Source: a virus
Direction: 5' to 3' (one strand)
Length of the DNA: 64,000 nucleotides
Virus record (IMG/VR): IMGVR_UViG_3300046683_000606
Span: 1-64,000 of that record
A program made the position numbers and the translations under genes. This document shows positions 1 to 64,000 of the stretch, piece after piece. Below the pieces are notes generated by a model. It was given only the letters and a program-made list of their open reading frames with translations. It was not told the origin of the DNA and ran no database searches. Numbering within the stretch: position 1 is the stretch's first letter; every line of letters begins with the position of its first letter.

Positions 1-2
1 GG

Positions 3-164
3 GAAACTCCGACTCCCGTAGCACCTGGCGGAACACAACAAATGACTTTGCTTCCCAGTACCGGAAGCGGTACAGCGCAAAATTCAGGACAGCAAGGCGG
101 TTCTGGATTCGGAAAGATTATCAATCGTCCGTCTGCCGGACCAAAGAGGGCAATCAGCGCGTGA
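3..164 (+). CDS. 3' end of a structural-type protein (partial)
   Basis: Open reading frame entering from the left edge and ending with TGA at 162-164. The visible 53 residues are rich in Gly, Gln, Ser and Pro, with a segment reading GSGTAQNSGQQGGSGF, a flexible tail typical of virion proteins. Its stop overlaps the next start in a GTGA, so the two genes are translationally coupled. Function cannot be stated from the tail alone; the neighbours suggest a virion component. Confidence 0.6.
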   Translation, partial: ETPTPVAPGGTQQMTLLPSTGSGTAQNSGQQGGSGFGKIINRPSAGPKRAISA

Positions 165-553
165 TTCGCACTTTCGAAGAAAGAGACCTTACCGCACTCG
201 CGGAGATTCACGCCGAAAATGGTCTGCCGCCAAATTGCATGCCTGACCCTGCCGATCCTCTCATGCTCATCAAAGCGGTTGTTGAGCAACACGGCAAGCC
301 GGTTATGGCCACGTTCCTGAAAGGCACGTCGGAGATTTATCTACTGGTGGACCACAACTACAGCACTCCGGAAGATCGTTGGCAGATGATGCAAGAGCTA
401 AGGGACTATCTTTGCCGCGAAGCCTGGAGGCTTGGGCTAGATCAAATGACCTGTTGGGTGCCGCCGGAGATTGACAAGAGTTTCAGTAAGCGTTTGGAAG
501 AGTTAGGCTTTCAGCGCTCTACTTGGGCTTCGTATACCCTAAACATTGAATAG
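161..553 (+). CDS. GNAT-like N-acetyltransferase fold protein
   Basis: 130 residues starting at a GTG that overlaps the previous stop (GTGA). The opening MIRTFEERDLTALAEIHAEN resembles the first strand and helix of GNAT proteins, and the end, with LEELGFQRSTW, resembles the last helix and strand of that fold. The acetyl-CoA pyrophosphate loop (Q/RxxGxG/A) is not clear, so activity is uncertain. Small GNAT-like genes often sit among phage structural genes. It could be a degenerate enzyme or a structural accessory protein. Confidence 0.5.
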   Translation: MIRTFEERDLTALAEIHAENGLPPNCMPDPADPLMLIKAVVEQHGKPVMATFLKGTSEIYLLVDHNYSTPEDRWQMMQELRDYLCREAWRLGLDQMTCWVPPEIDKSFSKRLEELGFQRSTWASYTLNIE

Positions 554-597
554 TTGTGCTACTATTTCGCCCATCGGGTTGAATCGCGAGGATGCAG

Positions 598-1257
598 ATG
601 TTCCGAGTGCTTGAAAACCCGACATTTGATTTTGCTACCGGAGAACTCCTCTCCCATGATGGCGAATCGTTTGTTGAATCCTTCCCTGTAAAATTCGATC
701 GCGACATTCAAGGAAAAGCCAAGAAAAACGCTGGCACGGCTGGCGATGTGGCTACCGGCTACGGTTCGACCGCGGCACAGATCGGCTCAAGCGTTATTCC
801 CGGCCTGGAGCAACAAGCGCAGCATCCTACCGGCTACGATCCCGTAACGAAAAACAATATGCTGGTCGCTAGTCAACAGGGAGTCGGCGGTGCAAGTTCT
901 GGGGTTACTGGGGAAGCTAATCTAGCTGCTGCGCGCACTCGCAATGCCGGAGGATTTGGCCGGGTGCTGGATGAAGCGGCAAGAATTAAGGGCCGTCAAC
1001 TTTCGCAGAACGCTCTGGGCGTCGAGAATCAGTCCGCGCAACTCGCTCAACAGAAACAGATGGACGCACAGAAATTGCTTGCCGGTCTCTACGGTACTGA
1101 CACGTCAAACCAGTTGCACGCAATGGGGGTTCAGAATCAGGATTTGAATACGGCACTGGAAGCCGGTAAGAGTGGCTGGCAACAAAACGCGATGAACTGG
1201 ATTAAGACTTTGACGCCGAAACCACCAGGCGGCGGCGACCAGGGCGACCAGGGTTAA
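598..1257 (+). CDS. Putative internal virion/structural protein, 219 aa
   Basis: Two ATGs lie at 592 and 598. The second is preferred because GAGGA at 588-592 is correctly spaced for it and overlaps the first. The product is Ala/Gln/Gly-rich, with a Gln-rich helical middle and a C-terminus of the form KPPGGGDQGDQG. No enzyme motif is visible. The stop TAA abuts the ATG of the next gene, and the following two large genes are also candidate internal proteins. A possible -10 (TACTAT, 560-565) and an ATCGGG box precede it. Role inferred from context. Confidence 0.55.
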   Translation: MFRVLENPTFDFATGELLSHDGESFVESFPVKFDRDIQGKAKKNAGTAGDVATGYGSTAAQIGSSVIPGLEQQAQHPTGYDPVTKNNMLVASQQGVGGASSGVTGEANLAAARTRNAGGFGRVLDEAARIKGRQLSQNALGVENQSAQLAQQKQMDAQKLLAGLYGTDTSNQLHAMGVQNQDLNTALEAGKSGWQQNAMNWIKTLTPKPPGGGDQGDQG

Positions 1258-3042
1258 ATGTTCACACTAGAAGACCTCTACAATCTGCCGAACAATCCTA
1301 CCGATGACCACAAGGTAGCGGCTGGATTGTTGCCCAAGCCTCAACCTCCTCCGGCTGCTCCTCCACTGACAAACGTTCCTCCGGTCTCTCCGGTCACTCC
1401 CCGACCGGCTGTTGACTGGAAAGCGAAGATTGCTGCTACTGCTCCGAAGTCTGCTGTAACCGTTCCAGAAATGCCGCCAATTACTCCTGGTGCGCTTGGC
1501 GCTCCCGACTTTGGAACTGGTATTCCCGAAGACACTTCCGGCGTGCAAGCTGCTGCGACTGGAAAGATTCCTGAACTGCCGAAACTGAGTTTCAAGGAAC
1601 GTCAAGCATTGCCTCTTACTTCTGAGGGTGTGGCTCCCAATAGTCCAGGTTACTGGCAAGCGGAACAACAAAGATTGATCGATCAAAAACAGAATCCTTG
1701 GGGCAGCGAGGAAAACCATCCCGGCTTACTGGGAAAAATCGGCCACGTCGCGGCAAAGATCGGAAACATTGCTGGCGACATAGTTGCTCCCGGCATAATG
1801 GCCAACATCCCCGGCACGGAGATGAACAAGCAGATTCAACTCGGTCAAGCGGAACGTAAAGAGGCTGGCGCCACTGCAGCCGAAGAAAAACAAAAGGATT
1901 CCGAATCGCGCAGAAAGTTGGAAGCAGCCGAAGCAAACCGCGCGCAAGCCGAAGCGGATCGTGAACCGGAGGGGAAAACAACTCCTGAACTGGAAACGTG
2001 GAAAGATGTGATGCACGGTGGACCGAATGGCGGCCCACAAATCAATCCGGATACTAAAAAGCCTTATACCTCTCTGGAAGGCTACGAATTGATAAAACAA
2101 GCCGGTTTCAAACCGGCGACTACGACTCCGGCAAACACTCCTGCTACGCCAGAGGCAATCGCTGATTACCAAGAACGTCTAAGAGCGGTTGGCCTAGATG
2201 CTAAGTCTGCCGAAACTTTCTCTAGCGTACCTCCAGGTACGACGATGGGAGAACTCGAAAAGCGATACACCGACGCTAAAGCACTCCGCGAGATGGGCCA
2301 GAAAGATCGCGAGAATGCCATTCACGACCAGGAGCGCAGAGACAATGCCGCGGAGCACAAGAAAGAGCATGACGAAACATTTGCCGATAAGGTTGAAAAA
2401 GAGGGCCGGACGCTGATTCGTTACCGCGACCCGAAGACTGGTAGAAGCGTCGTTGAACCTTTGGCTACGGCAAAGCAGAACGGTATTGCTCCTGGTGATA
2501 TGGAAGAAGTTCCGGCGGCGGAAAAGTCTTCGATTCAGGACGCTCGCGCCGTCACTCACTTGCTAAACAAGAAAGGAAAGAATCCAGCGGATATGGGCGT
2601 CAAGCAGTTGATCGACGAACTAGATAAAGATGGGAAACTTGGCGTCCTTACTTCCCGCGTGAATAGTTTCCTTGCTGGTGGTGTTGGCGCTTTGCCAGAT
2701 GACGACCCGCGCATTATGGCCTTGCTCGACAAAGCGGAACTGGCCATGACGCTGACTATGAAAGCGCATTTCGGAGTCTCCGGCGGCCGTAGTCCTCAAA
2801 TGCTGCAACACTTCCTAGATATGGCCAATGCGCGAAAGATGAGCGGTCCAGCTTTGCGCTCCGGATTCGCGGCAGTGGGCGATTATATGAAGGACAAGGC
2901 GGAGATGCCTGGAGCCAAAGGCGAGGGCGGCGGCGGTGCGGCTGGTGGTGGACACAGTTTCACCTTAAACGGCAAGCCGTATGAAAATGTTCCAGACGAA
3001 CTCTACAAAAAATATAAAGACAAACCTGGATTCAAAGAGTAG
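1258..3042 (+). CDS. Large putative internal virion protein, 594 aa
   Basis: Starts directly after the previous TAA. The N-terminal 100 or so residues are Pro-rich and probably disordered. A charged, Ala/Glu/Lys-rich helical section follows around residues 195-235 and 340-390. The C-terminal third has a compact helical region containing AHFGVSGGRSPQMLQHFLDM, and the protein ends in a Gly-rich linker plus a Tyr/Lys-rich tail. No catalytic motif was recognised. Its size, low complexity and place between structural genes suggest a protein packed in or ejected from the virion. Confidence 0.55.
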   Translation: MFTLEDLYNLPNNPTDDHKVAAGLLPKPQPPPAAPPLTNVPPVSPVTPRPAVDWKAKIAATAPKSAVTVPEMPPITPGALGAPDFGTGIPEDTSGVQAAATGKIPELPKLSFKERQALPLTSEGVAPNSPGYWQAEQQRLIDQKQNPWGSEENHPGLLGKIGHVAAKIGNIAGDIVAPGIMANIPGTEMNKQIQLGQAERKEAGATAAEEKQKDSESRRKLEAAEANRAQAEADREPEGKTTPELETWKDVMHGGPNGGPQINPDTKKPYTSLEGYELIKQAGFKPATTTPANTPATPEAIADYQERLRAVGLDAKSAETFSSVPPGTTMGELEKRYTDAKALREMGQKDRENAIHDQERRDNAAEHKKEHDETFADKVEKEGRTLIRYRDPKTGRSVVEPLATAKQNGIAPGDMEEVPAAEKSSIQDARAVTHLLNKKGKNPADMGVKQLIDELDKDGKLGVLTSRVNSFLAGGVGALPDDDPRIMALLDKAELAMTLTMKAHFGVSGGRSPQMLQHFLDMANARKMSGPALRSGFAAVGDYMKDKAEMPGAKGEGGGGAAGGGHSFTLNGKPYENVPDELYKKYKDKPGFKE

Positions 3043-3044
3043 CG

Positions 3045-6000
3045 ATGGCCACGCAAGTTGACGATGAACTGGAGAAATACGCGAAACCGTCTGCTGCTAA
3101 GTCTAGCGACGATGATGAGTTGGAGAGGTATGCCAAGAAGTCTAGCGCTTCATCGAGTGGCGATTACGAGAGCGACTACGTTCCTCCTCCGGTAAAGCCG
3201 CACCAACCTGGATACCTTGAGCGCCTAGGTCAGTCGATCGGCGCTCCTACGTCTCTACACGAACTAGGCGAAGCCGCGACTCCTACTCCGCTGAAACTGC
3301 TGCGAACGCCTACAAACCCACAAGAAGCAAAAGACTATATGCGCTCCGCGGCATCTGTAGCGACCGGCGGAGCCTATCCACTTTTGGAAGGTGCCTACAA
3401 CTGGGGAAAGAAAGCCATTGGGAAAATAGGCGAAGGACTTGGAGAGGAGTACCAGGCGGCGAAAAACATCGGAGCCGGACAGCCGGTATTGCCGAACATA
3501 GGGAAAGCCGCTTATGGCGTCGTGCATGGCGGCGTCGGTTCGATTCCTTTCATCGGAGACCCGATCGAAAGGGCTGGAGAGGACGTACTCAACAAGAATT
3601 ACGCTGGCGCTGCCGGTGGACTGACCGGCGTCATTGGCCAGGTTGCCGCACCGGACATTGCGGAAGGTGCTCGCAGTTTGCGCTCTGGATTTTCTGGCGC
3701 ATTGGCAGATAGATTCGCTACTCCTGCGATTGCTCCAGGTCTTAGCGAACCGGCAACTGCAAATCTTGGCGAACCGATTGCCCGGCGCGGCGTAGAGAAA
3801 ACTCTGCGCGCTACCGGGATGCCGTCTGGGAATGTTGGATTGCGTGAATCGTTTTCGATCGCGGCGCCAGACCTGGCAGAAATTGAGCGCAAGCAACCTC
3901 TAGGAGAATCTGGAACAAAAGGCGGCGTCATCCGTCCGGATATGAGACTCCGGCAGACCGTCGAGAACATTAAGGACCGGCTGGACAGCCTTTGGAAAGA
4001 GGAGCGTCAACCACAAATCGATCGTAACGCTGAATTGCCGGCAATCTCCCGCGAGCAGTTGCTTGGTGATGCCACAATCGACCAACTAAAGAGAATTGAA
4101 AAAGCATTCAAGATGGAAATTCCCGATCAGATTAATCTTGGCGAAGCGGACAAGATGCTGGTCAAAGTGAATGCTCGTCTGCGACGTGCCGAAGGCATGA
4201 CCCCGGAAGCAAGAGCACTCGCCTTGGAACTGAGTCCAGACCTGCAGAAATTCAACGAGATGAAGGGCGAACTTCACAAGAGTATCGGGGACTTGCTGGA
4301 GCGTGTGAATGAACCTGGAGTAAAAGAGTTTAACCGTCGATACGGAGCATTGTCGGAAGTGCGGGACGCCCTACGTACCAGGATGAATCCGGTAGAAGCA
4401 GAAAGAGTACTGGACGCGGTGCGCGCTACTGGAGGATTGGGGCGCAACGTCAACCTATTCGAACGCTTGCACCTAAAAGCCTCTCCAGGCCGTTTGATGC
4501 AAAAGGGCTTGGAAGACCTTTCGCAGTCAAATCTGCAGATCACTCCGCCGGCACAGCGGCCGCCGGTGGCTGGATTGCTTCCACCGATTCCTGAACCTTT
4601 GCCCGGTCCTGTGCCTGAAAGTGGTTCGGTTCGCGGTGGACGGTGGACAACTCCTGCCGGATTGATTCCTCCGGCGCCGCCTATTGAGGGCCAATACATT
4701 CCGCCATTGGAGCGCGGGGCTGCTGACATTCCCTACGCGCACCAACCGACTCCGCCGACGGTTCCTCCAGAGTTTCGCGTACAAGCTCCGCGCATGGCAT
4801 CTGGAACGATTCCACCGATCGAGCCGGTTAGCAGTACCACGAACCTTCCCGGCGGTGGTGTCCGCAACGCTCCATTGCTGCCTGGTCCTGCGTCGATCGC
4901 TGCGACTGCTCCTCCTCCGGTTGCTGGTAAGTTCCGAATTGAGCCGATCGTGCCAGCAACTCCCACGGTCACTCGCGGAGAAATTGTCGGACGTGGCCAG
5001 CTATTCAAAGGGCCGGCACAGATTCCCCAGATTCCGCCTCTCATGCTGCCGGAAAAGGCAACTGGATTTGCGGCGAACAAGTTGCCGTTCAAGGCACCTC
5101 TTGAGCCTACTGCACCGACAAAGCCGATCATGGAAGGCGCTCCACCTATTGAGAGACCGACTGGCCAGCTACCTCTCAAGCCCGAAGCTGAACGTGCGGC
5201 TGCCATGAAGGAAATTAAACCGCCTTCGGCTAAAGGAAAAATCAAGCCGGTAGCGGAGCGCTTGAGTACCGAAGAGATTGCCGAAGCGGAAGGACTGCTG
5301 GCTTCCGAAGCCGGCGCAATGGCTACAGGCGACCGTCCAGGGGCTTACTTCGATGAGTCTGAACAAGGTGATGTGCGTCTAGGCTCTCGCGGCGCGCAGA
5401 CTAGGGGCGGAGATTGGCGCGGGGTAAAGAGTGGCCGGAGAATGTATCCGTTCATGCGGGAGAATCCCGACGTGAATCCGCAAGCGGTCCTGAAAGCGCT
5501 GCGGAATAAGGACTCTGCCGCCTACAACAAGCTAATCACGCGCGCCGATAACTTCATCAAAGGAAACTACGAAAAACCTCCAGGGATGGGCGCTATGGAC
5601 TTCCTGAAAGCACTTGAGAATCCAGACGCGGAGCCGGAGACGATCGAACCTGGCGCGGATGTATTCGCTCCTCCAGAACAAGAAGCTGCTCCAGCACCAA
5701 CGGCGCCGCGTATCCCTGAAATTGGCAAAGGACAGACGGGAGTGATTCCCGGCATGGAAGAGGACGTAGCAAAACAGAACCAAGGCGCGGCCAAGGTTGC
5801 CGGCGAGAAACTGACTGCCGAAGCTAACCGGCCAAAGGACATTTCCGCGGCCGCTGGCGAGATGGAAACCAAGTCTCCATTATTCCGCGGGACGGAAGCT
5901 AGTCCGCAACGGGAGATATTCGGCAATGCTCCGCCGGCCGCCAATGAGCCTCCGGCAACTATTGTTCCAGTCCTGAAAGAAACCGGATGGGGCTACGAAG

Positions 6001-6380
6001 GCAAGAACAACCTGGGCCAGTACACTATCCGCATGCCGGGTACGGAAGTGCGGATACATCTGTTCGAACGGGAACTGAATCCGGACTTCATTAAGCGGCA
6101 AATTCTCGCGAAGGAAAAGCAATTCGGCACGCCACAAGAGAAGGCTGGCGGTGGCAACCTGGATGATTCTCTAAAAAAGGCAGGGAACGACCTGTTAGAA
6201 GCCTCAAAGCAACACAAAGCCGGAACTATGAGCGATGAAGATTACATGAATGCTCGCAGGGCGCACGATGAGTTGCTTGCAAAATGGGAAGCTGCTCGCG
6301 GCGAGGCTCCTCCAACGGGTAAGAAATTAGAGAAGTTCCTTGCACCCACTAATCCCAAAAAAGGCGCTGTAAACTTCTAA
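3045..6380 (+). CDS. Very large putative internal/ejection protein, 1111 aa
   Basis: Begins 2 nt after the preceding stop. The N-terminus holds a duplicated motif, DDELEKYAK then DDELERYAK, which also occurs at the start of other large phage internal proteins. A Gly/Ala-rich stretch with hydrophobic helices at roughly residues 75-215 could interact with membranes. A long central region (about 500-800) is mostly Pro/Ala. The C-terminal third is charged and helical. No lysozyme or transglycosylase motif was found. Likely a virion ejection protein; confidence rests on size, composition and operon position. Confidence 0.55.
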   Translation: MATQVDDELEKYAKPSAAKSSDDDELERYAKKSSASSSGDYESDYVPPPVKPHQPGYLERLGQSIGAPTSLHELGEAATPTPLKLLRTPTNPQEAKDYMRSAASVATGGAYPLLEGAYNWGKKAIGKIGEGLGEEYQAAKNIGAGQPVLPNIGKAAYGVVHGGVGSIPFIGDPIERAGEDVLNKNYAGAAGGLTGVIGQVAAPDIAEGARSLRSGFSGALADRFATPAIAPGLSEPATANLGEPIARRGVEKTLRATGMPSGNVGLRESFSIAAPDLAEIERKQPLGESGTKGGVIRPDMRLRQTVENIKDRLDSLWKEERQPQIDRNAELPAISREQLLGDATIDQLKRIEKAFKMEIPDQINLGEADKMLVKVNARLRRAEGMTPEARALALELSPDLQKFNEMKGELHKSIGDLLERVNEPGVKEFNRRYGALSEVRDALRTRMNPVEAERVLDAVRATGGLGRNVNLFERLHLKASPGRLMQKGLEDLSQSNLQITPPAQRPPVAGLLPPIPEPLPGPVPESGSVRGGRWTTPAGLIPPAPPIEGQYIPPLERGAADIPYAHQPTPPTVPPEFRVQAPRMASGTIPPIEPVSSTTNLPGGGVRNAPLLPGPASIAATAPPPVAGKFRIEPIVPATPTVTRGEIVGRGQLFKGPAQIPQIPPLMLPEKATGFAANKLPFKAPLEPTAPTKPIMEGAPPIERPTGQLPLKPEAERAAAMKEIKPPSAKGKIKPVAERLSTEEIAEAEGLLASEAGAMATGDRPGAYFDESEQGDVRLGSRGAQTRGGDWRGVKSGRRMYPFMRENPDVNPQAVLKALRNKDSAAYNKLITRADNFIKGNYEKPPGMGAMDFLKALENPDAEPETIEPGADVFAPPEQEAAPAPTAPRIPEIGKGQTGVIPGMEEDVAKQNQGAAKVAGEKLTAEANRPKDISAAAGEMETKSPLFRGTEASPQREIFGNAPPAANEPPATIVPVLKETGWGYEGKNNLGQYTIRMPGTEVRIHLFERELNPDFIKRQILAKEKQFGTPQEKAGGGNLDDSLKKAGNDLLEASKQHKAGTMSDEDYMNARRAHDELLAKWEAARGEAPPTGKKLEKFLAPTNPKKGAVNF

Positions 6381-6381
6381 G

Positions 6382-6410
6382 TTGCAATAGAACGCAGATT
6401 TGCGTATAAC
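6382..6410 (+). promoter_or_regulatory. Promoter of the glycan cassette
   Basis: TTGCAA (6382-6387) and TATAAC (6405-6410) are separated by exactly 17 bp. The predicted transcription start lies about 6416-6417, next to the ATG at 6418, so the first cistron would be leaderless or nearly so. No Shine-Dalgarno sequence precedes that ATG, which agrees. Confidence 0.65.
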
Positions 6411-6417
6411 TTCCTGA

Positions 6418-8265
6418 ATGCGAATCGGGTTAGTTACCAACTTCAAAGGGCGAGGACTGGAATGCGATGCTCGCCTAATCACTCCGCTGATCGAATCTGC
6501 AGGGCATACCGTTGAACGGCTGCAGTATGACGAAAAGCACCACGGCAATTTCGACCTGCTCATATTCCTAGAAGTGGTTCCGCGGCATCTGGTACGTCTT
6601 TCCGACGCTCCACCGTGGGTTATCGTCAATCCTGAATTTCTGGTTCCGGAATACATTTCCACCATTCGCCGGTCGTTTGGACGGGTGTTTTCTAAAACTC
6701 ACGAAGCGCAACGCATCTCGAAAGGACTGTTCGGAGATAGGGCGGAATATATCGGATTCCTATCCGAAGACCGCTTCGATGAATCGATTGAAAGGCAAAT
6801 GACGTTTCTGCATGTTGCGGGACACAGCAAAGCCAAAGGAACGGACGCGATTATTGATGCTTGGCGGTGGACGCGGAACGGTGAACGTCTAAAAGCCAAG
6901 TTGACGGTGATAACTGATTTCCCGCCAGAGGATGTTCCCGAAGGCGTCACGATCTTGGAGAATGTGACCGATGCGGAACTGAAACGGCTGCAGAACGAGT
7001 GTCAGTTCCATTTGCAGCCTTCGCAGACCGAAGGATGGTCGCACGTCATTCACGAAGCAATGTCGGTGAACGCGACGATTATGACCGTAAGCGCTCCGCC
7101 GATGAACGAGATTAAAGCGGCTTACACAATTCCGTCCTGTAGCTCGACACTATTCAATTTGGTGCGGATGTATGAAGTCTCGGCGCTGGACGTTTATCAA
7201 GCTGTGGTGGACCTGCAAAAACTAGGACGTTGGGGATTTTCTGAACGCGGTACGCCACGCAAGGAATTTCTTGATGCCGTGAACACGTTCAAGGAAGCAT
7301 TCGCAGCGCAGTTGGCGACAGCCGGCCAATCCGCGGCGGTTAGGAACGCGAAAGCAAGCCGGACGATCGCCTTTATTGGCAACTTCGAAGCGGAACACTC
7401 GACAGAAAATCAAATCCTGTGGGCTTTGGAGCAAGTACTAGGCTATGAAGTCGATAAGCTGCAGGAAAACCGTATCAGCGCAGAGGACATAGAGGATGCT
7501 GCTTTAGGAGCGCGTGCGCTGCTTTGGGTTCGCACTCCCGGCTGGCTGCAGATAACAAATGACCGTATGTTCGAAGTTCTGGAGTACCTGAAACGGCGCA
7601 AGGTGGTGACCGCTTCGATTCACCTGGATAAGTTCTGGGACATACCGGAGCGGGAAGCGCTGATCGGTAAAATTCCTTTCTGGAAGACAGATTACGTATT
7701 CACGGCGGACGGATCGCGGCAAGATGATTTCAAGGCGCGGGGAGTGAACCATATCTGGATGCGGCCAGCGGTTTCCGAAGTCTATTGCCATCCTGGGACG
7801 CCAAGAGAGGAGTACCGCTGCGATGTGGGCTTTGTCGGAGCTAAAGGCGGCTATCACTCTGAATATCCTTTCCGTCAACGGATGGTCGAGTTCCTAGAAG
7901 AGACTTACGGAAGCAGGTTCAAGCACGTTCAAGGCGTTCGCGGCCACTTGCTAAACGACGTTTACGCTTCGATGAAAGTGGTGGTCGGAGATTGCTTCGG
8001 GGCGGGGATTCCTTACTATTGGAGTGATCGGTTGCCGGAAACTTGCGGACGCTTCGGCTATTTGCTGCACCCGACGGTAGAAGGGCTCAACGTTCCAGTT
8101 CTGCAGTACGAAGCACAGAATTTAGATTCCCTTCGCGAGTATGTTGACGCTGCTATTCAAATGCCTTGGGACGTGCGGAGAGATGCAGCCTTTAGCTGTG
8201 CCATGCACGTTCATTTGAACGACACCTGGACAATCCGCATGGCAGAGATTATGGAGCAACTGTGA
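6418..8265 (+). CDS. Two-domain glycosyltransferase (GT4-like plus CgeB-like)
   Basis: 615 residues. Residues about 1-290 look like a GT-B glycosyltransferase of the GT4 type: FLHVAGHSKAKGTDAIIDAW opens the C-terminal Rossmann half and LQPSQTEGWSHVIHEAM is the sugar-nucleotide binding E-x7-E region. Residues about 315-615 form a second GT-B-like unit resembling CgeB/group-1 transferases (FIGNFEAEHSTENQILWALE; IPYYWSDRLPETCGRFG). It would transfer sugars from nucleotide-sugar donors in the cytoplasm. It is first in the cassette, lacks an SD sequence, and overlaps the next gene by 4 nt (GTGA). Acceptor unknown. Confidence 0.8.
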   Translation: MRIGLVTNFKGRGLECDARLITPLIESAGHTVERLQYDEKHHGNFDLLIFLEVVPRHLVRLSDAPPWVIVNPEFLVPEYISTIRRSFGRVFSKTHEAQRISKGLFGDRAEYIGFLSEDRFDESIERQMTFLHVAGHSKAKGTDAIIDAWRWTRNGERLKAKLTVITDFPPEDVPEGVTILENVTDAELKRLQNECQFHLQPSQTEGWSHVIHEAMSVNATIMTVSAPPMNEIKAAYTIPSCSSTLFNLVRMYEVSALDVYQAVVDLQKLGRWGFSERGTPRKEFLDAVNTFKEAFAAQLATAGQSAAVRNAKASRTIAFIGNFEAEHSTENQILWALEQVLGYEVDKLQENRISAEDIEDAALGARALLWVRTPGWLQITNDRMFEVLEYLKRRKVVTASIHLDKFWDIPEREALIGKIPFWKTDYVFTADGSRQDDFKARGVNHIWMRPAVSEVYCHPGTPREEYRCDVGFVGAKGGYHSEYPFRQRMVEFLEETYGSRFKHVQGVRGHLLNDVYASMKVVVGDCFGAGIPYYWSDRLPETCGRFGYLLHPTVEGLNVPVLQYEAQNLDSLREYVDAAIQMPWDVRRDAAFSCAMHVHLNDTWTIRMAEIMEQL

Positions 8266-9128
8266 CCAAACTCTACATTGCCGGAGCAAACGGATTTATC
8301 GGCACTCACCTAAAGGAATACGTTCTGAAGAATACGGATTGGAAAATTTCTACCATACTAGACTCTCCGGATTACATCGTTCACCTGGCGGGACACTCGC
8401 AGATTGACAGGTCAATCAAAGACCCGGTTTTGGTTAACCGGGATATTGAAACAACGATGCAACTTCTGGAATGTGCGCGAGAGATTACGCAACTTAAAAA
8501 GTTCTTGTACTTTTCCAGCGATGAAGTGTTTGGGCCAAAGGAAGTCATTGAGGATTTTAGACCCAATGATCGCCATAACCCATACAGTCCCTATGCTGCC
8601 GGGAAGTCGGCTTGCGAATCGCTCTGTATGGCTTGGGCCAGAACCTACAACGTTCCGACGACAATTACCCATTGCCAGAATCTTTTCGGGGAAAGACAGC
8701 CAGCGAATAAGTTTCTGCCAACCGTTGTCCGGTGCGCGCTGCGTAATGAACCTGTTCCGATTTATGCCCCTCCCAGTAGAATGCCAAACGGTTTTGGTAA
8801 AAGAGATTTCCTTCACGTTCGGGACGCTTGCTCCGCGATTATGATGCTGCTGGATCGTGGCTGGTCTCGCCAGAAATACAATATCTCGCCTGACTTTGAC
8901 TACACTCCTGAATACATTGTCGGGCTGGTTTCGATAGTTCTTGAAAAGGACATAAAAACTACTGTTCGGGAATATAGTGGCGTGCGTCCAGGCTTTTTCT
9001 TGGAACATGGATTGAATGGGAACAAACTGAAAGAACTGGGATGGGAGCGTAGGGCATTGAATGAATCTATTGAGCAAACGGTGCGCTGGCTCATTCAACC
9101 GGAGAATAGACATTGGCTCGGCCTATAA
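8262..9128 (+). CDS. NAD-dependent sugar epimerase/dehydratase (SDR)
   Basis: 288 residues with GTG start overlapping the previous stop. The N-terminal GANGFIG (residues 8-14) is the NAD-binding glycine motif. SSDE at 85-88 and Y111-x3-K115 form the extended SDR active site. This family interconverts nucleotide sugars (UDP-, dTDP- or GDP-linked), supplying donors to the neighbouring transferases. Length is slightly short of the usual 310-340 residues. The exact substrate cannot be read from the sequence; SSDE in place of the TDE of RmlB-type 4,6-dehydratases leaves epimerase or dehydratase both possible. Confidence 0.85.
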   Translation: MTKLYIAGANGFIGTHLKEYVLKNTDWKISTILDSPDYIVHLAGHSQIDRSIKDPVLVNRDIETTMQLLECAREITQLKKFLYFSSDEVFGPKEVIEDFRPNDRHNPYSPYAAGKSACESLCMAWARTYNVPTTITHCQNLFGERQPANKFLPTVVRCALRNEPVPIYAPPSRMPNGFGKRDFLHVRDACSAIMMLLDRGWSRQKYNISPDFDYTPEYIVGLVSIVLEKDIKTTVREYSGVRPGFFLEHGLNGNKLKELGWERRALNESIEQTVRWLIQPENRHWLGL

Positions 9129-10024
9129 ACGTAGTCTGGCACGCAATGTCGAACGGGCGCGGCCTGTTCAACTGTACGGCCATGCTCAACGATATGCTGG
9201 ACCTGTACGACTGCCAGCACTACGGCGGCGCGAACCAGATGCCGCATTTCTTTTCATCCGGTGACGAAGGGGCAATCGTCGTTGTCCACGGCGGCCGGGA
9301 GATAGGCGGACTCGAAAAACTGCAAAGGGACATTGACCAGCTAAATTGGTGCTTGCTCATTTTCCTGGGAGATGAAGAAGCGAGTTTCCCCGCGGAACTG
9401 GTGCAACACGAAAACATGATCGTTTGGGTGCAAGAGCCGCTACCAGGGAAACACGACTTCGCCAAACGATTCATGGTCAACGGCTACGGCCACGAACACA
9501 ACCGCTATCTCGTCAAGTGCGAGAAGGATTTGGACTGGTTTTACGGAGGCCAAGTCACGCACGAACGGCGCCGTGCGGTGGTAGATGCGTTGCGGAATGT
9601 GGATTGGGGAGGCTTCATAATCGAAACGCGGGGCTATCACCAAGGAATTTCCCTGCAGGAATACTATCGCTGCTTATGCCGCGCAAAGGTCGTTCCGTGC
9701 CCTTCCGGGCCTTTCTCTCCAGATGCCGCTAGAATTTGGGACACGTTAGAATGCGGGGGGATTCCTATTCTGGACGATGTAAGCCCTGCCAGAACGGAAC
9801 CTGGATTCTGGGCGTACACACTTGGCGAGCATCCTATGCCGGTGGTAACCGACTGGTCCACGCTGCCAGCGCTGATCGAAAGTATGAAACGGGAAAATTT
9901 TGAGCGTCTTGCTGGTGAATGTCAGGTATGGTGGTTTCACTACCTACAGGGATTTACCAACTGGCTTTTGGAAGACATTGAGCAACTGACAGGAGAGCCG
10001 TGTACCAAAATCTCATCACGGTAA
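9113..10024 (+). CDS. Exostosin-like (GT47-type) glycosyltransferase
   Basis: 303 residues. The TTG start at 9113 is chosen because GGAGA lies 7 nt upstream; it overlaps the SDR gene by 16 nt. The C-terminal part carries the exostosin-type signature: YYRCLCRAKVVPCPSGPFSP followed by ARIWDTLECGGIPIL, the nucleotide-sugar binding region of GT47 enzymes. The N-terminal half is divergent. It likely adds a sugar to the glycan built by this cassette. A start at ATG 9146 would drop the first strand and is less likely. Confidence 0.65.
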   Translation: MARPINVVWHAMSNGRGLFNCTAMLNDMLDLYDCQHYGGANQMPHFFSSGDEGAIVVVHGGREIGGLEKLQRDIDQLNWCLLIFLGDEEASFPAELVQHENMIVWVQEPLPGKHDFAKRFMVNGYGHEHNRYLVKCEKDLDWFYGGQVTHERRRAVVDALRNVDWGGFIIETRGYHQGISLQEYYRCLCRAKVVPCPSGPFSPDAARIWDTLECGGIPILDDVSPARTEPGFWAYTLGEHPMPVVTDWSTLPALIESMKRENFERLAGECQVWWFHYLQGFTNWLLEDIEQLTGEPCTKISSR

Positions 10025-10779
10025 TTACCAGCACTTCGCCGCTTGCTTCACACCCTTCATCGGAGATATTCGACAAGGTTTATGAAAGCACGCAATTCCA
10101 TCTGCCGGGAGTCATCACGCATTTATGTTGCGACGGCGTTCGCGAACCGGAGCATGAAAATAGACGCGCCGGGTACGAAGGCTACAAGGAAAAGCTCCGT
10201 AACCGTCCATTCATTCAAATGCGGGAATGGCCTAAATCCGTCCAGCAAGGGTTCATGGTGCGCTCGGCATTGCGGCACGTCACGACTCCTTTGGTGCTCT
10301 GGCAGGAGCATGACTACGCTTTGACTCTTGACCCGATCGACTGGGAAGGGATTATCAACGCCATTCAACAGGATCGTGCTCGCGTCGTTCGATTCCACAA
10401 CACTCCGGAGATTCACCCGCTTCACCAACACCTGATGCTTGATTGCTACGAAGGCGCCGACGGCGAGCATGGCGGAGTAAAAGTGTCCGACCCGCCACTG
10501 GTTTGTGGCGTGCCGATGATTCGCACCATACAGTTCTGGTGCTGTCCGTTCCTGACTACGACTGAATGGCTTTCTGGGATGATGGAAGACCCGACATTGT
10601 TCACTCCAAACACGTACTGCGAGATTGAGCCGGTGATCTACGGACCAATTTCCTATAGACCCTGGCAAGACTACAAGGTGATGGTCTACGCTCCGTCTGA
10701 ACCTTCCATTCAGCGCAGTCAACATCTTGGCGGTCGCGGACACGACAATGCCGATCCAAAGAGGCCAATGACATGGTGA
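10000..10779 (+). CDS. Putative glycosyltransferase (GT2-like), 259 aa
   Basis: GTG start with AGGAGA just upstream, overlapping the preceding gene by 25 nt. It opens with a hydrophobic strand followed by SPLASHPSSEIFDKVYEST, as in GT-A enzymes that begin TSPLPSHP-. WQEHDYAL (about residues 101-108) is a plausible DxD-type metal-binding site. Residues 130-200 contain His-rich segments. The family is not certain; position inside the cassette and the GT-A-like start support a transferase. Confidence 0.55.
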   Translation: MYQNLITVITSTSPLASHPSSEIFDKVYESTQFHLPGVITHLCCDGVREPEHENRRAGYEGYKEKLRNRPFIQMREWPKSVQQGFMVRSALRHVTTPLVLWQEHDYALTLDPIDWEGIINAIQQDRARVVRFHNTPEIHPLHQHLMLDCYEGADGEHGGVKVSDPPLVCGVPMIRTIQFWCCPFLTTTEWLSGMMEDPTLFTPNTYCEIEPVIYGPISYRPWQDYKVMVYAPSEPSIQRSQHLGGRGHDNADPKRPMTW

Positions 10780-11327
10780 ACCTTGAACGCGCAGAGCAGG
10801 TAACCGGATGGATGAGCCGCCCCGAAATGGAATGGCTGGCGGAACAAGCCAAGAATGGCCTGGTCGTCGAGATTGGCTGCTGGATGGGCCGCACGACGCG
10901 CGCCATGGCCGACAACAAACGCAGCGGGAATATCTTTGCCGTGGATACCTGGAAGGGCAGTGAAGAGAACCAGGACTTCCTAAAGGACAAGCCGGAAGAT
11001 TACCTATTCCAAGAGTTTTCTAAGAACCTGGCGGACCATATAGCAAGCGACCTGGTTACTCCGCTGCGTATGGATTCCTTGAGTGCGGCATATCACTTTG
11101 CACGCTTGGGAACAAAATTTAAGTTCGTTTTTATCGATGCGTCGCATGATGAATCGGTGAGGGCCGACATTATAGCTTGGAGGCCGCTAGTGGAGCCGGG
11201 TGGTGTTTTGGCCGGCCACGATTACGATTGGGGCTACCCTGCCGTGGTGCATGCCGTCCGCGAGCTAATTTCAGAAACTCCTAATCAAGCTGCCGGCGGT
11301 TCTTCCATTTGGTACACGCAAATATGA
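10773..11327 (+). CDS. Class I SAM-dependent methyltransferase (Methyltransf_24 type)
   Basis: 184 residues. VVEIGCWMGRTT is the SAM-binding motif I, IFAVDTW the acidic motif II strand, and FVFIDASHDESV then VEPGGVLAGHDY the conserved late motifs of the CmcI/Methyltransf_24 group. These often O-methylate sugars or small molecules. Overlaps the previous gene by 7 nt. Probably modifies a sugar of the phage-made glycan or a donor. Confidence 0.8.
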   Translation: MVNLERAEQVTGWMSRPEMEWLAEQAKNGLVVEIGCWMGRTTRAMADNKRSGNIFAVDTWKGSEENQDFLKDKPEDYLFQEFSKNLADHIASDLVTPLRMDSLSAAYHFARLGTKFKFVFIDASHDESVRADIIAWRPLVEPGGVLAGHDYDWGYPAVVHAVRELISETPNQAAGGSSIWYTQI

Positions 11328-12130
11328 CCCGGATAAATCGCATGGTTGACGGAGTGATTGTCGGGGATGAGATTGGAAGGTACGAAGCCGGAAACAAGTT
11401 TCGGCCGGTCGAAACGATCGATTTCGTAGAACAAGCCATTAACGACCGCTGGAACATCCGCATTCCCAGATGTATTGCCGAATATCACGGTTGGTGGGAT
11501 ACCTGGGAAAAAGAACGGCATCTTTCTATGGCCAAGCATCTCAAGCCGGGAATGTCGTTTTTCGATGTGGGAACGTGCGACGGTTGGGAAGCTGTAGTGT
11601 ATTCCCAGATGCTTGGTGGCGCTAAGAAAATGATGTTGATCGAACCTTCGGTAGTGATGTGGCCGAATATAAAACTCATGTGGGAGAAAAACAGGCTGGC
11701 CAAGCCACTAGCTACTTATTGCGGTTTCGCGTCGGATGTGGACAGTTCCGATAGAAGCTCAGTGAACCATAGCCGCTGGCCAAGAGAAGCGCGTGGAGAT
11801 TTTATGAAGGGCAACGCTTTTATGCTCATGGAACGGAATGAGCATGCCGCGATACCGCGCAGGAAACTAGACACATTGGCTTCGCAGACTTTTGTTCCCG
11901 ACGCGATAAGCATTGATGTAGAGGGAGCGGAATTGCTGGTATTGCGGGGAGCGCAGAAAATTCTGGAGAAAAAACATCCTTTGGTCTGGGCGTCGATTCA
12001 TCCGGAGTTTATCAAGAGGTTTGGACACACTCCGGATATGCTGCATGAGTTTATGACTGACTGTGGATATTCAGGCGAATATCTTGGGAACGATCACGAA
12101 GATCACTATTTCTTTAAGGCAAAAAAATGA
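11324..12130 (+). CDS. FkbM-family methyltransferase
   Basis: 268 residues from the ATG at 11324, which forms an ATGA overlap with the previous stop; a TTG at 11309 is an alternative start. Motif I is FFDVGTCDGWEAVV, and AISIDVEGAELLVLRGAQKI is the diagnostic FkbM segment, followed by a conserved SIHPEF strand. FkbM enzymes transfer methyl groups from SAM to hydroxyls, often of sugars in glycan clusters. One of two FkbM genes in this cassette. Confidence 0.85.
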   Translation: MTRINRMVDGVIVGDEIGRYEAGNKFRPVETIDFVEQAINDRWNIRIPRCIAEYHGWWDTWEKERHLSMAKHLKPGMSFFDVGTCDGWEAVVYSQMLGGAKKMMLIEPSVVMWPNIKLMWEKNRLAKPLATYCGFASDVDSSDRSSVNHSRWPREARGDFMKGNAFMLMERNEHAAIPRRKLDTLASQTFVPDAISIDVEGAELLVLRGAQKILEKKHPLVWASIHPEFIKRFGHTPDMLHEFMTDCGYSGEYLGNDHEDHYFFKAKK

Positions 12131-13218
12131 ACTGGCCTAGCGTCTCGATTGCTTTCCCTTGCTGGCACCGCGGAGCGCTGCTTCGGAACACTCTTGAAAG
12201 CATCCGCAAGCAGAACTATCCCGGTGAACTGGAATTGATCGTAGTGGAAGAGGACGACGACGGGCTGACAGAAAACTTGGCAACGGAGTTCGGAGCGCGG
12301 TATATACGCAATCCGCGGCTGGAGGCTTTCCCGGTTTTTCAGTCCATTACAAAGCTCTGGAACATGTGTTTGCACGCGACCACCAATGAGATTGTGATTC
12401 TGCAGTGTGCCGAAGTGCTGCACAAGAACGACGCGATAATCCCGTTGGTAGTGCGCGTACTGGGCGGCCACAAGATTCTGGCAACTCCACTGATCGAAGA
12501 CTTGAACCAGGATGGAACGTTTGCCGGCTGGTACAACCACCCGACCGAAGGCTCACGGCCGGGATGGGTTTCTGGCGCTGGACCACACTGCTTCCGTCGC
12601 GAGGAGATGCTAGAAGTCGGCGGCTATGAGGAGTTGTTCTACGGCTACGGCGGAGAGGACAACTATCTTTTCTTCTTGCTCAAGAAAAATGGATGGAGCG
12701 TTGAATACGTGGAATCTGCCTTGTGCGGTCATCAATGGCACGAACGGACCAAGTACGAGCCAACGACCGGCTACGCTAACCGTTCGCTAATCAACATCCT
12801 GACTATGGAAGTGGACAGAGGGACGCGCGCGCCAGTTGCCAATAAAGAACCTCTCGATTTGCGCGAGAGTCCCAATGTTTCGGAACTTAACAATGTTCTG
12901 CTACGCACCAACTATTTTCCGATGAGCGACACTTTTTCAAAATGGCGTGCGGAATGGTTGCAGATTGGTACGGAGACCCATCCTGACAACCTGTTTGTGG
13001 TGCAACGGATTGTGGCCAATGAAGGATTGGGAAAGGTCTCGGAGATTGGAGAAGCGCTTACCGAATGCGCTTGGGCCATTCTGCGGGAGACAGAGGCTAG
13101 GTTTGTGGCTGCCCTGGCTTACGGGAACTGGAAAACCAGAGCATCTTTCTGCGCCGACATTCATGCAACTTGGGCTGCGCTTTCTCTCGACAAAGCCAAA
13201 CAGCTAATGGAGAAATGA
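12127..13218 (+). CDS. Family 2 glycosyltransferase with C-terminal extension
   Basis: 363 residues, ATGA overlap with the FkbM gene. The N-terminus, SIAFPCWHRGALLRNTLESI then ELIVVEEDDDG, is a GT2 (GT-A) nucleotide-sugar fold. GYGGEDNYLFFLLKKNGWSV matches the acceptor-side GGEDxxL motif of family 2/27 enzymes. The last 130 residues lack a recognised domain. Likely an inverting transferase using a UDP- or dTDP-sugar; acceptor unknown. Confidence 0.8.
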   Translation: MNWPSVSIAFPCWHRGALLRNTLESIRKQNYPGELELIVVEEDDDGLTENLATEFGARYIRNPRLEAFPVFQSITKLWNMCLHATTNEIVILQCAEVLHKNDAIIPLVVRVLGGHKILATPLIEDLNQDGTFAGWYNHPTEGSRPGWVSGAGPHCFRREEMLEVGGYEELFYGYGGEDNYLFFLLKKNGWSVEYVESALCGHQWHERTKYEPTTGYANRSLINILTMEVDRGTRAPVANKEPLDLRESPNVSELNNVLLRTNYFPMSDTFSKWRAEWLQIGTETHPDNLFVVQRIVANEGLGKVSEIGEALTECAWAILRETEARFVAALAYGNWKTRASFCADIHATWAALSLDKAKQLMEK

Positions 13219-13853
13219 TGAGGGCCGATTCTCCGGATGTGTCGATGTGGAAAGTGATAATCAATGAGCAAAACTACACTCCGAAGTCTGGTGACAGAGT
13301 CCTAGACCTGGGCGCGCACCACGGATTCTTTTCCATGTATTGCTCGGCGCGGGGAGCGCTGGTACGGGCCTTTGAGCCCGATCCTGACAACTTCATTCAA
13401 CTGGAACAAAAGATTGCCATTGCCAAGAATATGGACGCTCCTCCGTTTACCGCAATCCAGGCGGCGGTATGGAGCGAATCGGGGGAAAAACTGTTGTGGC
13501 GAGACCCGGCCGACTCCGGCGCCAATTCCATGCTTCGGGCTATGTCTGACTTTTCGATCATGGTAAAGACAGTCAGTTTGTCGGAAGCCTTGTGCGGCAA
13601 CCGATGGGACTGCGTAAAGGTGGATGTAGAGGGCGCGGAAGCGCAAATCTTCCTTACCGCAAAAGCAGAGAGTTACCGGCAGATCGCCTACCTGACAATG
13701 GAGTTGCACAACGATGTGCTGACCCAAGAGCAAAACCGGGCGCTGGTGATGAGGATGCGGAAAGAGTTTCCGCGGGTAGTCGAAACGAAACAATACTTCG
13801 AAGGGCTGCCGACGGAGTTTGCTTGCAAAGTGTTTTGTTGGGGGAGCGTATGA
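13215..13853 (+). CDS. FkbM-family methyltransferase (second copy)
   Basis: 212 residues from ATG 13215 (ATGA overlap with the previous stop); ATG 13218 is better spaced from GGAG at 13209-13212 and is equally possible. RVLDLGAHHGFFSMYCSARG is motif I, AFEPDPDNF the acidic strand, and DCVKVDVEGAEAQIF the FkbM hallmark. Shorter than the first FkbM protein (11324) and only distantly similar, so not a recent duplicate. Confidence 0.85.
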   Translation: MMRADSPDVSMWKVIINEQNYTPKSGDRVLDLGAHHGFFSMYCSARGALVRAFEPDPDNFIQLEQKIAIAKNMDAPPFTAIQAAVWSESGEKLLWRDPADSGANSMLRAMSDFSIMVKTVSLSEALCGNRWDCVKVDVEGAEAQIFLTAKAESYRQIAYLTMELHNDVLTQEQNRALVMRMRKEFPRVVETKQYFEGLPTEFACKVFCWGSV

Positions 13854-14806
13854 GAGAAGTGGTGATTGTGCCGACGTTCCGTCGCGAAGAGTTGCTTCAT
13901 TGCTGTTTGAGGCGGATTCGTTCTTTCGAAGGCGATATTCCCATTCGCGTTTTTCCGGATCGCGGCACTTCCTACGGTCACTTGGTCACCACAATTTGCG
14001 ATGAATTTGAGGCGGAGCAGCACATAGTTCCTATACATGATTCCTATGGAAACACGGCCAATGTGATGGATGCCTACTTCTGGGCCTACAATAATGGCTA
14101 CGATCGCGTCTTTTTTGTAGAGTCTGACGTGATGGTGCATTCTGACTTTTTCTCTTGGCATCGCGAGATGCAGGAAGAGTTTCCAGACATTTTCTGTTCG
14201 ATGGGCTGGATATTCAACCGCGAAGCACCGATCACCGATGACCTTCTTTTTCAACCCTGGTACTACAGTATCGGGACGTGCTTTTCGCGGGAGAAACTGA
14301 AACTGATCGCCAAGCATGCGACTGAACGGTATTACTCGGATATGGTTGGATACCTGGAACGGAATTTCGAGATGCCGCACAACTTCTCAGGCGTCCACTG
14401 GGAGCAAGACGGTTTGATTCAACGAGTGCTCAACCAAGACAAGAGCCAGACGGTAGCGCCTGGGATTGCCAAGTGCTCCCACGTTGGAGCGGTCAGAAGT
14501 TATGGCGACGGCACGCAGCGGAGCTACGAAGAGTTTTTCGGCCTTAAAGATGTTCCATTTCTCGACCGGGTAAAGAAAGTTGAGGAGTTCATTGCCGACC
14601 CCTATGCTCGCATGGCTGTATTCGGACGGGCTCTGGTCGAGCGGGAAGTGGGCAGAGTGCTCCCGAAACAGGAATTTAGCTATAGGCTTATTTTTCCCGG
14701 CGGTTGGGAAAGCACCTTCAAATCTGAACTGAAACTGGCGGCTTTACCAAAGCGAAGGATTAATTCAGTCCCTATGACGGATGAAGCTAAAATCGTGCTA
14801 GAGTAG
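13850..14806 (+). CDS. GT-A-fold glycosyltransferase, last gene of the cassette
   Basis: 318 residues; the start at ATG 13850 gives an ATGA overlap. The reading frame is open further upstream, but that part is antisense-like and out of context. VVIVPTFRREELLHCCLRRI and YDRVFFVESDVMVHSDFF (an ESD motif where GT-A enzymes carry DxD) support a family 2-type transferase. HWEQDGLIQRVL resembles the acceptor/catalytic Asp region. The last 60 residues may be an accessory domain. Confidence 0.75.
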   Translation: MREVVIVPTFRREELLHCCLRRIRSFEGDIPIRVFPDRGTSYGHLVTTICDEFEAEQHIVPIHDSYGNTANVMDAYFWAYNNGYDRVFFVESDVMVHSDFFSWHREMQEEFPDIFCSMGWIFNREAPITDDLLFQPWYYSIGTCFSREKLKLIAKHATERYYSDMVGYLERNFEMPHNFSGVHWEQDGLIQRVLNQDKSQTVAPGIAKCSHVGAVRSYGDGTQRSYEEFFGLKDVPFLDRVKKVEEFIADPYARMAVFGRALVEREVGRVLPKQEFSYRLIFPGGWESTFKSELKLAALPKRRINSVPMTDEAKIVLE

Positions 14807-14820
14807 CGAGCAATCGCAGT

Positions 14821-14857
14821 ATCGGGCTGCGGCAAATCATTGAGAGGCAAGCCCGAT
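14821..14857 (+). promoter_or_regulatory. Hairpin covering the start codon of the 14856 gene
   Basis: ATCGGGCT (14821-14828) pairs perfectly with AGCCCGAT (14850-14857). The right arm includes the first two bases of the ATG at 14856, while the SD-like GAGAGG (14842-14847) lies in the loop. A possible -10, TAGAGT, lies just upstream. Such a fold could restrain initiation. A similar hairpin precedes the paralogous gene at 18279. Confidence 0.55.
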
Positions 14858-15542
14858 GCCGACGTACCCCACAGGAAGCGGCGGAAACACTCCCGTACCA
14901 CTCCTTCAACCTGGAGTCCCAGGTTACGCTTTCGGTTCTCTGAACAAACGTTTCCCGACTACCCTCCTGCAGATCACCAACGTCGCGCTTACCAGCAACG
15001 TCGCCACGGTCACTGTGACCATACGCAGAGGCGCCGTTCCTATCGCTGGCAATCTGATTTCAATTACTGGGACAGCCGGAGCGAGCGGCGCATTCAACGT
15101 TTCGAACATTGCAATTTCAACAGTCTCGATCGATTCCGTTACGGGGATTGGAACGATCACTTTCCCGCTTACCCATGCCGATGTGGGGAGCGCTGCGGAT
15201 GCTGGACAGGGCTACGTACCGCCGGCCGAAGTCGCGGAAACCCTGGCAGTCCAGAAAAGCCAAGCCTTTGCGATTCAGGATTCGATCGGGAGAGGATACG
15301 GAATCACTTGGGCCTACACTTGTCCGTCTGCTCCTTCGACAATTTCGATTCAGCTTGAGGGCGCGGTAAACAACAACGACGCGGAATTTACGGCTATCGG
15401 TTCGGCAGTCACCACGACGACCGGCTACAACGAGCAAATTGCCCAACTTCCTAACCTAGTGAATTTCGTTCGCCTGAGAGTTACCGCGACGACCGGCGGA
15501 AGCGCTCCTACGATTGTCGGAAAAATCACTCTGGGGAGTTAA
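14856..15542 (+). CDS. Putative fibre/baseplate-type protein, paralogue A
   Basis: 228 residues, beta-rich, dominated by Ser/Thr/Val/Ala/Gly. It contains LLQPGVPGYAFGSLNKRFPT and a core with DSVTGIGTITFPL, both closely matched in the protein at 18279-18959, so the two are paralogues. No signal peptide. It lies between the glycan cassette and a lipoprotein gene. Probably a virion surface or fibre protein; function inferred only from context. Confidence 0.6.
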   Translation: MPTYPTGSGGNTPVPLLQPGVPGYAFGSLNKRFPTTLLQITNVALTSNVATVTVTIRRGAVPIAGNLISITGTAGASGAFNVSNIAISTVSIDSVTGIGTITFPLTHADVGSAADAGQGYVPPAEVAETLAVQKSQAFAIQDSIGRGYGITWAYTCPSAPSTISIQLEGAVNNNDAEFTAIGSAVTTTTGYNEQIAQLPNLVNFVRLRVTATTGGSAPTIVGKITLGS

Positions 15543-18215
15543 TTGCGAAGGCTCTTATGGGTTGCCGCTCTATTTCTAAACGGTTGCGCTGGTGGTCCCT
15601 ATGACGTTCATGTGCCTGGAGAACAAGGCTCAATGCCGCCAGTAATCTCTAATCTGGTCTACACGGTAACCGATACCACTATTGTCGCTACGTGGACTAC
15701 GGACACTTCCTCGGATTCAAATCTATCAGCAGGCGGTAAAGCAGCAGTAGATAATGGGTTGGCAGCAAATTCCACTAGTCACCAAGCTATCGTAGCCGGT
15801 CTAGCTCCAAGCACGCTTTATTCCTGCATTGTGACTTCAGGAGGAACCAGCAGCTCTCCGCAGAACGTCACAACTTCCGTGGCACATTCAACAACGCCAA
15901 TTACAGTTGTTGGTTTTGGAACTGACCACGTCACCACGGCAGATGGCGACATCACCTATAATTTCCTTTCCAACGACAACATCACGTACATGATGCGTGA
16001 CGATGCCAAAACTCCTCCTGGTGGCGCAGGATTTAACCAGCAGATGGATACAGTTACGAATGAATCCACGTTGGCTCTTTCTCTTGTCAATGGAATGAGT
16101 GCTTATGGAGCTTACGCCACGGAAAATGGTACGGATGGGCCAGCCGGTCATACACTGTCGAACAAGGGAAACGGTTTATTCGGCATGGCTGGTTCGCTTT
16201 TTTGGTTTACTGGACGGCACTATATTGTCGGTTCATCACGACAGCAGTACTACGGCAACGTTATCCGTTCAGATGACCACGGTGCAACTTGGAGTAATTT
16301 CAGCGCACCAACTACGTTCAATGCCAATGGTGTTCCTTACTATCCCAACAGCGGCAGCAATTCGATAGCTCCATTCTTTTTTGGCGCGGATTCCACCTTC
16401 GGTTGGGTGACTCCGGTTAGATATGCCGGAGACGATGGCACGCTTGGATACAACACGGCTGGCAACGGATTCAGCGGCGGGAACGCTTACGTTTATTTTG
16501 CCATTCTCAATGGTCCAAACGATGCTGCCAACAATATTTATCTGGGCCGTATTCCGCGTATTAGTTTGTTTAGTTTGGATCGCACGGCAGAACAATTCTG
16601 GATTGGACCGACTTCGCCTACCGACGCAGATTTTGTTAACGATGCGAATTGGCAGTCTGCTTCAACTGGGCTTACTTCGATCTATACGCCGGCGACTACA
16701 ACCGTGGGTTGGCCGGATATTTGTTTTATTCCTACCATAAATCGCTACTTACTATTCAGTACCTACCGCCCCAGCACTGCTTCAACTTCCAACACGATTT
16801 GGAGAGTCTTGGAAGGTCCAACTCCGGCTGGGCCGTGGACTCTTGTCGGAACCATACAAAACAGTCCCAGCGGCTGGTATTGCCAGACCATCCTACATCG
16901 CACTGCTGCAAGTAATGTCTTGACCGACAACATCCCACTGACTGTCGTTTATTCCGGTGATTTCAACAATCAGATTCCCTATTACCATCCGACCTACAGT
17001 ACTTTGACGGTTTCTACATCTCCACAATCACCAGTTACCAATGTCTTTGTGCAGGCCAAGGGAACTACGGCGGCACAATCTGGCACAACGGGAACGCTTG
17101 CTTACACCTCCAATGTGACCAGTGGAAATTTGCTGGTTACTTCGTGGCGCTACAATGGCAGCGGTGCAGTGCATCTGACTTCCGTTACCAGCACACGTAC
17201 CACGGGGAATTGGACCATTGTATACGACCAAAGCGATGGCGCCGCAACGCCTATTCAGGGTGGTTGGGCTTACGCTTGGGCTACCTCGACAGGCGCTTGC
17301 ACTGTTACTTTGAATTTTAATACTTCGGTAGTTGGAATCGATATTTGTGTTGGTGAATGGAACGGACCCACTACAGTACGTACAACCTCTGCCCCTCGTA
17401 TAAATGTCAGTCAAAATATCCCTTTCAGTTCAAGCATACCCGTACAAGGTGGAGATTTATTGATTGGCGTGGTCACTCTGGGGGCTGCTAGTAGTCAAAC
17501 ACTGTCCGCGGGGAGTGGCTACGTCCAGAGAGCGCATGCCATTACTGGCGGCGTAACGGATTTCACGGCTATTGAAGATAATCTTAACGCAACTCTCGGA
17601 TTTTCTACTGCAACTTTCAATGTCATTCCAAGTGGTGGCGGCATTTCGTCCACTGTGGGCATTGGAGCCTTCTACTCCCAAGGGATTATTTCGGGGAATG
17701 CCGGTGTATCCGGGGCGACCGTGGCATGGACTTCGGTAAGCTCCGGTTCGGGTTCAACCACTTCGGACGGCTCCGGCAACTATTCCACGTCAAGTTTAGC
17801 TTCCGACGTTTACACGATCACTCCGACAAAAACTGGCTACAGCTTCACTCCAACCAGCGTCCAGCAAGTGATGATTAGCGCCAACGTAAATGGCGTGAAT
17901 TTCACGGCGACACACTTGCCGGTGTCCACCCCTTCGATTTCACCGAATGGAGGGAATTTTGATTCTCCTCAAACGGTAACCGTGAGCGATACGGATTCAG
18001 GGCTCGCTGGCTTTGCGATGTACTACACGACGGATGGGACTACGCCTACCACGGGTTCCACGCTTTACACTGCACCGATCGCGGTAACCACTTCCTTGAC
18101 TTTAAAAGTCTTGGCGGTGGCTACGGGCTTTCTCAATAGTGCGGTTGCTTCGGCTACTTTCAACATTGTCCGCGGCGGTGGCGGTCTCGGATACAGATTT
18201 ACTTATGGCTTTTGA
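15543..18215 (+). CDS. Large lipoprotein-like, multi-domain surface protein, 890 aa
   Basis: TTG start directly after the previous stop, with GGGGAG upstream. Residues 1-15 read LRRLLWVAALFLNGC, a near-canonical lipoprotein signal with Cys15. A fibronectin-III-like domain spans about 30-115. A beta-propeller-like region with BNR-type segments (RSDDHGATWSNF) covers about 120-500. A carboxypeptidase-regulatory-like beta domain (SDGSGNYSTSSLASDVYTIT) lies around 715-795, and a chitobiase C-terminal-like domain (YYTTDGTTPTTGSTLY) near 815-880. The end, YRFTYGF, has alternating aromatics. An export signal is unexpected for a virion protein; it may instead sit in the host envelope. Confidence 0.65.
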   Translation: MRRLLWVAALFLNGCAGGPYDVHVPGEQGSMPPVISNLVYTVTDTTIVATWTTDTSSDSNLSAGGKAAVDNGLAANSTSHQAIVAGLAPSTLYSCIVTSGGTSSSPQNVTTSVAHSTTPITVVGFGTDHVTTADGDITYNFLSNDNITYMMRDDAKTPPGGAGFNQQMDTVTNESTLALSLVNGMSAYGAYATENGTDGPAGHTLSNKGNGLFGMAGSLFWFTGRHYIVGSSRQQYYGNVIRSDDHGATWSNFSAPTTFNANGVPYYPNSGSNSIAPFFFGADSTFGWVTPVRYAGDDGTLGYNTAGNGFSGGNAYVYFAILNGPNDAANNIYLGRIPRISLFSLDRTAEQFWIGPTSPTDADFVNDANWQSASTGLTSIYTPATTTVGWPDICFIPTINRYLLFSTYRPSTASTSNTIWRVLEGPTPAGPWTLVGTIQNSPSGWYCQTILHRTAASNVLTDNIPLTVVYSGDFNNQIPYYHPTYSTLTVSTSPQSPVTNVFVQAKGTTAAQSGTTGTLAYTSNVTSGNLLVTSWRYNGSGAVHLTSVTSTRTTGNWTIVYDQSDGAATPIQGGWAYAWATSTGACTVTLNFNTSVVGIDICVGEWNGPTTVRTTSAPRINVSQNIPFSSSIPVQGGDLLIGVVTLGAASSQTLSAGSGYVQRAHAITGGVTDFTAIEDNLNATLGFSTATFNVIPSGGGISSTVGIGAFYSQGIISGNAGVSGATVAWTSVSSGSGSTTSDGSGNYSTSSLASDVYTITPTKTGYSFTPTSVQQVMISANVNGVNFTATHLPVSTPSISPNGGNFDSPQTVTVSDTDSGLAGFAMYYTTDGTTPTTGSTLYTAPIAVTTSLTLKVLAVATGFLNSAVASATFNIVRGGGGLGYRFTYGF

Positions 18216-18240
18216 ACCGTGATATAGTGCCCCACAAGCG

Positions 18241-18277
18241 GAATCGGGCCGCACCGAATTGTCTTGGAGCCTGATTC
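18241..18277 (+). promoter_or_regulatory. Hairpin upstream of the 18279 gene
   Basis: GAATCGGGC (18241-18249) pairs with GCCTGATTC (18269-18277) with one G-U. The SD TTGGAG (18264-18269) lies at the edge of the stem and the ATG at 18279 immediately follows. A TATAGT -10-like box lies about 14 nt before the ATCGGG. The arrangement resembles the hairpin before the paralogous gene at 14856. Confidence 0.5.
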
Positions 18278-18278
18278 T

Positions 18279-18959
18279 ATGCCGCCATACGAATTTTCGC
18301 CCGGTGTGAATGAACAACCGAAACTGCTGCAGCCTGGAGTTACCGGCTACGCTTTCGGCTCTTTCGATTCGAAGTTTCCCACCACACTTCTAAAGATTCT
18401 TACCGTCGCCATTTCCAGCAACGTTGCGACGATCACGGCAACCATCCGTGAAGGGAAAGTTCCGACGGTTGGAAGTCTGATTACCATTCGCGGAACGACA
18501 ACTGCCGGCGGCTCTTTCAACGTTCTCAATGTCGCGATTGCCACGGTTCTCTTTGACTCCGTGACCGGAATCGGTGTGATTACTTTTTCTCTTGTCGATG
18601 CCGATGTGGGAGCGGTAGCCGATACGGGAATGGGCTATGTGCCCATGCCTGAAATTGGAGAGGCTTGCGCTAACGGCGCGAGCGTAGCCTTTGCCATTCA
18701 GGACATTGCCGGCCACAACGATAACGGTCTCACGGTCCAGTGGAGTACTTCCTACCCGTCTTCTCCGGCAATTATGACCGCCATCTTGCAAGGCGCTGAC
18801 TTCGACGCGGACGATCAGTACATAGAAATCGATCGAAGCACTAGCCTACCGTCGGATAGCCGTTCCAGCACGCAGACCAGATTCCGGTTTCTTCGCGTGC
18901 TGTGGCAAGACTTGGCGGGTGGAACGAATCCTACAGGTATTGTGCGAATCAACATTTGA
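18279..18959 (+). CDS. Putative fibre/baseplate-type protein, paralogue B
   Basis: 226 residues from ATG 18279; an upstream in-frame TTG at 18264 would fall inside the SD. Strong similarity to the 14856 product: LLQPGVTGYAFGSFDSKFPT, SSNVATITATIR, DSVTGIGVITFSL and a following DADVG segment, in the same order. No export signal. The duplication brackets the 890-aa lipoprotein gene. Role unknown, likely part of a surface structure. Confidence 0.6.
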   Translation: MPPYEFSPGVNEQPKLLQPGVTGYAFGSFDSKFPTTLLKILTVAISSNVATITATIREGKVPTVGSLITIRGTTTAGGSFNVLNVAIATVLFDSVTGIGVITFSLVDADVGAVADTGMGYVPMPEIGEACANGASVAFAIQDIAGHNDNGLTVQWSTSYPSSPAIMTAILQGADFDADDQYIEIDRSTSLPSDSRSSTQTRFRFLRVLWQDLAGGTNPTGIVRINI

Positions 18960-18967
18960 GGCTGACG

Positions 18968-21700
18968 ATGAAAAAGACTTTTCTCATATTGTTGTTCTTG
19001 CTTGGTGCGCTTCCCGCATTCGGCCAATACCGTCAACCGATCTCGACGCATACCAATGCTGAGGGGAAAGTTGACTACATAGACTTCCGCGTGTCCGATC
19101 TTGAAAAGCCGGAAGCCTCTCCGTCTCCGGCAGTTTCAATCCAGAAAGCGGGAATTTTCGATTTTCAATGTACCGCTACGCCTACCAATCCTCCGACCGG
19201 CAATGATCGCTTTTACTGCGACTCTGGAACGGGGAACATGGCTTGCCTCACTTCAAGTGGAGCGAATTGTTTGCCTGGTGGTGGTGGCGGCGGTGGCTCT
19301 GGAACGGTAACCAGTGTCGGTCTTGCGGCTCCTGGCGGAATGGTGGTTTCAGGTTCTCCGGTGATTGGCGCTGGAACGCTTACCTGGGGTATGCCGGCGG
19401 GATGGAGTCTAGGAGACTTGCTGGTTGGGAATGGAGCTAATTCAGTCGCGCGCCTTGCTGCTCCGACAACTCCCGACGGTGTTCCGGAAACGCTGATTTC
19501 AACGCCTTCGGGCGGCGCGGTGGCGCCGGCCTACGCTCTAACTGGACTGGCTGGCCGGGTAGTTTCTGGAACAACCGACACGATTCTGGCAACTGACCGT
19601 TCGCCAAAGACAGTTGAGTACACAAGTAACTCAGCGGTGGCGGTCACGGTGCCCGACCCTGGCAGCGCTGGTTTTCTTACGAATCCGGCCTTCATTACAG
19701 TTGCCGAAGGCGGCGGAGAGGTTACCTTCACTCCGCAAACGACAGCGGTCATTACTTGGTGCAATGGGGCAGTTTGTTTTCCAGGCCAAACGTCACTCGC
19801 TCTGACGACTGGACAAATCGGCAACTGGTCTTCTCCTGATGGCGGGAATTGGCTAGTACGTATAACTTCGACTGGCAGCGGTGGCGGAGCGCCAATCTTT
19901 AATAACCAGTGTCTTTCTGGCTGCGGGGTGGTGTGGACCGGCCTTCTCAATTTCACGGTATCCGCTTCAAGGTACAACATCGTAAGTACGCTGTATTCGT
20001 CTCCGCAAACGAATCTAACTCTATCGGCGGCTGACCCTTCTAACCCGCGCATTGATGTGATCGCGGTGAATACTTCTGGCGCCGCGGTAGTGATTACCGG
20101 AACGCCGGCTGGCAGTCCTTCGGCTCCGACCGTTGACCCTCTTACCCAGTTAGCTCTTACTTTCGTTACCGTCCCTGCAGGTTCTACGACTCCAACGATT
20201 ACCAGTATCACCGTTTACGATGAGAACTTGACTCCTCCGACTGAATGGACCTGTTCTGGAACACCGGCTTTTACTTGCGGCTCGACCAACAACCCATTCC
20301 ATTTGACAAAAGACGTGGAAGTGACCGGCGCGACAAGCGGTGGGAATGCCCTGTTCACCAACAGCGGCGCAATCAGCCTTGCCGGGTACACTGCACTTTC
20401 TTTCAACATCCGCAACAAGGCCGTGTGGAATAGCAACGGCTCGATTGCAATTTGTTTTTTGAATAGTTCGACGATTGTCGGCCAGTGTGTCGGTTTCAAG
20501 AATGGAGTTTTTGGATTTAACCAGACGAATCTTACCAGCTATCAACAGATCGTGATTCCCCTTGGGGCTTTCGGCCTAACTGGGAACGTGGACAGATTGC
20601 GCTTCCAATACAGCGGTGGCGGCACGGTTGGGTACTATCTCGACTGGATACAGATTCAGAGCACCCCGACAAGCGGTGGCGGCAATTCCAATACTTTCCA
20701 GTTACAGGTAAACAGCGTCAACACTGCTGCTACTGCAAACCTGAAAGACAATGCCAGCGTAACCTTCACGCGCACTCCGACCGCGGCCGGGATAGATGAC
20801 GTGACCGCTACGGCTATCGGAGCGCCAGCGTCCGGCGCGGCTGGCGGAGCCCTGGCGGGAACCTATCCTAATCCCACTCTTTCGGGTGCAACTTCTTGCA
20901 CCAATCAAGTAATAACCGCAATCAGCCAAAGCACCGCGATAGGAACCTGTTCTAGCGTCTCCAATGCCATGCTCACTAATACAGCGACGACCGCCAACGG
21001 ACAGACCTGTACCCTTGGTTCCACTTGCAACGTGAACGTTGGCGCTTCGGCACACAGCGTTGCAATCAATCAGGGAAACGGCTCGGCTCTTACTGGCGTT
21101 GGTCCTGGCTCGACTACGGGAAAAATTCTGCAATCGGTTGCCAGTGCCGATCCTGCTTACAACGATTTCCCAGACACGAAAATTGTTCCGGCTGCGAATT
21201 GTCCCAACGCAACAGCGGGAAGCGGCTGGAGCTACGCGGCCGCCACATGGTCGGCAGCTTGCCGTGCGGGGAGTAACAACCTAGGCGGCGCTTTGCAGTT
21301 GATTCCTTCAACCGGAGGAGCGGCACAGTTCCGTTTTGAGATTCCCGCTGATTGGGATTCCGCTTCGCAGCCATTCATTCGAATCGAGTACGGTTCTGGA
21401 GCCAACACAAGCGGCACGGTCATTTGGACGGTGGCGAGCGCTTGCACTAAGGCCGACGGATCGGTTACCGATGACCCGGCCTTTGTTGCGGAGTCCGCTT
21501 TTGGCACTCAGACGATGGCTGCCGCGAGTCGCGCTTGGTCCCAGACCGGACAATTCACAGGGATAACCAGCGGGAACAACTGCGTGGCCGGAGGGGGAAT
21601 GATTATCAAGCTCACGCTCTCCGGAACGGCGTCGAGCGCGATCAATGCTTATCAGGCGGTTGTGACGACAAACAGACTTCCCGCGGTACAGGCGAATTGA
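18968..21700 (+). CDS. Secreted tail-fibre-like protein, 910 aa
   Basis: ATG 18968 with GAGG six bases upstream. The first 20 residues, MKKTFLILLFLLGALPAFGQ, form a clear Sec signal peptide. The remainder is Gly/Ser/Thr-rich: a Gly-rich hinge near residue 110, then GTVTSVGLAAPGGMVVSG (a repeat common in phage fibres), a beta-rich middle, and ALAGTYPNPTLSG (the fibre motif usually written GTYPNPT) around residue 645. It is a hybrid of fibre-type sequence and an export signal. TGATG coupling to the next gene. Confidence 0.65.
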   Translation: MKKTFLILLFLLGALPAFGQYRQPISTHTNAEGKVDYIDFRVSDLEKPEASPSPAVSIQKAGIFDFQCTATPTNPPTGNDRFYCDSGTGNMACLTSSGANCLPGGGGGGGSGTVTSVGLAAPGGMVVSGSPVIGAGTLTWGMPAGWSLGDLLVGNGANSVARLAAPTTPDGVPETLISTPSGGAVAPAYALTGLAGRVVSGTTDTILATDRSPKTVEYTSNSAVAVTVPDPGSAGFLTNPAFITVAEGGGEVTFTPQTTAVITWCNGAVCFPGQTSLALTTGQIGNWSSPDGGNWLVRITSTGSGGGAPIFNNQCLSGCGVVWTGLLNFTVSASRYNIVSTLYSSPQTNLTLSAADPSNPRIDVIAVNTSGAAVVITGTPAGSPSAPTVDPLTQLALTFVTVPAGSTTPTITSITVYDENLTPPTEWTCSGTPAFTCGSTNNPFHLTKDVEVTGATSGGNALFTNSGAISLAGYTALSFNIRNKAVWNSNGSIAICFLNSSTIVGQCVGFKNGVFGFNQTNLTSYQQIVIPLGAFGLTGNVDRLRFQYSGGGTVGYYLDWIQIQSTPTSGGGNSNTFQLQVNSVNTAATANLKDNASVTFTRTPTAAGIDDVTATAIGAPASGAAGGALAGTYPNPTLSGATSCTNQVITAISQSTAIGTCSSVSNAMLTNTATTANGQTCTLGSTCNVNVGASAHSVAINQGNGSALTGVGPGSTTGKILQSVASADPAYNDFPDTKIVPAANCPNATAGSGWSYAAATWSAACRAGSNNLGGALQLIPSTGGAAQFRFEIPADWDSASQPFIRIEYGSGANTSGTVIWTVASACTKADGSVTDDPAFVAESAFGTQTMAAASRAWSQTGQFTGITSGNNCVAGGGMIIKLTLSGTASSAINAYQAVVTTNRLPAVQAN

Positions 21701-23061
21701 TGAAAAAATATATTCTTCTCTCCATGCTTCTGCTTGGTGTTGGTCAATTACGGGCGGCGACTGGCCCTTATACCTCCAACGAGTGTGGCAAACCTCTCCA
21801 GAACGCAGGTGGCTTCACAAGCATATCGTGTACGATGGCGAACACCGTAGCCGGCCGCGCCATTCTCATGTATGCGTCGGGAGCGGCCACGACTGTATCC
21901 GTCACAAGTTCTCCAGAAACCCCTACTGCTTGCTTTAACGGGACGAACGCTACAAACGGTTGGCAGACAACGGGTTGCTATCTATTTCCTTCGTCCAATC
22001 ATGCGATCTTCACGATTACCGCAACATCCTCTGGGGGATTCAATCGCGTTTTATGGGTAGCGGGAAGGGAAAAAATCGGACTAACCGCTTTCGACACGCA
22101 TTGCAGCGCCGGAGCCACTTCGTGTTCTTTGACTACAGCCAACGCTGGTGAATGGCTGGACTTGGGCGGAGCCGATCTTGCCAACGATCTGACTCCTCAC
22201 ACTGGCTTTAGCCAAGAGCAATGGGGAACCACTGATGTGGACATTAGTTCGCAAACGATTAAATTTGCTTCCTGGTCGCAGATTACAGGCGGGGCTGGAA
22301 GTACCACGGCGCAATATGATGAGGTAAATCCTTTCGGAGTTCCTTCCGTCGTGGCTATGGCCTTTACGCAAAGCAATCCGGCAAAACCAGCGGTCTATAA
22401 AGCACAAAGCTGTTATTTCAACTGGCCGAACACTACGCGCACAGGTCCGACTTGCACCCTCCACAACTATACCGCTAACAATACAATCGTATATGGGTTC
22501 TCCGATGGATTCGATCCCATTGACATCATTTCGTGTCTCGGCACAGGTTGCAGTTGCCCTAGCAATGCTCGAAACGCTCCGCATGTCTATGCAGGTATAA
22601 ACGTTCAAGCGGGTTTGTGCACTGCTTCTCAAAGTAGCAACCAATCCACTTACTCCGTAGGGATTCTCATGCACGGCGGTTTAGGGCAAACAGTTTTCTT
22701 TATACAAGGGGCGGAATGGGTTGGACTAACGGGCGTCTTGGATGCTGGTTCGGAAACTTCCGCATTGGCGCTGACTACTTCCTATACCACTGCCGGAGCT
22801 AACGAACAAACTTTTTCGGTCTGTTACGATGCCGACACTAATCCTCTCGTACCGAATAGCGGCGAACTGCAAATAGCAGGGAGTACGGACGTGAATACGT
22901 CTTTTGTTGCCAACGACCAGCAACTTACGCAGTCCATTCTCACCGCTGCTGCCGGAAGCAACACGACCAGTTGCACTATGTCATCGGGAAGCGTTCGACC
23001 AATCATTGCAACTTTTTCAATGGGGATTACACCGGCATCTGGCTATCCGATGATTTTTTAG
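21700..23061 (+). CDS. Secreted beta-rich protein with signal peptide, 453 aa
   Basis: ATG 21700 overlaps the preceding TGA (TGATG). MKKYILLSMLLLGVGQLRAA is a Sec signal with a likely cleavage after LRA. The mature part is Ser/Thr/Gly-rich with many Cys residues, including CLGTGCSCP, which suggests disulphides formed outside the cytoplasm. No enzyme motif recognised. The ORF is open further upstream, but the coupled start with the signal peptide is far more convincing. Confidence 0.6.
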   Translation: MKKYILLSMLLLGVGQLRAATGPYTSNECGKPLQNAGGFTSISCTMANTVAGRAILMYASGAATTVSVTSSPETPTACFNGTNATNGWQTTGCYLFPSSNHAIFTITATSSGGFNRVLWVAGREKIGLTAFDTHCSAGATSCSLTTANAGEWLDLGGADLANDLTPHTGFSQEQWGTTDVDISSQTIKFASWSQITGGAGSTTAQYDEVNPFGVPSVVAMAFTQSNPAKPAVYKAQSCYFNWPNTTRTGPTCTLHNYTANNTIVYGFSDGFDPIDIISCLGTGCSCPSNARNAPHVYAGINVQAGLCTASQSSNQSTYSVGILMHGGLGQTVFFIQGAEWVGLTGVLDAGSETSALALTTSYTTAGANEQTFSVCYDADTNPLVPNSGELQIAGSTDVNTSFVANDQQLTQSILTAAAGSNTTSCTMSSGSVRPIIATFSMGITPASGYPMIF

Positions 23062-23067
23062 GAAATT

Positions 23068-26000
23068 ATGAAACCACTTAGCAAATGGCTTCTGCTTACG
23101 GGCGTCCTGCTCGGCGCCGTGCTCACTTTCATGCTTCTCTGGAAGCACCAACAGCCAAAGCATCCGGTTGCTAGAACCATAGCGAAGGGTAAATTCATAG
23201 CGAAGTTGGGTTCGGGCTGGTTTGTGCGCTCGTCAACGGCTTGTCCTACAAATGGAAATGGTACTTCTTCAAGTTGCGCGGCTTCTCCTGGTGGAGCGGG
23301 AGCCTGGTCGGGATTCGCCAATATCGGTTGGGGTTCGATTCATGCCGGCGACACATTGTCAATGCAAGCCGGAGACACCTACGCGGAGCAGTTGACGATC
23401 GGCGCATCCGGAACCAGCGGAAGCCCTATCACCATCACGGTAAATGGCGTCGGGACGGCCATTATAGACGGCGGCAACGCTCGTACTGGATTTAGTTTCA
23501 ACGGCCAATCCTTCGTAAACGTGGACGGTGTGACGGGCAACGCAGCGTTCGGCGGTTCTCAGACCTACGGAATCCGTGTTATCAACATCGGCCTTCCAAA
23601 CTACTGTGCCTACATAAACAACGGGGAGCAGCACGTAAAATTCCTTCACGTCGAGTGCTCCGGCAACGGGCAGAACACGGACAACGCGCATCTCAACGCT
23701 CCTCCACTACCTGATGATAACCGCGGCGGTGTTTTCGGCGGTGGTGGCGCTCATTTCGTAGAAGTCGCCTACAACTGGTTCCATACGCAGATGGCGCAAT
23801 ACAATCTTTCCACCTGCAGCATTTCAGGAACGACTTATACCTGCACGACGACGACGACGATCACAGACACCCATTGGACTTCGCCTTCGGTGATTTTTGC
23901 TAGTATCGGTATTTACGGCAACACTGGAGTCAACGGTCACTGCGGCCTGATTAGCGCCAGTGGAACCACGTTTACCTGCGAAGGCGGCGGCTCCGGTACA
24001 GGTACGGGTGGCGTGGCGGTCATGGAATGGGCGGCGACGGCGGTCACTGGATTTTTTGCTACGGGAAGTACGAATTACAACGACAACACAACCCACGATA
24101 ACTTCGCCTATGGCACGTTCAATGATGGCTTTCGCTCTAACGGAAATGGCCAGATTTATCACAACGAAGCACAAGCCGGTATGGGCTCCGGCCATAGCGA
24201 TGCGACCCTGGCTCAATCCGCTCTTTACGTAGAAATATCCAGCAACTACGTCCATGACTGGAACGACCAAAATTGTTACCTGGACCAACTATCGGCAGCG
24301 TCCAGAGGGCACATTCGCATTTTCAACAATGTCTGGAACTCTCCTCACGGATTTGGCGGATGCAACGTAGACCCCGAAGGCGCTTCGGCCAACTGGGACG
24401 ACATTGTGATGATTAACAACACGTCCTATTCGTCGAGAGATTATGTCGTTCGCTACGGCAACCAGGGCGGCACGGTAACCAACTTCGTATATATCAACAA
24501 CATTTCCCGCGTCTCCGGTTCGGTTGGCGATCCGCCGTGGGCGGGTGGTGGCGGGATTGCCTTCGCCAGTTCCACGGCCTACAACTACAACCTGTACTCC
24601 CCTACGCTTGGAGTGCAATTTCCAATCTTGGCAAATTTCAGCGGCGGGAATAAGACACTGGCGCAACTTCGGGCACTCTCTCCACCCCGCGAACTGAATG
24701 GCAATACCTGCGACGTGACCTATGTTGGCGGTGCACTCCCGGCCGGCGCTCAACCTGCCTCTACCGACACTTGCTCTAAAAATGCCGGTCAGAATCTCAC
24801 GGCTATCTATCCATTTGCCACTGTGGATTTTAATGGAGTTACCCGGCCTCCGACTGCTGCATGGGATTCAGGCGCAATGCAGGCTTCCGGCGGCGGTGGT
24901 GGAACGCCCGTTATCGGATTTTCTCCTAACCCGGCAGCATTCGGAAACCAGATTCAGGGAACGACCAGCGCTCCTCTTACGATTACCGTTTCAAACAGCG
25001 GAACGGCCGCGCAGGTTCTTTCTACGCCTTACTGGACAATCACCGGGACGAATGCCAGTAACTTTGCCAACGCGGGAACGGGAACCTGCGTCAACGGTGG
25101 GACTATCGCGATCAGCGGTTCTTGTACGGTGAACCTGACTTTCACTCCATCGGCTACCGGCGCACGAACGGCTACGTTCAACATTCAAGGCACGGTCAAT
25201 GCTTCGGACAACCTAACTGGCACCGGCACCCTTCCGACTATCGGTCTTGCGCCAAGCCCTGCAGCTTTCGGCAACCAGGTTGTTGGCACGCCAAGCTCGC
25301 CGTTGACGGTCACGGTTTCGAATACCGGCACGTCTACACAGACTTTAGCTAATCCGTACTTCACCATTACCGGAACAAATTCCGCGGACTTCTCAAATCT
25401 GGGAACGGGTACATGCGCTAACGGCGGTTCTGTTCCAGCAAGCAGTTCTTGCACGATCAACCTGCGATTCACTCCCGCGGCGGCCGGCGCGCGCACAGCG
25501 ACTCTAAATCTCCTAGGCACGGTCAATGCTTCTGACTCTCTGACCGGGACAGGCACGCAAGCGGCAATCAGCATCACGCCAAGCCCCGGAGCCTTCGGAA
25601 ACCAGAACGTCAACACAACCAGCGGACCACTTACGCTGACGGTTACCAATACCGGGACAGCCACAGAGACTCTAGCAACGCCTTATTTCACCCTGACCGG
25701 AACCAATTCGACCAACTTCGCCAATGCTGGTAGCGGGACATGCGCCAATGGGGGAACGATCGCTCCTTCGGCTACTTGTACGGTGAACTTGACGTTTACT
25801 CCGTCCGCGGCCGGCGCGCGCTCTGGAACCTTGAACATCCTGGGAACGGTGAATGGAACTGACGCGCTGACCGGCACAGGTATCGCTCCCCTGGTCTCTT
25901 TGAGCCCGAATAGCATAGCCTTTGCGAACCAGACCACTAACACGTCGAGCGGGAACCAGGCTGTAACCCTAACCAATACAGGGACGGCAACGCTGCATAT

Positions 26001-28503
26001 TTCCAGCATTACCTTGGTCGGAGCCAATGCCGCGGAGTTTTCAACCAATAGCAGCACATGCGGCGCGACTCTTACCGCCGGCGCTTCCTGCTCCTTGAAT
26101 GTGGTTTTTACGCCTACGACTGTGGGCAGCAAATCGGCCAATTTGACGTTCACTACTGACGCGGCAACAAGCCCGGATAGTGTGGCGCTCACTGGTACTG
26201 GAGTCGTTCCAGCGGTTCCAGTACTTAGTTTCTCTCCCAGTCCTGGCGCCTTCGGGAACCAACTGCAGAACACGACCAGCGCGGGATTAACGATCACGGT
26301 CTCAAACATTGGTACTGGTCCAGAAGTTCTTTCAACTCCCTTCTTCACCATCACCGGAGCGAATGGCAGCGACTTCGCCCGGTCTGGAGGGACGTGCGTC
26401 AACGGCGGCGCGATTGTGGTTAGCGGCTCTTGTACGGTCATTTTGACTTTCACTCCGGCGGCTACGGGTAGCAGGACCGGAACACTCAACATTTCAGGGA
26501 CGGCTAACGGCTCAAACGTCCTGACCGGGACGGGGATTCAGCCGATTATCGGGTTGTCTCCTTCACCTGTAGCCTTTGGGAATCAACTGCAAGGCACCAC
26601 AAGCGCTCCCTTGACCGTAACCGTGTCCAATAGCGGTACTGGGACTGAAACGCTGGCAACGCCCTTCTTTACGATTACGGGAACCAACGCTTCAAACTTT
26701 GCGCGGAGCGGGGGAACCTGCGTCAATGCCGGCACCATCGCGCCAAGCGCTTCCTGCACCATCATCCTAACCTTTACGCCTTCGGCTACAGGAGCCCGTA
26801 GCGCGACTTTAACGGTCCAGGGTACGGTAAACGCCACGGACTCCCTAACAGGCACCGGCACGCTCCCCGCTATTGCGCTGTCGCCTAGTCCTGTGGCCTT
26901 CAGCAATCAAAATCTGAACACTACCAGTTCACCGCTGACGGTGACCGTATCGAATACGGGTACAGCTTCCGAAGTCTTGGCGACTCCCTATTTCACGATC
27001 ACCGGAACCAATTCCACAAACTTCGCGAATGCCGGGACAGGTTCATGCGCCAATGGCGGGACGGTTGCCGCAAGCTCGTCTTGCACAATCAATCTGACCT
27101 TTACCCCTTCGGCTACCGGGGCTCGTACTGGCGTCTTGAACGTCCTAGGTACGGTCAACGCCACGGCAAACATTACCGGGACAGGGGTAGCCGCGGTCGT
27201 GTCGCTCAACCCGACTACGATCGCCTTTGGCAATCAGACGACTTCAACCTCCAGCGGGAACCATTTGGAGACTTTGACTAACACCGGCAACGGCACGCTA
27301 ACCATTTCGAGTATCGCTCTGACCGGCGCGGATTCAGGACAATTCTCGACCAACGGAAGCACTTGCGGCGCGACACTGGCGGCCGCTGCTTCTTGCTCGC
27401 TTAACGTGGTATTCAGCCCGACTACGATCGGAGCGAAAGCGGCAAGCCTGACATTCTCAACAAGCGCGGCCAGTAGTCCAGACAACGTAACTCTAAGCGG
27501 AACGGGTGTTTCCGCCGGTGTCCCTGTTCTAAGTTTTTCGCCTACTCCGGCTGACTTTGGGAGTCAGGCGGTAGCAACAACTGGTCCTCCGCTGACAATC
27601 ACGGTAACCAACATCGGAACGGCTGCGGAAGTCTTGAGCACGCCTTACTTTACGATCGGTGGAGCGAACGGAACGAACTTCGCGAATACAGCGGGTGGAA
27701 CTTGCGTCAACGGGGGCACTATCGCGGCCAACGGTGCTTCCTGCACGATTGTGCTGACGTTTACTCCAACCGCGCTCGGTACTAGGTCTGGGAGCCTGAC
27801 TATCGTGGGAACGGTAAATGGAACGAATCCTTTGACTGGGATCGGCACAGGCACAGGCACTCTTTCTCTCAATCCTACGAGCATCGCCTTTGGTAACCAG
27901 GACAGCGGAACGTCCAGCAATCCGCGCTCGGTCATCTTGACCAATACCGGAACCTTAACGCTGACAATTTCGAGCATTGCCTTGACCGGAACGAACGCAA
28001 ATCAGTTCTCGATCGATACCAATACCTGTGGCGCGACTTTGGCGGTTTCAGCTTCCTGCTCATGGAATGTGGTGTTCTCGCCTAACTTGGTGCAAAGCAA
28101 TACGGCCAGCGTAACGATAACCAGCACCGCGACGAGCAGTCCAGACAATGTCCCGCTGACCGGAACGGGCAGGAGTCCTACGCCTCCGTCTACCCCGGCG
28201 CCGGCCATTGTGATTGTGCGCGCCTTCCCAACTGGGAGCGTGCTGGTGGCAGAGAATGTAGGAGTCACGCCAAAGAACTTTCAAGTGTCCTCAACTGGTT
28301 GCTCTCAGGATGGAGTCAATTTCCAGAATCCATGCCGGTTCGCGATTAGTTGCGGAAACTGCGGAAGACAAACCACGGCCAGATTTAACGGAACGGCGGT
28401 AAGCCAGTCTTTTTCGAAAGGAACGGTTACAGTCAGTGTGCCGATCACTCTTTTCACCATGCCGGCACTGCCGACTGAATATCAAATCTCGCTGCTGAAT
28501 TGA
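23068..28503 (+). CDS. Giant membrane-anchored beta-helix and HYDIN-repeat protein, 1811 aa
   Basis: Residues about 6-26 (KWLLLTGVLLGAVLTFMLLW) form a hydrophobic signal-anchor preceded by basic residues. Residues about 45-590 resemble a right-handed parallel beta-helix (pectate-lyase-like): GDTYAEQLTIG, repeated Asn/Gly-rich turns and INNTSYSSRDYVV-type rungs. Residues about 612-1705 contain ten choice-of-anchor-D/HYDIN (ASH-like) repeats with FGNQ near each start and LTGTG near each end. The C-terminal 100 residues contain a Cys cluster (CSQDG, CRFAISCGNCG). Such proteins are typical of the surface of soil Acidobacteriota. Possible roles are surface display, adhesion or receptor masking; all inference. 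Confidence 0.7.
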   Translation: MKPLSKWLLLTGVLLGAVLTFMLLWKHQQPKHPVARTIAKGKFIAKLGSGWFVRSSTACPTNGNGTSSSCAASPGGAGAWSGFANIGWGSIHAGDTLSMQAGDTYAEQLTIGASGTSGSPITITVNGVGTAIIDGGNARTGFSFNGQSFVNVDGVTGNAAFGGSQTYGIRVINIGLPNYCAYINNGEQHVKFLHVECSGNGQNTDNAHLNAPPLPDDNRGGVFGGGGAHFVEVAYNWFHTQMAQYNLSTCSISGTTYTCTTTTTITDTHWTSPSVIFASIGIYGNTGVNGHCGLISASGTTFTCEGGGSGTGTGGVAVMEWAATAVTGFFATGSTNYNDNTTHDNFAYGTFNDGFRSNGNGQIYHNEAQAGMGSGHSDATLAQSALYVEISSNYVHDWNDQNCYLDQLSAASRGHIRIFNNVWNSPHGFGGCNVDPEGASANWDDIVMINNTSYSSRDYVVRYGNQGGTVTNFVYINNISRVSGSVGDPPWAGGGGIAFASSTAYNYNLYSPTLGVQFPILANFSGGNKTLAQLRALSPPRELNGNTCDVTYVGGALPAGAQPASTDTCSKNAGQNLTAIYPFATVDFNGVTRPPTAAWDSGAMQASGGGGGTPVIGFSPNPAAFGNQIQGTTSAPLTITVSNSGTAAQVLSTPYWTITGTNASNFANAGTGTCVNGGTIAISGSCTVNLTFTPSATGARTATFNIQGTVNASDNLTGTGTLPTIGLAPSPAAFGNQVVGTPSSPLTVTVSNTGTSTQTLANPYFTITGTNSADFSNLGTGTCANGGSVPASSSCTINLRFTPAAAGARTATLNLLGTVNASDSLTGTGTQAAISITPSPGAFGNQNVNTTSGPLTLTVTNTGTATETLATPYFTLTGTNSTNFANAGSGTCANGGTIAPSATCTVNLTFTPSAAGARSGTLNILGTVNGTDALTGTGIAPLVSLSPNSIAFANQTTNTSSGNQAVTLTNTGTATLHISSITLVGANAAEFSTNSSTCGATLTAGASCSLNVVFTPTTVGSKSANLTFTTDAATSPDSVALTGTGVVPAVPVLSFSPSPGAFGNQLQNTTSAGLTITVSNIGTGPEVLSTPFFTITGANGSDFARSGGTCVNGGAIVVSGSCTVILTFTPAATGSRTGTLNISGTANGSNVLTGTGIQPIIGLSPSPVAFGNQLQGTTSAPLTVTVSNSGTGTETLATPFFTITGTNASNFARSGGTCVNAGTIAPSASCTIILTFTPSATGARSATLTVQGTVNATDSLTGTGTLPAIALSPSPVAFSNQNLNTTSSPLTVTVSNTGTASEVLATPYFTITGTNSTNFANAGTGSCANGGTVAASSSCTINLTFTPSATGARTGVLNVLGTVNATANITGTGVAAVVSLNPTTIAFGNQTTSTSSGNHLETLTNTGNGTLTISSIALTGADSGQFSTNGSTCGATLAAAASCSLNVVFSPTTIGAKAASLTFSTSAASSPDNVTLSGTGVSAGVPVLSFSPTPADFGSQAVATTGPPLTITVTNIGTAAEVLSTPYFTIGGANGTNFANTAGGTCVNGGTIAANGASCTIVLTFTPTALGTRSGSLTIVGTVNGTNPLTGIGTGTGTLSLNPTSIAFGNQDSGTSSNPRSVILTNTGTLTLTISSIALTGTNANQFSIDTNTCGATLAVSASCSWNVVFSPNLVQSNTASVTITSTATSSPDNVPLTGTGRSPTPPSTPAPAIVIVRAFPTGSVLVAENVGVTPKNFQVSSTGCSQDGVNFQNPCRFAISCGNCGRQTTARFNGTAVSQSFSKGTVTVSVPITLFTMPALPTEYQISLLN
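24905..28185 (+). repeat. Ten tandem HYDIN/choice-of-anchor-D coding repeats
   Basis: Each unit encodes roughly 105-115 residues. Seven are type A (LTVTVSNTGT, then TPYFTITGTN) and three type B (VTLTNTGTATLHISSI, then STCGATL). The order is A A A B, A A A B, A B. The second B unit resembles the first B more than its neighbours and both are followed by VPVLSFSP, suggesting duplication of a four-repeat block followed by a shorter one. Confidence 0.75.
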
Positions 28504-28509
28504 GGATGA

Positions 28510-28878
28510 ATGGACGCCAACATTGTAATGACGCAAGTGACCATGAGTACTTTGTTTGCCGGTGCTCTGGCATTTGCAAAATCAAAAGCATGGGTTCCTT
28601 TCTTTAACAAACATTCAGCCACGATCAACCACGTATTTCTGGGAGTGACTTCTCTAGGCTCGGCTCTGGGTATTCACGCGCTTTGGAATGGAACGGACCA
28701 TTCTCTGCTCATTGTCGGATTGTCTCCGTTGACAATCGCGCACGGCATTTGGGAGTGGACAAAGCAGTGGTGTCTGCAATACTTGGTTCAACGCGGTGCG
28801 TTCGGTCCGGTTTCCATCCCTGGCGATGCTCCGGCCGTTCCTTCTACTCCGGTAAAGGCGGGAGAGACGAAGGACTGA
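28510..28878 (+). CDS. Holin-like small membrane protein
   Basis: 122 residues; ATG 28510 (ATG 28506 is out of frame). Two to three hydrophobic segments lie at about residues 10-30, 42-60 and 66-85, with a charged, Pro-rich C-terminal tail. The size and placement at the end of the late block, before two more small genes, fit a holin that opens the inner membrane at lysis. The endolysin-like gene lies on the opposite strand about 1 kb away. Assignment is by topology, not sequence. Confidence 0.5.
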   Translation: MDANIVMTQVTMSTLFAGALAFAKSKAWVPFFNKHSATINHVFLGVTSLGSALGIHALWNGTDHSLLIVGLSPLTIAHGIWEWTKQWCLQYLVQRGAFGPVSIPGDAPAVPSTPVKAGETKD

Positions 28879-28896
28879 GAACCTGGAGGCCCGGAC

Positions 28897-29184
28897 GTGA
28901 ATGGAAAGTTGAACCATGAAGACACGCCCGAAGGCCAGCTAGCCGCGGTCGCGGTGCTACTAGCGACCAGAATGAAAGACAATCACATAAAGAATGGCAA
29001 TGGACCTTCTGAACCGGATGTAGCGGATCTGAAAGAAGTGTTGCGGCCGTTTGTCCATCGGCTGCTTATCAAAGCGCGACTAGACGAATCGGAAAGAATT
29101 GTGGACTTTAAGCTAGAGCGCAGAGCGGACCTGGTTCGCCAGTTGTATATCTTGGAAGCGCAAATCCCCAAGGAACTCCGTTGA
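28897..29184 (+). CDS. Small hypothetical protein, 95 aa
   Basis: GTG start with GGAGG seven bases upstream. The product is hydrophilic and helical (KEVLRPFVHRLLIKARLDES), with a coiled-coil tendency at the end. Stop and next start overlap as TTGA. It sits between two membrane-protein genes, so it may belong to the lysis set. Confidence 0.5.
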   Translation: MNGKLNHEDTPEGQLAAVAVLLATRMKDNHIKNGNGPSEPDVADLKEVLRPFVHRLLIKARLDESERIVDFKLERRADLVRQLYILEAQIPKELR

Positions 29185-29405
29185 GCGAGTGGAAAGTTAC
29201 GGTAGTCATTTTTGCTTTGGGCATCGTTTTCGCGGGAATCAGGACTTATTTCCAAGTACGACAACTGCGAATGGACTTGAACGGACTGGGCGGTAAGGTT
29301 CGCCGGCAACACTCTCACCAACAGACGATTGCTTTGCTGCTAATCGCTATGACCGATGATCGAGCGGAGCGGGTCAGACTTGTGGGACTACTGAAAGAAG
29401 ATTAA
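29181..29405 (+). CDS. Small single-pass membrane protein (lysis cassette candidate)
   Basis: 74 residues, TTG start overlapping the previous stop. N-terminal transmembrane helix (VTVVIFALGIVFAGIRTYF), then a basic, helical cytoplasmic or periplasmic part. The topology is similar to inner-membrane spanins or antiholins, but no lipoprotein partner overlaps it. Last gene before the strand switch. Confidence 0.45.
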   Translation: MSEWKVTVVIFALGIVFAGIRTYFQVRQLRMDLNGLGGKVRRQHSHQQTIALLLIAMTDDRAERVRLVGLLKED

Positions 29406-29425
29406 AAGAAGGGGCTTACGCCCCT
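29406..29425 (-). terminator. Intrinsic terminator, minus strand (convergent junction)
   Basis: AGGGGC (29410-29415) and GCCCCT (29420-29425) form a 6-bp stem with a TTAC loop. Read on the minus strand the stem is followed by TTCTTTTAATC. The stop codon of the 29416 gene lies in the loop. On the plus strand no T-run follows, though the stem could still slow late transcription. Confidence 0.65.
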
Positions 29426-29706
29426 CCTCCGTTTAATGCGTCCAGTACTCGGCTCTTGAGCGCGTTGTCGAGCATGGCTTTTACTTCGGCGGGTGCTTCC
29501 TGTAGATTGGCGCATGCACGGCATTCGATCTTTAGTCCGGAGTTCCGTATATCATTACGTGTCTTGCGGTCGGCGCTTTCCCAGAACGCTCGCAAGTAAC
29601 GATAGACTGCAAGGTGCGGCGTACCAGCGTTGATGCGTCCGCGTCTTGCAGTCCTTGGTCCTAGCCTCCGGTCGGTATAGTCGATGCTTACCCAGAACGT
29701 TTTCAT
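29416..29706 (-). CDS. Hypothetical protein, 96 aa
   Basis: Start at 29706 chosen because AGGAGA lies about 10 nt upstream; the open frame reaches further but lacks an RBS. Product MKTFWVSIDYTDRRLGPRTA onward is basic, with Cys28-spaced residues (ECRACANLQ) and an Arg-rich N-terminal half. Last minus-strand gene before the converging late operon, terminated by the hairpin at 29410-29425. No family recognised. Confidence 0.55.
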   Translation of the reverse strand: MKTFWVSIDYTDRRLGPRTARRGRINAGTPHLAVYRYLRAFWESADRKTRNDIRNSGLKIECRACANLQEAPAEVKAMLDNALKSRVLDALNGGGA

Positions 29707-29909
29707 TGTGAGCGGTCTCCTCTGACCGTTCGCGCAGTGTATCAAATGGTACTTTCTGGTTTTTGTTAACACGTAGTTTTCACTGGGCAGCTTTTCGCCT
29801 GTGAGTCCCTTAAACCGATTTAACGATTTTCGAAAATATCACTAGGAGCCACAACACAGGCGATTTCTCATTTTATTTTGCGAAATGGATTAATTTTCGT
29901 AGGCCAAAC
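29707..29909. other. AT-rich intergenic stretch with inverted repeats
   Basis: About 200 bp without a gene. It holds the 12-bp palindrome ATTTTCGAAAAT (29826-29837), TTAAA/TTTAA arms (29810-29823) and CGCCTGTG (29796-29803) paired with CACAGGCG (29855-29862). Lower GC than its surroundings. It could be a promoter/operator for the 29416 gene, a replication or packaging site, or a recombination remnant. Confidence 0.5.
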
Positions 29910-30335
29910 TTAGATTGGCCGGTAGAATCTCAGCCGTCCGATGTTGAGACTGTTAACGTAGTCAGATTCTTTTCCCCACGCCTTCGGCCATCCCATGCTC
30001 GTATCGTGGTAGAACGTGGCGCCGTCCGTATTGTCCGGCTCATCTCCTACCAGGACAGCCGAAGCCGCCGACAAGCAATCTATCCAAGCGGGAGTCGCTT
30101 CATCTTCCGGCCACACTTCGGAGTTAGGATCGTTCGCGTTGAAAGAAGAAAACTGCCAAGGCTTGAGAATCACACTGGCTACGTCGTGGCCCCACCATCC
30201 CGGCTGATTGACGCGGTTTCTAATTACATGACACACAGCGCGTTTGCCGTAGAGCGTTTCTCCGCGCGCTTCGCGATAACAGCACAAAGCCATTAGAGCA
30301 ACATCGGAAAGCTCTCCGTAGGGTTGGGATTCCAT
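29910..30335 (-). CDS. SleB/CwlJ-like cell wall hydrolase (endolysin)
   Basis: 141 residues from ATG 30335, with AAGGAGG upstream. The YREARGE motif places the probable catalytic Glu at residue 22, followed by AVCHVIRNRVNQPGWWG, LKPWQFSSFNANDP and GATFYHDTSMGWPKAWGK, the order found in Hydrolase_2 (PF07486) proteins. These cleave peptidoglycan glycan strands as lytic transglycosylases or amidase-like enzymes. No signal peptide, so it would depend on a holin. Separated from the protease gene upstream by a terminator. Confidence 0.85.
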   Translation of the reverse strand: MESQPYGELSDVALMALCCYREARGETLYGKRAVCHVIRNRVNQPGWWGHDVASVILKPWQFSSFNANDPNSEVWPEDEATPAWIDCLSAASAVLVGDEPDNTDGATFYHDTSMGWPKAWGKESDYVNSLNIGRLRFYRPI

Positions 30336-30352
30336 ACACCCTCCTTCCAATT

Positions 30353-30391
30353 AAAAAGGCAAGCGCCGGGGTTGGGTAAGCGCTTGCCTTT
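30353..30391 (-). terminator. Intrinsic terminator, minus strand
   Basis: GGCAAGCGC (30358-30366) and GCGCTTGCC (30380-30388) form a 9-bp perfect stem, followed on the minus strand by TTTTTAA. It lies between the papain-like protease gene and the SleB-like gene, so the endolysin may be expressed by read-through or its own promoter. Confidence 0.8.
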
Positions 30392-30420
30392 GGCGGTGCG
30401 GCACTACTGGGGAAAAGCGT

Positions 30421-31218
30421 TCACCACTTTCCTAAATGTTGAATCCAAGAATCCTGCACAATATCAGCGTTGGCTGCGTCGGAGTAGCGGAGCCAGAAAT
30501 TTCCATAGTTTGCCCACTTGGAGCCCCACGAATTGCGGACCAGGAAACTACCTCCGTTTATGTTGTCGTCGTATCCGATTCCCAATACTTCATGGCCTCC
30601 CAAAACTTTCTCGCGGGTGTCGGGACTCCACACACCGTTTGCTGCAATGGCTTCGAAGGACTGATAGACAAGAAAGCCTATGCGGAAGTTGTATCCGGAA
30701 GCGATACACGACTTCATATCGTCAACGGTGGTGAGCCGGTGGTACTGGCCGGTCACATACTTCTTGGCGGAGTCTAATTGCTCCTGTGTCGGCGCCGTCG
30801 TGAAGTCTCCGGCAATGTAAGGCATCTCGGAGCGCAGCGCACAACCGAATTTGTTGAGTGCCATGCAGGAAGTACGCCCGTAACTGCCGGCGTCTCCTTC
30901 TGCAAGTGAGCCGTCAAGCAATCTCTCCACATAATAGATGAATGACGGTGAATACATTCCTTCCGTGCCTGGGGATACGACTTGGCCGCGACGATCGATC
31001 TCCTTCCAGTGAAGGTACTCGCGGTCTGCGGCTGCAGCGTGCGCGGTGCAAGAGCCTTCGTTTCCTTGGTCCAGTACCGGCCCCATTAGGTCCAGGTTAT
31101 CGGTGGCTGTAGCGGTAGCGGTCAAGAGCGGCGCGCGGCCTACGCCAAAGTCGCGGAAGTCTGGGGCATCCTTGCGGTAGCCGTAGCGTCTTCCTGCCGG
31201 TGATAGTTCAAGTGGCAT
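30421..31218 (-). CDS. Papain-like (C1A) cysteine protease
   Basis: 265 residues. The active-site region VLDQGNEGSCTAHA gives Gln51 (oxyanion) and Cys57, then GGHEVLGIGYDD gives His209, and FLVRNSWGSKWANYG gives Asn229: the complete C1A triad in order. No pro-domain or signal peptide is evident. Such proteases are uncommon in phages. Upstream of the SleB-like gene and downstream of a lipoprotein gene, it may attack host envelope proteins or process phage proteins. SD AGGGG precedes the ATG at 31218. Confidence 0.85.
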   Translation of the reverse strand: MPLELSPAGRRYGYRKDAPDFRDFGVGRAPLLTATATATDNLDLMGPVLDQGNEGSCTAHAAAADREYLHWKEIDRRGQVVSPGTEGMYSPSFIYYVERLLDGSLAEGDAGSYGRTSCMALNKFGCALRSEMPYIAGDFTTAPTQEQLDSAKKYVTGQYHRLTTVDDMKSCIASGYNFRIGFLVYQSFEAIAANGVWSPDTREKVLGGHEVLGIGYDDNINGGSFLVRNSWGSKWANYGNFWLRYSDAANADIVQDSWIQHLGKW

Positions 31219-31228
31219 CGGTTATCCC

Positions 31229-31843
31229 CTAGAGAATCGCCTTGGTTGGAACTTTCACATCTGCCGGTGCGGACTTGAGTACCGCGTCGAAGTCTTTCTT
31301 GAACGCTGCCGCATTGCGTTCCTTGGCGATGATCGTAACCGTAGTGCTGGACACTTTCACCGGACCTGCGAGTTTATCCCGCGTAACTTTCATGGTCATG
31401 GATGGCGGCAAGCGATTCATAAAAGCGGCGATTGTTGACAGAACGACTTGAGCAAGGCCGGTGATGATTGAGAGTAAGCCGCCAGAAACATTCAGCGCTT
31501 CTAGGAACGTGGTGAAGTTGTCCACGATAGCCTTGAACGCTTCTTCGACCTTGGCTAGAGCTCCGGCCGGCGGTGGCGTAGCGGACTGGTATTCCTTTAC
31601 GGCCGCGGTGAGCGCAGCAAAGCCAGCTTCGATCAGAGAGATGATCGCCTGGACTGCCGGCGAGATAACGACGCCATTGCCGGTAAGCACGGTCAGAATG
31701 GAATTAAGCGCAGCTTCACCTACGGGAACCCAAGAGAGAATATCGGAGAACACATTGCAACCGGAGATGAGCAGCGAACTACCGCCAGCGGCAAGAAACA
31801 AAACAAGTGAGGATATACGTGCGGTGAAGGTGCGTCGATTCAT
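31229..31843 (-). CDS. Lipoprotein with helical body, 204 aa
   Basis: ATG 31843 with AAGGAGA upstream. Residues 1-29 (twin Arg, long hydrophobic core, ISGC) form a lipoprotein signal with Cys29. The mature part is mostly amphipathic/hydrophobic helices, with a basic C-terminus. Overlaps the gene upstream as ATGA. It could be an outer-membrane spanin-like factor, superinfection-exclusion lipoprotein or inhibitor; the sequence does not decide. Confidence 0.6.
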   Translation of the reverse strand: MNRRTFTARISSLVLFLAAGGSSLLISGCNVFSDILSWVPVGEAALNSILTVLTGNGVVISPAVQAIISLIEAGFAALTAAVKEYQSATPPPAGALAKVEEAFKAIVDNFTTFLEALNVSGGLLSIITGLAQVVLSTIAAFMNRLPPSMTMKVTRDKLAGPVKVSSTTVTIIAKERNAAAFKKDFDAVLKSAPADVKVPTKAIL

Positions 31844-32094
31844 TGATTCTCCTTTTTGGTCGCGGAAACTGTACCACAAGTCTCGCCTTCTCTTACTTCG
31901 ATTCCTTTGGATTTCGGTGTAGCGATGATGAACACGCCAATGTTCGGATGGTTGTCACGAACGTTCTTGAGTAGCGCGTTGGCCAGTTCATAACTGAATT
32001 TCTTGCCATCACAGACAAACAGATAGGAATGATCGGGCTTGAGTTCATAGCCTTTGACCAGGGCGGCGAGCGGTTTGTAGTCTTCTACTTTCAT
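31840..32094 (-). CDS. Small alpha/beta hypothetical protein, 84 aa
   Basis: ATG 32094 overlaps the stop of the upstream gene. MKVEDYKPLAALVKGYELKP opens a compact protein with hydrophobic strands (SYLFVCDG, IGVFIIATPK). No motif recognised. Translationally coupled on both sides. Confidence 0.55.
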   Translation of the reverse strand: MKVEDYKPLAALVKGYELKPDHSYLFVCDGKKFSYELANALLKNVRDNHPNIGVFIIATPKSKGIEVREGETCGTVSATKKENQ

Positions 32095-32318
32095 TTTTTG
32101 TTGCTGCGAAACTCGGCGGCCTTCGGGCAAACACTCCAATGCGCTTCTAGTTTCTGCGATTCGTCGTCTTCGGTTCCTGGGATAGCGGACATTGGCAGCT
32201 TCTTCCCGCGTGGCGTCAAGAACCATTGCATTTCGGCGCCACACCCGCGACATGCTGAGGAGCCAGTGTACTTGTAGCCTAGGCTCTCCAGGCCGTCGCG
32301 AGTGTCTGGAAAAGGCAT
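32091..32318 (-). CDS. Small zinc-ribbon-like protein, 75 aa
   Basis: Contains CRGCGAEMQWFLTPRGKKLP and a later HWSVCPKA, a Cys-x2-Cys ... His/Cys pattern found in many small phage proteins that carry Pro-Arg-Gly-Lys-like motifs. Likely binds one zinc ion. ATGA overlap downstream. Confidence 0.6.
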   Translation of the reverse strand: MPFPDTRDGLESLGYKYTGSSACRGCGAEMQWFLTPRGKKLPMSAIPGTEDDESQKLEAHWSVCPKAAEFRSNKK

Positions 32319-32689
32319 TACTCTTTTTCTTTCTTGATGCGGACCTTCACGGTTTCTTTTTCGTGGACCATTTTTACTTCCACGCCATCGTGATTGTAGG
32401 ATTCTTTTTTGTGTTTCTTCATTAGGGAGAGAAGTACATCTTTGGTTTCAACTTCTGAACTGGTCAGCTTCATCCGATCATCGCGGATGTTGGCATACTC
32501 TCTAGCCGCGTCCTCTAGCTCCTCGATCTCCGGGTCTTCCATGCCGGGAAGTCTACTGGTCTTGCCGCGCTTCTTGTTTGCTTCGGAGAGCAGTTCCGGC
32601 TTGTGATCGTCCTCTTTCGGTCCGATTCCTTTGCGTCCGGTTTGCTTTGGCTTGTGCTTCGGGAGATAGTCCTCTACTTTTTTTGCCAA
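32318..32689 (-). CDS. Charged hypothetical protein, 123 aa
   Basis: TTG 32689 is preferred over the open upstream frame because AGGAGG lies 7 nt before it. The product is very Lys/Glu-rich, with a helical middle (EELEDAAREYANIRDDRMKL) and a basic C-terminus. Resembles the small charged proteins that often accompany phage replication genes. First gene behind the operator-promoter at 32716-32751. Confidence 0.55.
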   Translation of the reverse strand: MAKKVEDYLPKHKPKQTGRKGIGPKEDDHKPELLSEANKKRGKTSRLPGMEDPEIEELEDAAREYANIRDDRMKLTSSEVETKDVLLSLMKKHKKESYNHDGVEVKMVHEKETVKVRIKKEKE

Positions 32690-32715
32690 TGAGATTCCTC
32701 CTAGGTGGAACGGGA

Positions 32716-32751
32716 GACCGCAAGTTAGCGTACTGAAGTGTCGGAGGTCAA
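32716..32751 (-). promoter_or_regulatory. Minus-strand promoter with operator dyad (third site)
   Basis: The -35 TTGACC is the complement of 32746-32751; the -10 (TAACTT, complement of 32722-32727) is weak. Read on the plus strand, GACCGC-N6-GCGTAC (32716-32733) matches the operator dyad seen at 40611 and 45691. Drives the 32689 gene and those below it. Confidence 0.55.
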
Positions 32752-32753
32752 GG

Positions 32754-32993
32754 CTATTCTGCCAATGCTCCTGCCCACGGTTCATCTTCCCATCTACGTT
32801 GTGCAAGAAAAGTGCTCGCGTACGGGATATATATACCACCGCTTATTTGCCACTGCAGAGTTTGTTTCCAAAGCCCTAAGCCATGAACGGCCGATATTTT
32901 TTCACTTGTGCTCATTTTGCGCCAAAGTTTCTCGGCCTTCATTCTTCCGACCTTTCTGGGGTAAATTTTCCAGAAACTCTCAAAGTCACTCAT
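32754..32993 (-). CDS. Stand-alone C-terminal-like domain of a phage replication protein
   Basis: 79 residues. FESFWKIYPRKVGRMKAEKL at the start and IPYASTFLAQRRWEDEPW at the end are the two conserved segments of the C-terminal domain of phage replisome organisers and DnaT-like replication proteins (FWxxYPRK ... IPxAxTWLxxxRWED). In most phages this domain follows a DNA-binding N-terminal domain; here it stands alone. GGAGAGGG upstream of ATG 32993. Could recruit host helicase or loader. Confidence 0.7.
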   Translation of the reverse strand: MSDFESFWKIYPRKVGRMKAEKLWRKMSTSEKISAVHGLGLWKQTLQWQISGGIYIPYASTFLAQRRWEDEPWAGALAE

Positions 32994-33368
32994 AAGGTAA
33001 ACCCTCTCCTTCCCGCATTCTCCATAGCGGGTGACTCAACTGCATGGGAATAGTTGGCCTACACTCGCTATCGGTTCCCGCTGTTGCCGAAAGGTTGTGT
33101 AACCTGACCAATGAGGCACAAATAAAAATTGCCCACTTGCGGTCGCCTGTTGACAGGGTGGATCAGAGCAGGACTTAGATAGTGAGCGGAAAAATAGCCC
33201 TTCATTTGCGCAAAAGCGCCAAGAGTGACGGCCCCAGACTTGGAAAGATGCGGGAAATGTTCGCCCATTTGCCGATGGTCTTTCTCGAATTTGAAGGGTG
33301 AGCTTACCGGCGACCATCGGCAGATAATCTTACCGATAGAGCCCACCCTACGAATCCGTGATTTATTT
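32994..33368. other. 375-bp gap with dyad symmetries, possible origin/regulatory region
   Basis: GCCGATGGTC (33271-33280) and GACCATCGGC (33312-33321) form a perfect 10-bp inverted repeat. TTTGCGCAAA (33205-33214) is a perfect palindrome. A minus-strand frame from GTG 33346 to 33068 is open for 92 codons but has a weak RBS and no recognisable motif. Placement directly upstream of the replication-domain gene makes an origin or control region plausible. Confidence 0.4.
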
Positions 33369-33566
33369 CTACCTCATACTTCGGTTGCGTGCAAGAAATT
33401 CTTTTTCAGCCATTCGTACCGTCCGCCGGGAAACTTCCGGCTCGATCGCGCAGACTGGACACTTCTTGGTGTCGAAGAAGACTAGCCTAGGATGGCTTCT
33501 GCACATATTGGGCAGTTTACGTTCGTGGATCATTTCGGCTAGGTCTGCGGAGCGCTTCTCGTTCAC
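33369..33566 (-). CDS. Small Cys-containing protein, 65 aa
   Basis: GTG 33566 overlaps the stop of the upstream gene (GTGA). Contains a CRSHPRLVF segment then KKCPVCAIEP, i.e. Cys-x14-Cys-x2-Cys, likely a metal-binding site. Function unknown. Confidence 0.55.
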   Translation of the reverse strand: MNEKRSADLAEMIHERKLPNMCRSHPRLVFFDTKKCPVCAIEPEVSRRTVRMAEKEFLARNRSMR

Positions 33567-34648
33567 TTCTTTTCCTCTGGTTGCGGTGGCGCTGGCTGGC
33601 GGTCGGCAAGGTCGCTTAATTCACTGGCAAGGCGCTTTACCCGCACTGCGAGCAGACCATACCCCATCGAATCCAAGTCCTTGCCAGTTGTGTTTAGTTC
33701 TGCGATTATTCGCACCACTTGGCCAATTTGCGGCGTGCGCTCTGCGGGTGGCTGGCCAATGCGCTGAATCGCTTGCAATGCCATGCCTAGCTCCGTATTC
33801 TCAGGGTCTTTGTCCCACAGCTTCCAAATCGCGTTGTAGGCAACGTCCAAAGGATTCTGCGGCGTGCGCTCTGCGGTTGCTGCGGCCAGCGCGGCTTTTG
33901 CCACTAATGCTGCTTCCTGGCATCGGTCGCAACAGGAATTTGCTGCAATGGAGCGTAAAGCGGTTTCGTACACTCGCAGCGCCTCACTCCCACGCGGCTC
34001 AGGTTGCGCCCCAGTAGTTGTTCCAAGAATGTATGTCTGTCCATCGTAGCCATTTACGGTACGTGGACCGATTTTCGGTTGCTGCCATTCCTTGCGCTCG
34101 TCAGTCATGGGCTGCCTCTCTTTCGCAGCAGCTAAGGCTCTATCCCAATTCAAAATTGTTGTAGCTGGAGTGAATTTCAAGTATTCGTCTCGTATCGCCT
34201 GTCCCGCTTCCAGCAGCGGCAAGAGTCGGCGCTCCAGAATCTCAAGCAGGTAGTTGAAAAATGCCTGATTGGTATTGCTGTCGGGTTTTACGTACTCCCG
34301 CGCCACGCTCGCCAGCAACTCTTTCATCTCGCTCATTCCCTTCGCCTCCAGCGCTGCCCGTATCCCCCTCAACCTGTCCACCCATCCCTGGATGGTGTGC
34401 TGGGAGAGTGCATTGTCGCTATCTGCAAGCGCTCCCATCCACACATGACACCGCCCACAGTAAGAGACTCCATCTACATCGTAAGAATTGTCATCATATT
34501 CACCGTGCTCGTAGGCCGTCCCGGTTTTGTGCAGAACTTTTCGGCAATCAACGCCATGTCGGGTATATAGCCTCACCGGCGCTCGCTCGTCTCCGGCCTC
34601 GGCTAGAATGGAGTCAATCACTGCGATTACGTCGCTGTCTGCTCTCAT
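33563..34648 (-). CDS. Hypothetical mosaic protein, 361 aa
   Basis: ATG 34648 overlaps the upstream stop (ATGA); ATG 34657 is possible. It starts MRADSDVIAV, nearly identical to the start of the gene upstream (MKADPDVIAV). YCGRCHVWMG and NSCCDRCQEA are possible zinc-binding pairs. The middle is helical, and AERTPQ occurs twice, linking Ala-rich segments. It looks assembled from several short modules. No function assigned. Confidence 0.5.
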   Translation of the reverse strand: MRADSDVIAVIDSILAEAGDERAPVRLYTRHGVDCRKVLHKTGTAYEHGEYDDNSYDVDGVSYCGRCHVWMGALADSDNALSQHTIQGWVDRLRGIRAALEAKGMSEMKELLASVAREYVKPDSNTNQAFFNYLLEILERRLLPLLEAGQAIRDEYLKFTPATTILNWDRALAAAKERQPMTDERKEWQQPKIGPRTVNGYDGQTYILGTTTGAQPEPRGSEALRVYETALRSIAANSCCDRCQEAALVAKAALAAATAERTPQNPLDVAYNAIWKLWDKDPENTELGMALQAIQRIGQPPAERTPQIGQVVRIIAELNTTGKDLDSMGYGLLAVRVKRLASELSDLADRQPAPPQPEEKK

Positions 34649-34857
34649 GGTTTCCATCCGTCAACTTCTTCGCCTAGAAGAAATCCGCCAGTAGCCTTAA
34701 TTTCGCGTGTCACATATTCGGCTACAAACTTCCGCAAACAAGTGTTGTGATAGAAGAAATTCTCTTCCATGTGGTACATGTAATCCTGCCAAAATCGTAT
34801 TTTCTCGCCACACATCGTGCAAACTTTCACTGCGATTACGTCAGGATCGGCTTTCAT
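34645..34857 (-). CDS. Small zinc-finger-like protein, 70 aa
   Basis: ATG 34857 with AAGGAG upstream, ATGA overlaps on both sides. VCTMCGEKIRF and a later YHNTCLRKF give a Cys-x2-Cys...His-x2-Cys pattern. Its first ten codons share a 16-nt identical block with the start of the next gene, suggesting a duplicated leader. Confidence 0.6.
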   Translation of the reverse strand: MKADPDVIAVKVCTMCGEKIRFWQDYMYHMEENFFYHNTCLRKFVAEYVTREIKATGGFLLGEEVDGWKP

Positions 34858-35036
34858 GGGCGCTCCTTTTTCACTGTGTTGCGCTGAATTGGCAATGGGC
34901 GCACATCTTGGTAACAACGCTTTGCTTCCTTGCGTGTGCGAAATAAATCTGCCTTGAGTACGCCATGATAGTAGTCAGGGTCTTGGTAGAAATGAATTTT
35001 GCCATCTGAAAAACCTACCCAAAGTTTACGTTTCAT
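34854..35036 (-). CDS. Small hypothetical protein, 60 aa
   Basis: Basic, aromatic-rich (MKRKLWVGFSDGKIHFYQDP). Coupled by ATGA overlaps to both neighbours, which supports it being translated. No family recognised. Confidence 0.55.
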   Translation of the reverse strand: MKRKLWVGFSDGKIHFYQDPDYYHGVLKADLFRTRKEAKRCYQDVRPLPIQRNTVKKERP

Positions 35037-35578
35037 GGGCGACGGCTCCTTTTAGGCAGACACGCGCTCAAATAACTGTCTACCAATGCCATGCAGTGTT
35101 CCCTGCGTTCGGGCTCCCATCGGTATTCAATCGACATAAAACCAACAAATTCGATAAGTAACGAGCGCTTTTTTTCGGTCGCGCTTGGCTTTGGCTTTTG
35201 TTCTGGGAGGATTCCGCCAAGCCAGCGATATTCGGTCGGTGCTTTAGTCGTCACTCGTCTTCGTTCTACGTCGAGTCTTCCGCATCTTTCTTTTCGCAAG
35301 TCTCGGCAAGTGGATGAAACGGATGTTTGTCTTCCCCTGACTACCGGCGCCAGTCTTTGCACCGACCACCATTCGTGACTGGTCCCTAGGACATACTTAA
35401 CCCTGTCTTGCAGTACTTTCATGTGCTCACAGGCATAGTGCGGGTCAGTACTGAGTGGCGTCGAGTCCCTGCTTGTTTCTTCTTCCTCTGGCTCTGGCGG
35501 TTTGCGGCGCGGCCGTTCTTTGGCACGTTCCGGAATAGATGCAAACAGATTCTTTTGCGCTGGTTTGGGTTTAGTCAT
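35033..35578 (-). CDS. Winged-helix-like DNA-binding protein, 181 aa
   Basis: The first 45 residues are Pro/Lys/Arg/Glu-rich and probably disordered. Residues about 60-120 (HEWWSVQRLAPVVRGRQTSV then CRDLRKERCG) have the helix-turn-helix-wing pattern of small phage winged-helix proteins. The C-terminal 60 residues are helical. Could regulate early genes or bind DNA during replication. Confidence 0.5.
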   Translation of the reverse strand: MTKPKPAQKNLFASIPERAKERPRRKPPEPEEEETSRDSTPLSTDPHYACEHMKVLQDRVKYVLGTSHEWWSVQRLAPVVRGRQTSVSSTCRDLRKERCGRLDVERRRVTTKAPTEYRWLGGILPEQKPKPSATEKKRSLLIEFVGFMSIEYRWEPERREHCMALVDSYLSACLPKRSRRP

Positions 35579-35817
35579 AGGTCAAAAGCCTCGCGGCATC
35601 TTGAGGAGCACCAATCCATTCTGAGCGGCTTGTCGCATTCGCATTCGACGGCCATAACCGTTTCGCATTGTTGGCAGATGTGGTTGTGCGGTCCTGTATC
35701 CTCCAAGAAATTTTCAATGGCGTTCTGAATCTCCTCTGCCAGTTGTTCCAGTTTTTCTTTCTTGCCGTCCGGCAGAAAATACTCTGCTAGGTCGTAACAT
35801 TTCTGGTCGTGGCTCAT
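35575..35817 (-). CDS. Small helical protein with zinc ribbon, 80 aa
   Basis: ATG 35817 with AGGTGG upstream. CYDLAEYFLPDGKKEKLEQL then AIENFL resembles a helical module seen in many phage early proteins. The C-terminal half, ICQQCETVMAVECECDKP then WCSSRCREAF, is a four-Cys-plus zinc ribbon. Function unknown. Confidence 0.6.
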   Translation of the reverse strand: MSHDQKCYDLAEYFLPDGKKEKLEQLAEEIQNAIENFLEDTGPHNHICQQCETVMAVECECDKPLRMDWCSSRCREAFDL

Positions 35818-35818
35818 C

Positions 35819-36196
35819 TCAATTCCACCTAATCCGGTCGTGATGCAAGGCGGAGTGTCCGCTCTTACAACCAAACGTGGTGCAGTCCAGGCAGTCACAG
35901 TGTCTTTTGCCGTGTATCCAGTGGCCGTCTTCCCAAGAAACCTGATGGCCTTCTTCGCACACTCCGCAAAGAGCCGGATGCTCGGTATATACCGCTTCGA
36001 TCTTGCCTTCGCCGTCCCGTTCTACGTGGACCTTGCCGCCTTGCCGTTCGAATACCTGAATGCGCCGTTCTACGTGCGCTTGCACGCCATACAAAAATTC
36101 GTGGCCTTCCTTGTTAAAATACGTGTCGGTGTGCCGGCGGGAGCGCAAGGGTTTCCGCGGCTTCTTCACTCGGACAGGTTTTGGAAAGTAAAGCAT
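35819..36196 (-). CDS. HNH-like zinc-binding protein, 125 aa
   Basis: ATG 36196 gives a TAATG junction with the upstream gene. IQVFERQGGKVHVERDGEGK followed by CGVCEEGHQVSWEDGHWIH, CDCLDC and GHSALHHDRIRW shows the Cys/His spacing of HNH-type folds, but the canonical Asn-His signature is not clear. Could be a degenerate HNH nuclease or a structural zinc protein. Confidence 0.45.
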   Translation of the reverse strand: MLYFPKPVRVKKPRKPLRSRRHTDTYFNKEGHEFLYGVQAHVERRIQVFERQGGKVHVERDGEGKIEAVYTEHPALCGVCEEGHQVSWEDGHWIHGKRHCDCLDCTTFGCKSGHSALHHDRIRWN

Positions 36197-36654
36197 TACT
36201 CCCCCTTCCCTGCCCAATTCCGTATGGCCTCTTTGGGCAGGTCTGCGAAGCAACTATTCAAAAACTCTACCAGGTCTTCGCTCGTTTTTAGTCCAGCGGC
36301 GCTCGCTATATGGCCTACAGTTTCGCACCAGGAGTCCGCCAGAGACCTTGGAACGCGATACCGAAGGATTGTGTCAGGTTCCGTGTTTCGTGCCTTCCTA
36401 GAGGCTGCGTAGGCCGATAGCGTCGGTCCCTGGCCCATTTTAGTGATGGCTTCCTCGGTCCATCCTTGCTCGCGTTTGTGGTGAATGGCTTCTATCTTGC
36501 GTTTGAGTGCTGCTTTGGTGGCTGCGGTGGCTCTGGCCAGTATCTCCGCTTCGCGGTCTATGTGATCGGGAGCGCAAGCGTAGGCAACGGACACAATCGC
36601 GCTCCAGGCGCTACCATGCGCCGCGATGTAGGCTTGCATGGAGTTTGGTGTCAT
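36196..36654 (-). CDS. Hypothetical helical protein, 152 aa
   Basis: Mostly alpha-helical with an Ala/Lys/Arg-rich middle (ATAATKAALKRKIEAI) and a C-terminal part predicted helical. No motif recognised. ATGA overlap with the recombinase gene upstream, so probably co-translated with it. Confidence 0.5.
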   Translation of the reverse strand: MTPNSMQAYIAAHGSAWSAIVSVAYACAPDHIDREAEILARATAATKAALKRKIEAIHHKREQGWTEEAITKMGQGPTLSAYAASRKARNTEPDTILRYRVPRSLADSWCETVGHIASAAGLKTSEDLVEFLNSCFADLPKEAIRNWAGKGE

Positions 36655-38231
36655 GGCTGAAACAGGTTTCCGGCCGCACCTGGCTCGCGGTCGCGGTTGA
36701 GGATCGGCACTTTGTTGTGCTCAAATTCGACGCGGCCTATGCGCTTTAGCCCGGTGATGTTGGTGTATTGGCCTTTGGTCTGAAAGAATACTTCTGCTTC
36801 TTTGCCTTTGCCTTTGTCCAGATAGCCGTATATATCCTTATCCCAACATCCGGCTTCGCGTTTGGCGCCTTCGGGCGTTTTGATGGTGACCATTGCAAAA
36901 GACTTCTCGCCTTTGAGCGTAACGAATACGCGCTCAATGGTTCCTTTTACGATGAACGGCTCGGCGCCGGGGCTCTGTGATTTCCCGGCGCTGGCCGTTG
37001 TGGTTTTAGGGGTCTCCTTTCGTTCAGTCTTTCCCTTCGGGGGAAGGTCTTTGGGGAAAATCTCTACAATGCGATAGTTCAACTGTTTGCCCATCGCGTG
37101 AATGGTCGAAACGTCGGTCGGCAGGATGTGCCACCAATCGTCTTTCCATGTGGCAGTGCAATGCTTCTGAATTAGTTCAACTAGGTCGCCAATGTCGCCG
37201 CGTATGATCGTGCCTTGATCGGCGCTGTGGACTAACTCTATGGTTCCACGCGGTTTAGCTTCTTCATGCTTGCTGTCAAGTGGCGCAACTTGCGGCGGTT
37301 CCTGTTTTATGTCCATCTTGGTCTCTGCCAATTCCTTGTCGGCTGCTTCGACGCGCGCAAGCGCTGCCTCGGCCATCTTTGCTTTGTCTGAGCCCGGTTC
37401 GTGGCCGTGCCCAAGTTTCTCGTCCAGTACTTCCGCTTGACGCGCTTTGCCAAGCTGTCTGTTGGCTTCGTAGGTGACTGCTCTCCCTGATGCCGTGAAT
37501 CCGTTGGCGTCGGTGATGATTCGGCCTTCTGGTGTGTATTCCTGATCTGCCTGAACCATTTCAGCGTCGGTGTAAATATCGGACAGGTCGGGATAGCCTT
37601 TCCTGATCGCTAGAGCTTCGGCACACTTGGCGAGCATGTGACGCGGCATGCGATTGTAGAAGTCTGCTTTTGTTTCGCTCAGGTCTCGCGGTGCAAACTC
37701 ATCCCAGTAAGCTACTCCAACGATGGGATGCTCCAAACCCTTCTTCCAAAGGCGCACGGTGGCGCTCTCTGGTATCGGTCTTCCGGCTGGAGTCTTAGTA
37801 CCAGACATTACAAACGTCGGCTCATCGGCTCCGCCAAAGTCCCTGTGGTGCCGTCCAGCGAGCGCGCGCAACCCGTCAATCCCCATCTGAATAGTCATCT
37901 GGCGCCCGGCAATCCAGATTCCTTTTTCGTCCTGGTGATGTTTCGAAACGTTGCGGAACACGGCGTAAATCTGTTTAGTGATCGGGTCGAGCTTGTGTTT
38001 CTTGCAGGTCCATAGGAACAAAGCAAACTCGTCGTTATCGGCGCCCTTGCACACTGTACGCTTCAATAGTTCAATCTCATCACTGCTAAGCTGCCGTTCG
38101 CGGTTCCGTTGGACGATTACCGGACGTGGCAAGGAGACCGTTGGAACGATTGCCGTTGTATTAAAACGGCGTTGGTTCTTCCGGCTCACTGGTTTCGAAC
38201 GTCTTACGATCTTTCTTTTCGTCTTCGGCAT
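36651..38231 (-). CDS. bet: RecT/Bet-family single-strand annealing recombinase with C-terminal extension
   Basis: 526 residues from ATG 38231, supported by GAGGAG four bases upstream, although this gives a 71-nt overlap with the KTSC gene. LSSDEIELLKRTVCKGADND, FLWTCKKHKLDPITKQIYAV and MTIQMGIDGLRALAGRH are the conserved Bet segments. RecT/Bet proteins anneal complementary strands during phage recombination and replication. The family core is about 200-270 residues; here another 250 residues follow, including a nucleic-acid-binding-like segment (GTIERVFVTLKGEKSFAMVT). No partner exonuclease was recognised; the nuclease-like gene at 39286 is a candidate. Confidence 0.85.
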   Translation of the reverse strand: MPKTKRKIVRRSKPVSRKNQRRFNTTAIVPTVSLPRPVIVQRNRERQLSSDEIELLKRTVCKGADNDEFALFLWTCKKHKLDPITKQIYAVFRNVSKHHQDEKGIWIAGRQMTIQMGIDGLRALAGRHHRDFGGADEPTFVMSGTKTPAGRPIPESATVRLWKKGLEHPIVGVAYWDEFAPRDLSETKADFYNRMPRHMLAKCAEALAIRKGYPDLSDIYTDAEMVQADQEYTPEGRIITDANGFTASGRAVTYEANRQLGKARQAEVLDEKLGHGHEPGSDKAKMAEAALARVEAADKELAETKMDIKQEPPQVAPLDSKHEEAKPRGTIELVHSADQGTIIRGDIGDLVELIQKHCTATWKDDWWHILPTDVSTIHAMGKQLNYRIVEIFPKDLPPKGKTERKETPKTTTASAGKSQSPGAEPFIVKGTIERVFVTLKGEKSFAMVTIKTPEGAKREAGCWDKDIYGYLDKGKGKEAEVFFQTKGQYTNITGLKRIGRVEFEHNKVPILNRDREPGAAGNLFQP

Positions 38232-38469
38232 CGGGCTCCTCAATTCGTGTGCAACGGAAAGCTGGTTTGATCTGCTTGAGAAAGTGTGAACCTTTAGACT
38301 CGGCTTTTTGGAATGCTTCCCAGTCTGCGGCCGTAAACGGCGTGTAGGGGTACACCCGTTCTTTTTCTCCGGCCTTCTTCGACGCAAAGGCGAGTTCCAG
38401 CGTTTTGGTCGTGGCGTTATACGCTACTCCGCATAGGCCGGTCTTACTGGTGATTGGTGTCCGGTTCAT
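38161..38469 (-). CDS. KTSC-domain protein, 102 aa
   Basis: ATG 38469 overlaps the upstream stop (ATGA) and has GAGGA upstream. YNATTKTLELAFASKKAGEK, VYPYTPFTAADWEAFQKAES and SKGSHFLKQI match the KTSC fold (small beta-barrel domain often next to phage or RNA-binding proteins). The C-terminus is acidic. Overlaps the start of the recombinase gene by 71 nt. Confidence 0.75.
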   Translation of the reverse strand: MNRTPITSKTGLCGVAYNATTKTLELAFASKKAGEKERVYPYTPFTAADWEAFQKAESKGSHFLKQIKPAFRCTRIEEPDAEDEKKDRKTFETSEPEEPTPF

Positions 38470-39272
38470 ATTCTGTCCTCGTCCCATGCGCGGATACCTG
38501 GGACGGTAAGCTGCATGGCTTTCGAACTTTTTGTTTCGCGTGCTTGTCTGCTCAATTCCTGGTCGTTGCCCATGATGTACTTCCGCAAGTCGGTGCGTCC
38601 GCCAATATAGGCTTTCAGTACCGCGTCGAAGTCCGTAAACTCTGCGAAGTACTGAACACGTCCGCGAGTGCCGGCAATCTTCGGCGTGTTGGCTTGCACC
38701 TTTACATCTTGAACGTTGGCGGCCATTGCTGCCGCGTCTCTTGCTGCCTGTTCTTTCTGTTCGCGTTCGCGCTGCTCGGATTCCTTACGCATCTTCTCCG
38801 CTTCGCGCTTGTTCAAGTCTCCGGCCTTCTGCGCTTCCTTGATTTCCTTTTCGCGTTTCTTGCGATCTGCTTCGGCTTGCGCTTCTTGCTGCTTGCGGAG
38901 TTCGGCGGCATCGGCTTCGGCTTGGCGGCGGCGATCTTCATTAATGCGGCGCTCCTCCGCTTCGGCTGCGAGTCGTTCCTGGCGCTTAAAGTCTGCCATC
39001 GGAGTAGAAACCATATTGCGAATCTCCTCCGCACCATTCAAATACTTCTGCATCTCCTGGCGGACACTCTCAAGATTGCGGCGCGCAAACTCGACAAACG
39101 GGTTTAGCTTGTTTTTCACGTCCTTTTGATAGTTGGTGATCGTGGTGAGTAGTCGTCCGGCTTTCTCGTAGTCGTCCGGCGTCTTGACCATGATTCCTTT
39201 GGCTTCTTCGCGGAGTGTGGCAAGTCCCGTTTCGAGCGGTTGCGTCTCCGTTTTTGCAATCTGCGTTTCCAT
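38466..39272 (-). CDS. Coiled-coil recombination-associated protein, 268 aa
   Basis: Residues 30-90 (KTPDDYEKAGRLLTTITNYQ) resemble a phage protein family usually found beside RecT/Erf genes. Residues about 95-190 are a Glu/Lys/Arg/Ala coiled coil. It ends with VPGIRAWDED, a typical ending of that family. The RBS reads ATCGGGAGGAAG just before ATG 39272, like several late genes. Likely works with the annealing protein. Confidence 0.65.
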   Translation of the reverse strand: METQIAKTETQPLETGLATLREEAKGIMVKTPDDYEKAGRLLTTITNYQKDVKNKLNPFVEFARRNLESVRQEMQKYLNGAEEIRNMVSTPMADFKRQERLAAEAEERRINEDRRRQAEADAAELRKQQEAQAEADRKKREKEIKEAQKAGDLNKREAEKMRKESEQREREQKEQAARDAAAMAANVQDVKVQANTPKIAGTRGRVQYFAEFTDFDAVLKAYIGGRTDLRKYIMGNDQELSRQARETKSSKAMQLTVPGIRAWDEDRI

Positions 39273-39285
39273 ACTTCCTCCCGAT

Positions 39286-39642
39286 TTATAAAAATTCTTC
39301 GCGTAACTGGTATGTCTTGCGTTTCCCGCGTGGTCCGCGTTTCGCCCATCCGTGTAGGATTACTTCGCCTCCGGAGTCCTTCCACGTTTGCAACTCTGGA
39401 ATGGCCAGCAATTTATCCTTGTGTTTCGCAAAGTCTGTACTGCAACACTGAACAAGAGCGATCTGCCCCGGCTGGTGGTCACCGTCCAACTGTCTGCATG
39501 CCAGTAAATCTCCAATTCCAAAGGCGTCTATGCGTTTCCCGAATGGCATATTCGGATGCTTGATAAACTTCTCCACTATACAAACGGTCCACCCGTTATC
39601 TCGCAAGTGTTTCAGGCTGCGTTGTACGGGTTTCGACGCCAT
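39286..39642 (-). CDS. PD-(D/E)XK/VRR-like small nuclease-fold protein
   Basis: 118 residues. KHLRDNGWTVCIVEKF, RIDAFGIGDLLAC and IALVQCC follow the spacing of small restriction-like folds seen in phages, with a Gln-x-Cys in place of Glu-x-Lys. VILHGWAKRGPRGKRKTYQL is the usual closing basic segment. Could cut or resolve DNA ends for RecT, but the altered catalytic motif lowers confidence. Confidence 0.6.
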   Translation of the reverse strand: MASKPVQRSLKHLRDNGWTVCIVEKFIKHPNMPFGKRIDAFGIGDLLACRQLDGDHQPGQIALVQCCSTDFAKHKDKLLAIPELQTWKDSGGEVILHGWAKRGPRGKRKTYQLREEFL

Positions 39643-39643
39643 T

Positions 39644-39868
39644 TCAAGTCATCCAAAGAACTGCGGCAACTACGGCTAGGGTTATTACGACCTTCACGGC
39701 GAACCAGGCGAGCGCTTTAACGAGTTTCACATTGGCGGCGCGGTCCTGCTTCCGTTCGCGAGCGTAGAATGCGCGCATCGCGTCCTGTTCGCGCTGATCT
39801 TCAATGTCCAGCGCTTTGATGCAGACTTCTACATCCTGACGGCTCGGTACGTTCAAACTAGGCTTCAC
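39644..39868 (-). CDS. Small membrane protein, 74 aa
   Basis: GTG 39868 chosen for GGAGG four bases upstream, though the open frame extends further. A charged helical first half is followed by a C-terminal transmembrane helix (FAVKVVITLAVVAAVLWM). Overlaps the exported PEP-CTERM-like gene by 11 nt. Confidence 0.55.
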   Translation of the reverse strand: MKPSLNVPSRQDVEVCIKALDIEDQREQDAMRAFYARERKQDRAANVKLVKALAWFAVKVVITLAVVAAVLWMT

Positions 39869-40316
39869 GTTTCCTCCGAAGGATTGGGCGGATGACTGCA
39901 AATACTAAACCAGCAAACAGAAAAGCGATTGTGGAAGATTCTGGCGTTGTAATAGGAACGTCGCCAAAGTCGATGGATGTGGGAGTGATCGAGACCGTCA
40001 CATTGGGATTTATCGCTATGCGGGATTGCGTCCACACAACTGGCTCCGCTTTCTCGTCGGTTATTTCAGTTGGTCCACCTGGCCAAACGTAAAGCCCGAT
40101 AGCTTTGAGTACTGCATTGATTGAAAGCTGTAGGGAGTCGGCGTTCGCGGCTATCTGCGCGTTTAACAGGTTTCCGGCCAGGTCTAGGTCAACGCCTGGG
40201 GCGAGCGGTAACACGGTGCTCGCGTCCAGTTCTGCGGCAACCTGCGTGATTGTGTCTGCGTGTGCTGTGGCCGCACAAAAGAAAGCTGCGGCGATTGCTA
40301 GGTTACGTAGTTGCAT
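39858..40316 (-). CDS. Exported protein with PEP-CTERM-like sorting tail, 152 aa
   Basis: ATG 40316 is chosen because AGGAGG lies just inside an upstream in-frame ATG. Residues 1-20 (MQLRNLAIAAAFFCAATAHA) are a Sec signal with a likely cut before Asp21. The C-terminus has PESST (125-129), a hydrophobic segment (130-142) and RRKR (147-150): the three-part layout of PEP-CTERM (exosortase) sorting signals, with Ser replacing the second Pro. PTSIDFGDVPI precedes it. If processed, the host exosortase would anchor it outside the cell. Confidence 0.65.
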   Translation of the reverse strand: MQLRNLAIAAAFFCAATAHADTITQVAAELDASTVLPLAPGVDLDLAGNLLNAQIAANADSLQLSINAVLKAIGLYVWPGGPTEITDEKAEPVVWTQSRIAINPNVTVSITPTSIDFGDVPITTPESSTIAFLFAGLVFAVIRPILRRKREA

Positions 40317-40587
40317 TTTTGTTTGCCTCCTCATAGGCTCGGCGTAATAAAATCTGTAACGGATCGGTCTCTGCTGCGTGTTCCCTGCATCCGCACTCAC
40401 CGTCAATCTGGATTCCTTCCACTTCAATGCTGCGGTCATGCTCGCATCCGTTTTTGCTGTGGTCGCTAATCGGGTGGAAGCACTCTCCACATTCAACTGG
40501 TTCCTGCTCGCGCGTTTTCCAGTTGAGGTATTCGGTCGGGTCTTGCTTGCGTTCCAGTGCTAGTTCTACTGCTCTGTCGTAGCTCAT
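40303..40587 (-). CDS. Cys/His-rich small protein, 94 aa
   Basis: ATG 40587 with AGGGGG upstream. VECGECFHPISDHSKNGCEH and a later IDGECGCREH form a probable zinc-binding cluster. First gene of the block driven by the minus promoter in the divergent region at 40608-40635. Its 14-nt overlap couples it to the exported protein gene. Confidence 0.55.
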   Translation of the reverse strand: MSYDRAVELALERKQDPTEYLNWKTREQEPVECGECFHPISDHSKNGCEHDRSIEVEGIQIDGECGCREHAAETDPLQILLRRAYEEANKNATT

Positions 40588-40607
40588 ATTTCCCCCTCAA
40601 TTCCTGC

Positions 40608-40635
40608 ATGGTACGCTGATTTGCGGACAAGTCAA
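40608..40635 (-). promoter_or_regulatory. Minus-strand early promoter with operator dyad
   Basis: The -35 TTGACT (complement of 40630-40635) and -10 TACCAT (complement of 40608-40613) are 16 bp apart. Read on the plus strand, GTACGC-TGATTT-GCGGAC (40611-40628) is an 18-bp imperfect dyad that overlaps the spacer and -10, as a repressor site would. Serves the block beginning at 40587. Confidence 0.7.
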
Positions 40636-40647
40636 GTTAAATCTTGC

Positions 40648-40676
40648 TTGCGTGTCCGCTTATTTGCGTGTATAAA
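40648..40676 (+). promoter_or_regulatory. Promoter of the repressor-like gene with operator dyad
   Basis: TTGCGT (40648-40653) and TATAAA (40671-40676) are 17 bp apart. GTCCGC-TTATTT-GCGTGT (40654-40671) lies in the spacer and matches the operator half-site pattern. The predicted start coincides with ATG 40683, implying a leaderless mRNA, as in lambda cI maintenance transcription. TTGCGTGT also occurs twice, 16 bp apart. Confidence 0.7.
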
Positions 40677-40682
40677 ACTCCT

Positions 40683-40895
40683 ATGGATGAATCTCAAGTG
40701 CTGGCCAGACTGACTAAGTACTCTAAGCGTTACAAGAACATTCGCGAGGCTGCGGCATCTCTCGGCATCTCTAAAACGTACATGGGTGATATTCTGCGCG
40801 GCCGTCGGCCGGTTCCGGATTCAGTCTTGGCCGCTATCGGTTTGGAGCGCGTTACCGGATACCGGCGCGTTGTCGCCTACAAGTCTGCGGATTGA
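40683..40895 (+). CDS. Helix-turn-helix repressor-like protein, 70 aa
   Basis: The only plus-strand gene inside the minus-strand early block. ATG 40683 has no SD and lies at the predicted transcription start. NIREAAASLGISKTYMGDIL is a Cro/XRE-type helix-turn-helix, followed by PDSVLAAIGLERVTGYR, a common sequence in such small phage regulators. With operator dyads at its own promoter and at three early minus promoters, it is the best candidate for the phage repressor or Cro. Its 3' end overlaps the convergent gene at 40821. Confidence 0.75.
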   Translation: MDESQVLARLTKYSKRYKNIREAAASLGISKTYMGDILRGRRPVPDSVLAAIGLERVTGYRRVVAYKSAD

Positions 40896-41303
40896 ATTGT
40901 TTGAGGAGTAGGTACGCGCCTCCAGCGTAGCAATGTGAAACACACGGCCGGGCTGCTCTCCCTGATCGGCGTATGGTGCGGTCAATGATTCAATCTTCCA
41001 ATAGTTCTTGGTCCGGCCTAGAACGCGGCCGGTAAATTCATGCTGGCGGCCGGAGTTCGTAAAGCGTGCTATCACTAGGTCGCCCGTTTGGTAGTGGTCC
41101 AAGGTCGGATGCATCTCTTTGCGTACTTCACCTGCGAGCGTGCTTCTGCTTATCACTGGCGTATTCTCCTCTCGTCTAAATTCTCCGAATAGGGTTTCCC
41201 CTAGGCGTTTCATTGCTGCTTGGCGTGCGCGTTTGGACATATGACCGGAGGGCGATGATAGTGCTATCGCGTCTCCGGTCGAGAATGGTTTGCGGTCATT
41301 CAT
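40821..41303 (-). CDS. Hypothetical protein, 160 aa
   Basis: ATG 41303 overlaps the end of the gene upstream by 8 nt. Contains a beta-rich middle (YQTGDLVIARFTNSGRQHEF then GRVLGRTKNYWKIESL), reminiscent of SH3-like or KOW folds. Its last 25 codons overlap the 3' end of the repressor gene in antisense, so one transcript could affect the other. Confidence 0.5.
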   Translation of the reverse strand: MNDRKPFSTGDAIALSSPSGHMSKRARQAAMKRLGETLFGEFRREENTPVISRSTLAGEVRKEMHPTLDHYQTGDLVIARFTNSGRQHEFTGRVLGRTKNYWKIESLTAPYADQGEQPGRVFHIATLEARTYSSNNSIRRLVGDNAPVSGNALQTDSGQD

Positions 41304-41469
41304 TGGCTAACTTTTCTTCGGTTCCGGTGAATCCTTTGCAATGGGTATCAATGAACTGTGATTTGTCATGGTTGAGTTCGATTAGGTCGTTTATAACGCG
41401 GCGCTGCTGTTTAATGCGTATGCCGAGCAGTGAGACAACGATAAGCAAAATAATGAGCATGGCTCGCAT
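41296..41469 (-). CDS. Small N-terminal membrane protein, 57 aa
   Basis: MRAMLIILLIVVSLLGIRIK is a transmembrane helix, followed by a basic helical segment and an acidic end. ATG 41469 or 41460 could start it. It fills the gap between two other minus genes and overlaps the 41303 start, arguing for a real gene. Confidence 0.5.
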   Translation of the reverse strand: MRAMLIILLIVVSLLGIRIKQQRRVINDLIELNHDKSQFIDTHCKGFTGTEEKLANE

Positions 41470-41473
41470 GTGG

Positions 41474-41761
41474 TTAGGCTCGCATCCTTTCTCTGATTTC
41501 TGGCTTGGCGTACCATTCGCGGCAAATGGCCGCGTAGGTTTGGCAGCATAGGCAGTACTGCTCCTCTGGCAATTTCATCTCCACGCAGTCGGTGCCAGCG
41601 TCGGCTGCATCGCAAGTGTCGGGCACGTCTACCGGCCAACGTGCTTCGAAAAACTCCGCGAATATCTGGGTACGGTGTGACCGGAGTTGCGCGATCGTCT
41701 CCGCTGCGGTCAAGTTGTTGCTAGTCAGTACTTCGGGCTCGGTCGTGATTTCGTTTTTCAT
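41474..41761 (-). CDS. Small Cys-rich protein, 95 aa
   Basis: ATG 41761 in an ATGA overlap. Residues about 48-79 contain TCDAADAGTDCVEM and YCLCCQTYAAICREW, so a metal-binding or zinc-ribbon-like fold is likely. Function unknown. Confidence 0.5.
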   Translation of the reverse strand: MKNEITTEPEVLTSNNLTAAETIAQLRSHRTQIFAEFFEARWPVDVPDTCDAADAGTDCVEMKLPEEQYCLCCQTYAAICREWYAKPEIRERMRA

Positions 41762-42012
41762 GATTTCCTCTCATAGAACCAAACAGCGTAAGTACGAGAA
41801 ACGACGCCATATTCGCAAGCCATTCCTACCATTGCGCGGCCATCTGGGTTATATCCTGCCTGTTCTACGTCTGCGCGAACAAAGGAAAGTAATTCTTGCT
41901 CTGAGTCCACGCGCTTGCTCGCCAAAACATTCATGTAAAGCCCTGCCATGGCGTTTATTGGGTTACAGAAACGCGGTTTTTCTTCATAAGAAAGTGTTGG
42001 TTTGAATGGCAT
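41758..42012 (-). CDS. Hypothetical protein, 84 aa
   Basis: Starts MPFKPTLSYEEKPRFCNPIN and ends with an aromatic, basic tail (TYAVWFYERKS). Coupled to the next gene by ATGA. No domain recognised. Confidence 0.45.
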   Translation of the reverse strand: MPFKPTLSYEEKPRFCNPINAMAGLYMNVLASKRVDSEQELLSFVRADVEQAGYNPDGRAMVGMACEYGVVSRTYAVWFYERKS

Positions 42013-42017
42013 GGGCG

Positions 42018-42296
42018 TTAGTCCTTCCTCTGGCAGTCTTCGAGATATTGGGCGTGATTGTAGTCGAGTGCGCTTGACAAGTCTTCGGCTTCTGGGTCGT
42101 CATGGTCGTCTAACCTGTGGCCGTGGTCCTGAATGTTGGTCAGTTCGGTCCATAGGTGCGTCTGTACGTGGTTTGTAAACGCTTCGGCTATTTCGCTTGG
42201 GGTTGCGTCGGGTAACAGTTTGCGGAGCGCTGACTGTGCGAGTGTTAGCGCGTCGTCAAGTATTGCGAGCGTGCGGTCATCATCGCGGAGTGTCAT
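42018..42296 (-). CDS. Hypothetical acidic helical protein, 92 aa
   Basis: Opens MTLRDDDRTLAILDDALTLA, with several Asp/Glu/His stretches (DHDDPEAEDL). Predicted helical. ATG 42296 closely follows the upstream stop. Unknown role. Confidence 0.45.
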   Translation of the reverse strand: MTLRDDDRTLAILDDALTLAQSALRKLLPDATPSEIAEAFTNHVQTHLWTELTNIQDHGHRLDDHDDPEAEDLSSALDYNHAQYLEDCQRKD

Positions 42297-42297
42297 G

Positions 42298-42579
42298 TTA
42301 TACCTTCCCTTCTGCGGCCGCGATTGCGGCGCGTGCTTGTTCCAGCGTCAATCCTTCGGCGCCGTGCCAGTCCGGTATTCCAATGCCTTCTAACTGTTGA
42401 ATTAAATCCAGCATGGCGGCTAGCAGGTCCGGCGCCGCTGCGATTAGGCGCGCGTTGGCTTCGCTGTTGCCGTATGGATAGTTGTCCACTCTGGCTATAA
42501 CGCGGCCGTCTTTGATCTGACCGGCGCCTACCCATCCCGTACCAGCAAACCACGGTCCTGGCGTGTGTTGTGTGTTCAT
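42298..42579 (-). CDS. Small widespread phage protein (TPGPW/ANARLIAAAPDLL family), 93 aa
   Basis: Start ATG 42579 gives MNTQHTPGPW, the usual beginning of this family; ATG 42591 is an alternative. NSEANARLIAAAPDLLAAML is the family's conserved motif. Function of the family is unknown; it is common in early regions of phages. Confidence 0.7.
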   Translation of the reverse strand: MNTQHTPGPWFAGTGWVGAGQIKDGRVIARVDNYPYGNSEANARLIAAAPDLLAAMLDLIQQLEGIGIPDWHGAEGLTLEQARAAIAAAEGKV

Positions 42580-42601
42580 GGCGTTTTCCATTTCGAAGGA
42601 A

Positions 42602-42622
42602 GGGGAGAGAAAAACTCTCCCC
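42602..42622 (-). terminator. Hairpin, possible terminator, minus strand
   Basis: GGGGAGAG (42602-42609) and CTCTCCCC (42615-42622) form an 8-bp stem with a five-base loop. On the minus strand it is followed by TTCCTTCG, not a clean T-run, so termination may be partial. It lies after the DUF932 gene. Confidence 0.5.
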
Positions 42623-42627
42623 AGTCC

Positions 42628-43707
42628 TTAGAAAGTGGCCTCCATTAGCTTACCGGCGGCGCGATCTAGTTCTGTCCGGCCATCGGCGTATTTGATCGTC
42701 TGAGAAAAGCGCGTGAGACCTTGCACCATTCCCCAAACGGTGTTACGTGGTCCGTCCTGGGCAACGTTGACGGCATCATAACCCGCGTCTATGGCTTTGC
42801 GGGTCAGTCCAGGGATACGCTTCCCAAAGAGCGCGTCAAGTACTTGCTCTTTGTTGGCGCCAATGATGCGCGTTTTGGAAGCTGCGATTTGTGCTTCAAG
42901 GTCCGAGGTTGATTCTTCGGCGTACCGGCGGACGGCGGCAAAGTAATGTGACCATTTGCTGCGAGCGTTTCCAACGTGGCGTACGCTGATTTCTACGACC
43001 TTGGACGCGCCCCATATGATGTGATTCCCGCACATTTCGCGGTACAGGAAGCGGGTTAACTTGAGTGCTGAGGCTCCAACTTCGGAGTTTTGCACGATTA
43101 CACCTTTGTAAACGGCGCCGTCGCTGCCGCGTTCGGTTACGGTCAAGTCTGAATTGCGAAGGAAGGCGAACATATCATGATCGGAAGCGTACAGGGCTGG
43201 AAAGTCGTCCTCTTTGCAGCGAATATCCGGCATGGCCGGTGCCCATCCCTGCGATTCCAATCCCAAGAGCCGTTCGGCTACTTCATAATTCCAAATGCGC
43301 GAATAGTCGTCGGTCACAATCGAACGGAGTAGCAGTCCGCCGTTCTCGTGGAACATCAAATTGGCTACTGCGTTGGCGGCGCCATTCTGCAAGCGTGCGG
43401 CCAGTCCGTAGTTAAGGTTCTGGCAAGCGAGGGTAGCGGGGAGTTCGCGCAAGTAGGATGCCGGTGCTTCGAGTCGGGCGCAAAGCTGGCCAAACGCCCA
43501 ATGCGTGAGCTTCGCGGGTACTCCGGCCTTGCCTACCAGTTGCACATCACCGTCCACGTTCTCAACGCGCAAGTCTGCGAAGGGCATGCGCTTTTCTTTG
43601 GCAATGTCAGCGTAGTGCTTGGTTGCGTCGTACAGCGATTGCAAGTCGGCGAAGCGTTCATCTGCTGGCCGTGTGCTCCATTGTTTATTTGCTGCAAAGA
43701 GTTCCAT
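42628..43707 (-). CDS. DUF932 phage/plasmid-like protein, 359 aa
   Basis: Start MELFAANKQWSTRPADERFA at ATG 43707 with AAAAGGA upstream. The central segment (GGLLLRSIVTDDYSRIWNYE; YKGVIVQNSEVGASALKLTR; CGNHIIWGASKVVEISVRH) matches the conserved blocks of DUF932 (phage/plasmid-like TIGR03299) proteins, common beside early genes and antirestriction genes. Role unproven. A 32-nt RNA motif (43723-43754) sits immediately before the RBS. Confidence 0.85.
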   Translation of the reverse strand: MELFAANKQWSTRPADERFADLQSLYDATKHYADIAKEKRMPFADLRVENVDGDVQLVGKAGVPAKLTHWAFGQLCARLEAPASYLRELPATLACQNLNYGLAARLQNGAANAVANLMFHENGGLLLRSIVTDDYSRIWNYEVAERLLGLESQGWAPAMPDIRCKEDDFPALYASDHDMFAFLRNSDLTVTERGSDGAVYKGVIVQNSEVGASALKLTRFLYREMCGNHIIWGASKVVEISVRHVGNARSKWSHYFAAVRRYAEESTSDLEAQIAASKTRIIGANKEQVLDALFGKRIPGLTRKAIDAGYDAVNVAQDGPRNTVWGMVQGLTRFSQTIKYADGRTELDRAAGKLMEATF

Positions 43708-43722
43708 TTGCTTTATCCTTTT

Positions 43723-43754
43723 GCCCGACCGTGAGTTGGCTCTCCACTGTGGGC
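43723..43754 (-). ncRNA. Structured leader motif, copy A (upstream of DUF932 gene)
   Basis: On the minus strand the 32 nt read GCCC-ACAGUG-GAG-AGCCAA-CUC-ACGGUC-GGGC. GCCC pairs with GGGC; GUG/GAG pairs with CUC-AC with a bulged G; AGCCAA is the loop. The same layout with a 3-bp stem replaced by AGC/GCU occurs at 45238-45269, so the stem is maintained while its sequence changes. The motif ends about 15 nt before the ATG. Confidence 0.6.
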
Positions 43755-43756
43755 GA

Positions 43757-43803
43757 TTGACCGTTAGGCGGTCAGGGATTGGAGCGTTTCTGCTCCGCAC
43801 CCA
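43757..43803 (-). other. Two small hairpins in the DUF932 leader
   Basis: TGACCG/CGGTCA (43757-43773) with a five-base loop, and GGAGC/GCTCC (43776-43791) lie between the 43810 stop and the RNA motif. Together with the motif they make a structured intercistronic leader of about 100 nt. Confidence 0.45.
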
Positions 43804-43809
43804 AACGGT

Positions 43810-43989
43810 CTAACTGTTATGTTCTTCGAAGGTATCCCATACGATTTTGCGTTGTGCATCGGCCAGTGTGCGGAGTGTTTGATTCCGCGCGATGGCATCC
43901 TGACAGTTGCCGTTGCCACGTTCAGAGCGGATGTGGGAAGCGGCGCGTTGTAAAATGTTGATTGCCCGTGTATAGGTTTCGTAGTCCAT
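43810..43989 (-). CDS. Small helical protein, 59 aa
   Basis: ATG 43989 with AAGGAG seven bases upstream. Opens MDYETYTRAINILQRAASHI; ends KIVWDTFEEHNS. Fully helical in appearance; function unknown. It is followed by the structured leader of the DUF932 gene. Confidence 0.55.
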   Translation of the reverse strand: MDYETYTRAINILQRAASHIRSERGNGNCQDAIARNQTLRTLADAQRKIVWDTFEEHNS

Positions 43990-43991
43990 TT

Positions 43992-44120
43992 TTAACTCCT
44001 TCCCAGTCTCGAAGCGATAACGCGAACAAACGAAACAAAGATAACGAGAATCACCAATGCCGGAGCGTTGGCGTCTAGCATGCGGCTAATTGCTTGGGCG
44101 GCGGTCTGTAGGGCGTCCAT
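43992..44120 (-). CDS. Membrane micro-protein, 42 aa
   Basis: Reads MDALQTAAQAISRMLDANAP, then a hydrophobic helix (ALVILVIFVSFVRVIA) and SRLGRS. GGAAGG lies about 8 nt before ATG 44120, and the gene sits 2 nt after the upstream stop and 2 nt before the next start, which supports translation. Role unknown. Confidence 0.5.
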   Translation of the reverse strand: MDALQTAAQAISRMLDANAPALVILVIFVSFVRVIASRLGRS

Positions 44121-44122
44121 GG

Positions 44123-44422
44123 TTACGCCTTCCTTTCCAGGTCAACGCGAGTAATACCGGCGTCGAACGGTTGCGGATCGGTGCGGTAGCAATTCTGAAA
44201 AGCGGTTGCGTGCCATTCCAGGTATTCGGAGTATTTCCGAAGTTCAAACCCGTAAATAGCGTGCAAGTCCAGCACGGTCGCATTGCGGGTCTGTCCATCG
44301 TCTGATATGCTGACGCGCTTTCCGCCTACGCAATAATCGTTAGAGTTAAAAGCGCGCGAAATGAAGCGGACAACATTAGGACTGCAAACGTGTCCGTGAT
44401 AACCACATTGTTGGCGGTCCAT
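44123..44422 (-). CDS. Small hypothetical protein, 99 aa
   Basis: MDRQQCGYHGHVCSPNVVRF onwards; Cys/His-containing start and a helical middle with YSEYLEWHATAF. TAATG coupling to the ArdC-N gene upstream. No family recognised. Confidence 0.5.
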   Translation of the reverse strand: MDRQQCGYHGHVCSPNVVRFISRAFNSNDYCVGGKRVSISDDGQTRNATVLDLHAIYGFELRKYSEYLEWHATAFQNCYRTDPQPFDAGITRVDLERKA

Positions 44423-45225
44423 TAGAACACCACATCCTGCTTGGCAGTCTTCGGGAATCCAGGGCGGGAAAACGGCCGGTCAAATGATGGAACGTGGCGC
44501 GGTGTCGGCTTGGGCAGTTCCGCAATAATGTCCATGATGGACACCTGCTCGCCACGCATTGCGCGGTCATAGGTGGAGTCTTTCGGCGGTGGCAGTGGTT
44601 TAACCGGCTTTACCGGCGAGGGGAATTTAGAATCGGGGAACGTGTAAGTTTTCGGCGGTTCGGGAGTCTCGCGTACCAGTTCACAATTCTCGTCAAGCGT
44701 GAAAGTCTCAATCGTGGCTTCGGGGGAAAACTTCTCAATCTGCCGGTTAACATGCACGGCGGTTGAGTGGTCCAGCAATTCGGCTTCGTCGGTGTCTTCT
44801 TCACCGGCATACGGGATATTTTCCGGCGTGGCGTCGGGCTCTGGCAGTTCAAGCGGCGCGGTGGGCGTCGGGACGCGCACGTACTGTTTTGAGATGTGGG
44901 CGTCAATCACATTTCCGCGAATGTCCACCGCTTCCGTCTGCGATACGTGGAATACGGTCACAGTCCAGGGACGGCGCTCCTCACGGCCGTTCTTGCCAGT
45001 CTTGGTGATAAAGGTGAGACACTTCACGCCATGTTCACCTTTGCGAACCTGGCGGCCGTTCGCCTTCCATGCGTTGTACGAGAATACGTTAACGCGGGGA
45101 ATGATCTGATCTTCTGGGATTCCCTTCGCCATAAAGCCGCGAATGATCGGCGCATAATTCGAAAGGGATTGACCGGATACTGCGCGGGTGAGTGCTTCTT
45201 GCTGGATTGCTGCTGAGGTGGCCAT
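44422..45225 (-). CDS. ArdC-N-terminal-domain protein (antirestriction-like), 267 aa
   Basis: Residues about 15-110 match the ArdC N-terminal domain: SLSNYAPIIRGFMAKGI, NVFSYNAWKANGRQVRKGEH and WTVTVFHVSQTEAVD. In plasmid ArdC this domain binds single-stranded DNA and is followed by a metalloprotease; here no HExxH is present and the remaining 150 residues are Pro-rich and acidic, so it may bind DNA only. Preceded by copy B of the 32-nt RNA motif. Confidence 0.75.
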   Translation of the reverse strand: MATSAAIQQEALTRAVSGQSLSNYAPIIRGFMAKGIPEDQIIPRVNVFSYNAWKANGRQVRKGEHGVKCLTFITKTGKNGREERRPWTVTVFHVSQTEAVDIRGNVIDAHISKQYVRVPTPTAPLELPEPDATPENIPYAGEEDTDEAELLDHSTAVHVNRQIEKFSPEATIETFTLDENCELVRETPEPPKTYTFPDSKFPSPVKPVKPLPPPKDSTYDRAMRGEQVSIMDIIAELPKPTPRHVPSFDRPFSRPGFPKTAKQDVVF

Positions 45226-45237
45226 TTCTGCTCCTGT

Positions 45238-45269
45238 GCCCTACCGTAGCTTGGCTGCTCACTGTGGGC
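45238..45269 (-). ncRNA. Structured leader motif, copy B (upstream of ArdC-N gene)
   Basis: The minus-strand RNA reads GCCC-ACAGUG-AGC-AGCCAA-GCU-ACGGUA-GGGC, the same length and layout as copy A at 43723-43754, with only the 3-bp stem and one loop base changed. It ends about 12 nt before ATG 45225, next to the SD AGGAG. Confidence 0.6.
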
Positions 45270-45286
45270 TTGTTTGTTGCGTTTTG

Positions 45287-45454
45287 CTACTGTACTGCCT
45301 TCTTACAAGTAAAGAGCTTGCGTTTGAGAATTTCGATTGCTCGGCTAAGTGCTTGCCATTCTTGATGCTTCCATCCGTCGCCAATACCGGCTTGAATCTC
45401 TACTCCCGCGGAGATTAAAGCTAGAATTTGAGCTCTTGTTAATTCAATTTGCAT
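45287..45454 (-). CDS. Small helical protein, 55 aa
   Basis: ATG 45454 overlaps the preceding gene by 11 nt. MQIELTRAQILALISAGVEI begins an amphipathic helical product; ends basic (KRKLFTCKKAVQ). Function unknown. Confidence 0.5.
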   Translation of the reverse strand: MQIELTRAQILALISAGVEIQAGIGDGWKHQEWQALSRAIEILKRKLFTCKKAVQ

Positions 45455-45632
45455 TGTGGTCCCATTTGGCATCATTCTTTCCGGCGGCATATCCCTTGGC
45501 ATAGTCAAATGCGCCAAACGGTTTCGTGGCCGATGGGGCGTCTATGTAGCGTTGTTCTCTGCCTGCGTATCCATCTTGATAGCCGGAACGATAACTGAGG
45601 GAAACACGTTCTAGTGTTTTATTACTTATCAC
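45444..45632 (-). CDS. Small Gly/Tyr-rich protein, first gene of the minus block, 62 aa
   Basis: GTG 45632 with AGGAGAGG upstream. SYRSGYQDGYAG and DYAKGYAAGKNDA are a duplicated GY-rich motif seen in many small phage proteins. It lies directly behind the promoter/operator at 45688-45716. Function unknown. Confidence 0.55.
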   Translation of the reverse strand: MISNKTLERVSLSYRSGYQDGYAGREQRYIDAPSATKPFGAFDYAKGYAAGKNDAKWDHNAN

Positions 45633-45687
45633 TGGCGAGCCTCTCCTGCCTACTGAGCCCTTGCGTCGGGCATCCGTGGCAAGAGCA

Positions 45688-45716
45688 ACAGTACGCTAAA
45701 CTGCGGACAACGTCAA
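45688..45716 (-). promoter_or_regulatory. Early promoter with operator dyad at the strand switch
   Basis: The -35 TTGACG (complement of 45711-45716) and -10 TACTGT (complement of 45688-45693) are 17 bp apart. GTACGC-TAAACT-GCGGAC (45691-45708) matches the operator at 40611 in 12 of 12 arm positions. It should start the minus-strand early transcript. A plus-strand -10 (TAGAAT, 45768-45773) for the terminase operon lies nearby. Confidence 0.7.
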
Positions 45717-45781
45717 GCAAATTCGTATGAGTAAACGAAATTAATTTAAGTTTGTGAGTACTGATGCTAGAATCGCGGCAT

Positions 45782-46399
45782 ATGAAGGGCGGGAAAAAGA
45801 CTTATGTCCGTTCTGATGCTCAAAGAAGATTTGAGGTCTTCGCCCGTCAATACGTCATTCATAACTTCGACGGTCCTAGGGCTGCTATTGCTGCTGGATA
45901 CTCTCCTAAGACTGCTGGCGTCACTGCTTCTCAACTTCTAACAAAGCCTAAGATTAAGGGGCTGATCGCCAAGTTTTCAGCCCCAGCAATAAAAAAACAC
46001 GACATTTCGATTGAAAGAACGTTAGAAGAAATTGCGCGTTGCGCGTTCATTGATCCCAGGAAGTTATTCCGGGCTGACGGTTCACTGCTGCCGGTCCAGG
46101 AACTAGACGCTGATACGGCCGCATGTATTGCGGGGATTGAACAAACGGGCAAGCGTACGAAGCGCGTCAAGCTGACTGACAAGCTGCGCGCGCTAGATAT
46201 GTTGGGACGGTTTCATAAGATATTCGCTGAGGATCGGACTACAGTTGATATGGGCGTGCGCGTGATTGTTGTGGATGCTCCCAGGCCACCGCGTCTAGTA
46301 GGCTCCGGTCCTGCTACGGCGTCGAACGGTAACGGACATAATGGGAATGGCCACCATAACGGAAACGGCCATAAGCCCGACCAGGATGGCGACGAATAG
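45782..46399 (+). CDS. terS: Terminase small subunit
   Basis: 205 residues from ATG 45782; ATG 45764 is in frame, but the TAGAAT -10 at 45768-45773 would be inside it, and the predicted start then sits at 45782. FEVFARQYVIHNFDGPRAAI then AAGYSPKTAGVTASQLLTKP is the DNA-binding helix-turn-helix of Terminase_2 proteins. The C-terminal 30 residues are Gly/Asn/His-rich. It recognises packaging sites and delivers the genome to the large subunit. Confidence 0.85.
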   Translation: MKGGKKTYVRSDAQRRFEVFARQYVIHNFDGPRAAIAAGYSPKTAGVTASQLLTKPKIKGLIAKFSAPAIKKHDISIERTLEEIARCAFIDPRKLFRADGSLLPVQELDADTAACIAGIEQTGKRTKRVKLTDKLRALDMLGRFHKIFAEDRTTVDMGVRVIVVDAPRPPRLVGSGPATASNGNGHNGNGHHNGNGHKPDQDGDE

Positions 46400-46421
46400 C
46401 GTATTACTGCGGTCCTACCAC

Positions 46422-46491
46422 TGTCTTACAATCCCAGTGTCTTACGCGAGCGCGACAATATACTTGCACCTATTGTCTTACCGGGGTAAGA
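46422..46491 (+). promoter_or_regulatory. Operator/promoter of the ribbon-helix-helix gene
   Basis: TGTCTTAC occurs at 46422-46429, 46438-46445 and 46474-46481. The last copy is part of a perfect palindrome, TCTTACC-GG-GGTAAGA (46476-46491). A -10 box TATACT lies at 46459-46464. This repeat layout just upstream of a ribbon-helix-helix protein suggests autoregulation. Confidence 0.6.
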
Positions 46492-46500
46492 TGCTGCCCG

Positions 46501-47004
46501 ATGGAAACCGTAACGATACGAGTATTCGAAACTGATTTAATAGCGTGGAAGCGCAAGTCGAATCTTCGCGGGTTGTCGGTGTCAGAATGGATTCGGCGCC
46601 AGTGCAATGAAGCACAAACTATTTCGGAGCAGGTAAACGGTCCCGGTCCGGAGAGTGAGCGAAGCAATGGAAGTGAGACTAATCAAAACGTGTCACGGGC
46701 TCCGCGAGATTCGTCTACTCGACGGCGCGTTGCTTCCGCCGGACGGCGGAGTAGTCCACCAGGAACATACAGCTACCCAAGGCGAGTTGATTCCAGTCCG
46801 GTTGAGGATGGGAATAGGGGATCAGTTGAGACAACTACTGCGGTCGTCGTTCCTTCCGTGGTGGCAGAATCCGTTCCAGTCCAAAAAGTAATCCATACGG
46901 CCACATCTAACCGGCTAACCTGCCTTTGTAATACCTGCACGCTTTACCGCAAGAATAATTCCCTGCCTATAGGCGGGTTGCCTAAGAAAGAAAAGGCGCG
47001 ATGA
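46501..47004 (+). CDS. Ribbon-helix-helix-like protein with Cys tail, 167 aa
   Basis: The first 40 residues (VTIRVFETDLIAWKRKSNLR; LSVSEWIRRQC) have the strand-helix-helix pattern of MetJ/Arc-like DNA-binding proteins. Residues 45-130 are Ser/Arg/Pro-rich and probably disordered. The C-terminus carries LTCLCNTCTLYRK, a Cys cluster. Its own upstream region contains repeated TGTCTTAC boxes. Overlaps the next gene as ATGA. Confidence 0.6.
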   Translation: METVTIRVFETDLIAWKRKSNLRGLSVSEWIRRQCNEAQTISEQVNGPGPESERSNGSETNQNVSRAPRDSSTRRRVASAGRRSSPPGTYSYPRRVDSSPVEDGNRGSVETTTAVVVPSVVAESVPVQKVIHTATSNRLTCLCNTCTLYRKNNSLPIGGLPKKEKAR

Positions 47005-47138
47005 CTGACGATGAAAGAAAAGTGTGGTTAGAAAATCTGCGTAGCGATCTATGGCAATTAATCGCGGGAGTAGAACTAACCCAAGCCGAGGGCGAAGTAC
47101 TGATTCAAGAGATACGTTTGAGAATGAGGCGGCCGTGA
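47001..47138 (+). CDS. Micro-protein, 45 aa
   Basis: Reads MTDDERKVWLENLRSDLWQL then IAGVELTQAEGEVLIQEIRL, an amphipathic helical sequence. ATGA overlap with the gene before and GTGA overlap with the gene after, the strongest evidence that it is translated. Role unknown. Confidence 0.55.
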   Translation: MTDDERKVWLENLRSDLWQLIAGVELTQAEGEVLIQEIRLRMRRP

Positions 47139-47374
47139 GCGATCTAGACCTGGATCAGCTTGTTCATACTCCCGAAGGCCGGTTAATGCTGGAAGTCCTG
47201 CAAGGCCGTCGGCTGCCACTAATGGTGTGCATTCAGGATAGGGGCGAAGTCGTGTTCTGGTATCCGCCGAAAATCCTCAATAACCTAATGACCGATGGTG
47301 AGCGTTTGATTGAGTGGACTAGGTTGCTTGAGGAGCATGCGGCGCGGATGCTGGATCAGGTTCCCAAACAATGA
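47135..47374 (+). CDS. Small hypothetical protein, 79 aa
   Basis: GTG 47135 preferred over an upstream ATG because of the GTGA overlap. LDLDQLVHTPEGRLMLEVLQ and a hydrophobic strand (PLMVCIQDRGEVVFWYP) are visible. No family recognised. Followed by an ATGA overlap. Confidence 0.5.
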   Translation: MSDLDLDQLVHTPEGRLMLEVLQGRRLPLMVCIQDRGEVVFWYPPKILNNLMTDGERLIEWTRLLEEHAARMLDQVPKQ

Positions 47375-47526
47375 AGTGGAAGCATTGTTCTCGCTGTGAT
47401 GCGGTGCGCGGTCCGTGTAATCCTGTCAAAACTGGGTGGCGTCGTGGTCCTATTGGCGGGAAAGTGTATACGTTATGTCCTGAATGCACGGCGGCGCTGC
47501 TCAAGCTGTTTAGGCTCCAGCGATGA
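47371..47526 (+). CDS. Zinc-ribbon micro-protein, 51 aa
   Basis: MKWKHCSRCDAVRGPC then YTLCPECTAALLKL gives two Cys-x2-Cys pairs, a classical zinc ribbon. Coupled by ATGA overlaps on both sides. Possibly binds nucleic acid. Confidence 0.6.
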   Translation: MKWKHCSRCDAVRGPCNPVKTGWRRGPIGGKVYTLCPECTAALLKLFRLQR

Positions 47527-47621
47527 AACGTGTAGCGGTATGGCTTGCCTACTCTTTAGGCGTGGTAACAGGTTTCGGTGCTGGAGTATGCTTCGCGTCC
47601 TGGATGCTGAATCAATGGTGA
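47523..47621 (+). CDS. Membrane micro-protein, 32 aa
   Basis: Sequence begins MKRVAVWLAYSLGVVTGFGA and ends FASWMLNQW: one transmembrane helix with a basic N-terminus. ATGA overlap with the previous gene. Too short to assign. Confidence 0.45.
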   Translation: MKRVAVWLAYSLGVVTGFGAGVCFASWMLNQW

Positions 47622-47625
47622 GAGT

Positions 47626-47991
47626 ATGAAGCGTAGCGCAACTGGCGAGCGGTTATGGCGTGAGTTTCGGGTGCGGGTAGTTATTCCAGGCACGAAGGAT
47701 ATAGTCTGGCGTTTGCATCCGCCGGCGAAGCGGGGATACTCTGCGGCCGATCTCGATAAGATGCTCGACCAGGTTGCGGAGTATTTAGAGAAACGGTTTC
47801 CTTCGATAGAGTTTCGTATGGTGGAACTGGCGCCGAATGTCTGTAATTTTATTTATGCTGGAAGGAAGGCAGGTACAGGCAATGCGAACCGAGGAGCAGC
47901 GCAAGTACATGCGGGAATACATGCGTCGCTGGTTATCGCTACCGAAGAACTACGCCAAGCACCGAGCCCACTACTGCTCTATACCGAATGA
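47626..47991 (+). CDS. Hypothetical protein, up to 121 aa
   Basis: ATG 47626. The first 85 residues (FRVRVVIPGTKDIVWRLHPP, DLDKMLDQVAEYLEKRFP, FRMVELAPNVCNFIYAG) form a typical small alpha/beta protein; the last 35 residues overlap the next gene and look like read-through sequence. A frameshift near 47865 or simply a large overlap could explain this. Confidence 0.5.
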   Translation: MKRSATGERLWREFRVRVVIPGTKDIVWRLHPPAKRGYSAADLDKMLDQVAEYLEKRFPSIEFRMVELAPNVCNFIYAGRKAGTGNANRGAAQVHAGIHASLVIATEELRQAPSPLLLYTE

Positions 47992-48217
47992 GGTTAGGGC
48001 AGCGTATCAAGAAAAATGGCGATTAAAAAATCTGGCGAAAGCGGCTGCCCAGGCAAAACTGCATAGGGCTGTGGAATCTGGGAGACTTGTCCGACCTGAG
48101 AAGTGCGAGCGCTGCGGAAAGATTTGCAAACCGCAAGCACACCATCCAAACTACAAACGCGCGCTGAGAGTTGAATGGCTTTGCTCCTTATGTCATGGGT
48201 GCGAAAGAAGGAAATAG
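47882..48217 (+). CDS. HNH/zinc-ribbon-like protein, 111 aa
   Basis: ATG 47882. Basic helical start (EEQRKYMREYMRRWLSL). ECKRCGK-like CERCGKICKPQAHHPNYKRA and EWLCSLCHGCERRK resemble small phage HNH-type proteins, where Cys-x2-Cys and His-His/Tyr segments coordinate zinc around the nuclease motif. Near the terminase, such HNH genes often assist packaging. Confidence 0.65.
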   Translation: MRTEEQRKYMREYMRRWLSLPKNYAKHRAHYCSIPNEVRAAYQEKWRLKNLAKAAAQAKLHRAVESGRLVRPEKCERCGKICKPQAHHPNYKRALRVEWLCSLCHGCERRK

Positions 48218-48218
48218 A

Positions 48219-48530
48219 ATGTCAGAACCAGTCAAGAATCCTTGTCCGAGTAATGCGGTGGCTTCGGAGATTGCGCGGGAAGTGTGCGCGAAGTCCGGCC
48301 ATTCGATAGCGTCACTTTCGAACGGTCATCAAGTCGGGCCGCAAGGTATAGTTCCAATGGCCATAACCGTCTGCACCAAGTGCGGTATTGGGTTGAATGA
48401 GATACGCGAGGGAACTGACCGGGCATTCAATATGGCGGTCGCCGAAGGCGTCAAGCAAGCGGTGGCTGCGTTGCATCCTCCTCCGATGCCGGTGCCCGAT
48501 GCTAAAGTACCAGTTACGGAACCGGCTTAA
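48219..48530 (+). CDS. Hypothetical protein, 103 aa
   Basis: Start MSEPVKNPCPSNAVASEIAR at ATG 48219, 1 nt after the previous stop. Contains VCTKCGIGLNEIREG (Cys-x2-Cys) and a Pro-rich C-terminus. Function unknown. Confidence 0.5.
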   Translation: MSEPVKNPCPSNAVASEIAREVCAKSGHSIASLSNGHQVGPQGIVPMAITVCTKCGIGLNEIREGTDRAFNMAVAEGVKQAVAALHPPPMPVPDAKVPVTEPA

Positions 48531-48698
48531 TCTGATATTCTCCCGTTGTTTGCTGAAGTTCAACGGGGATAGACAATCGTTCGGGGGGTTAGTTTGGGAC
48601 GTTGCAGACTGCATGCCCTAGGTGGTTTGACCATCGCGTGCTTTCCATGTTCCTCTGAGGGCTAATCTCCTGAGCGGTTTTTCTGGTAGTATCCTGCC
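48531..48698 (+). other. Intergenic region before the large terminase
   Basis: 168 bp without a gene. Contains the hairpin CCCGTTG (48542-48548)/CAACGGG (48561-48567) and, near the end, TAGTAT (48687-48692), a -10-like box only six bases before GTG 48699. No SD precedes the GTG, so the terminase may be leaderless or coupled to read-through. Confidence 0.45.
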
Positions 48699-50390
48699 GT
48701 GAGTCCTGCCGCAATCTCTGAACCTGTAGACGACGGTCAACGTAGTACTTCTTCGTTTTATCAACCGTGGCCACATCAAATTGCTTTTCACTGCTCTCCG
48801 GCAAAGTATCGGTTACAGGTCGGCGGGTTTGGTTCTGGCAAGTCGCGGCCGCTGTTGATGGAAGCAATCTTTCACTGCTTAGAGTATCCTGGCTCGAATA
48901 GCATCCTCCTGCGTAAGACAATTCCTGATCTAAAACGGACGGTGATCGACAAGTTTCTGGCGGATGTGCCGCGCTGGATGTACCAGTTCTACCATCAAGG
49001 CGACCACATTGTTTATTTCCATCCGCAACCGGAATTGGACGGGAAGGGCAAGCCAACTGGTAAGATGCTGCAAAGCAAGTTGTTTTTTGGGGCATGCGAG
49101 CGCGAGGCGGATGTAGGCAAATATCTTTCGACGGAGTACGTCTTTATCGGGTTTGAGGAGTTGGGAGAGTTTTCATTTGCCATTTGGGATGCGTTGGCTG
49201 GCCGCAATCGCTGCCCGATCCCTGGAACACGTCCAACGATGGGCGGCGCCACTAACCCGATGGGTGTTGGCTGGTCATGGATTAAGAAGCTGTGGAAGGA
49301 TAAAAAACCGTTTCAAGGAATGGATGCGGAGAAATACGACGCTGCGGACTATGAGTACTTTCATTCGACGGTGGACAATAACCCGCTGTACGCGAACAAC
49401 AAGGAATATATAGCGCAACTGGAACGGTCACCGCTGCGGGATAAAATCCGCTGGGGCAAAATGGATTCGGTTTCCGGTCAATTCTTCGAGAACTGGGAGC
49501 CGGTCAGACATTGTAGAGCAGCGAGCGATTTCACTTTCGAGGACTGGCAACCGGTTTGGGTGGGATGGGACTACGGTTTCGGCCACTATGCCGGAATTGT
49601 TTTTTTCACTAAAGCGATTCTGAAACCTAATCTCAAGTTTGGATGGGACAAGCCACGGCGGGTCAATGTGGCCATTAAAGAGTTGGTTATGTCCGGTGCT
49701 GCCGATGGCCAATCGCAAGGCGCTACTCCGGAGGAGCAAGCTAAAGCGCTGATTGCGTGCATCCCGCGAGTACAGATGCGGTCGCATAAAACCGGAGAAG
49801 ATTTTGAAATGGAAGATACCTTCTCGTATGAGGAGCAGGAACGGGACAACGAGTACGGGTATAAGTGGGATGTGGACTCGATCCACTTTTCCTGGGAAAG
49901 ATTTAATAGGACGGTGAGTAATCGCACGGTGGCCGATGAAGTTGGGGAATTATTGCAGCGTGCGGGTTTGCCTTTGCCTACACGGTCAAACACGGATCGA
50001 GTGGCCGGATGGCAAAAGATTTATGATTTGCTGGACACCGATGAGTTCTTTGTATTACAAAACGAGTGCCCAACATTGGCCGAAGCGATACCCTTGTTAG
50101 TGAGAGGCGATGGGATAACCTGTTCGGCTGAGGATGTGGTCAAGCCAAAAGGACTAAGTTTGAATGACGATATTGCCGAAGCGTGCCGGTACGGGATTGC
50201 GGGAACATTGTTAGATGCTTCCGATGTTCCTGAGTCGGTCAAGCTGCGCGAAAGATTACAGGCAATTAAAGACCCCATGGCCAGAGCAGCAGCAGCGTAT
50301 AGGGATTACAACTTGAAACAAGCAGCGCTCAAGAGACCGCCAAAGCCTATATCGGTTCCAAGCTGGTACAACAAATTGAGGCCGCAATGA
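48699..50390 (+). CDS. terL: Terminase large subunit
   Basis: 563 residues. GGFGSGKS (42-49) is Walker A and YVFIGFEELGEF gives Walker B with Glu152/153. VWVGWDYGFGH (from about 285) contributes Asp290 of the RNase-H-like nuclease. This is the ATP-driven motor and nuclease that packages DNA. Starts at GTG 48699 with no clear SD. Overlaps the next gene as ATGA. Confidence 0.95.
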   Translation: MSPAAISEPVDDGQRSTSSFYQPWPHQIAFHCSPAKYRLQVGGFGSGKSRPLLMEAIFHCLEYPGSNSILLRKTIPDLKRTVIDKFLADVPRWMYQFYHQGDHIVYFHPQPELDGKGKPTGKMLQSKLFFGACEREADVGKYLSTEYVFIGFEELGEFSFAIWDALAGRNRCPIPGTRPTMGGATNPMGVGWSWIKKLWKDKKPFQGMDAEKYDAADYEYFHSTVDNNPLYANNKEYIAQLERSPLRDKIRWGKMDSVSGQFFENWEPVRHCRAASDFTFEDWQPVWVGWDYGFGHYAGIVFFTKAILKPNLKFGWDKPRRVNVAIKELVMSGAADGQSQGATPEEQAKALIACIPRVQMRSHKTGEDFEMEDTFSYEEQERDNEYGYKWDVDSIHFSWERFNRTVSNRTVADEVGELLQRAGLPLPTRSNTDRVAGWQKIYDLLDTDEFFVLQNECPTLAEAIPLLVRGDGITCSAEDVVKPKGLSLNDDIAEACRYGIAGTLLDASDVPESVKLRERLQAIKDPMARAAAAYRDYNLKQAALKRPPKPISVPSWYNKLRPQ

Positions 50391-50602
50391 AGAACATCAG
50401 GCAAGAGGTAACGTTTGATTGCGGCTGCCGTTTTGTGAATGGCGGTGCCGTTGCACTCTGCGAGCGTGGGCGGGTTGAAGGTGGGTGCCTAGTCCATTTG
50501 GATGACTTGGACCTAGCACGCGAACGTGCGCGCTTGTCCGTGCTGGAGCTAACCGAAAAAGATGTGAGACTTCTGCGAGCCATGAAGATTGAGGCGCCCT
50601 AG
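50387..50602 (+). CDS. Small hypothetical protein, 71 aa
   Basis: ATGA overlap with the terminase. VTFDCGCRFVNGGAVALCER and a following GGCLVHLDDLD segment show several Cys residues; the C-terminal half is helical (LTEKDVRLLRAMKIEAP). Unknown function; position between terminase and portal is common for small virion genes. Confidence 0.55.
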   Translation: MKNIRQEVTFDCGCRFVNGGAVALCERGRVEGGCLVHLDDLDLARERARLSVLELTEKDVRLLRAMKIEAP

Positions 50603-50995
50603 ATGACCTGGTATCGTTCAAAATATGTCCAGTTTCTTGAATCGGAATTGGACGCTATGCGTAAGCGGCATGCCGAGGACGTAGCAACCTTAAAAAATCT
50701 TCACGCCGAAGAAATGAATCGGTGTATTGTAGAGGCCAATCGGGGATGGGCGGAAGCGGATCGCTTGCGGCAATTCCTGATTCCAGGTATTCCTCAAACT
50801 GTCCGCACGGCTCCTGAACCACAAGCAGATAATTCTCCCGTCGAAGAAAAGGAACTGGAGCACGGCACTCCGTACCAACGGTTGCTCGCGAAACGGCAGA
50901 AAGAAATTCAGGCGGCCTACGAGCAAGCCGAAGCAAAAGAAAAGATCAGGTTCGAAGCAGCAAAAGCAGCAGAGGCGGCTACAGCGCCGTCCTAG
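50603..50995 (+). CDS. Coiled-coil protein, 130 aa
   Basis: ATG immediately after TAG. Residues 10-50 and 95-125 are Glu/Lys/Ala heptads (AKRQKEIQAAYEQAEAKEKI). The middle is Pro-rich. Possibly a virion or scaffold accessory protein. Confidence 0.5.
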   Translation: MTWYRSKYVQFLESELDAMRKRHAEDVATLKNLHAEEMNRCIVEANRGWAEADRLRQFLIPGIPQTVRTAPEPQADNSPVEEKELEHGTPYQRLLAKRQKEIQAAYEQAEAKEKIRFEAAKAAEAATAPS

Positions 50996-51006
50996 GAGAA
51001 AACGAA

Positions 51007-51435
51007 ATGGGAGTTTACGCAAACGACGGAACGCCTCACCACTCAATGAGCCGGGCACGGATGCACGAAGAGACACAAGCCAGTAAGCCTAAAGCAATGC
51101 CCGACAAGAAACCGACGGACGGAGTGCAAAAAGAATCTTCCTCCGAATCGATTGAGGATGTGGTAGGCAAGCACGGTCCAGCGCACGAAATGCACTACAC
51201 TCACGACAAGGCCAGCAATAAGCATAAAGTTAATTCCAAGCACGGCGAAGAAGGCCACGAACACAATTCGGAGCACGATACTCCTGAAGATGCCATGGAC
51301 CACATGCACAAGGCCGCCGGCGCGCAGGACGACGAAGAGAATGAGGACGAAGAGTTTGGCGAGGAAGCTGGCGAAGAAATGCCGGAAATGCAGCAAGCCT
51401 CATCCGGTCGTCACGGCCACATCCCAGGACTATAA
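51007..51435 (+). CDS. His/Glu-rich acidic protein, 142 aa
   Basis: Dominated by His, Glu, Asp and Lys (for example HGEEGHEHNSEHDTPEDAMD). No fold is evident; it may be disordered and could bind metal ions. GGAGAA precedes ATG 51007. Function unknown. Confidence 0.5.
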   Translation: MGVYANDGTPHHSMSRARMHEETQASKPKAMPDKKPTDGVQKESSSESIEDVVGKHGPAHEMHYTHDKASNKHKVNSKHGEEGHEHNSEHDTPEDAMDHMHKAAGAQDDEENEDEEFGEEAGEEMPEMQQASSGRHGHIPGL

Positions 51436-51612
51436 ATGCCGGCAAAAGAAATCATGCCGCTATTCCGAGCAGGGAAACTCCATTCGGGGAGCGGCGGCAT
51501 TGTGAAGAAACCCAAACAAGCAAAAGCAATTTTGCTTTCTTATCTCCGCAAGGAAGGCCACGACATTCCCGAAAAGAAATCAACCGGATTCCATAGCAAG
51601 AAGGCGAGGTAG
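51436..51612 (+). CDS. DUF6496-like small basic phage protein, 58 aa
   Basis: Starts MPAKEIMPLFRAGKLHSGSG directly at the previous TAA. The MPLFxxGxLxSGSGG start followed by KKPKQAKAILLS is the pattern of a small basic phage protein family found near head genes. Function unknown. Confidence 0.6.
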   Translation: MPAKEIMPLFRAGKLHSGSGGIVKKPKQAKAILLSYLRKEGHDIPEKKSTGFHSKKAR

Positions 51613-51614
51613 GA

Positions 51615-51944
51615 ATGATTCGAATTGATGCTGGCGGTAGCATGCTGACGGAAGGAATCTCCGAACTTGCCTTGCAAGAACTAAAGGCAGTCAACGAGGA
51701 AAACTATCCTAAGCCTTGGGAAGTGATTCTATATCCGGAACACATGCAACTCATGGCCAGATTGAAACAACTTGTTTTCCTTCCCACTGATTCTCAAGTT
51801 AAATATAACTACCCGCGTGTCCAGTTTCACGGAATGACCGTCATACAAGACCTGAACTTTTCCAAAGATATGATCGAGATGCGCGATGCCAGGGGAAAAT
51901 CTCTCGCGGTGATCGTGAATCTTTCTTTGCCGTCTTATGGATAA
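51615..51944 (+). CDS. Hypothetical protein, 109 aa
   Basis: MIRIDAGGSMLTEGISELAL onward; alpha/beta appearance with ILYPEHMQLMARLKQLVFLP. No motif found. Overlaps the next gene by 8 nt. Confidence 0.5.
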   Translation: MIRIDAGGSMLTEGISELALQELKAVNEENYPKPWEVILYPEHMQLMARLKQLVFLPTDSQVKYNYPRVQFHGMTVIQDLNFSKDMIEMRDARGKSLAVIVNLSLPSYG

Positions 51945-52119
51945 AATATCGAAAGAGGCGGCAAAGTATACGGCGGTGGCCAAGATGAACCAGCATTGCC
52001 GGGATTGCCGACACTTCATCGTGCCGCATTCCTGTGAACGGGTGATCGGAGCTATCGCGGTAGGCGGATGGTGTAAACTCTGGGCCGAGAAACATTCTTT
52101 GGCAAGGAAGGTGAAGTGA
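51937..52119 (+). CDS. Small Cys-rich protein, 60 aa
   Basis: CRDCRHFIVPHSCERVIGAI then GGWCKLW gives four Cys spaced as in high-potential iron-sulphur-like small phage proteins. Located between hypothetical head-region genes; TGATG overlap to the next gene. Confidence 0.55.
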   Translation: MDKISKEAAKYTAVAKMNQHCRDCRHFIVPHSCERVIGAIAVGGWCKLWAEKHSLARKVK

Positions 52120-52508
52120 TGCTTGAATCCTGTCCTACATGCGGATATGTCGATCGAGGCGCGGCGCTCCGCGTAGCGCTGGCCGATGCCAAGAAAGAAT
52201 TTCCAGCTACACTCGACTTTTTCGACTTTGGCGATGGCATTATCACCATGCCGATGCCCGACCCTTCCGGTAACGGCTATCTGACCAAGAGCCTGTCCAT
52301 CCTGATCGAAGCCGATCCGCTCAATCCGGTTCCCGAAGATAGACTTGGCAAAGTGCTGGCATTTTCTTATCACCTTCGCTTTGGTTCTAGGGGCGAAGAG
52401 GTTTACAAAGAAGTTCTGAACGCCGCGCTAAAAGCCTTTGAACGTTTCGAAAAAGAAGCTGTTCGCATTAAAGCGGGAGACCGTTTTCCATCTCCAATAG
52501 AAGTGTAA
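52119..52508 (+). CDS. Hypothetical head-region protein, 129 aa
   Basis: ATG 52119 chosen by GGAAGG upstream (GTG 52116 is alternative). CPTCGY at the start is a possible half zinc site. Residues 30-60 carry FFDFGDGIITMPMPDPSGNG, very similar to the C-terminal part of the major capsid protein (YDFGDGVTTMPVPANDGTGT). The rest is helical. Perhaps a head protein related in part to the capsid fold. Confidence 0.5.
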   Translation: MLESCPTCGYVDRGAALRVALADAKKEFPATLDFFDFGDGIITMPMPDPSGNGYLTKSLSILIEADPLNPVPEDRLGKVLAFSYHLRFGSRGEEVYKEVLNAALKAFERFEKEAVRIKAGDRFPSPIEV

Positions 52509-52528
52509 CTCGCAGCACAATCGGGTGA

Positions 52529-55006
52529 TTGCGGGGAGTATTGGCAACTGACGTTTTAGAGAAAACAGATGCAACCGACCAGTCTGCCGACCAGTATAAA
52601 GCTGGTGTGCTGGCCGGCATTGAATTTGCCGCGGTCGGAGACTTCACCAAGATCGATTTAACTGCCGCTGAAAAGAATGCTTTCAAGGAACTGGTCACTA
52701 AGGCCAGCAAGAGAGACTATCCCGCCCGGTTGATCGAAGTCATCCAAGCCTGGGAAGCGGCTCTCTTCTATCGTGGGTTTCAGTTCCTCTTGCCGCGTGT
52801 TGGTGGCGGATGGGAAATTCCCGGCGAATCAACCGGCTATGGTCCGTCCATGCAAATGGACTTGTCGCTGCTCCCGACCAACATCTATTCCAGTTACGCG
52901 CAAATTATTATTTCCTCCCTGACCCGCGCCGTGCCCAATGTACGTTTCGAACCGCAAGATGCCGACAACGATGCACAGATTACCGCGACGGAAGCGGCCG
53001 ACAAGTTTGTAAAAGTGGTGGCGCGCAACAATGACCTGACGATGGTCCAGACCGACGCTTGCCGGTATTTCTGGACCGATGGCCGCGCGCTCTACTACAC
53101 CCGATTCATTAAAGATGGCCAAAGGTTTGGTTGGGAAGAAGACGACGAAAACGACACAATCGTACCGGAAGATGAACCGCCGACCGATGTTGTGGACCAG
53201 ATGGTAGCCGAAGAGGAGCAAACGGAAGTTGGCGGAGAGGGAGAAGCCAAACAAGAAGTCAAGCAGCGCACTCCGCGAGGCCAGGAAGTCAGAACGGCGC
53301 ACGGCAAACTGGAAGTCAAACTTACGCCGATGATGGCCAACTGCCTGGAGGAAGTGGACGTATTGCAGTATGAAACCGAAGTCAGTATGTCCCGCGCCAA
53401 AGGCACTTTCCCCTGGTGCTCTGACGAAATCAAAAGCGGAGCGAATGGAATTACCGAAGGCGAAATCGCCAAGCTCGCTCGCCAGAACGTCAAGCTGGGC
53501 ATGCAGTCCACTTATATCACTTCGGACTCGATAGCCGACGATTGCACCATTCAACGCAACTGGTTCCGTCCGAATGTGTTGATGGACGTTAAAGATAAAG
53601 ATGTGCGCGATAGTTTGCTCGGCAAGTTTCCCGATGGCGCTCTGGTAGTGTATGCCGGCGAGACGCTGTGCTTTGCGCGCAATGAGTCTATGGATGATTC
53701 CTGGGCTTTGGGGCAAGCCTATTCCGGCGATGGCCAGAATAGAAATGCCATGGGCACTTCGCTCATGCCGCTACAAAAAAGGCTAAATAACTGGTTGGAT
53801 TTGATGAATGACTCGTTCGTTAGAGCCATTCCTAAAAAGTGGTTTCACAACAAAGCATTCAGCGCAGAAGCGCTCCGCCAGCAAACCAATCTACCCGGTG
53901 ACTCTGGAACCTACAAGCCGATACCGGGCATGACCGCGGACCAACTGGTATTCGTAGAACCGGCCGTGCAAATGTCTCCCGCATTGCCGGAGTTTATTAA
54001 TTCCTACAAGGGCGAATTTGCGGAACTGGTGACTGGAGGGTATCCCGCTCTAGCCGGCGGCGATACCGGAGCCAACGATACCAAAGGCGGAATCGCCATT
54101 CAGCGCGATCAGGCGTTAGGGAGAATCGGTCCTACTTGGCACGTCATTCAGAACATGGAAGCGACCGCTTCACGCCAAGCGGTACGGTGGGGAGCGCGGT
54201 GCCGCGATAAAAGTATCAATGAACGGATACCCGGCGGCGATGCTATCCGCCTTGAAATCAACGACCTGAAAGCGAATATCCTGTGTTTCCCAGAAGCCAA
54301 CGAAAGTTTTCCGGAAACGTATGTCCAGAAACAGAATCGGTTGATGGGGCTGCTCGATGGCTCGGCCAAGAATCCTGCTCTGCAGGAAGTGTTCTTTAAT
54401 GCCGCCAACTTGGTTTTCCTCAAACGTATGGTGGCGCTTGACGAACTCTACATTCCGCAAGTGGCTTCCTTTGAGAAACAGGAAGGCGAAATCGAACTGC
54501 TGCTCAAGACTACGCCCGTTCCCAATCCGCAACTGGTTGAGGCCGAACAAAAGATCAATACGCTAAAATCCGATCCGCGCATTGATCCGGCACAGTTGCA
54601 GCAAGCCGAAGCGCAACTAGCCGCTGCTCCGCAGCAAATGCTTACTTCCATGCCGGTAGCGGATTATGAGGATCACGACACGGAAGCAATGGCGTGCTGG
54701 AAGTATATGAACTCTCCCGAAGGCCGCAAGGCGAAACAAGCCAATCGCAAAGGATTTGAGAACGTGGAATTGCATTGGCAAGCGCACGTAGCCGCCGCTC
54801 AAGCAAAGGCTGCTGCTAATGCTCCGCCACCGCCGATGAAGCCTGTAAGCAAGAGTGTGAACTACAAGGATATTCCCGACCCGGCCGAAGCCGATCAGTT
54901 GTTGGTCGAAGCGGGAATTAAACCAACGCCCAAACCTCCAGGCGCTTTGACCCCCGCGGCGCATGCCATGCTGCCTGAACCACAACCGCCTGTACCCGTT
55001 CAATGA
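52529..55006 (+). CDS. Portal protein, 825 aa
   Basis: TTG 52529 or TTG 52541 is the start; the SD GGGGAG (52533-52538) lies very close to the second. LIEVIQAWEAALFYRGFQFL and PLQKRLNNWLDLMNDSFVRA are characteristic portal segments, as are Glu-rich loops in the middle. The C-terminal 200 residues (helical, ending Pro-rich) resemble the barrel/crown region of P22-like portals. It forms the DNA entry ring and binds the terminase. Confidence 0.85.
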   Translation: MRGVLATDVLEKTDATDQSADQYKAGVLAGIEFAAVGDFTKIDLTAAEKNAFKELVTKASKRDYPARLIEVIQAWEAALFYRGFQFLLPRVGGGWEIPGESTGYGPSMQMDLSLLPTNIYSSYAQIIISSLTRAVPNVRFEPQDADNDAQITATEAADKFVKVVARNNDLTMVQTDACRYFWTDGRALYYTRFIKDGQRFGWEEDDENDTIVPEDEPPTDVVDQMVAEEEQTEVGGEGEAKQEVKQRTPRGQEVRTAHGKLEVKLTPMMANCLEEVDVLQYETEVSMSRAKGTFPWCSDEIKSGANGITEGEIAKLARQNVKLGMQSTYITSDSIADDCTIQRNWFRPNVLMDVKDKDVRDSLLGKFPDGALVVYAGETLCFARNESMDDSWALGQAYSGDGQNRNAMGTSLMPLQKRLNNWLDLMNDSFVRAIPKKWFHNKAFSAEALRQQTNLPGDSGTYKPIPGMTADQLVFVEPAVQMSPALPEFINSYKGEFAELVTGGYPALAGGDTGANDTKGGIAIQRDQALGRIGPTWHVIQNMEATASRQAVRWGARCRDKSINERIPGGDAIRLEINDLKANILCFPEANESFPETYVQKQNRLMGLLDGSAKNPALQEVFFNAANLVFLKRMVALDELYIPQVASFEKQEGEIELLLKTTPVPNPQLVEAEQKINTLKSDPRIDPAQLQQAEAQLAAAPQQMLTSMPVADYEDHDTEAMACWKYMNSPEGRKAKQANRKGFENVELHWQAHVAAAQAKAAANAPPPPMKPVSKSVNYKDIPDPAEADQLLVEAGIKPTPKPPGALTPAAHAMLPEPQPPVPVQ

Positions 55007-55053
55007 GTTTTGTTGTATAGTCTGCCAATCGGTAAATCGGGAGGAAACTTGAA

Positions 55054-56403
55054 ATGGAAGAAATCGGAACGCTTACAGCCCCTTCGACTGAAATTGCTCC
55101 AGTAGAAACGACTCCGGAAGTTGCAACCCCAGAAATTCAAACGGATGAAGGAACTCCGGAAACCGCTACTCCGGAAACTGAAGTCGGAGAGGCTACGGAG
55201 GAAGCGTTACCGGGAGACCCTGGCGAAGGTGAGGGAATCGAAACCGATGCGCGCCGGTTCGATCAGCAAACTAAAGACACTATCTCCTCTCTAAAGAATC
55301 TTGCCAAGCAGTCCACCGACCCGAAACAAGCCGCTTCGCTCAATGCTGCCGCTAAAGCTCTGGCTCGGTCATTCTTCGGGCGCCAAGCGTATGAAAAAGA
55401 ATTTCCTACCGTGCAAGCTGCGCGGCAAGCCAAAGCCACGATCGACGCTCTGGGCGGACAGGAAGGCATCACCGACCTGCAAAACAAGGTCAGCGACTAC
55501 GACGCGGAAAGCGAACAATTTGCCAATGGCGACCGCGAACTGATTGAGAAGTTGAATAGAAGCAACCCGGAAAGCGTAGTCAAAGCCGGCGAAAACATTA
55601 TCGATATTCTGACCGAAACGCGGAATGCCGCTGCGCTTGACCGTTTGCTGATGAAACCGATCGTCGATCGGATGGATAGCGTCGGATTCGGCAATGCCCT
55701 GGTCGGAATTGCCAAGTTGCTTGAAACTGGTAAAGGCCAGGAAGCCTACGACAAGCTGAATGAACTGGGAGACTGGTACACCAAGCTCAAAGGCGAATCG
55801 GCAAAATTGGCCAGTACCCGCGTCACCAAAGACCCGCGAGAACAAGAATTTGCCCAACGCGAACAAAAACTGGCGGAACGGGAAAAAGAGACGGAAACGC
55901 GGCTCCTGAGCAATGAAGTTACCCGAATCAATAACGGAGCCTTGAGCCGAACTCTCGATCCCTTCTTCAAAGAACTGCGAATGGAGACCGAAGGGCGCAA
56001 GGAATTTACCCAACAGGTGATGAACAAAGTTTGGGACAAGATGCGCGAAGACAAAGTGTATATGCGCGATGCAGCCAACATTCGCCGTAAAGGGAATGCG
56101 GATGAAACTGCCCGGTTTATCAGCGCCAAGTTTGCCGAATTTCTTCCGGAAGTTTTTAAGAATCACCGCAACCGGCTCTATCCCAATCTCTCGCGGACTG
56201 CTCCGGTAACGCCTAAGACTAATGGTCAACCGTCAACCAACGGCAAGCCGGTAGTAAAGGCTGTGACCGCTTTTCCCGGTCAACCGACTAAGGTTGCGGA
56301 AGCTCCGGCATTTGAGGATGTGGACTGGACCAAAACTCCCGATAGCCTCTGGTTCACCGGCAAGGCGTATCTCAAGAACGGCAAGTACGTTAGCTACCAC
56401 TGA
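55054..56403 (+). CDS. Putative scaffolding protein, 449 aa
   Basis: RBS ATCGGGAGGAAA lies upstream of ATG 55054. An acidic Thr/Pro/Glu-rich N-terminal 65 residues is followed by charged helices (LAKQSTDPKQAASLNAAAKA; EQEFAQREQKLAEREKETET). Directly precedes the capsid block, as scaffolds usually do. A mature virion component is an alternative. Confidence 0.65.
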   Translation: MEEIGTLTAPSTEIAPVETTPEVATPEIQTDEGTPETATPETEVGEATEEALPGDPGEGEGIETDARRFDQQTKDTISSLKNLAKQSTDPKQAASLNAAAKALARSFFGRQAYEKEFPTVQAARQAKATIDALGGQEGITDLQNKVSDYDAESEQFANGDRELIEKLNRSNPESVVKAGENIIDILTETRNAAALDRLLMKPIVDRMDSVGFGNALVGIAKLLETGKGQEAYDKLNELGDWYTKLKGESAKLASTRVTKDPREQEFAQREQKLAEREKETETRLLSNEVTRINNGALSRTLDPFFKELRMETEGRKEFTQQVMNKVWDKMREDKVYMRDAANIRRKGNADETARFISAKFAEFLPEVFKNHRNRLYPNLSRTAPVTPKTNGQPSTNGKPVVKAVTAFPGQPTKVAEAPAFEDVDWTKTPDSLWFTGKAYLKNGKYVSYH

Positions 56404-56466
56404 GTATAAAAGGGTACAGACATTCTACCTGGGCCATCCATAGACTGATCGGTTAGGAGGAACGAA

Positions 56467-56631
56467 ATGACTGAGAGAAACAATGCTCCACTAAGGATAA
56501 TCTTTGTCGTGCTGGCGCTTGTGATGTTCGCTATCGCAGGATTCGGATGGCCGGCGCCGGTTGAACCGTACCGCGTCAAATTCATTGGTATCGGTTTGTT
56601 TTTTTGGGTATTGTCCACATTCTTCGGATAG
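56467..56631 (+). CDS. Two-helix membrane micro-protein, 54 aa
   Basis: MTERNNAPLRIIFVVLALVM begins with a transmembrane helix; a second one (FIGIGLFFWVLSTFFG) ends the protein. Strong SD AGGAGG 6 nt before ATG 56467. Unusual between scaffold and capsid genes. Function unknown. Confidence 0.6.
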   Translation: MTERNNAPLRIIFVVLALVMFAIAGFGWPAPVEPYRVKFIGIGLFFWVLSTFFG

Positions 56632-56642
56632 AATGAGCGACC

Positions 56643-57137
56643 GTGAATAAAAAGAAACCACACAACGGCAAAAAGCAACTTGACCGCATCGAGAAAAAAG
56701 AAGATAAAGAACTGAAGAAAATCGGGAAGCTGGAGCATGAAGTAGAGGAAATTGAACAGGCTCTCAAAAAGCCTAAGAAGAAAGCCCTTCGGAAAATCAA
56801 TTATAAACAAGTAGGAGAAAAGCAAATGCCAACCGATTTCTCGATTGTTGCAGGAACTAGCGGAGTCTTTAGCGCTGTATTGACTCCTCCAGGTGGCGCG
56901 CAAGCGCCTGGTACGGTGCCGCAATGGGTAGCCAGCGATTCATCCGTTGTGCTCACACCGACTTCTGACGGAATCAAAGTCGAAGCTGCCGTTCCCGCTG
57001 GATTTAGCGGAACCACTTTCGACTTGAGCCTTTCCGCCGTGTCGTCCGATTCCGGAGTGGGTACAGTCTCTAAGACCCATACCATTACCGTGAGCGCGGC
57101 TCCGCTCACCGCGATTGACTTCGGCCAGGATAGCTAG
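56643..57137 (+). CDS. Ig-like head protein with possible internal start, 164 aa
   Basis: GTG 56643 gives a Lys/Glu-rich coiled-coil N-terminus (residues 1-61) fused to an immunoglobulin-like/BIG domain (residues 62-164, VSKTHTITVSAAPLTAIDFG at the end). A strong SD, AGGAGA, lies seven bases before ATG 56826, exactly at the domain border, so a short Ig-only protein is probably also made. Both forms could decorate capsids. Confidence 0.6.
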   Translation: MNKKKPHNGKKQLDRIEKKEDKELKKIGKLEHEVEEIEQALKKPKKKALRKINYKQVGEKQMPTDFSIVAGTSGVFSAVLTPPGGAQAPGTVPQWVASDSSVVLTPTSDGIKVEAAVPAGFSGTTFDLSLSAVSSDSGVGTVSKTHTITVSAAPLTAIDFGQDS

Positions 57138-57157
57138 ACTGTCCCGCGCCTATGAAT

Positions 57158-57207
57158 CGGAACCTGCTTCGGACGTTATGACTCCGATGTGGGTTCCGGT
57201 TTTTTTA
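57158..57207 (+). terminator. Intrinsic terminator before the capsid gene
   Basis: CGGAACC (57158-57164) pairs with GGTTCCG (57192-57198), enclosing an inner TCGGA/TCCGA pair, followed by GTTTTTTTATTG. It separates the upstream head operon from the capsid promoter. Confidence 0.8.
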
Positions 57208-57234
57208 TTGACATTCGAATCACATCCCTAGTAG
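57208..57234 (+). promoter_or_regulatory. Capsid promoter
   Basis: TTGACA (57208-57213) is a perfect -35 immediately after the terminator T-run; TAGTAG (57229-57234) is a weaker -10 with 15-bp spacing. Provides independent strong expression of the capsid gene. Confidence 0.6.
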
Positions 57235-57403
57235 CCTCACAAGCGTTGAGCGATGTACTGGGCGCAAGTCCCAGAAAAAAATAGATACCTTCGCAAAACA
57301 ATCCAAACGTATATCGGGACGCTGTAATTCTCTGCGATTGACTTCGCTTGAGGATCGCTGACGCTGCGTACTTCGCGTCAAGCTGAAACTGAGGTATACG
57401 TGT
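57235..57403 (+). promoter_or_regulatory. Structured 5' leader of the capsid gene
   Basis: About 170 nt. Contains CTGGG-CGCAAGT-CCCAG (57258-57274), a hairpin with GACGC (57360-57364) and GCGTC (57375-57379), an ATATCGGG box (57312-57319) and the SD GAGG before ATG 57404. Likely affects mRNA stability or translation. Confidence 0.55.
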
Positions 57404-58744
57404 ATGCCAACTTCTCCTCTACAAGAGGCGGCGGTACAAGGCGTCGAAATCGAAGCCTTTGCCAAAGGTATTCCGAATTACGTTTTTAAGGGCCACACTC
57501 TTTACAACTTCATCAAGAAAGGCGCAAAGACTTATCCGACTGCAGTCACTACGGCCGCCGGCGGTACTTCCCGTCCAGCATTCCGTATTCCGATCAGGGT
57601 TCAATCCGGCGCCGCAATCTTCCAGGCAACCGGAGACGGTGACGCTCTCAACCGCGGCACTGGTTCACTGTGGGTTTCTGGCGACATAACGGTTGTCGGA
57701 ACATTCGCAGGGAACGAAATTACGTACCTTGCTCGGATCGCCACGCAGGGGCCAAAGCGCGGTCTCATCTCCCTCAAAGCGGAAGAGTTGAAAAACTCCT
57801 TCGACTCCTACATGCAGGGACTTGATTCCCAGTTCCTTTCCGATGGCAGCGGCGCAATCGTCCAGATTCCCGCAACCGCAACGGTCAACAACAACACCGG
57901 CACAGGCAATTCCACTTCGTCCATCATCGGACTGGGCGGACAAGCAAACCAGTTCCAAGAGCAGCAAGTGGTGCAGTTCTTCGCTGCCGAAGGCGGTTCG
58001 CCGCGCTCCGGAACTGCAATCGTGTCCTACGTCGATGGCGCGGCCGATACCGTGTATTTTTCGACCACACTGCCGTCTGGAACCGCTGCTGGCGACTTCG
58101 TGATGATTCAGGGCTCGTCCGGGGCGCTCAACTCCGGAATCGCGGGTATCTACACCTATCAGGTGGCCGCAACCACCGGAACGGTGCTGAACCTTTCCCG
58201 CGCAACCTATCCAGGGCAACTCTCCACTCCGACAATCAACAAGGGCGGTCAGCCGGTCAATACGACTGACCCGTACAAGGTCCAGATTTTAATTCGCCGC
58301 GGCTTGGGCGATGACAATGAACATGCCAAGGACTTCGAATGGGTGATGGGAGCCGATCAGGAATTGGCTATCAGCCAACTCTATACCGGCGTCCTGCAAC
58401 AGAACTACGTTCCACCGGGCGACAAGGCTTTGGATATGACCAAGCCTTTTATGACCGATCACTGGAACGGCCGGCCAATGCACGTTTCCTACAAGGCCAA
58501 ACAGGGCAGAATTGACGCGATTTGCCCTGAGACTTGGGGGATTTGCGAAACGGTTGAGCCTTCGCTGTACGACTTTGGAGACGGCGTAACCACCATGCCG
58601 GTTCCGGCGAACGACGGTACTGGAACCACAACGTACCGGACCAGTTCGATCTTTTACTACCACTCGTTCCTGAACGTGTTCAATTCGAACATGAAGGCTG
58701 CGTGCGTTCTTACGAACTGCGCGGTGCCTTCGGTCACGTCTTAA
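57404..58744 (+). CDS. Major capsid protein, 446 aa
   Basis: ATG 57404 with GAGG upstream. The sequence shows the features of an HK97-fold capsid: an N-terminal arm, a helical spine (GLISLKAEELKNSFDSYMQG), an extended beta-rich insertion (residues about 150-265) and a C-terminal part (AKDFEWVMGADQELAISQLY, then HVSYKAKQGRIDAI). Its expression unit and the scaffold upstream, plus GroES-like gene downstream, all support this. Confidence 0.75.
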   Translation: MPTSPLQEAAVQGVEIEAFAKGIPNYVFKGHTLYNFIKKGAKTYPTAVTTAAGGTSRPAFRIPIRVQSGAAIFQATGDGDALNRGTGSLWVSGDITVVGTFAGNEITYLARIATQGPKRGLISLKAEELKNSFDSYMQGLDSQFLSDGSGAIVQIPATATVNNNTGTGNSTSSIIGLGGQANQFQEQQVVQFFAAEGGSPRSGTAIVSYVDGAADTVYFSTTLPSGTAAGDFVMIQGSSGALNSGIAGIYTYQVAATTGTVLNLSRATYPGQLSTPTINKGGQPVNTTDPYKVQILIRRGLGDDNEHAKDFEWVMGADQELAISQLYTGVLQQNYVPPGDKALDMTKPFMTDHWNGRPMHVSYKAKQGRIDAICPETWGICETVEPSLYDFGDGVTTMPVPANDGTGTTTYRTSSIFYYHSFLNVFNSNMKAACVLTNCAVPSVTS

Positions 58745-58751
58745 TTTCACT

Positions 58752-58775
58752 AGGGGCGGCTTAACCGCTGCCCCT
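58752..58775 (+). terminator. Hairpin after the capsid gene
   Basis: AGGGGCGGC (58752-58760) pairs with GCTGCCCCT (58767-58775), one G-U, with a TTAACC loop. No clean T-run follows (ATTTCTAAAT), so it may be a partial terminator or RNA stabiliser at the 3' end of the capsid mRNA. Confidence 0.5.
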
Positions 58776-58795
58776 ATTTCTAAATCGGGGGAAAC

Positions 58796-59134
58796 ATGCA
58801 AGCTCAAGTAGCTGAAAAGAAATACGTTATTATTCCGCGCGAGAAGTGGGTAGTTATCAAGAAGTTCCTTCGCGGGGAGCAAGTTACCGATGAAGGCGTC
58901 ATCATTCCTGAAACAAAGGATGATCGCTCGCAAAGAGGAGTCGTTTTTGCACTATCCAACTGCGCGGGACGCGACCGGGAAGGGAATCCGATTCCTTGGG
59001 ACATTGAGGTAGGCGATGTGGTGATCTTCACCAACTACCCGATGGACATTCCAGCGGTAGAAGAGTTGACCGGCGAAAAGGATTTGGTACTGGTACAGGC
59101 CGATGAAGTGTTTGGCAAGGCCGTAGAAGCATGA
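58796..59134 (+). CDS. GroES-like co-chaperonin, 112 aa
   Basis: EQVTDEGVIIPETKDD (28-43) matches the mobile-loop/beta region of GroES (usually T.GGI.LP), RGVVFAL follows, EVGDVVIF (71-78) is the conserved VGD strand, and DLVLVQADEVFG (96-107) the C-terminal strand. Length is near the family's 95-105 residues. T4 gp31 is the classic phage example helping capsid folding; the position right after the capsid gene fits that role. AATCGGGGGAAAC precedes its ATG. Confidence 0.8.
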   Translation: MQAQVAEKKYVIIPREKWVVIKKFLRGEQVTDEGVIIPETKDDRSQRGVVFALSNCAGRDREGNPIPWDIEVGDVVIFTNYPMDIPAVEELTGEKDLVLVQADEVFGKAVEA

Positions 59135-59916
59135 AGGCGGAAGGCCACGAAAGGCGTCAATGTCCGGCAGAGTTTCAAGACAGATTGACTCGCATGTTTG
59201 GCCGGAACCAGTTTGGCGACCCTCATTTCAAAATCGTTTGGGGCCAATCGGAATTTATCCGCATGGGCAACTTGTGGCGCGACCGCTTTGGAAACGAGCA
59301 CCGCGCTTATCGGGACGTGTATCAGTGCCACGGAACTCCTTGTTGGGTAATCATGCGCTGGAAACAGCCGATGCACTATGGAGACCCGGAAACGTACTAC
59401 CAGACGACTTGGGACACTTTCAGCGGCATGTATATCCTTGGCGAGTACCCTTGGCGCGGCCGCTACGAAATTGTGCAACCGCTGATGCACCGCGAACTAT
59501 CCGCAGGACGTTTGGTAACCGAATGGATTCCTTCGCTCAATCCGCATACCGGAATCATGGAAACCGTGCCGGTCAGAAAACGTGTGGACCAGAAACTAAT
59601 CATCCACCACATGCCGCTTTCGCACATCCTGATCGATTCGCTGATCCCGCTGTTTGTGAAGTTGCAAGCGCTCTCCCGCGACGAATTAAAAGCCATGCAC
59701 CAAGCGAATCGCAAAGCGCAACAGCGCAAGGAAGTAGAGGAAATGGCCGACGCGATGGAAGCGAATATGCCAGCTTACTTCGGTCCGGTCTCGTATTCGC
59801 GGCAAGGCTGCCGCACGTCATTGCTCGATCGCAAGATGGAACAAATCGAAAAAGTTTGGAAACGGGAATTAAAAGCAGGGAAGAGATTCACTAAAGGGTT
59901 TCAGGTAGCACACTGA
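59131..59916 (+). CDS. Conserved-type head-region protein, 261 aa
   Basis: ATGA overlap with the co-chaperonin. FGRNQFGDPHFKIVWGQSEF and MHYGDPETYYQTTWDTFSGM, then ILGEYPWRGRYEIVQPLMHR, are segments found in phage proteins beside capsid genes; function is not known. The C-terminal part is a charged helix. Possibly a head completion or minor capsid protein. Confidence 0.6.
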   Translation: MKAEGHERRQCPAEFQDRLTRMFGRNQFGDPHFKIVWGQSEFIRMGNLWRDRFGNEHRAYRDVYQCHGTPCWVIMRWKQPMHYGDPETYYQTTWDTFSGMYILGEYPWRGRYEIVQPLMHRELSAGRLVTEWIPSLNPHTGIMETVPVRKRVDQKLIIHHMPLSHILIDSLIPLFVKLQALSRDELKAMHQANRKAQQRKEVEEMADAMEANMPAYFGPVSYSRQGCRTSLLDRKMEQIEKVWKRELKAGKRFTKGFQVAH

Positions 59917-59945
59917 AAAATTCGAATATCGGGAGGAAGTGAAAC

Positions 59946-60770
59946 ATGGCTAGTGGATTCGTAACAACAGGATTGCCGCCGAATGCCAGCATTAAAAGAA
60001 GCATGAAAATGCAGGTTGGGAGTCTGGACAACGATCTGGAAGCAACAAGTCTGCAGACGCAAGATAACCTGCAAACCAAGCCGCCGCTCTACATTTACAA
60101 CATCTGCGAACTGTCGCACGTCCGCAATCAACCGCCGGAATTTCCAGGGTTCACCGTCGAACCTTGCCCCAAGGGAGAGAAATTTTCGGTCAAGGTTTTT
60201 CAAGGCATTGTCAACGAACGCTACATGAAGCCCGGAACGTCTGAGTTTTATTACAAGCAGGTGGACGGCCGGAAGTACGCAACCAGTTTGCTCAATCCAG
60301 ACTGCTTTCCAGGGACAGACTTCGAAGCACAGTTGATCGAAGGGCAGACCGGAAACAACGATATGACCGGAATGAACATGAACGCCCTGGGCGTGTTCTG
60401 GTCTCCACTCGCTCCGGACGACCCGAAGCTGGAAGCACAGATAAAGAAATTCCGCGCCAGAGTCGATCGCACCATGGATGCCCTGGTCAAAGAAGGCAAT
60501 CGCCTGAATGCTTCCGGAAAGCTCGGAGACATTTCAGCGATGATGCACTTCGCGATGGATTACTTCGGCCTACAGGCAACTTGGCACATGAGCCACCGTC
60601 ATAAGACGGAATGCCCGAATTGCGGCGAACTGGTTTTGGAAGGCGTGGCATACCACAAGAACGGAAGCGGCGATGATTGCATTATCGATTACGACCGCTA
60701 CGCTCAAGTGGTGATGCGGAAGGCTACCGTACAGGAAACGAAACCTGCGCGTACCCGCTCGACACGCTAA
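59946..60770 (+). CDS. Zinc-ribbon head-region protein, 274 aa
   Basis: RBS in ATCGGGAGGAAG upstream of ATG 59946. Beta-rich N-terminal half and a C-terminal part carrying ECPNCGELVLEGVAYHKNGS and a DDCIIDYDR segment, a rubredoxin-like Cys site. Unknown function; perhaps a structural accessory. Confidence 0.55.
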   Translation: MASGFVTTGLPPNASIKRSMKMQVGSLDNDLEATSLQTQDNLQTKPPLYIYNICELSHVRNQPPEFPGFTVEPCPKGEKFSVKVFQGIVNERYMKPGTSEFYYKQVDGRKYATSLLNPDCFPGTDFEAQLIEGQTGNNDMTGMNMNALGVFWSPLAPDDPKLEAQIKKFRARVDRTMDALVKEGNRLNASGKLGDISAMMHFAMDYFGLQATWHMSHRHKTECPNCGELVLEGVAYHKNGSGDDCIIDYDRYAQVVMRKATVQETKPARTRSTR

Positions 60771-60775
60771 ACGAT

Positions 60776-60850
60776 CTTTCTAGGGGGGTGCTTGCTTTCC
60801 TTGCGGTTACCCGATTCCGCGAGCGCCCGGTACGCGCTCCCCTAAGAAAG
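60776..60850 (+). promoter_or_regulatory. Extended hairpin between structural genes
   Basis: CTTTCT-AGGGG (60776-60786) pairs with CCCCT-A-AGAAAG (60839-60850), 11 bp with one bulged A. Inside, GAGCGC (60821-60826) pairs with GCGCTC (60834-60839). Might be an attenuator or processing site before the 60871 gene. Confidence 0.5.
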
Positions 60851-60870
60851 TTTGAAAGAGAAAGGCATGA

Positions 60871-61692
60871 ATGCCAAGCATCCCGCAACTCGGTTTTCCG
60901 GTCATGGACGAAGTGATGCAACTGGTCCGTTCGCTGGTCAACGATACTTTTCCTGGGATTTTGGGAGCGCAAGGCAGAATCTTCACCAACAACGCGCAAT
61001 TCACTATTCCGCTGTTTAATTCGGCTTACCGCAAACTGCAACGCAAACTGCGAACCGAAGGCGCGACATTCCCAATCAAGGATAACGTCCAACTGCTGAA
61101 CCTGACTCCGGTGGTCGCGCAAAATACCAACGTCCAGACCTACGTCGATTTTAACGGCTACTTCGACGGTACGACCATGCACGACACTCCGAAGCTGCCT
61201 AGTGATCTTCTGCAGCCGTATGTCGTCGAGGAGCAAACGGTAGGCACTGGATTCCCGTTTGTTCCGATGGCTCAACCGGCCGAAGGGCTCCCGTCGGTGC
61301 TGCAAGGCTCCATGCTAGAAATGTGGGAATGGCGGAACTACAAGATTTATATGGTCGGCTCGATCGTTACCAAGAATCTGCGTATCCGCTATCAGTATTC
61401 GAATGTGCCGCTGAACGTTCCTGCAGCCGATTTTGACGTGACTTCGGTTCCGATAATCGATTGTCAGGATGCTCTGGCGAACTACATTGCGGCCATGTTT
61501 GGAAGGGCGCGCGGAGCCAATCCTCAAGCGGTCGCGGCGCTCGAAGCTGCCGGCGATGACGCCATGAACGATATGGCTTTTGAGTATGTTCGCCGCGCTC
61601 AAACGGTCACTTACCGTCGTCCGGCTTACGGTAGCGGCGGCTCAAACGATGGTGGCAATGGAACGCTTGGCCAGACCGGATGGGGCGCTTAA
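60871..61692 (+). CDS. Head-tail adaptor-like protein, 273 aa
   Basis: ATG 60871. Helical start (MDEVMQLVRSLVNDTFPGIL) followed by TIPLFNSAYRKLQRKLRTEG, as in neck/adaptor proteins, then beta-rich segments and a Gly-rich tail. TAATG overlap with the next gene. Inferred from order after capsid genes. Confidence 0.55.
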   Translation: MPSIPQLGFPVMDEVMQLVRSLVNDTFPGILGAQGRIFTNNAQFTIPLFNSAYRKLQRKLRTEGATFPIKDNVQLLNLTPVVAQNTNVQTYVDFNGYFDGTTMHDTPKLPSDLLQPYVVEEQTVGTGFPFVPMAQPAEGLPSVLQGSMLEMWEWRNYKIYMVGSIVTKNLRIRYQYSNVPLNVPAADFDVTSVPIIDCQDALANYIAAMFGRARGANPQAVAALEAAGDDAMNDMAFEYVRRAQTVTYRRPAYGSGGSNDGGNGTLGQTGWGA

Positions 61693-62702
61693 TGCCGACT
61701 TACTACAGATTCGATGGCGTGGTGCGTAGTCCGCAAGGCGAAGCGGTTCCCGGCGTCCTGGTTTATGTGTGTACGCAGCCGGCGACTACGAGTACTATTC
61801 CGCCTACTCCGCTGGCAACGATCTATGCCGATTCAGTTGGAACGGCTCTGGCTAATCCGGTTGTCGTCGATGGCAATGGAAACTTCTTTTTCTATGCGGC
61901 GACCGGAACGTACACGATTCTTTATTTCGATCCGAACGGCCGGGTACAAACTACCGTCTTTCTCGATCAGCTTATCGTCACTCCAGGCGCGGGAACGGTT
62001 ACCAGTATCGCTCTTACCATGCCGGCGGAGTTTAGCGTTGCTGGCTCTCCGGTTGCTACCAATGGCGTTTTCGCAGTTAGCAAAAACAATCAGAATGCCG
62101 GCACGGTTTATGCCGGTCCTGCTTCCGGTCCTGCCGCGGCGCCAACGTTTCAATCTCTGGCCACACTTATTACTGCGCTCGGACTTGGTACGGGCACGGT
62201 AACCAGCGTTGATGCTTCGATTACCGGAAGCACTTTATTGTCTCTATCGGTAAGCGGAAATCCGATCGTCACTAGCGGGACGCTCGTTTTTACGGTCAAC
62301 TTCGCGAATCAAGCGGCCAACAAATTCCTTGCTGGTCCGGCATCCGGCGGTACTGGTCCGGTTACCGCTCGCCCTGTAGTTGCCGCGGACATTTTTGGGA
62401 TTACTGCGGTTGCCTTTAGCGCGACTCCGGTATTCGACGCAAGCACTTTTGCCATTCCGACTTTCACCATCACTTTAACGGGAAACAACAGTTCAAGCTC
62501 GATCACCAATCCGACTGCGGGACAAATCATCACGTTCATCATCACCCAGGACGGAACTGGCGGCCACTCGTTTGTATGGCCGGCGAACGTGAAGGGCGAA
62601 TCGAATATCGGACCTGACGCTAATTCGGTCAGCACACAGAGTTTCGTCTACACAGGCAGCGCTTGGCGTGCAACCGGGCCTGGTTCTGTCAATGCTTCGT
62701 AG
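61692..62702 (+). CDS. Fibre-like protein, 336 aa
   Basis: ATG 61692 (TAATG). Residues 10-90 resemble a carboxypeptidase-regulatory-like beta domain (GEAVPGVLVYVCTQPATTS then DGNGNFFFYAATGTYTI). GTVTSIALTMPAEFSVAGSP and GTVTSVDASITG are fibre-type repeats shared with the protein at 18968. The C-terminus (SFVWPANVKGESN) is like the tip domains of tail fibres. Confidence 0.65.
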   Translation: MPTYYRFDGVVRSPQGEAVPGVLVYVCTQPATTSTIPPTPLATIYADSVGTALANPVVVDGNGNFFFYAATGTYTILYFDPNGRVQTTVFLDQLIVTPGAGTVTSIALTMPAEFSVAGSPVATNGVFAVSKNNQNAGTVYAGPASGPAAAPTFQSLATLITALGLGTGTVTSVDASITGSTLLSLSVSGNPIVTSGTLVFTVNFANQAANKFLAGPASGGTGPVTARPVVAADIFGITAVAFSATPVFDASTFAIPTFTITLTGNNSSSSITNPTAGQIITFIITQDGTGGHSFVWPANVKGESNIGPDANSVSTQSFVYTGSAWRATGPGSVNAS

Positions 62703-62754
62703 ATGAATGTTCGCGACGTGAGGCCAAACACGGTTCCATACAAAGAAATGGCCG

Positions 62755-62770
62755 CGGCGCTAAGGCGCCG
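62755..62770 (+). terminator. GC-rich hairpin before the 62792 gene
   Basis: CGGCGC-TAAG-GCGCCG (62755-62770), no T-run follows. May terminate weakly or protect mRNA. Confidence 0.4.
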
Positions 62771-62791
62771 ATAGGTGGGGAGGAAACAAGA

Positions 62792-63169
62792 ATGTCTCTA
62801 GCGATTACAGTTCAAGCCGGCTATGTGGTGGACAACACCCAGAAGAAAGTCATTATCAGCGGTCGTTTGCTGATTACCGGAACGGGAAACTATCCTGTCG
62901 GCGGCTTGCCGCTAGACTCCGTTCTGCTGGCACTTCCGGAATCGACCACCAACTCCGGTGTCCGTCGTTGCATTCTGACTTCGGATGTTGGGAGTGGATA
63001 TATCTGGCAGCGTATTCCCGCTACCGGAAAGATGATGGGTTTGCAGGTTCCGCCTACCGGATCGCTGACAACTGCCGCTCCGTTGCAACAGTTGCCAAGC
63101 ACGGTGAGCGACCTCACTCTGCAAAACGAAGCTATCAATTTCCAGGTGGAGATGTTGCGGAACGCTTAA
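62792..63169 (+). CDS. Small structural protein, 125 aa
   Basis: ATG 62792 with GGGGAGGAAAC upstream; a TTG at 62663 is in frame but lies inside the previous gene and hairpin. Beta-rich (SLAITVQAGYVVDNTQKKVI; GYIWQRIPATGKMMGLQVPP). Probably a virion component. Followed by a strong terminator. Confidence 0.55.
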   Translation: MSLAITVQAGYVVDNTQKKVIISGRLLITGTGNYPVGGLPLDSVLLALPESTTNSGVRRCILTSDVGSGYIWQRIPATGKMMGLQVPPTGSLTTAAPLQQLPSTVSDLTLQNEAINFQVEMLRNA

Positions 63170-63190
63170 TTTTGAATCCCAAAGAGGAGG

Positions 63191-63225
63191 ACGGGACTGC
63201 GGTAATGCCCGTAGTCCCGTTTTTT
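63191..63225 (+). terminator. Intrinsic terminator
   Basis: ACGGGACT (63191-63198) and AGTCCCGT (63213-63220) form an 8-bp stem, then TTTTT (63221-63225). Follows the 62792 gene. Confidence 0.85.
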
Positions 63226-63310
63226 CTATATCTTTAACGCTCTCGATCCAAACGTTCAAGTTCCGCTAAATCTTTTTGGCGGTCTCTACACAGAGGCAGA
63301 CCCGACCTCT

Positions 63311-64000
63311 TTGCCCGAAGGCGCCAGTCCGCGTGTGATTAATTGCGACTTTGACCTGGGTTCGGTATTCCAGCGGCCGGGAAAAGAAAGCGCATTTATC
63401 TATGACACGTTCCATTTACTCAATCCTGCGTTTACGCAGTCCGCGGGGGATGGCGAACCTTGGAGCGCTGGCAGCGTAACTCTGAACAATGCAACTCCTG
63501 GCGGTCCAGCTAGGGCTGTTCATGTTGCAACAAGCAATGACGCCCACGCTGGAGCAAGTTCCTACACCATTACCTGCAGTTTCGGTCAAAGTGGTCCTCT
63601 CGTTCTTACTTATGCGGCGGTGGTACAGGGACTCCTTGGAATTTTTCCATCCATTACCGGCATTACCGATTCTCTGGGAAATACTTGGCAAGCAATTCAA
63701 CCGGCAACGCCTTATCTCACATCCAGCAACGACCCAACTAGTTCAGTCAGTTGGGCAATGTACGGATTTTCTTTTCCTGCCGGCATTCCCAATGGCTTCC
63801 AGGTATTCGTAACTCTTTCGGCTCCTCTGAATGCCGGGGCTTCATCGGGAGGATTGCTTGCGCTAACAAATTGTTCGTCTATCGATAAGTTTTCATACCA
63901 CTTGAGCATTGGTCCCGGTGTCGGTGGCGGGAGCATATCTGGAGCGTCAATCACCACGACGCAACCCACAATCATTGTGGCTATTTGCGGGGATTGCGCC
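63311..64000 (+). CDS. Structural-type protein, 5' part (partial, start uncertain)
   Basis: An open frame runs from 63215 to the window end with no stop; the first standard start is TTG 63311, although protein-like sequence (DPNVQVPLNLFGGLYTEADP) begins earlier, near 63245, right after the terminator. SPRVINCDFDLGSVFQRPGK and later Ser/Thr/Gly-rich beta segments suggest a phage surface or tail protein. The true start may be non-standard or involve a frameshift. Confidence 0.5.
   Translation, partial: MPEGASPRVINCDFDLGSVFQRPGKESAFIYDTFHLLNPAFTQSAGDGEPWSAGSVTLNNATPGGPARAVHVATSNDAHAGASSYTITCSFGQSGPLVLTYAAVVQGLLGIFPSITGITDSLGNTWQAIQPATPYLTSSNDPTSSVSWAMYGFSFPAGIPNGFQVFVTLSAPLNAGASSGGLLALTNCSSIDKFSYHLSIGPGVGGGSISGASITTTQPTIIVAICGDCA

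Follow-up and report, generated by a model that had tools for sequence, protein, structure and literature searches.

A 70-amino-acid putative repressor of the XRE/Cro type encoded by an uncultured phage probably binds, as a dimer, to 18-bp dyads that lie in five of the phage's promoters, and would thereby shut the early operons and cap its own level; we put the probability of this reading at roughly 0.7. The window, that is, the whole stretch of DNA analysed, comprises 64.0 of the 68.6 kb of virus record IMGVR_UViG_3300046683_000606, a phage with mostly unknown genes for which there is now a predicted regulator, a target sequence and five target promoters. The sites are best explained as copies of an operator with the putative consensus GTMCGC-(A/T-rich)6-GCGKAC, a target sequence that appears to be unusually well supported.

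The phage and its relatives

Genes recognised in the window include those for terminase subunits, RecT, DUF932 and an ArdC-like protein. Leftward genes span about 45.6 to 30.4 kb, and rightward genes comprise terminase and a glycan-modification cassette. Among 22 protein stretches scanned in the leftward region with Pfam and/or PHROGs (the region has further open reading frames), no repressor was found, and the convincing matches were limited to RecT, ArdC-type and DUF932. Two relatives, G001 (68,462 bp) and G002 (68,202 bp, inverted), were used for comparison, the matching blocks of G002 having about 69-86% DNA identity; a partial relative, G003, is 99.99% identical to G002 over 12,992 bases. 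Exact 127-bp end repeats are present in G001 and G002, and 247-bp end repeats of 98.4% identity in the phage's own genome (G000); the three genomes therefore look complete. Near DNA matches to the phage were absent among phage records, as were capsid-protein matches among phage records and bacterial genomes.

The regulator

The regulator gene (P0001, positions 40683-40895, plus strand) is the lone plus-strand gene among minus-strand genes and encodes a putative XRE/Cro-type helix-turn-helix (HTH) protein with the recognition helix ISKTYMGDILRGR. It matches PF13560 (HTH_31) with an E-value of 2.9e-5 and 24.7 bits, below the curated cut-off of 27, and gives weak matches to repressor families in PHROGs, including the phrog_1468 repressor (3.3e-4). 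A low-confidence structure model (mean pLDDT 66) places the HTH helices at residues 20-27 and 31-38 and leaves the C-terminal part unresolved; Foldseek returned no match with an E-value below 0.001, the best being ClgR at 0.13. In size and in the placement of its sites the predicted product fits a small single-domain repressor of the Cro-like kind, and the best reading of the 70-aa protein is as a putative Cro-sized, self-limiting repressor of early operons. At its 3' end (40821-40895) the gene overlaps an opposite-strand 160-aa gene by 75 bp.

The first-pass annotation had proposed a 70-aa repressor with a leaderless start, and a small HTH protein with such a start is supported. The ATG at 40683 lies 6 nt after the -10 box TATAAA with no Shine-Dalgarno sequence, and the leaderless start is supported by the relative L002, in which an in-frame stop three codons 5' of the ATG removes the longer reading frame. 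The transcripts of both the regulator and the first glycan gene are accordingly predicted to be leaderless.

Predicted operators and their promoters

All five operators lie between or over the -35 and -10 boxes of sigma70-like promoters with spacers of 16-18 bp, a placement that, like the sites themselves and their conservation, can be read from the DNA. O1 (GTACGC-TGATTT-GCGGAC in plus-strand letters, 40611-40628, acting on the minus strand) is inside P_left2 (TTGACT-N16-TACCAT, 40608-40635, minus), which was found by an unguided scan and precedes a leftward operon starting at 40587. The first gene of this operon (40303-40587, minus) is divergent from the regulator and encodes a Cys-rich 94-aa protein with no Pfam or PHROGs match; its genes continue leftward to a RecT-like gene at 36651-38225 (RecT, PF03837, 4.8e-17). 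O2 (GTCCGC-TTATTT-GCGTGT, 40654-40671, plus), the predicted weakest site, is inside the regulator promoter P_reg (TTGCGT-N17-TATAAA, 40648-40676, plus), the spacing of which is kept in L010 as TTGCGC-N17-TATAAC. O1 and O2 are both conserved in G001 and G002, the O2 counterpart in G002 being GTCCGC-TATTTT-GCGTAT.

Three further promoters carry the same dyad. O3 (GTACGC-TAAACT-GCGGAC, 45691-45708, minus) is inside P_left1 (TTGACG-N17-TACTGT, 45688-45716, minus), which serves a leftward operon from 45632 that includes an ArdC-N-like gene (44422-45225, ArdcN just below cut-off) and a DUF932 gene (42628-43719, 1.1e-7). O3 is also present in G001 but is missing from G002, which has different sequence and a different promoter at that place. 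O4 (GACCGC-AAGTTA-GCGTAC, 32716-32733, minus) overlaps the -10 box of P_left3 (TTGACC-N18-TAACTT, 32722-32751, minus), and the first gene of that operon (32318-32689, minus) has a TTG start with AGGAGG 7 nt upstream; in G002 the promoter has the same form (TTGACT-N18-TAATTT) and the operator is conserved at the same gene (31057) with unrelated flanks. O5 (GAACGC-AGATTT-GCGTAT, 6390-6407, plus) is inside P_GT (TTGCAA-N17-TATAAC, 6382-6410, plus), another promoter from the unguided scan, and is conserved at 51465 in G001 and 57486 in G002. An ATG lies 7 nt past the -10 box with no ribosome-binding site and begins a glycosyltransferase-like gene (6418-8265, plus; phrog_28745, 2.5e-40), the first of a glycan-modification cassette of about 6.4-14.8 kb with an epimerase, methyltransferases and GT2 downstream.

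The unguided scan for the best TTG..TA pairs gave 13 units in the window, among them the promoters of O1 and O5 and a leftward unit at 40669-40697 that touches O2. For O2, O3 and O4 the promoters were identified by eye, and promoter scans alone are weak evidence.

The first-pass annotation had listed the dyads at 40611, 40654, 45691 and 32716, all of which were found at these positions, had placed the first two over the leftward and regulator promoters, as O1 in P_left2 and O2 in P_reg confirm, and had assigned the other two to further promoters, a set to which the fifth site at 6390-6407, absent from its list, is added here. Its description of the arms at 45691 as perfect is not strictly accurate: the arms are complementary in 5/6 positions at both 45691 and 40611 and in 4/6 at both 40654 and 32716.

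Statistical support for the operators

Counting of the raw motif was dropped as evidence. With up to two mismatches, GTNCGCN6GCGNAC has 40 matches against 42.3 expected, which is not above chance; with none it matches only at 40611 and 45691. Clustering of 6-6-6 dyads de novo within the window was likewise not decisive, the pair 40611/45691 forming one of many two-member clusters.

A different picture was obtained with a matrix derived solely from three sites in the diverged relative G002. Its top five scores in the window fall on 40611 (22.8), 45691 (21.1), 32716 (20.9), 6390 (17.3) and 40654 (16.2), and the next are 12.8 and 9.3. Over 60 Markov shuffles, 0.00 sites were expected to reach the first three scores and 0.13 to reach that of 40654, the lowest of the five; when only the arms are scored, 40654 loses significance (1.77 expected) and the support for 32716 becomes weak (0.65). 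In the reverse direction, a matrix made of the five sites in the window places its top four scores in G002 at 31057, 21715, 21670 and 57486 (26.6-20.6; next 13.5), and in the remainder of the phage's own genome (63500-68569) it finds nothing above 7.9. The condition that the first-pass annotation named as refuting it, sites at random frequency elsewhere in the genome, is nearly reached by the raw motif, but with the matrix defined from an independent relative the sites are far above chance. At the four sites shared by G000 and G002, 46/48 arm positions are identical, against 15/24 in the dyad centres and 50/120 in the 15-bp ungapped flanks.

The recognition helix and operator in other phages

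In unrelated phages, relatives of the regulator that share the helix ISK-Y-DIL-GR are likewise accompanied by promoters with this operator. Weak homologs came from searching phage records with the protein, among them Rctr41k_13 of Virus Rctr41k (KX853513), with the helix GISKQYLNDILKGR. The 41-kb Rctr41k genome has a single strong site, the perfect palindrome GTACGCTAATTAGCGTAC, inside the TTGACA-N17-TACAAT promoter of the regulator's operon; it scores 27.4, compared with 8.7 for the next site and 20.0 for the best of 150 shuffles. The regulator resembles Rctr41k_13 in its ISKQYLNDILKGR helix and in the perfect operator copy at the Rctr41k operon promoter, whereas Rctr41k differs from this phage in having a single site, a co-directional operon and integrase-like genes.

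A wider protein search, in which 16 loci were scanned, found sites scoring 19.3-27.4 at 6/6 loci with ISK/VSK-QY helices; counting all loci outside the matrix with the ISK-Y-DIL helix (VSK in two), Rctr41k included, 7/7 have a site of at least 19.3. One of these records, G004 (locus L103), is unrelated to the Rctr-like clade and has eight GTAYGC-N6-GCGTAC sites in 57 kb, the reversed-pattern control giving 0. Its regulator is a longer XRE protein with the same recognition helix. Among distinct homologs without SK, 1/11 reaches a site score of at least 15 (L086, 18.7), near-duplicates within the 11 being counted once (L090 with L089, L093 with L091). Fisher's exact test gives p 0.00025 when loci are counted and 0.038 when clades are (2/2 vs 1/11) for the association of helix and operator, values to be read in the light of six of the seven SK loci forming one Rctr-like clade and of the SK split having been chosen after seeing the data.

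Several loci call for individual comment. The MT835765 homolog (L082) belongs to another XRE type, its sites (13.4 and 6.9) resembling GTTCGC-N6-GCGAAC, and was left out of the comparison; counted as non-SK below threshold, it changes 1/11 to 1/12. The 13.98 site of L080 is flanked by convergent genes and resembles a terminator, the 14.25 site of L036 is inside a DUF932 match, and L033 has one site scoring 17.7. A DNA-only reverse search (TTGACNNN plus operator) returned 30 viral stretches, of which six hold an ISK-Y gene and two are in records having it; 0/22 of the others hold an ISK-Y HTH, and no new regulator emerged.

The link between helix and operator, which is visible in the sequences, offers a rule by which the target sites of such regulators could be predicted in phages known from metagenomes. 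More tentatively, and with odds clearly below even, the helix ISK-Y-DIL-GR and the operator GTMCGC-N6-GCGKAC may be a portable pair common to unrelated phages; in this integrase-less lineage the pair would put all leftward operons and the glycan cassette under one repressor that acts in a graded, self-limiting way, setting the pace of the lytic programme and not choosing lysogeny.

Comparison with known regulators

The OR region of phage lambda, with CI and Cro, combines a small HTH regulator, divergent promoters, 17-18 bp dyads over both promoters and a leaderless regulator start. The present region is similar in its small HTH regulator, dyads over divergent promoters and leaderless start, but differs in having one repressor, two dyads, no integrase found and operators at three further promoters. 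The telomere phage PY54 has a Cro-type repressor, an 18-bp palindromic operator and leaderless cI/cro transcripts, together with a CI partner and one operator, and its Cro is said not to repress itself (PMC4488713). The resemblance lies in the Cro-type repressor, the 18-bp operator and the leaderless start, and the difference in the five operators here, the regulator's own promoter included.

The report on HigA2 of Vibrio cholerae describes a footprinted operator, TGTACGC-N5-GCGTACA, after the -35 and over the -10 box, autorepression, and base contacts by Arg68, Glu71, Asn72 and Arg77 (PMC11006873). HigA2 shares with the phage regulator an XRE-like HTH, the half-site GTACGC/GCGTAC, operator placement in the promoter and autorepression (here predicted); it differs in a spacer of 5 bp versus 6 bp, in the base-contact residues reported for it and in belonging to a toxin-antitoxin operon. 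An adjacent HigB toxin gene in the same operon, as expected of a HigA antitoxin, is not found beside the phage gene, which stands alone between genes of the opposite strand. ClgR, according to a review, recognises GTTCGC-N5-GCG and activates clp genes in actinobacteria (PMC9775585). It is akin to the regulator in its XRE fold (the best, though weak, fold match), CGC/GCG core and GTTCGC half-site, and a common S-x-x-Y-L helix is seen in their alignment; it differs in being an activator and in its N5 spacing. The HigA2 and ClgR operators show that XRE-type proteins read such half-sites. The regulator is a well-supported new member of the XRE autorepressor kind and not a new kind, and one-repressor control over several gene groups is an ordinary kind of circuit. 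No mention of the phage operator or of Rctr41k was found in the open-access literature searched.

Proposed circuit and alternative explanations

Five operator copies in sigma70-type promoters would place three leftward, early-type operons, the glycan cassette and the regulator itself under one protein. After infection all five promoters would fire and the 70-aa protein would accumulate; judged from matrix scores only, it would occupy the better-matching O1, O3 and O4, then O5 and finally O2, the weakest, at which point early transcription would be off and the regulator level capped. We infer dimer binding, repression, the occupancy order, the timing and the leaderless transcription starts. The operators cover RNA polymerase positions and the spacers are normal, which makes repression the likely effect, and since the operators are placed to block both divergent promoters, joint repression with negative autoregulation is predicted and not bistability: one regulator blocking itself implies negative feedback together with joint early shut-off. 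That the glycan-modification cassette would be among the targets hints at a surface modification coordinated in time with the early genes.

A lambda-like switch depends on a pair of repressors that antagonise each other at shared operators and, for its use, on a lysogenic state. Where the first-pass annotation saw such a switch in miniature, the operators on divergent promoters are indeed present, but the two-repressor part is not borne out: there is one HTH gene in the divergent pair, and no match to PF00589, PF00239 or PF00665 indicates integration machinery. It is rather unlikely that the regulator is a prophage-type immunity repressor supporting integrase-less persistence, for example extrachromosomally, with the divergent region as a true lysogeny switch. 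Such a repressor would silence three operons from few sites, the gene is divergent from an early operon, and its distant homolog in Rctr41k adjoins xerD/xerC-like integrase genes; however, the phage's own genome gave no match to the integrase, serine recombinase, rve and ParA families (PF00589, PF00239, PF00665, PF13614), which makes a lysogenic switch less likely, nor was PF00589 matched in a profile search of G001 and G002, whose 127-bp end repeats suggest complete genomes. No second repressor was recognised, and O2, inside the regulator's own promoter, opposes stable high-level maintenance.

It is improbable, too, that the dyads serve a host regulator or a different phage protein and that the 70-aa gene is only a neighbour. 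The host XRE proteins HigA2 and ClgR use such half-sites, and of four bacterial stretches in which a promoter carries the operator, two have other XRE genes close by (L134, L135). In phages of the window's clade, however, the start of the regulator is itself flanked by two sites, and ISK-Y regulators of unrelated phages also come with this operator. Activation, finally, is very improbable. MerR-type regulators have their sites in promoter spacers, as the operators do here, but the spacers of 16-18 bp are already near-optimal for sigma70, O4 covers the -10 box itself and the modelled fold appears to be XRE, not MerR. A self-limiting repressor of the early operons is the reading preferred here.

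Additional observations

In a related phage, a distant homolog of the regulator (L029, 9667-9900, minus) also has an apparently leaderless ATG and is transcribed divergently from DUF932; a dyad of its own, TGTCAACCATAGTGTTGACA, lies between the two promoters. A related fragment, L014, in which no regulator homolog was found, has two variant sites (4242-4294, GTTCGC/ATTCGC arms) at the apparent P_left1 position. The P_left1 region of G002 (L010, 8100-8800) is of different sequence, with an HNH-type-like gene seen by eye and a promoter without an operator. The protein encoded at 39861-40313 (minus) has no Pfam match, and a PEP-CTERM-like sorting tail (PESSTIAFLFAGLVFAVIRPILRRKREA) was seen by eye in its translation. 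Just 5' of the terminase small subunit gene, a block at 45751-45774 (plus), TTTGTGAGTACTGRTGCTAGAATC, is kept in G002; the terminase ATG at 45782 lies 8 nt after TAGAAT with no operator there, and a late-type promoter and a leaderless gene are predicted for this subunit.

Follow-up and report, generated by a model that had tools for sequence, protein, structure and literature searches.

Small riboswitches linked to the Shine-Dalgarno sequence (SD), such as preQ1, pack a conserved core into a compact fold of about 30 nt, with P1 adjoining the SD. The RAT antiterminator hairpin recognized by the CAT domain of LicT/BglG proteins holds two similar irregular sites in its stem, which are read alike by the halves of a homodimer (PMC3369936). 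Phage T4 has autogenous translational operators, for example that of gp32 (PMC535899; reviewed in PMC3014915). In pLS20-family plasmids, conserved regions of 420–750 bp with several inverted repeats lie upstream of ardC establishment genes and are described as transcriptional (PMC8708921).

The stretch of viral DNA analysed here (the window; 64,000 nt) carries three copies of a leader RNA motif that resembles each of these systems in part. Like RAT, it presents a pseudo-symmetric RNA site, and we use LicT/RAT as a working analogy. Unlike RAT, which acts on transcription termination in sugar genes, the motif lies at the SD, centers on an A-G mismatch, has single bulges and has no known CAT-domain partner. 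In the copies that we read, the overlap with a terminator that marks RAT is absent: the SD and start codon follow directly 3′ of the hairpin, leaving no space for a terminator or T-run. As in the T4 gp32 operator, a leader structure adjoins the SD of a phage gene that would be controlled by its own product; by contrast, the T4 operators have other shapes and sequences, whereas this motif recurs in phages sharing only DUF932, the putative binder. Its length of about 30 nt, its conserved core and its P1 adjoining the SD recall the preQ1 type, from which it differs in having no covariance-model match, in being found only in phages and in having no known ligand. It also resembles the pLS20-family regions as a control element repeated ahead of ardC and further early genes in a mobile element, but takes the form of a ~32-nt RNA at each SD. 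Among these precedents we prefer a combination, in which control would be autogenous as in T4 gp32 and a symmetric dimer would sit on a pseudo-symmetric hairpin as in LicT/RAT.

The motif copies and the features around them are as follows.

42628..43707, minus strand: DUF932 gene, 359 aa, with a conserved MELF start at 43707
43716..43720, minus strand: Shine-Dalgarno AAGGA of DUF932, 2 nt 3′ of copy 1
43723..43754, minus strand: motif copy 1, before DUF932; reads GCCCACAGTGGAGAGCCAACTCACGGTCGGGC from 43754 to 43723; P1 GCCC/GGGC, core ACAGU/ACGGU, bulges G and C, P2 GAG/CUC, loop AGCCAA
44422..45225, minus strand: ArdC N-terminal-domain-like gene, 267 aa; borderline Pfam match, without the protease part
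45231..45235, minus strand: Shine-Dalgarno AGGAG of the ArdC-N-like gene
45238..45269, minus strand: motif copy 2, before the ArdC-N-like gene; reads GCCCACAGTGAGCAGCCAAGCTACGGTAGGGC from 45269 to 45238; P2 AGC/GCU
45287..45454, minus strand: 55-aa ORF, between the 62-aa ORF and copy 2
45444..45632, minus strand: 62-aa ORF with a GTG start, directly 3′ of copy 3
45647..45681, minus strand: motif copy 3, before the 62-aa ORF; covariance-model match; core ACGGA/UCAGU (U-A to A-U), P2 GCCC/GGGC
45688..45716, minus strand: sigma70-like promoter, by consensus resemblance only; TTGACG at 45716-45711, 17-bp spacer, TACTGT at 45693-45688

An earlier note on this DNA had described copies 1 and 2 as 32-nt motifs identical at 25 of 32 positions, with a compensated inner stem and ending at the SD, all of which we confirm. 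The seven differences comprise six inner-stem bases, where GAG/CTC in copy 1 becomes AGC/GCT in copy 2 with pairing maintained, and one unpaired base. The SDs start 2–3 nt 3′ of the two copies, with the ATGs at 15 and 12 nt, respectively. The pattern of these copies matches twice in the window, against 0.00 matches expected from shuffles. While the note was right about these two, its total of two overlooked copy 3, which is more diverged but adopts the same fold (E=3.2e-7 among 61 stretches; E=1.9e-8 over the whole record, with a model from all copies). The extended P1 of copy 3, UUGCC/GGCAG, overlaps the SD GGAG. A model search of the whole 68.6-kb record returned only these three copies.

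Of the note's gene labels, DUF932 stands (Pfam E=1.2e-7), and ArdC-N is roughly right, its Pfam match being borderline at 22.5 bits against a cut-off of 22.6. The 62-aa ORF has no match in Pfam or PHROGs. Because the conserved MELF start lies at 43707, copy 1 falls in the 5′ UTR (the mechanical ORF extends to 43800). The transcription start predicted from the sigma70-like promoter, on consensus resemblance only, coincides with the first base of copy 3, and all three copies would belong to a single leftward operon, each standing before one of its genes (the 62-aa gene, the ArdC-like gene and DUF932, respectively).

Relatives of the motif were found in two ways, by an exact pattern scan with the shared bases and by a search with the DUF932 protein. 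In the DNA upstream of DUF932 homologues, the stems and the apical loop vary freely, and the constant part is the supposed internal loop. The structure given in the earlier note was incomplete, as it overlooked the symmetric core: the 'internal loop' is conserved and itself paired. The consensus reads P1-C[ACRGU]N-G-P2-loop-P2'-C[ACRGU]N-G-P1'. The two core strands pair mutually through A-U, C-G, an A•G mismatch, G-C and U-A, and a single base bulges out 3′ of each strand. Counting the flanking C and G, each strand carries the repeat unit CACRGUNG, which creates an almost perfect two-fold axis. One core strand is ACAGU and the other ACGGU, in either order. The AGCCAA loop, considered as a key element, was rejected, since the loop is free in distant copies.

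RNAfold returned this fold unprompted on 8 different copies, as did RNAalifold on 27, with local shifts in three. Across 27 distinct copies 98.7% of cells are paired and 7 of 11 pairs changed on both sides, across 33 distinct copies the values are 98.6% and 8 of 11, none of 500 shuffles matched the observed pairing and covariation, and sliding the partners by one column lowers pairing to about a third, all of which is partly circular in that many or most copies were gathered with filters demanding pairing. (L151 entered alignment A4 with one extra 5′ base, which leaves the counts unaffected.) Because the scanner behind many copies demands pairing, three less circular tests weigh more. Two ACRGU words occur within the 80 nt upstream of DUF932 at 18 of 51 loci, and in all 18, which include several near-identical phages, the words pair in register with P1 and P2 of at least 3 bp each. 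The same 18 loci are all A/G, though A/A or G/G was equally permitted. When two viral-contig scans fixed P2 and left P1 free, P1 reached 4–5 bp at true DUF932 leaders (2 bp at L151) and mostly 1–2 bp at chance matches. Two matches, L125 and L133, have a P1 of 6 bp but were rejected as leaders: L125 showed no leader context, and L133 sits antisense inside a coding repeat. Run as a chance control, a scanner with altered core words gave few matches, mostly from one simple repeat in L057. In the final viral scan with R/R cores, most matches were G•G chance matches, and the clear leaders, L240 and L254, are A/G.

In the third test, the core pairs, which are nearly invariant, proved to change in a compensated manner: A-U becomes G-C in L153 (GCAGU/ACGGC), and U-A becomes A-U (ACGGA/UCAGU) in L058 as well as in window copy 3. 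A candidate G-C to C-G change in L021 (ACACU/AGGGU) was left out of the second alignment, as an alternative fold is also possible there. Taken with the pairing, we regard the motif as almost certainly a real structured RNA.

The mismatch consists of one A and one G in all copies but one, the G•G of L080. On a maximum-likelihood tree of 37 DUF932 proteins its orientation flips at least 7 times, a count which assumes that the leader is inherited with its gene. A site that works in both orientations points to a symmetric reader that contacts the core only. In L080, the copies at 3928 and 3435 (minus strand) are almost identical in stem and loop and have A-G and G-G cores, respectively; perhaps this is a recent duplication caught between the two orientations.

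The position of the motif is as constrained as its strand, which is always that of the gene. Where an SD was recognized, its start lies between −4 and +8 nt relative to the end of P1′ in all copies but one, the exception being the 128-aa gene of L080 (SD at +17), and the start codon usually follows 7–22 nt after P1′. P1 overlaps the SD in L017, L028, L029 and the ArdC copies of L001 and L013. In several copies (L017, L028, L034 and others) transcription would start at the hairpin, from a sigma70-like promoter. That the element depends on such promoters is contradicted by window copies 1 and 2, which lack one there. Two features of translational operators, a hairpin beside or over the SD on the mRNA strand and a compensated fold, are both present, and we consider it likely that the motif acts on translation.

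DUF932 genes preceded by the motif encode proteins of 99% to as little as 36% identity, and some phages also have it before ArdC-like genes. Other downstream genes in some phages encode 115, 128 and 92 aa, and a further one of 58 aa lies just ahead of DUF932. In a strict scan of 12 phage genomes (nearly whole or in large part), every match lay directly before DUF932 or ArdC. In 1.1 Mb of sequence drawn from both motif-bearing and motif-lacking phages, 19 model matches fell at E≤5e-6 and the next at 0.07, these E-values being rough. The earlier note had proposed a cis-regulatory RNA or protein-binding site for a small regulon, to be given up if related genomes held no further copies or copies that broke the stem. 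The idea survived this check: further copies occur in related and unrelated phages, with compensated stems. The small regulon is centered on DUF932 and includes the ArdC-like gene only in the clade to which the window belongs.

More distant DUF932 genes, for example in phages Cp1R7A-A1, S-ESS1 and ZS04, showed no motif by scanner or models, and within the clade the DUF932 homologues at L011, L022, L023 and L027 also lack it. Matches of the first model, R1, in S-ESS1 and in the phages of L020 and L025 are without the motif's structure. DUF932 in L020, L024 and L025 has a different leader instead. Upstream of the gene in these three loci (~425-500, ~3220-3295 and ~4925-5000, respectively) we noted a covarying stem, GUACGG/CCGUAC, GCUCGG/CCGAGC and GCACGG/CCGUGC, with a UCCCAAG-like loop followed by AAAUC and GCCACGUUGGAGG at the SD. 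This looks like a second leader RNA class.

Outside phages, no credible copy was found in 297 acidobacterial genomes (one phylum; R1 with strict filters, a model that misses the diverged core of copy 3), and an exact-pattern scan of bacterial genome_contigs gave chance matches only. The matches there, L083-L087, lack a sound gene context or lie in repeats, and their number is near chance expectation. In agreement with the note's statement that the motif belongs to no known family, Rfam 15 gave 0 matches in the window at the curated gathering threshold and no relevant one up to E=10; copy 3 was covered by the whole-window search rather than by that of 43600-45400. The sole match in the latter, SAM-SAH at E=5.7, is unrelated and due to chance. 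The leader RNA family is real and so far unlisted; it is of an ordinary kind, an SD-proximal cis-regulatory hairpin, in a new form.

Comparison of gene content in 13 motif-bearing and 5 motif-lacking DUF932 phages reveals DUF932 as the only gene common to all motif-bearing ones. Between the window's phage and the 12 other motif-bearing phages, DUF932 is shared in 12 of 12 and the next real gene in 5 of 12, the other high-ranking rows being frames antisense to DUF932. Since little else relates these phages to one another, the leader travels together with its gene. The binder is probably a homodimeric protein, because the site is symmetric and the mismatch works either way round, and DUF932 itself is the leading candidate, because no other gene is common to all motif-bearing phages. 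An element that simply travels in cis with its gene could produce the same sharing, which leaves DUF932 a putative binder. Against DUF932 in this role stand the motif-lacking homologues inside the clade, and the protein has a neutral pI of 6.7, no sequence match in the PDB and no convincing fold relative; a fold search gave VIA-align Z of at most 5.6, with actin-capping-like rows, which we distrust, among the best. NCBIfam and PADLOC returned nothing for DUF932 or the ArdC-like protein, and the literature searched describes neither function nor regulation for DUF932.

Starting from what we observed, a conserved fold of constant strand and position that is linked to DUF932 and has second and third copies within one operon, we infer how the leader may work. 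Each copy folds into a hairpin that is centered on the two-fold pseudo-symmetric duplex and ends at, or runs into, the SD. A binder on the core could hold P1 closed or sit beside the SD, blocking the 30S subunit and setting the level of translation. By binding its own leader, DUF932 would exert autogenous control, and in some phages it would cross-control ArdC and small genes. Most likely, the hairpin is a docking site that turns translation of DUF932 and a few neighbors up or down. The full proposal, a new family of phage 5′-UTR translational operators with DUF932 as binder, is tentative, being somewhat more apt to need revision than to stand whole. More doubtful still, though possible, is its widest form: that the pseudo-symmetric operator, with an obligatory A-G mismatch read either way round, is the recognition site of a new RNA-binding family, DUF932, which has moved with the gene among unrelated phages and in some was copied before counter-defense genes, creating a small translational regulon.

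Should a phage gene encode the reader, no candidate but DUF932 is present in all of these phages; failing that, a host protein or a small molecule reads the motif. In a riboswitch, the bulged A-G-mismatch core would form a pocket for a host-made small molecule or ion, and the ligand would close P1 against the SD. A small, highly conserved core within free stems and adjoining the SD fits such a switch, as do the overlap of P1 with the SD in some copies (L017, L028, L029 and the ArdC copies) and the several different genes downstream, and a pseudo-symmetric ligand would fit the symmetric core. However, metabolite riboswitches usually serve metabolic or transport genes, whereas here one gene family predominates, and the lack of credible copies in the 297 acidobacterial genomes, of matches beyond chance in genome_contigs and of an Rfam match also speaks against this reading, which we consider unlikely. 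We likewise give a low probability to readings that need no phage-encoded regulator, in which the motif is bound by a host protein or is a passive 5′ hairpin boosting translation or shielding the mRNA end. A host factor is possible since only DUF932 is common to the motif-bearing phages, and the sigma70-like promoters that start the transcript at the hairpin (L017, L028, L034, others and window copy 3) also favor this reading. Yet window copies 1 and 2 have no such promoter, a passive hairpin would not require the ACRGU pair to be invariant, always with one A opposite one G, and the bacterial genomes, at the sensitivity of our searches, yielded no RNA of this type.

The three copies in one window operon, two of them intergenic, would also suit a processing site, at which an RNase cuts the bulged core and frees or removes each ribosome-binding site in a polycistronic mRNA; RNase III sites of T7-like phages can indeed have internal loops. 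But the hairpin is short, the 5′-terminal copies would gain nothing from cleavage, and an invariant A-G mismatch with symmetric bulges is not known as an RNase III determinant, so that we find this quite improbable. Least probable, with only a very slim chance, is that the motif acts as DNA and not as RNA, as an operator close to where transcription starts: some copies do lie at a predicted transcription start, but the half-sites are direct repeats with a variable spacer, partner bases covary, the strand is always that of the gene, and a promoter is absent there from window copies 1 and 2.

Returning to a translational operator read by DUF932, the leader is the first handle found here on a family that is common on phages and plasmids and whose function is undescribed in the literature searched. 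The motif is also a strongly supported RNA family, missing from Rfam, which many soil phages, unrelated in other respects, carry immediately ahead of the DUF932 ribosome-binding site. If DUF932 binds the motif, a large protein family gains a function as RNA-binding translational regulator, and the symmetric hairpin around A•G would define a new type of site for protein-RNA recognition. If true, the proposal would also link translational control to an anti-restriction-like gene in phages.

Several loci hold further observations on the motif and its gene. In L145 (minus strand, 4515-4485), a perfect motif stands before a short ORF (MTTLYQAAPGW...) at a locus on which no DUF932 relative was detected, as though other DNA had retained the leader together with the first codons. 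A possible copy on the reverse strand of L260 (~3420-3450) precedes a 64-aa ORF (77 aa from an ATG inside the hairpin); its P2 is weak and mostly G-U, no DUF932 was detected on the contig, and the match is probably due to chance. In L076 (3065-4232) the DUF932 match is split into two pieces (query 1-155 and 171-358), which suggests a frameshift or an insertion in the gene. Finally, one or two extra hairpins lie directly upstream of the motif in the window (43759-43773 and 43781-43796, minus strand) and in L001, L007, L008, L013 and L030; with a CCTA loop, their stems vary among phages while pairing is retained (GACCG/CGGTC versus CGATTG/CAATCG).
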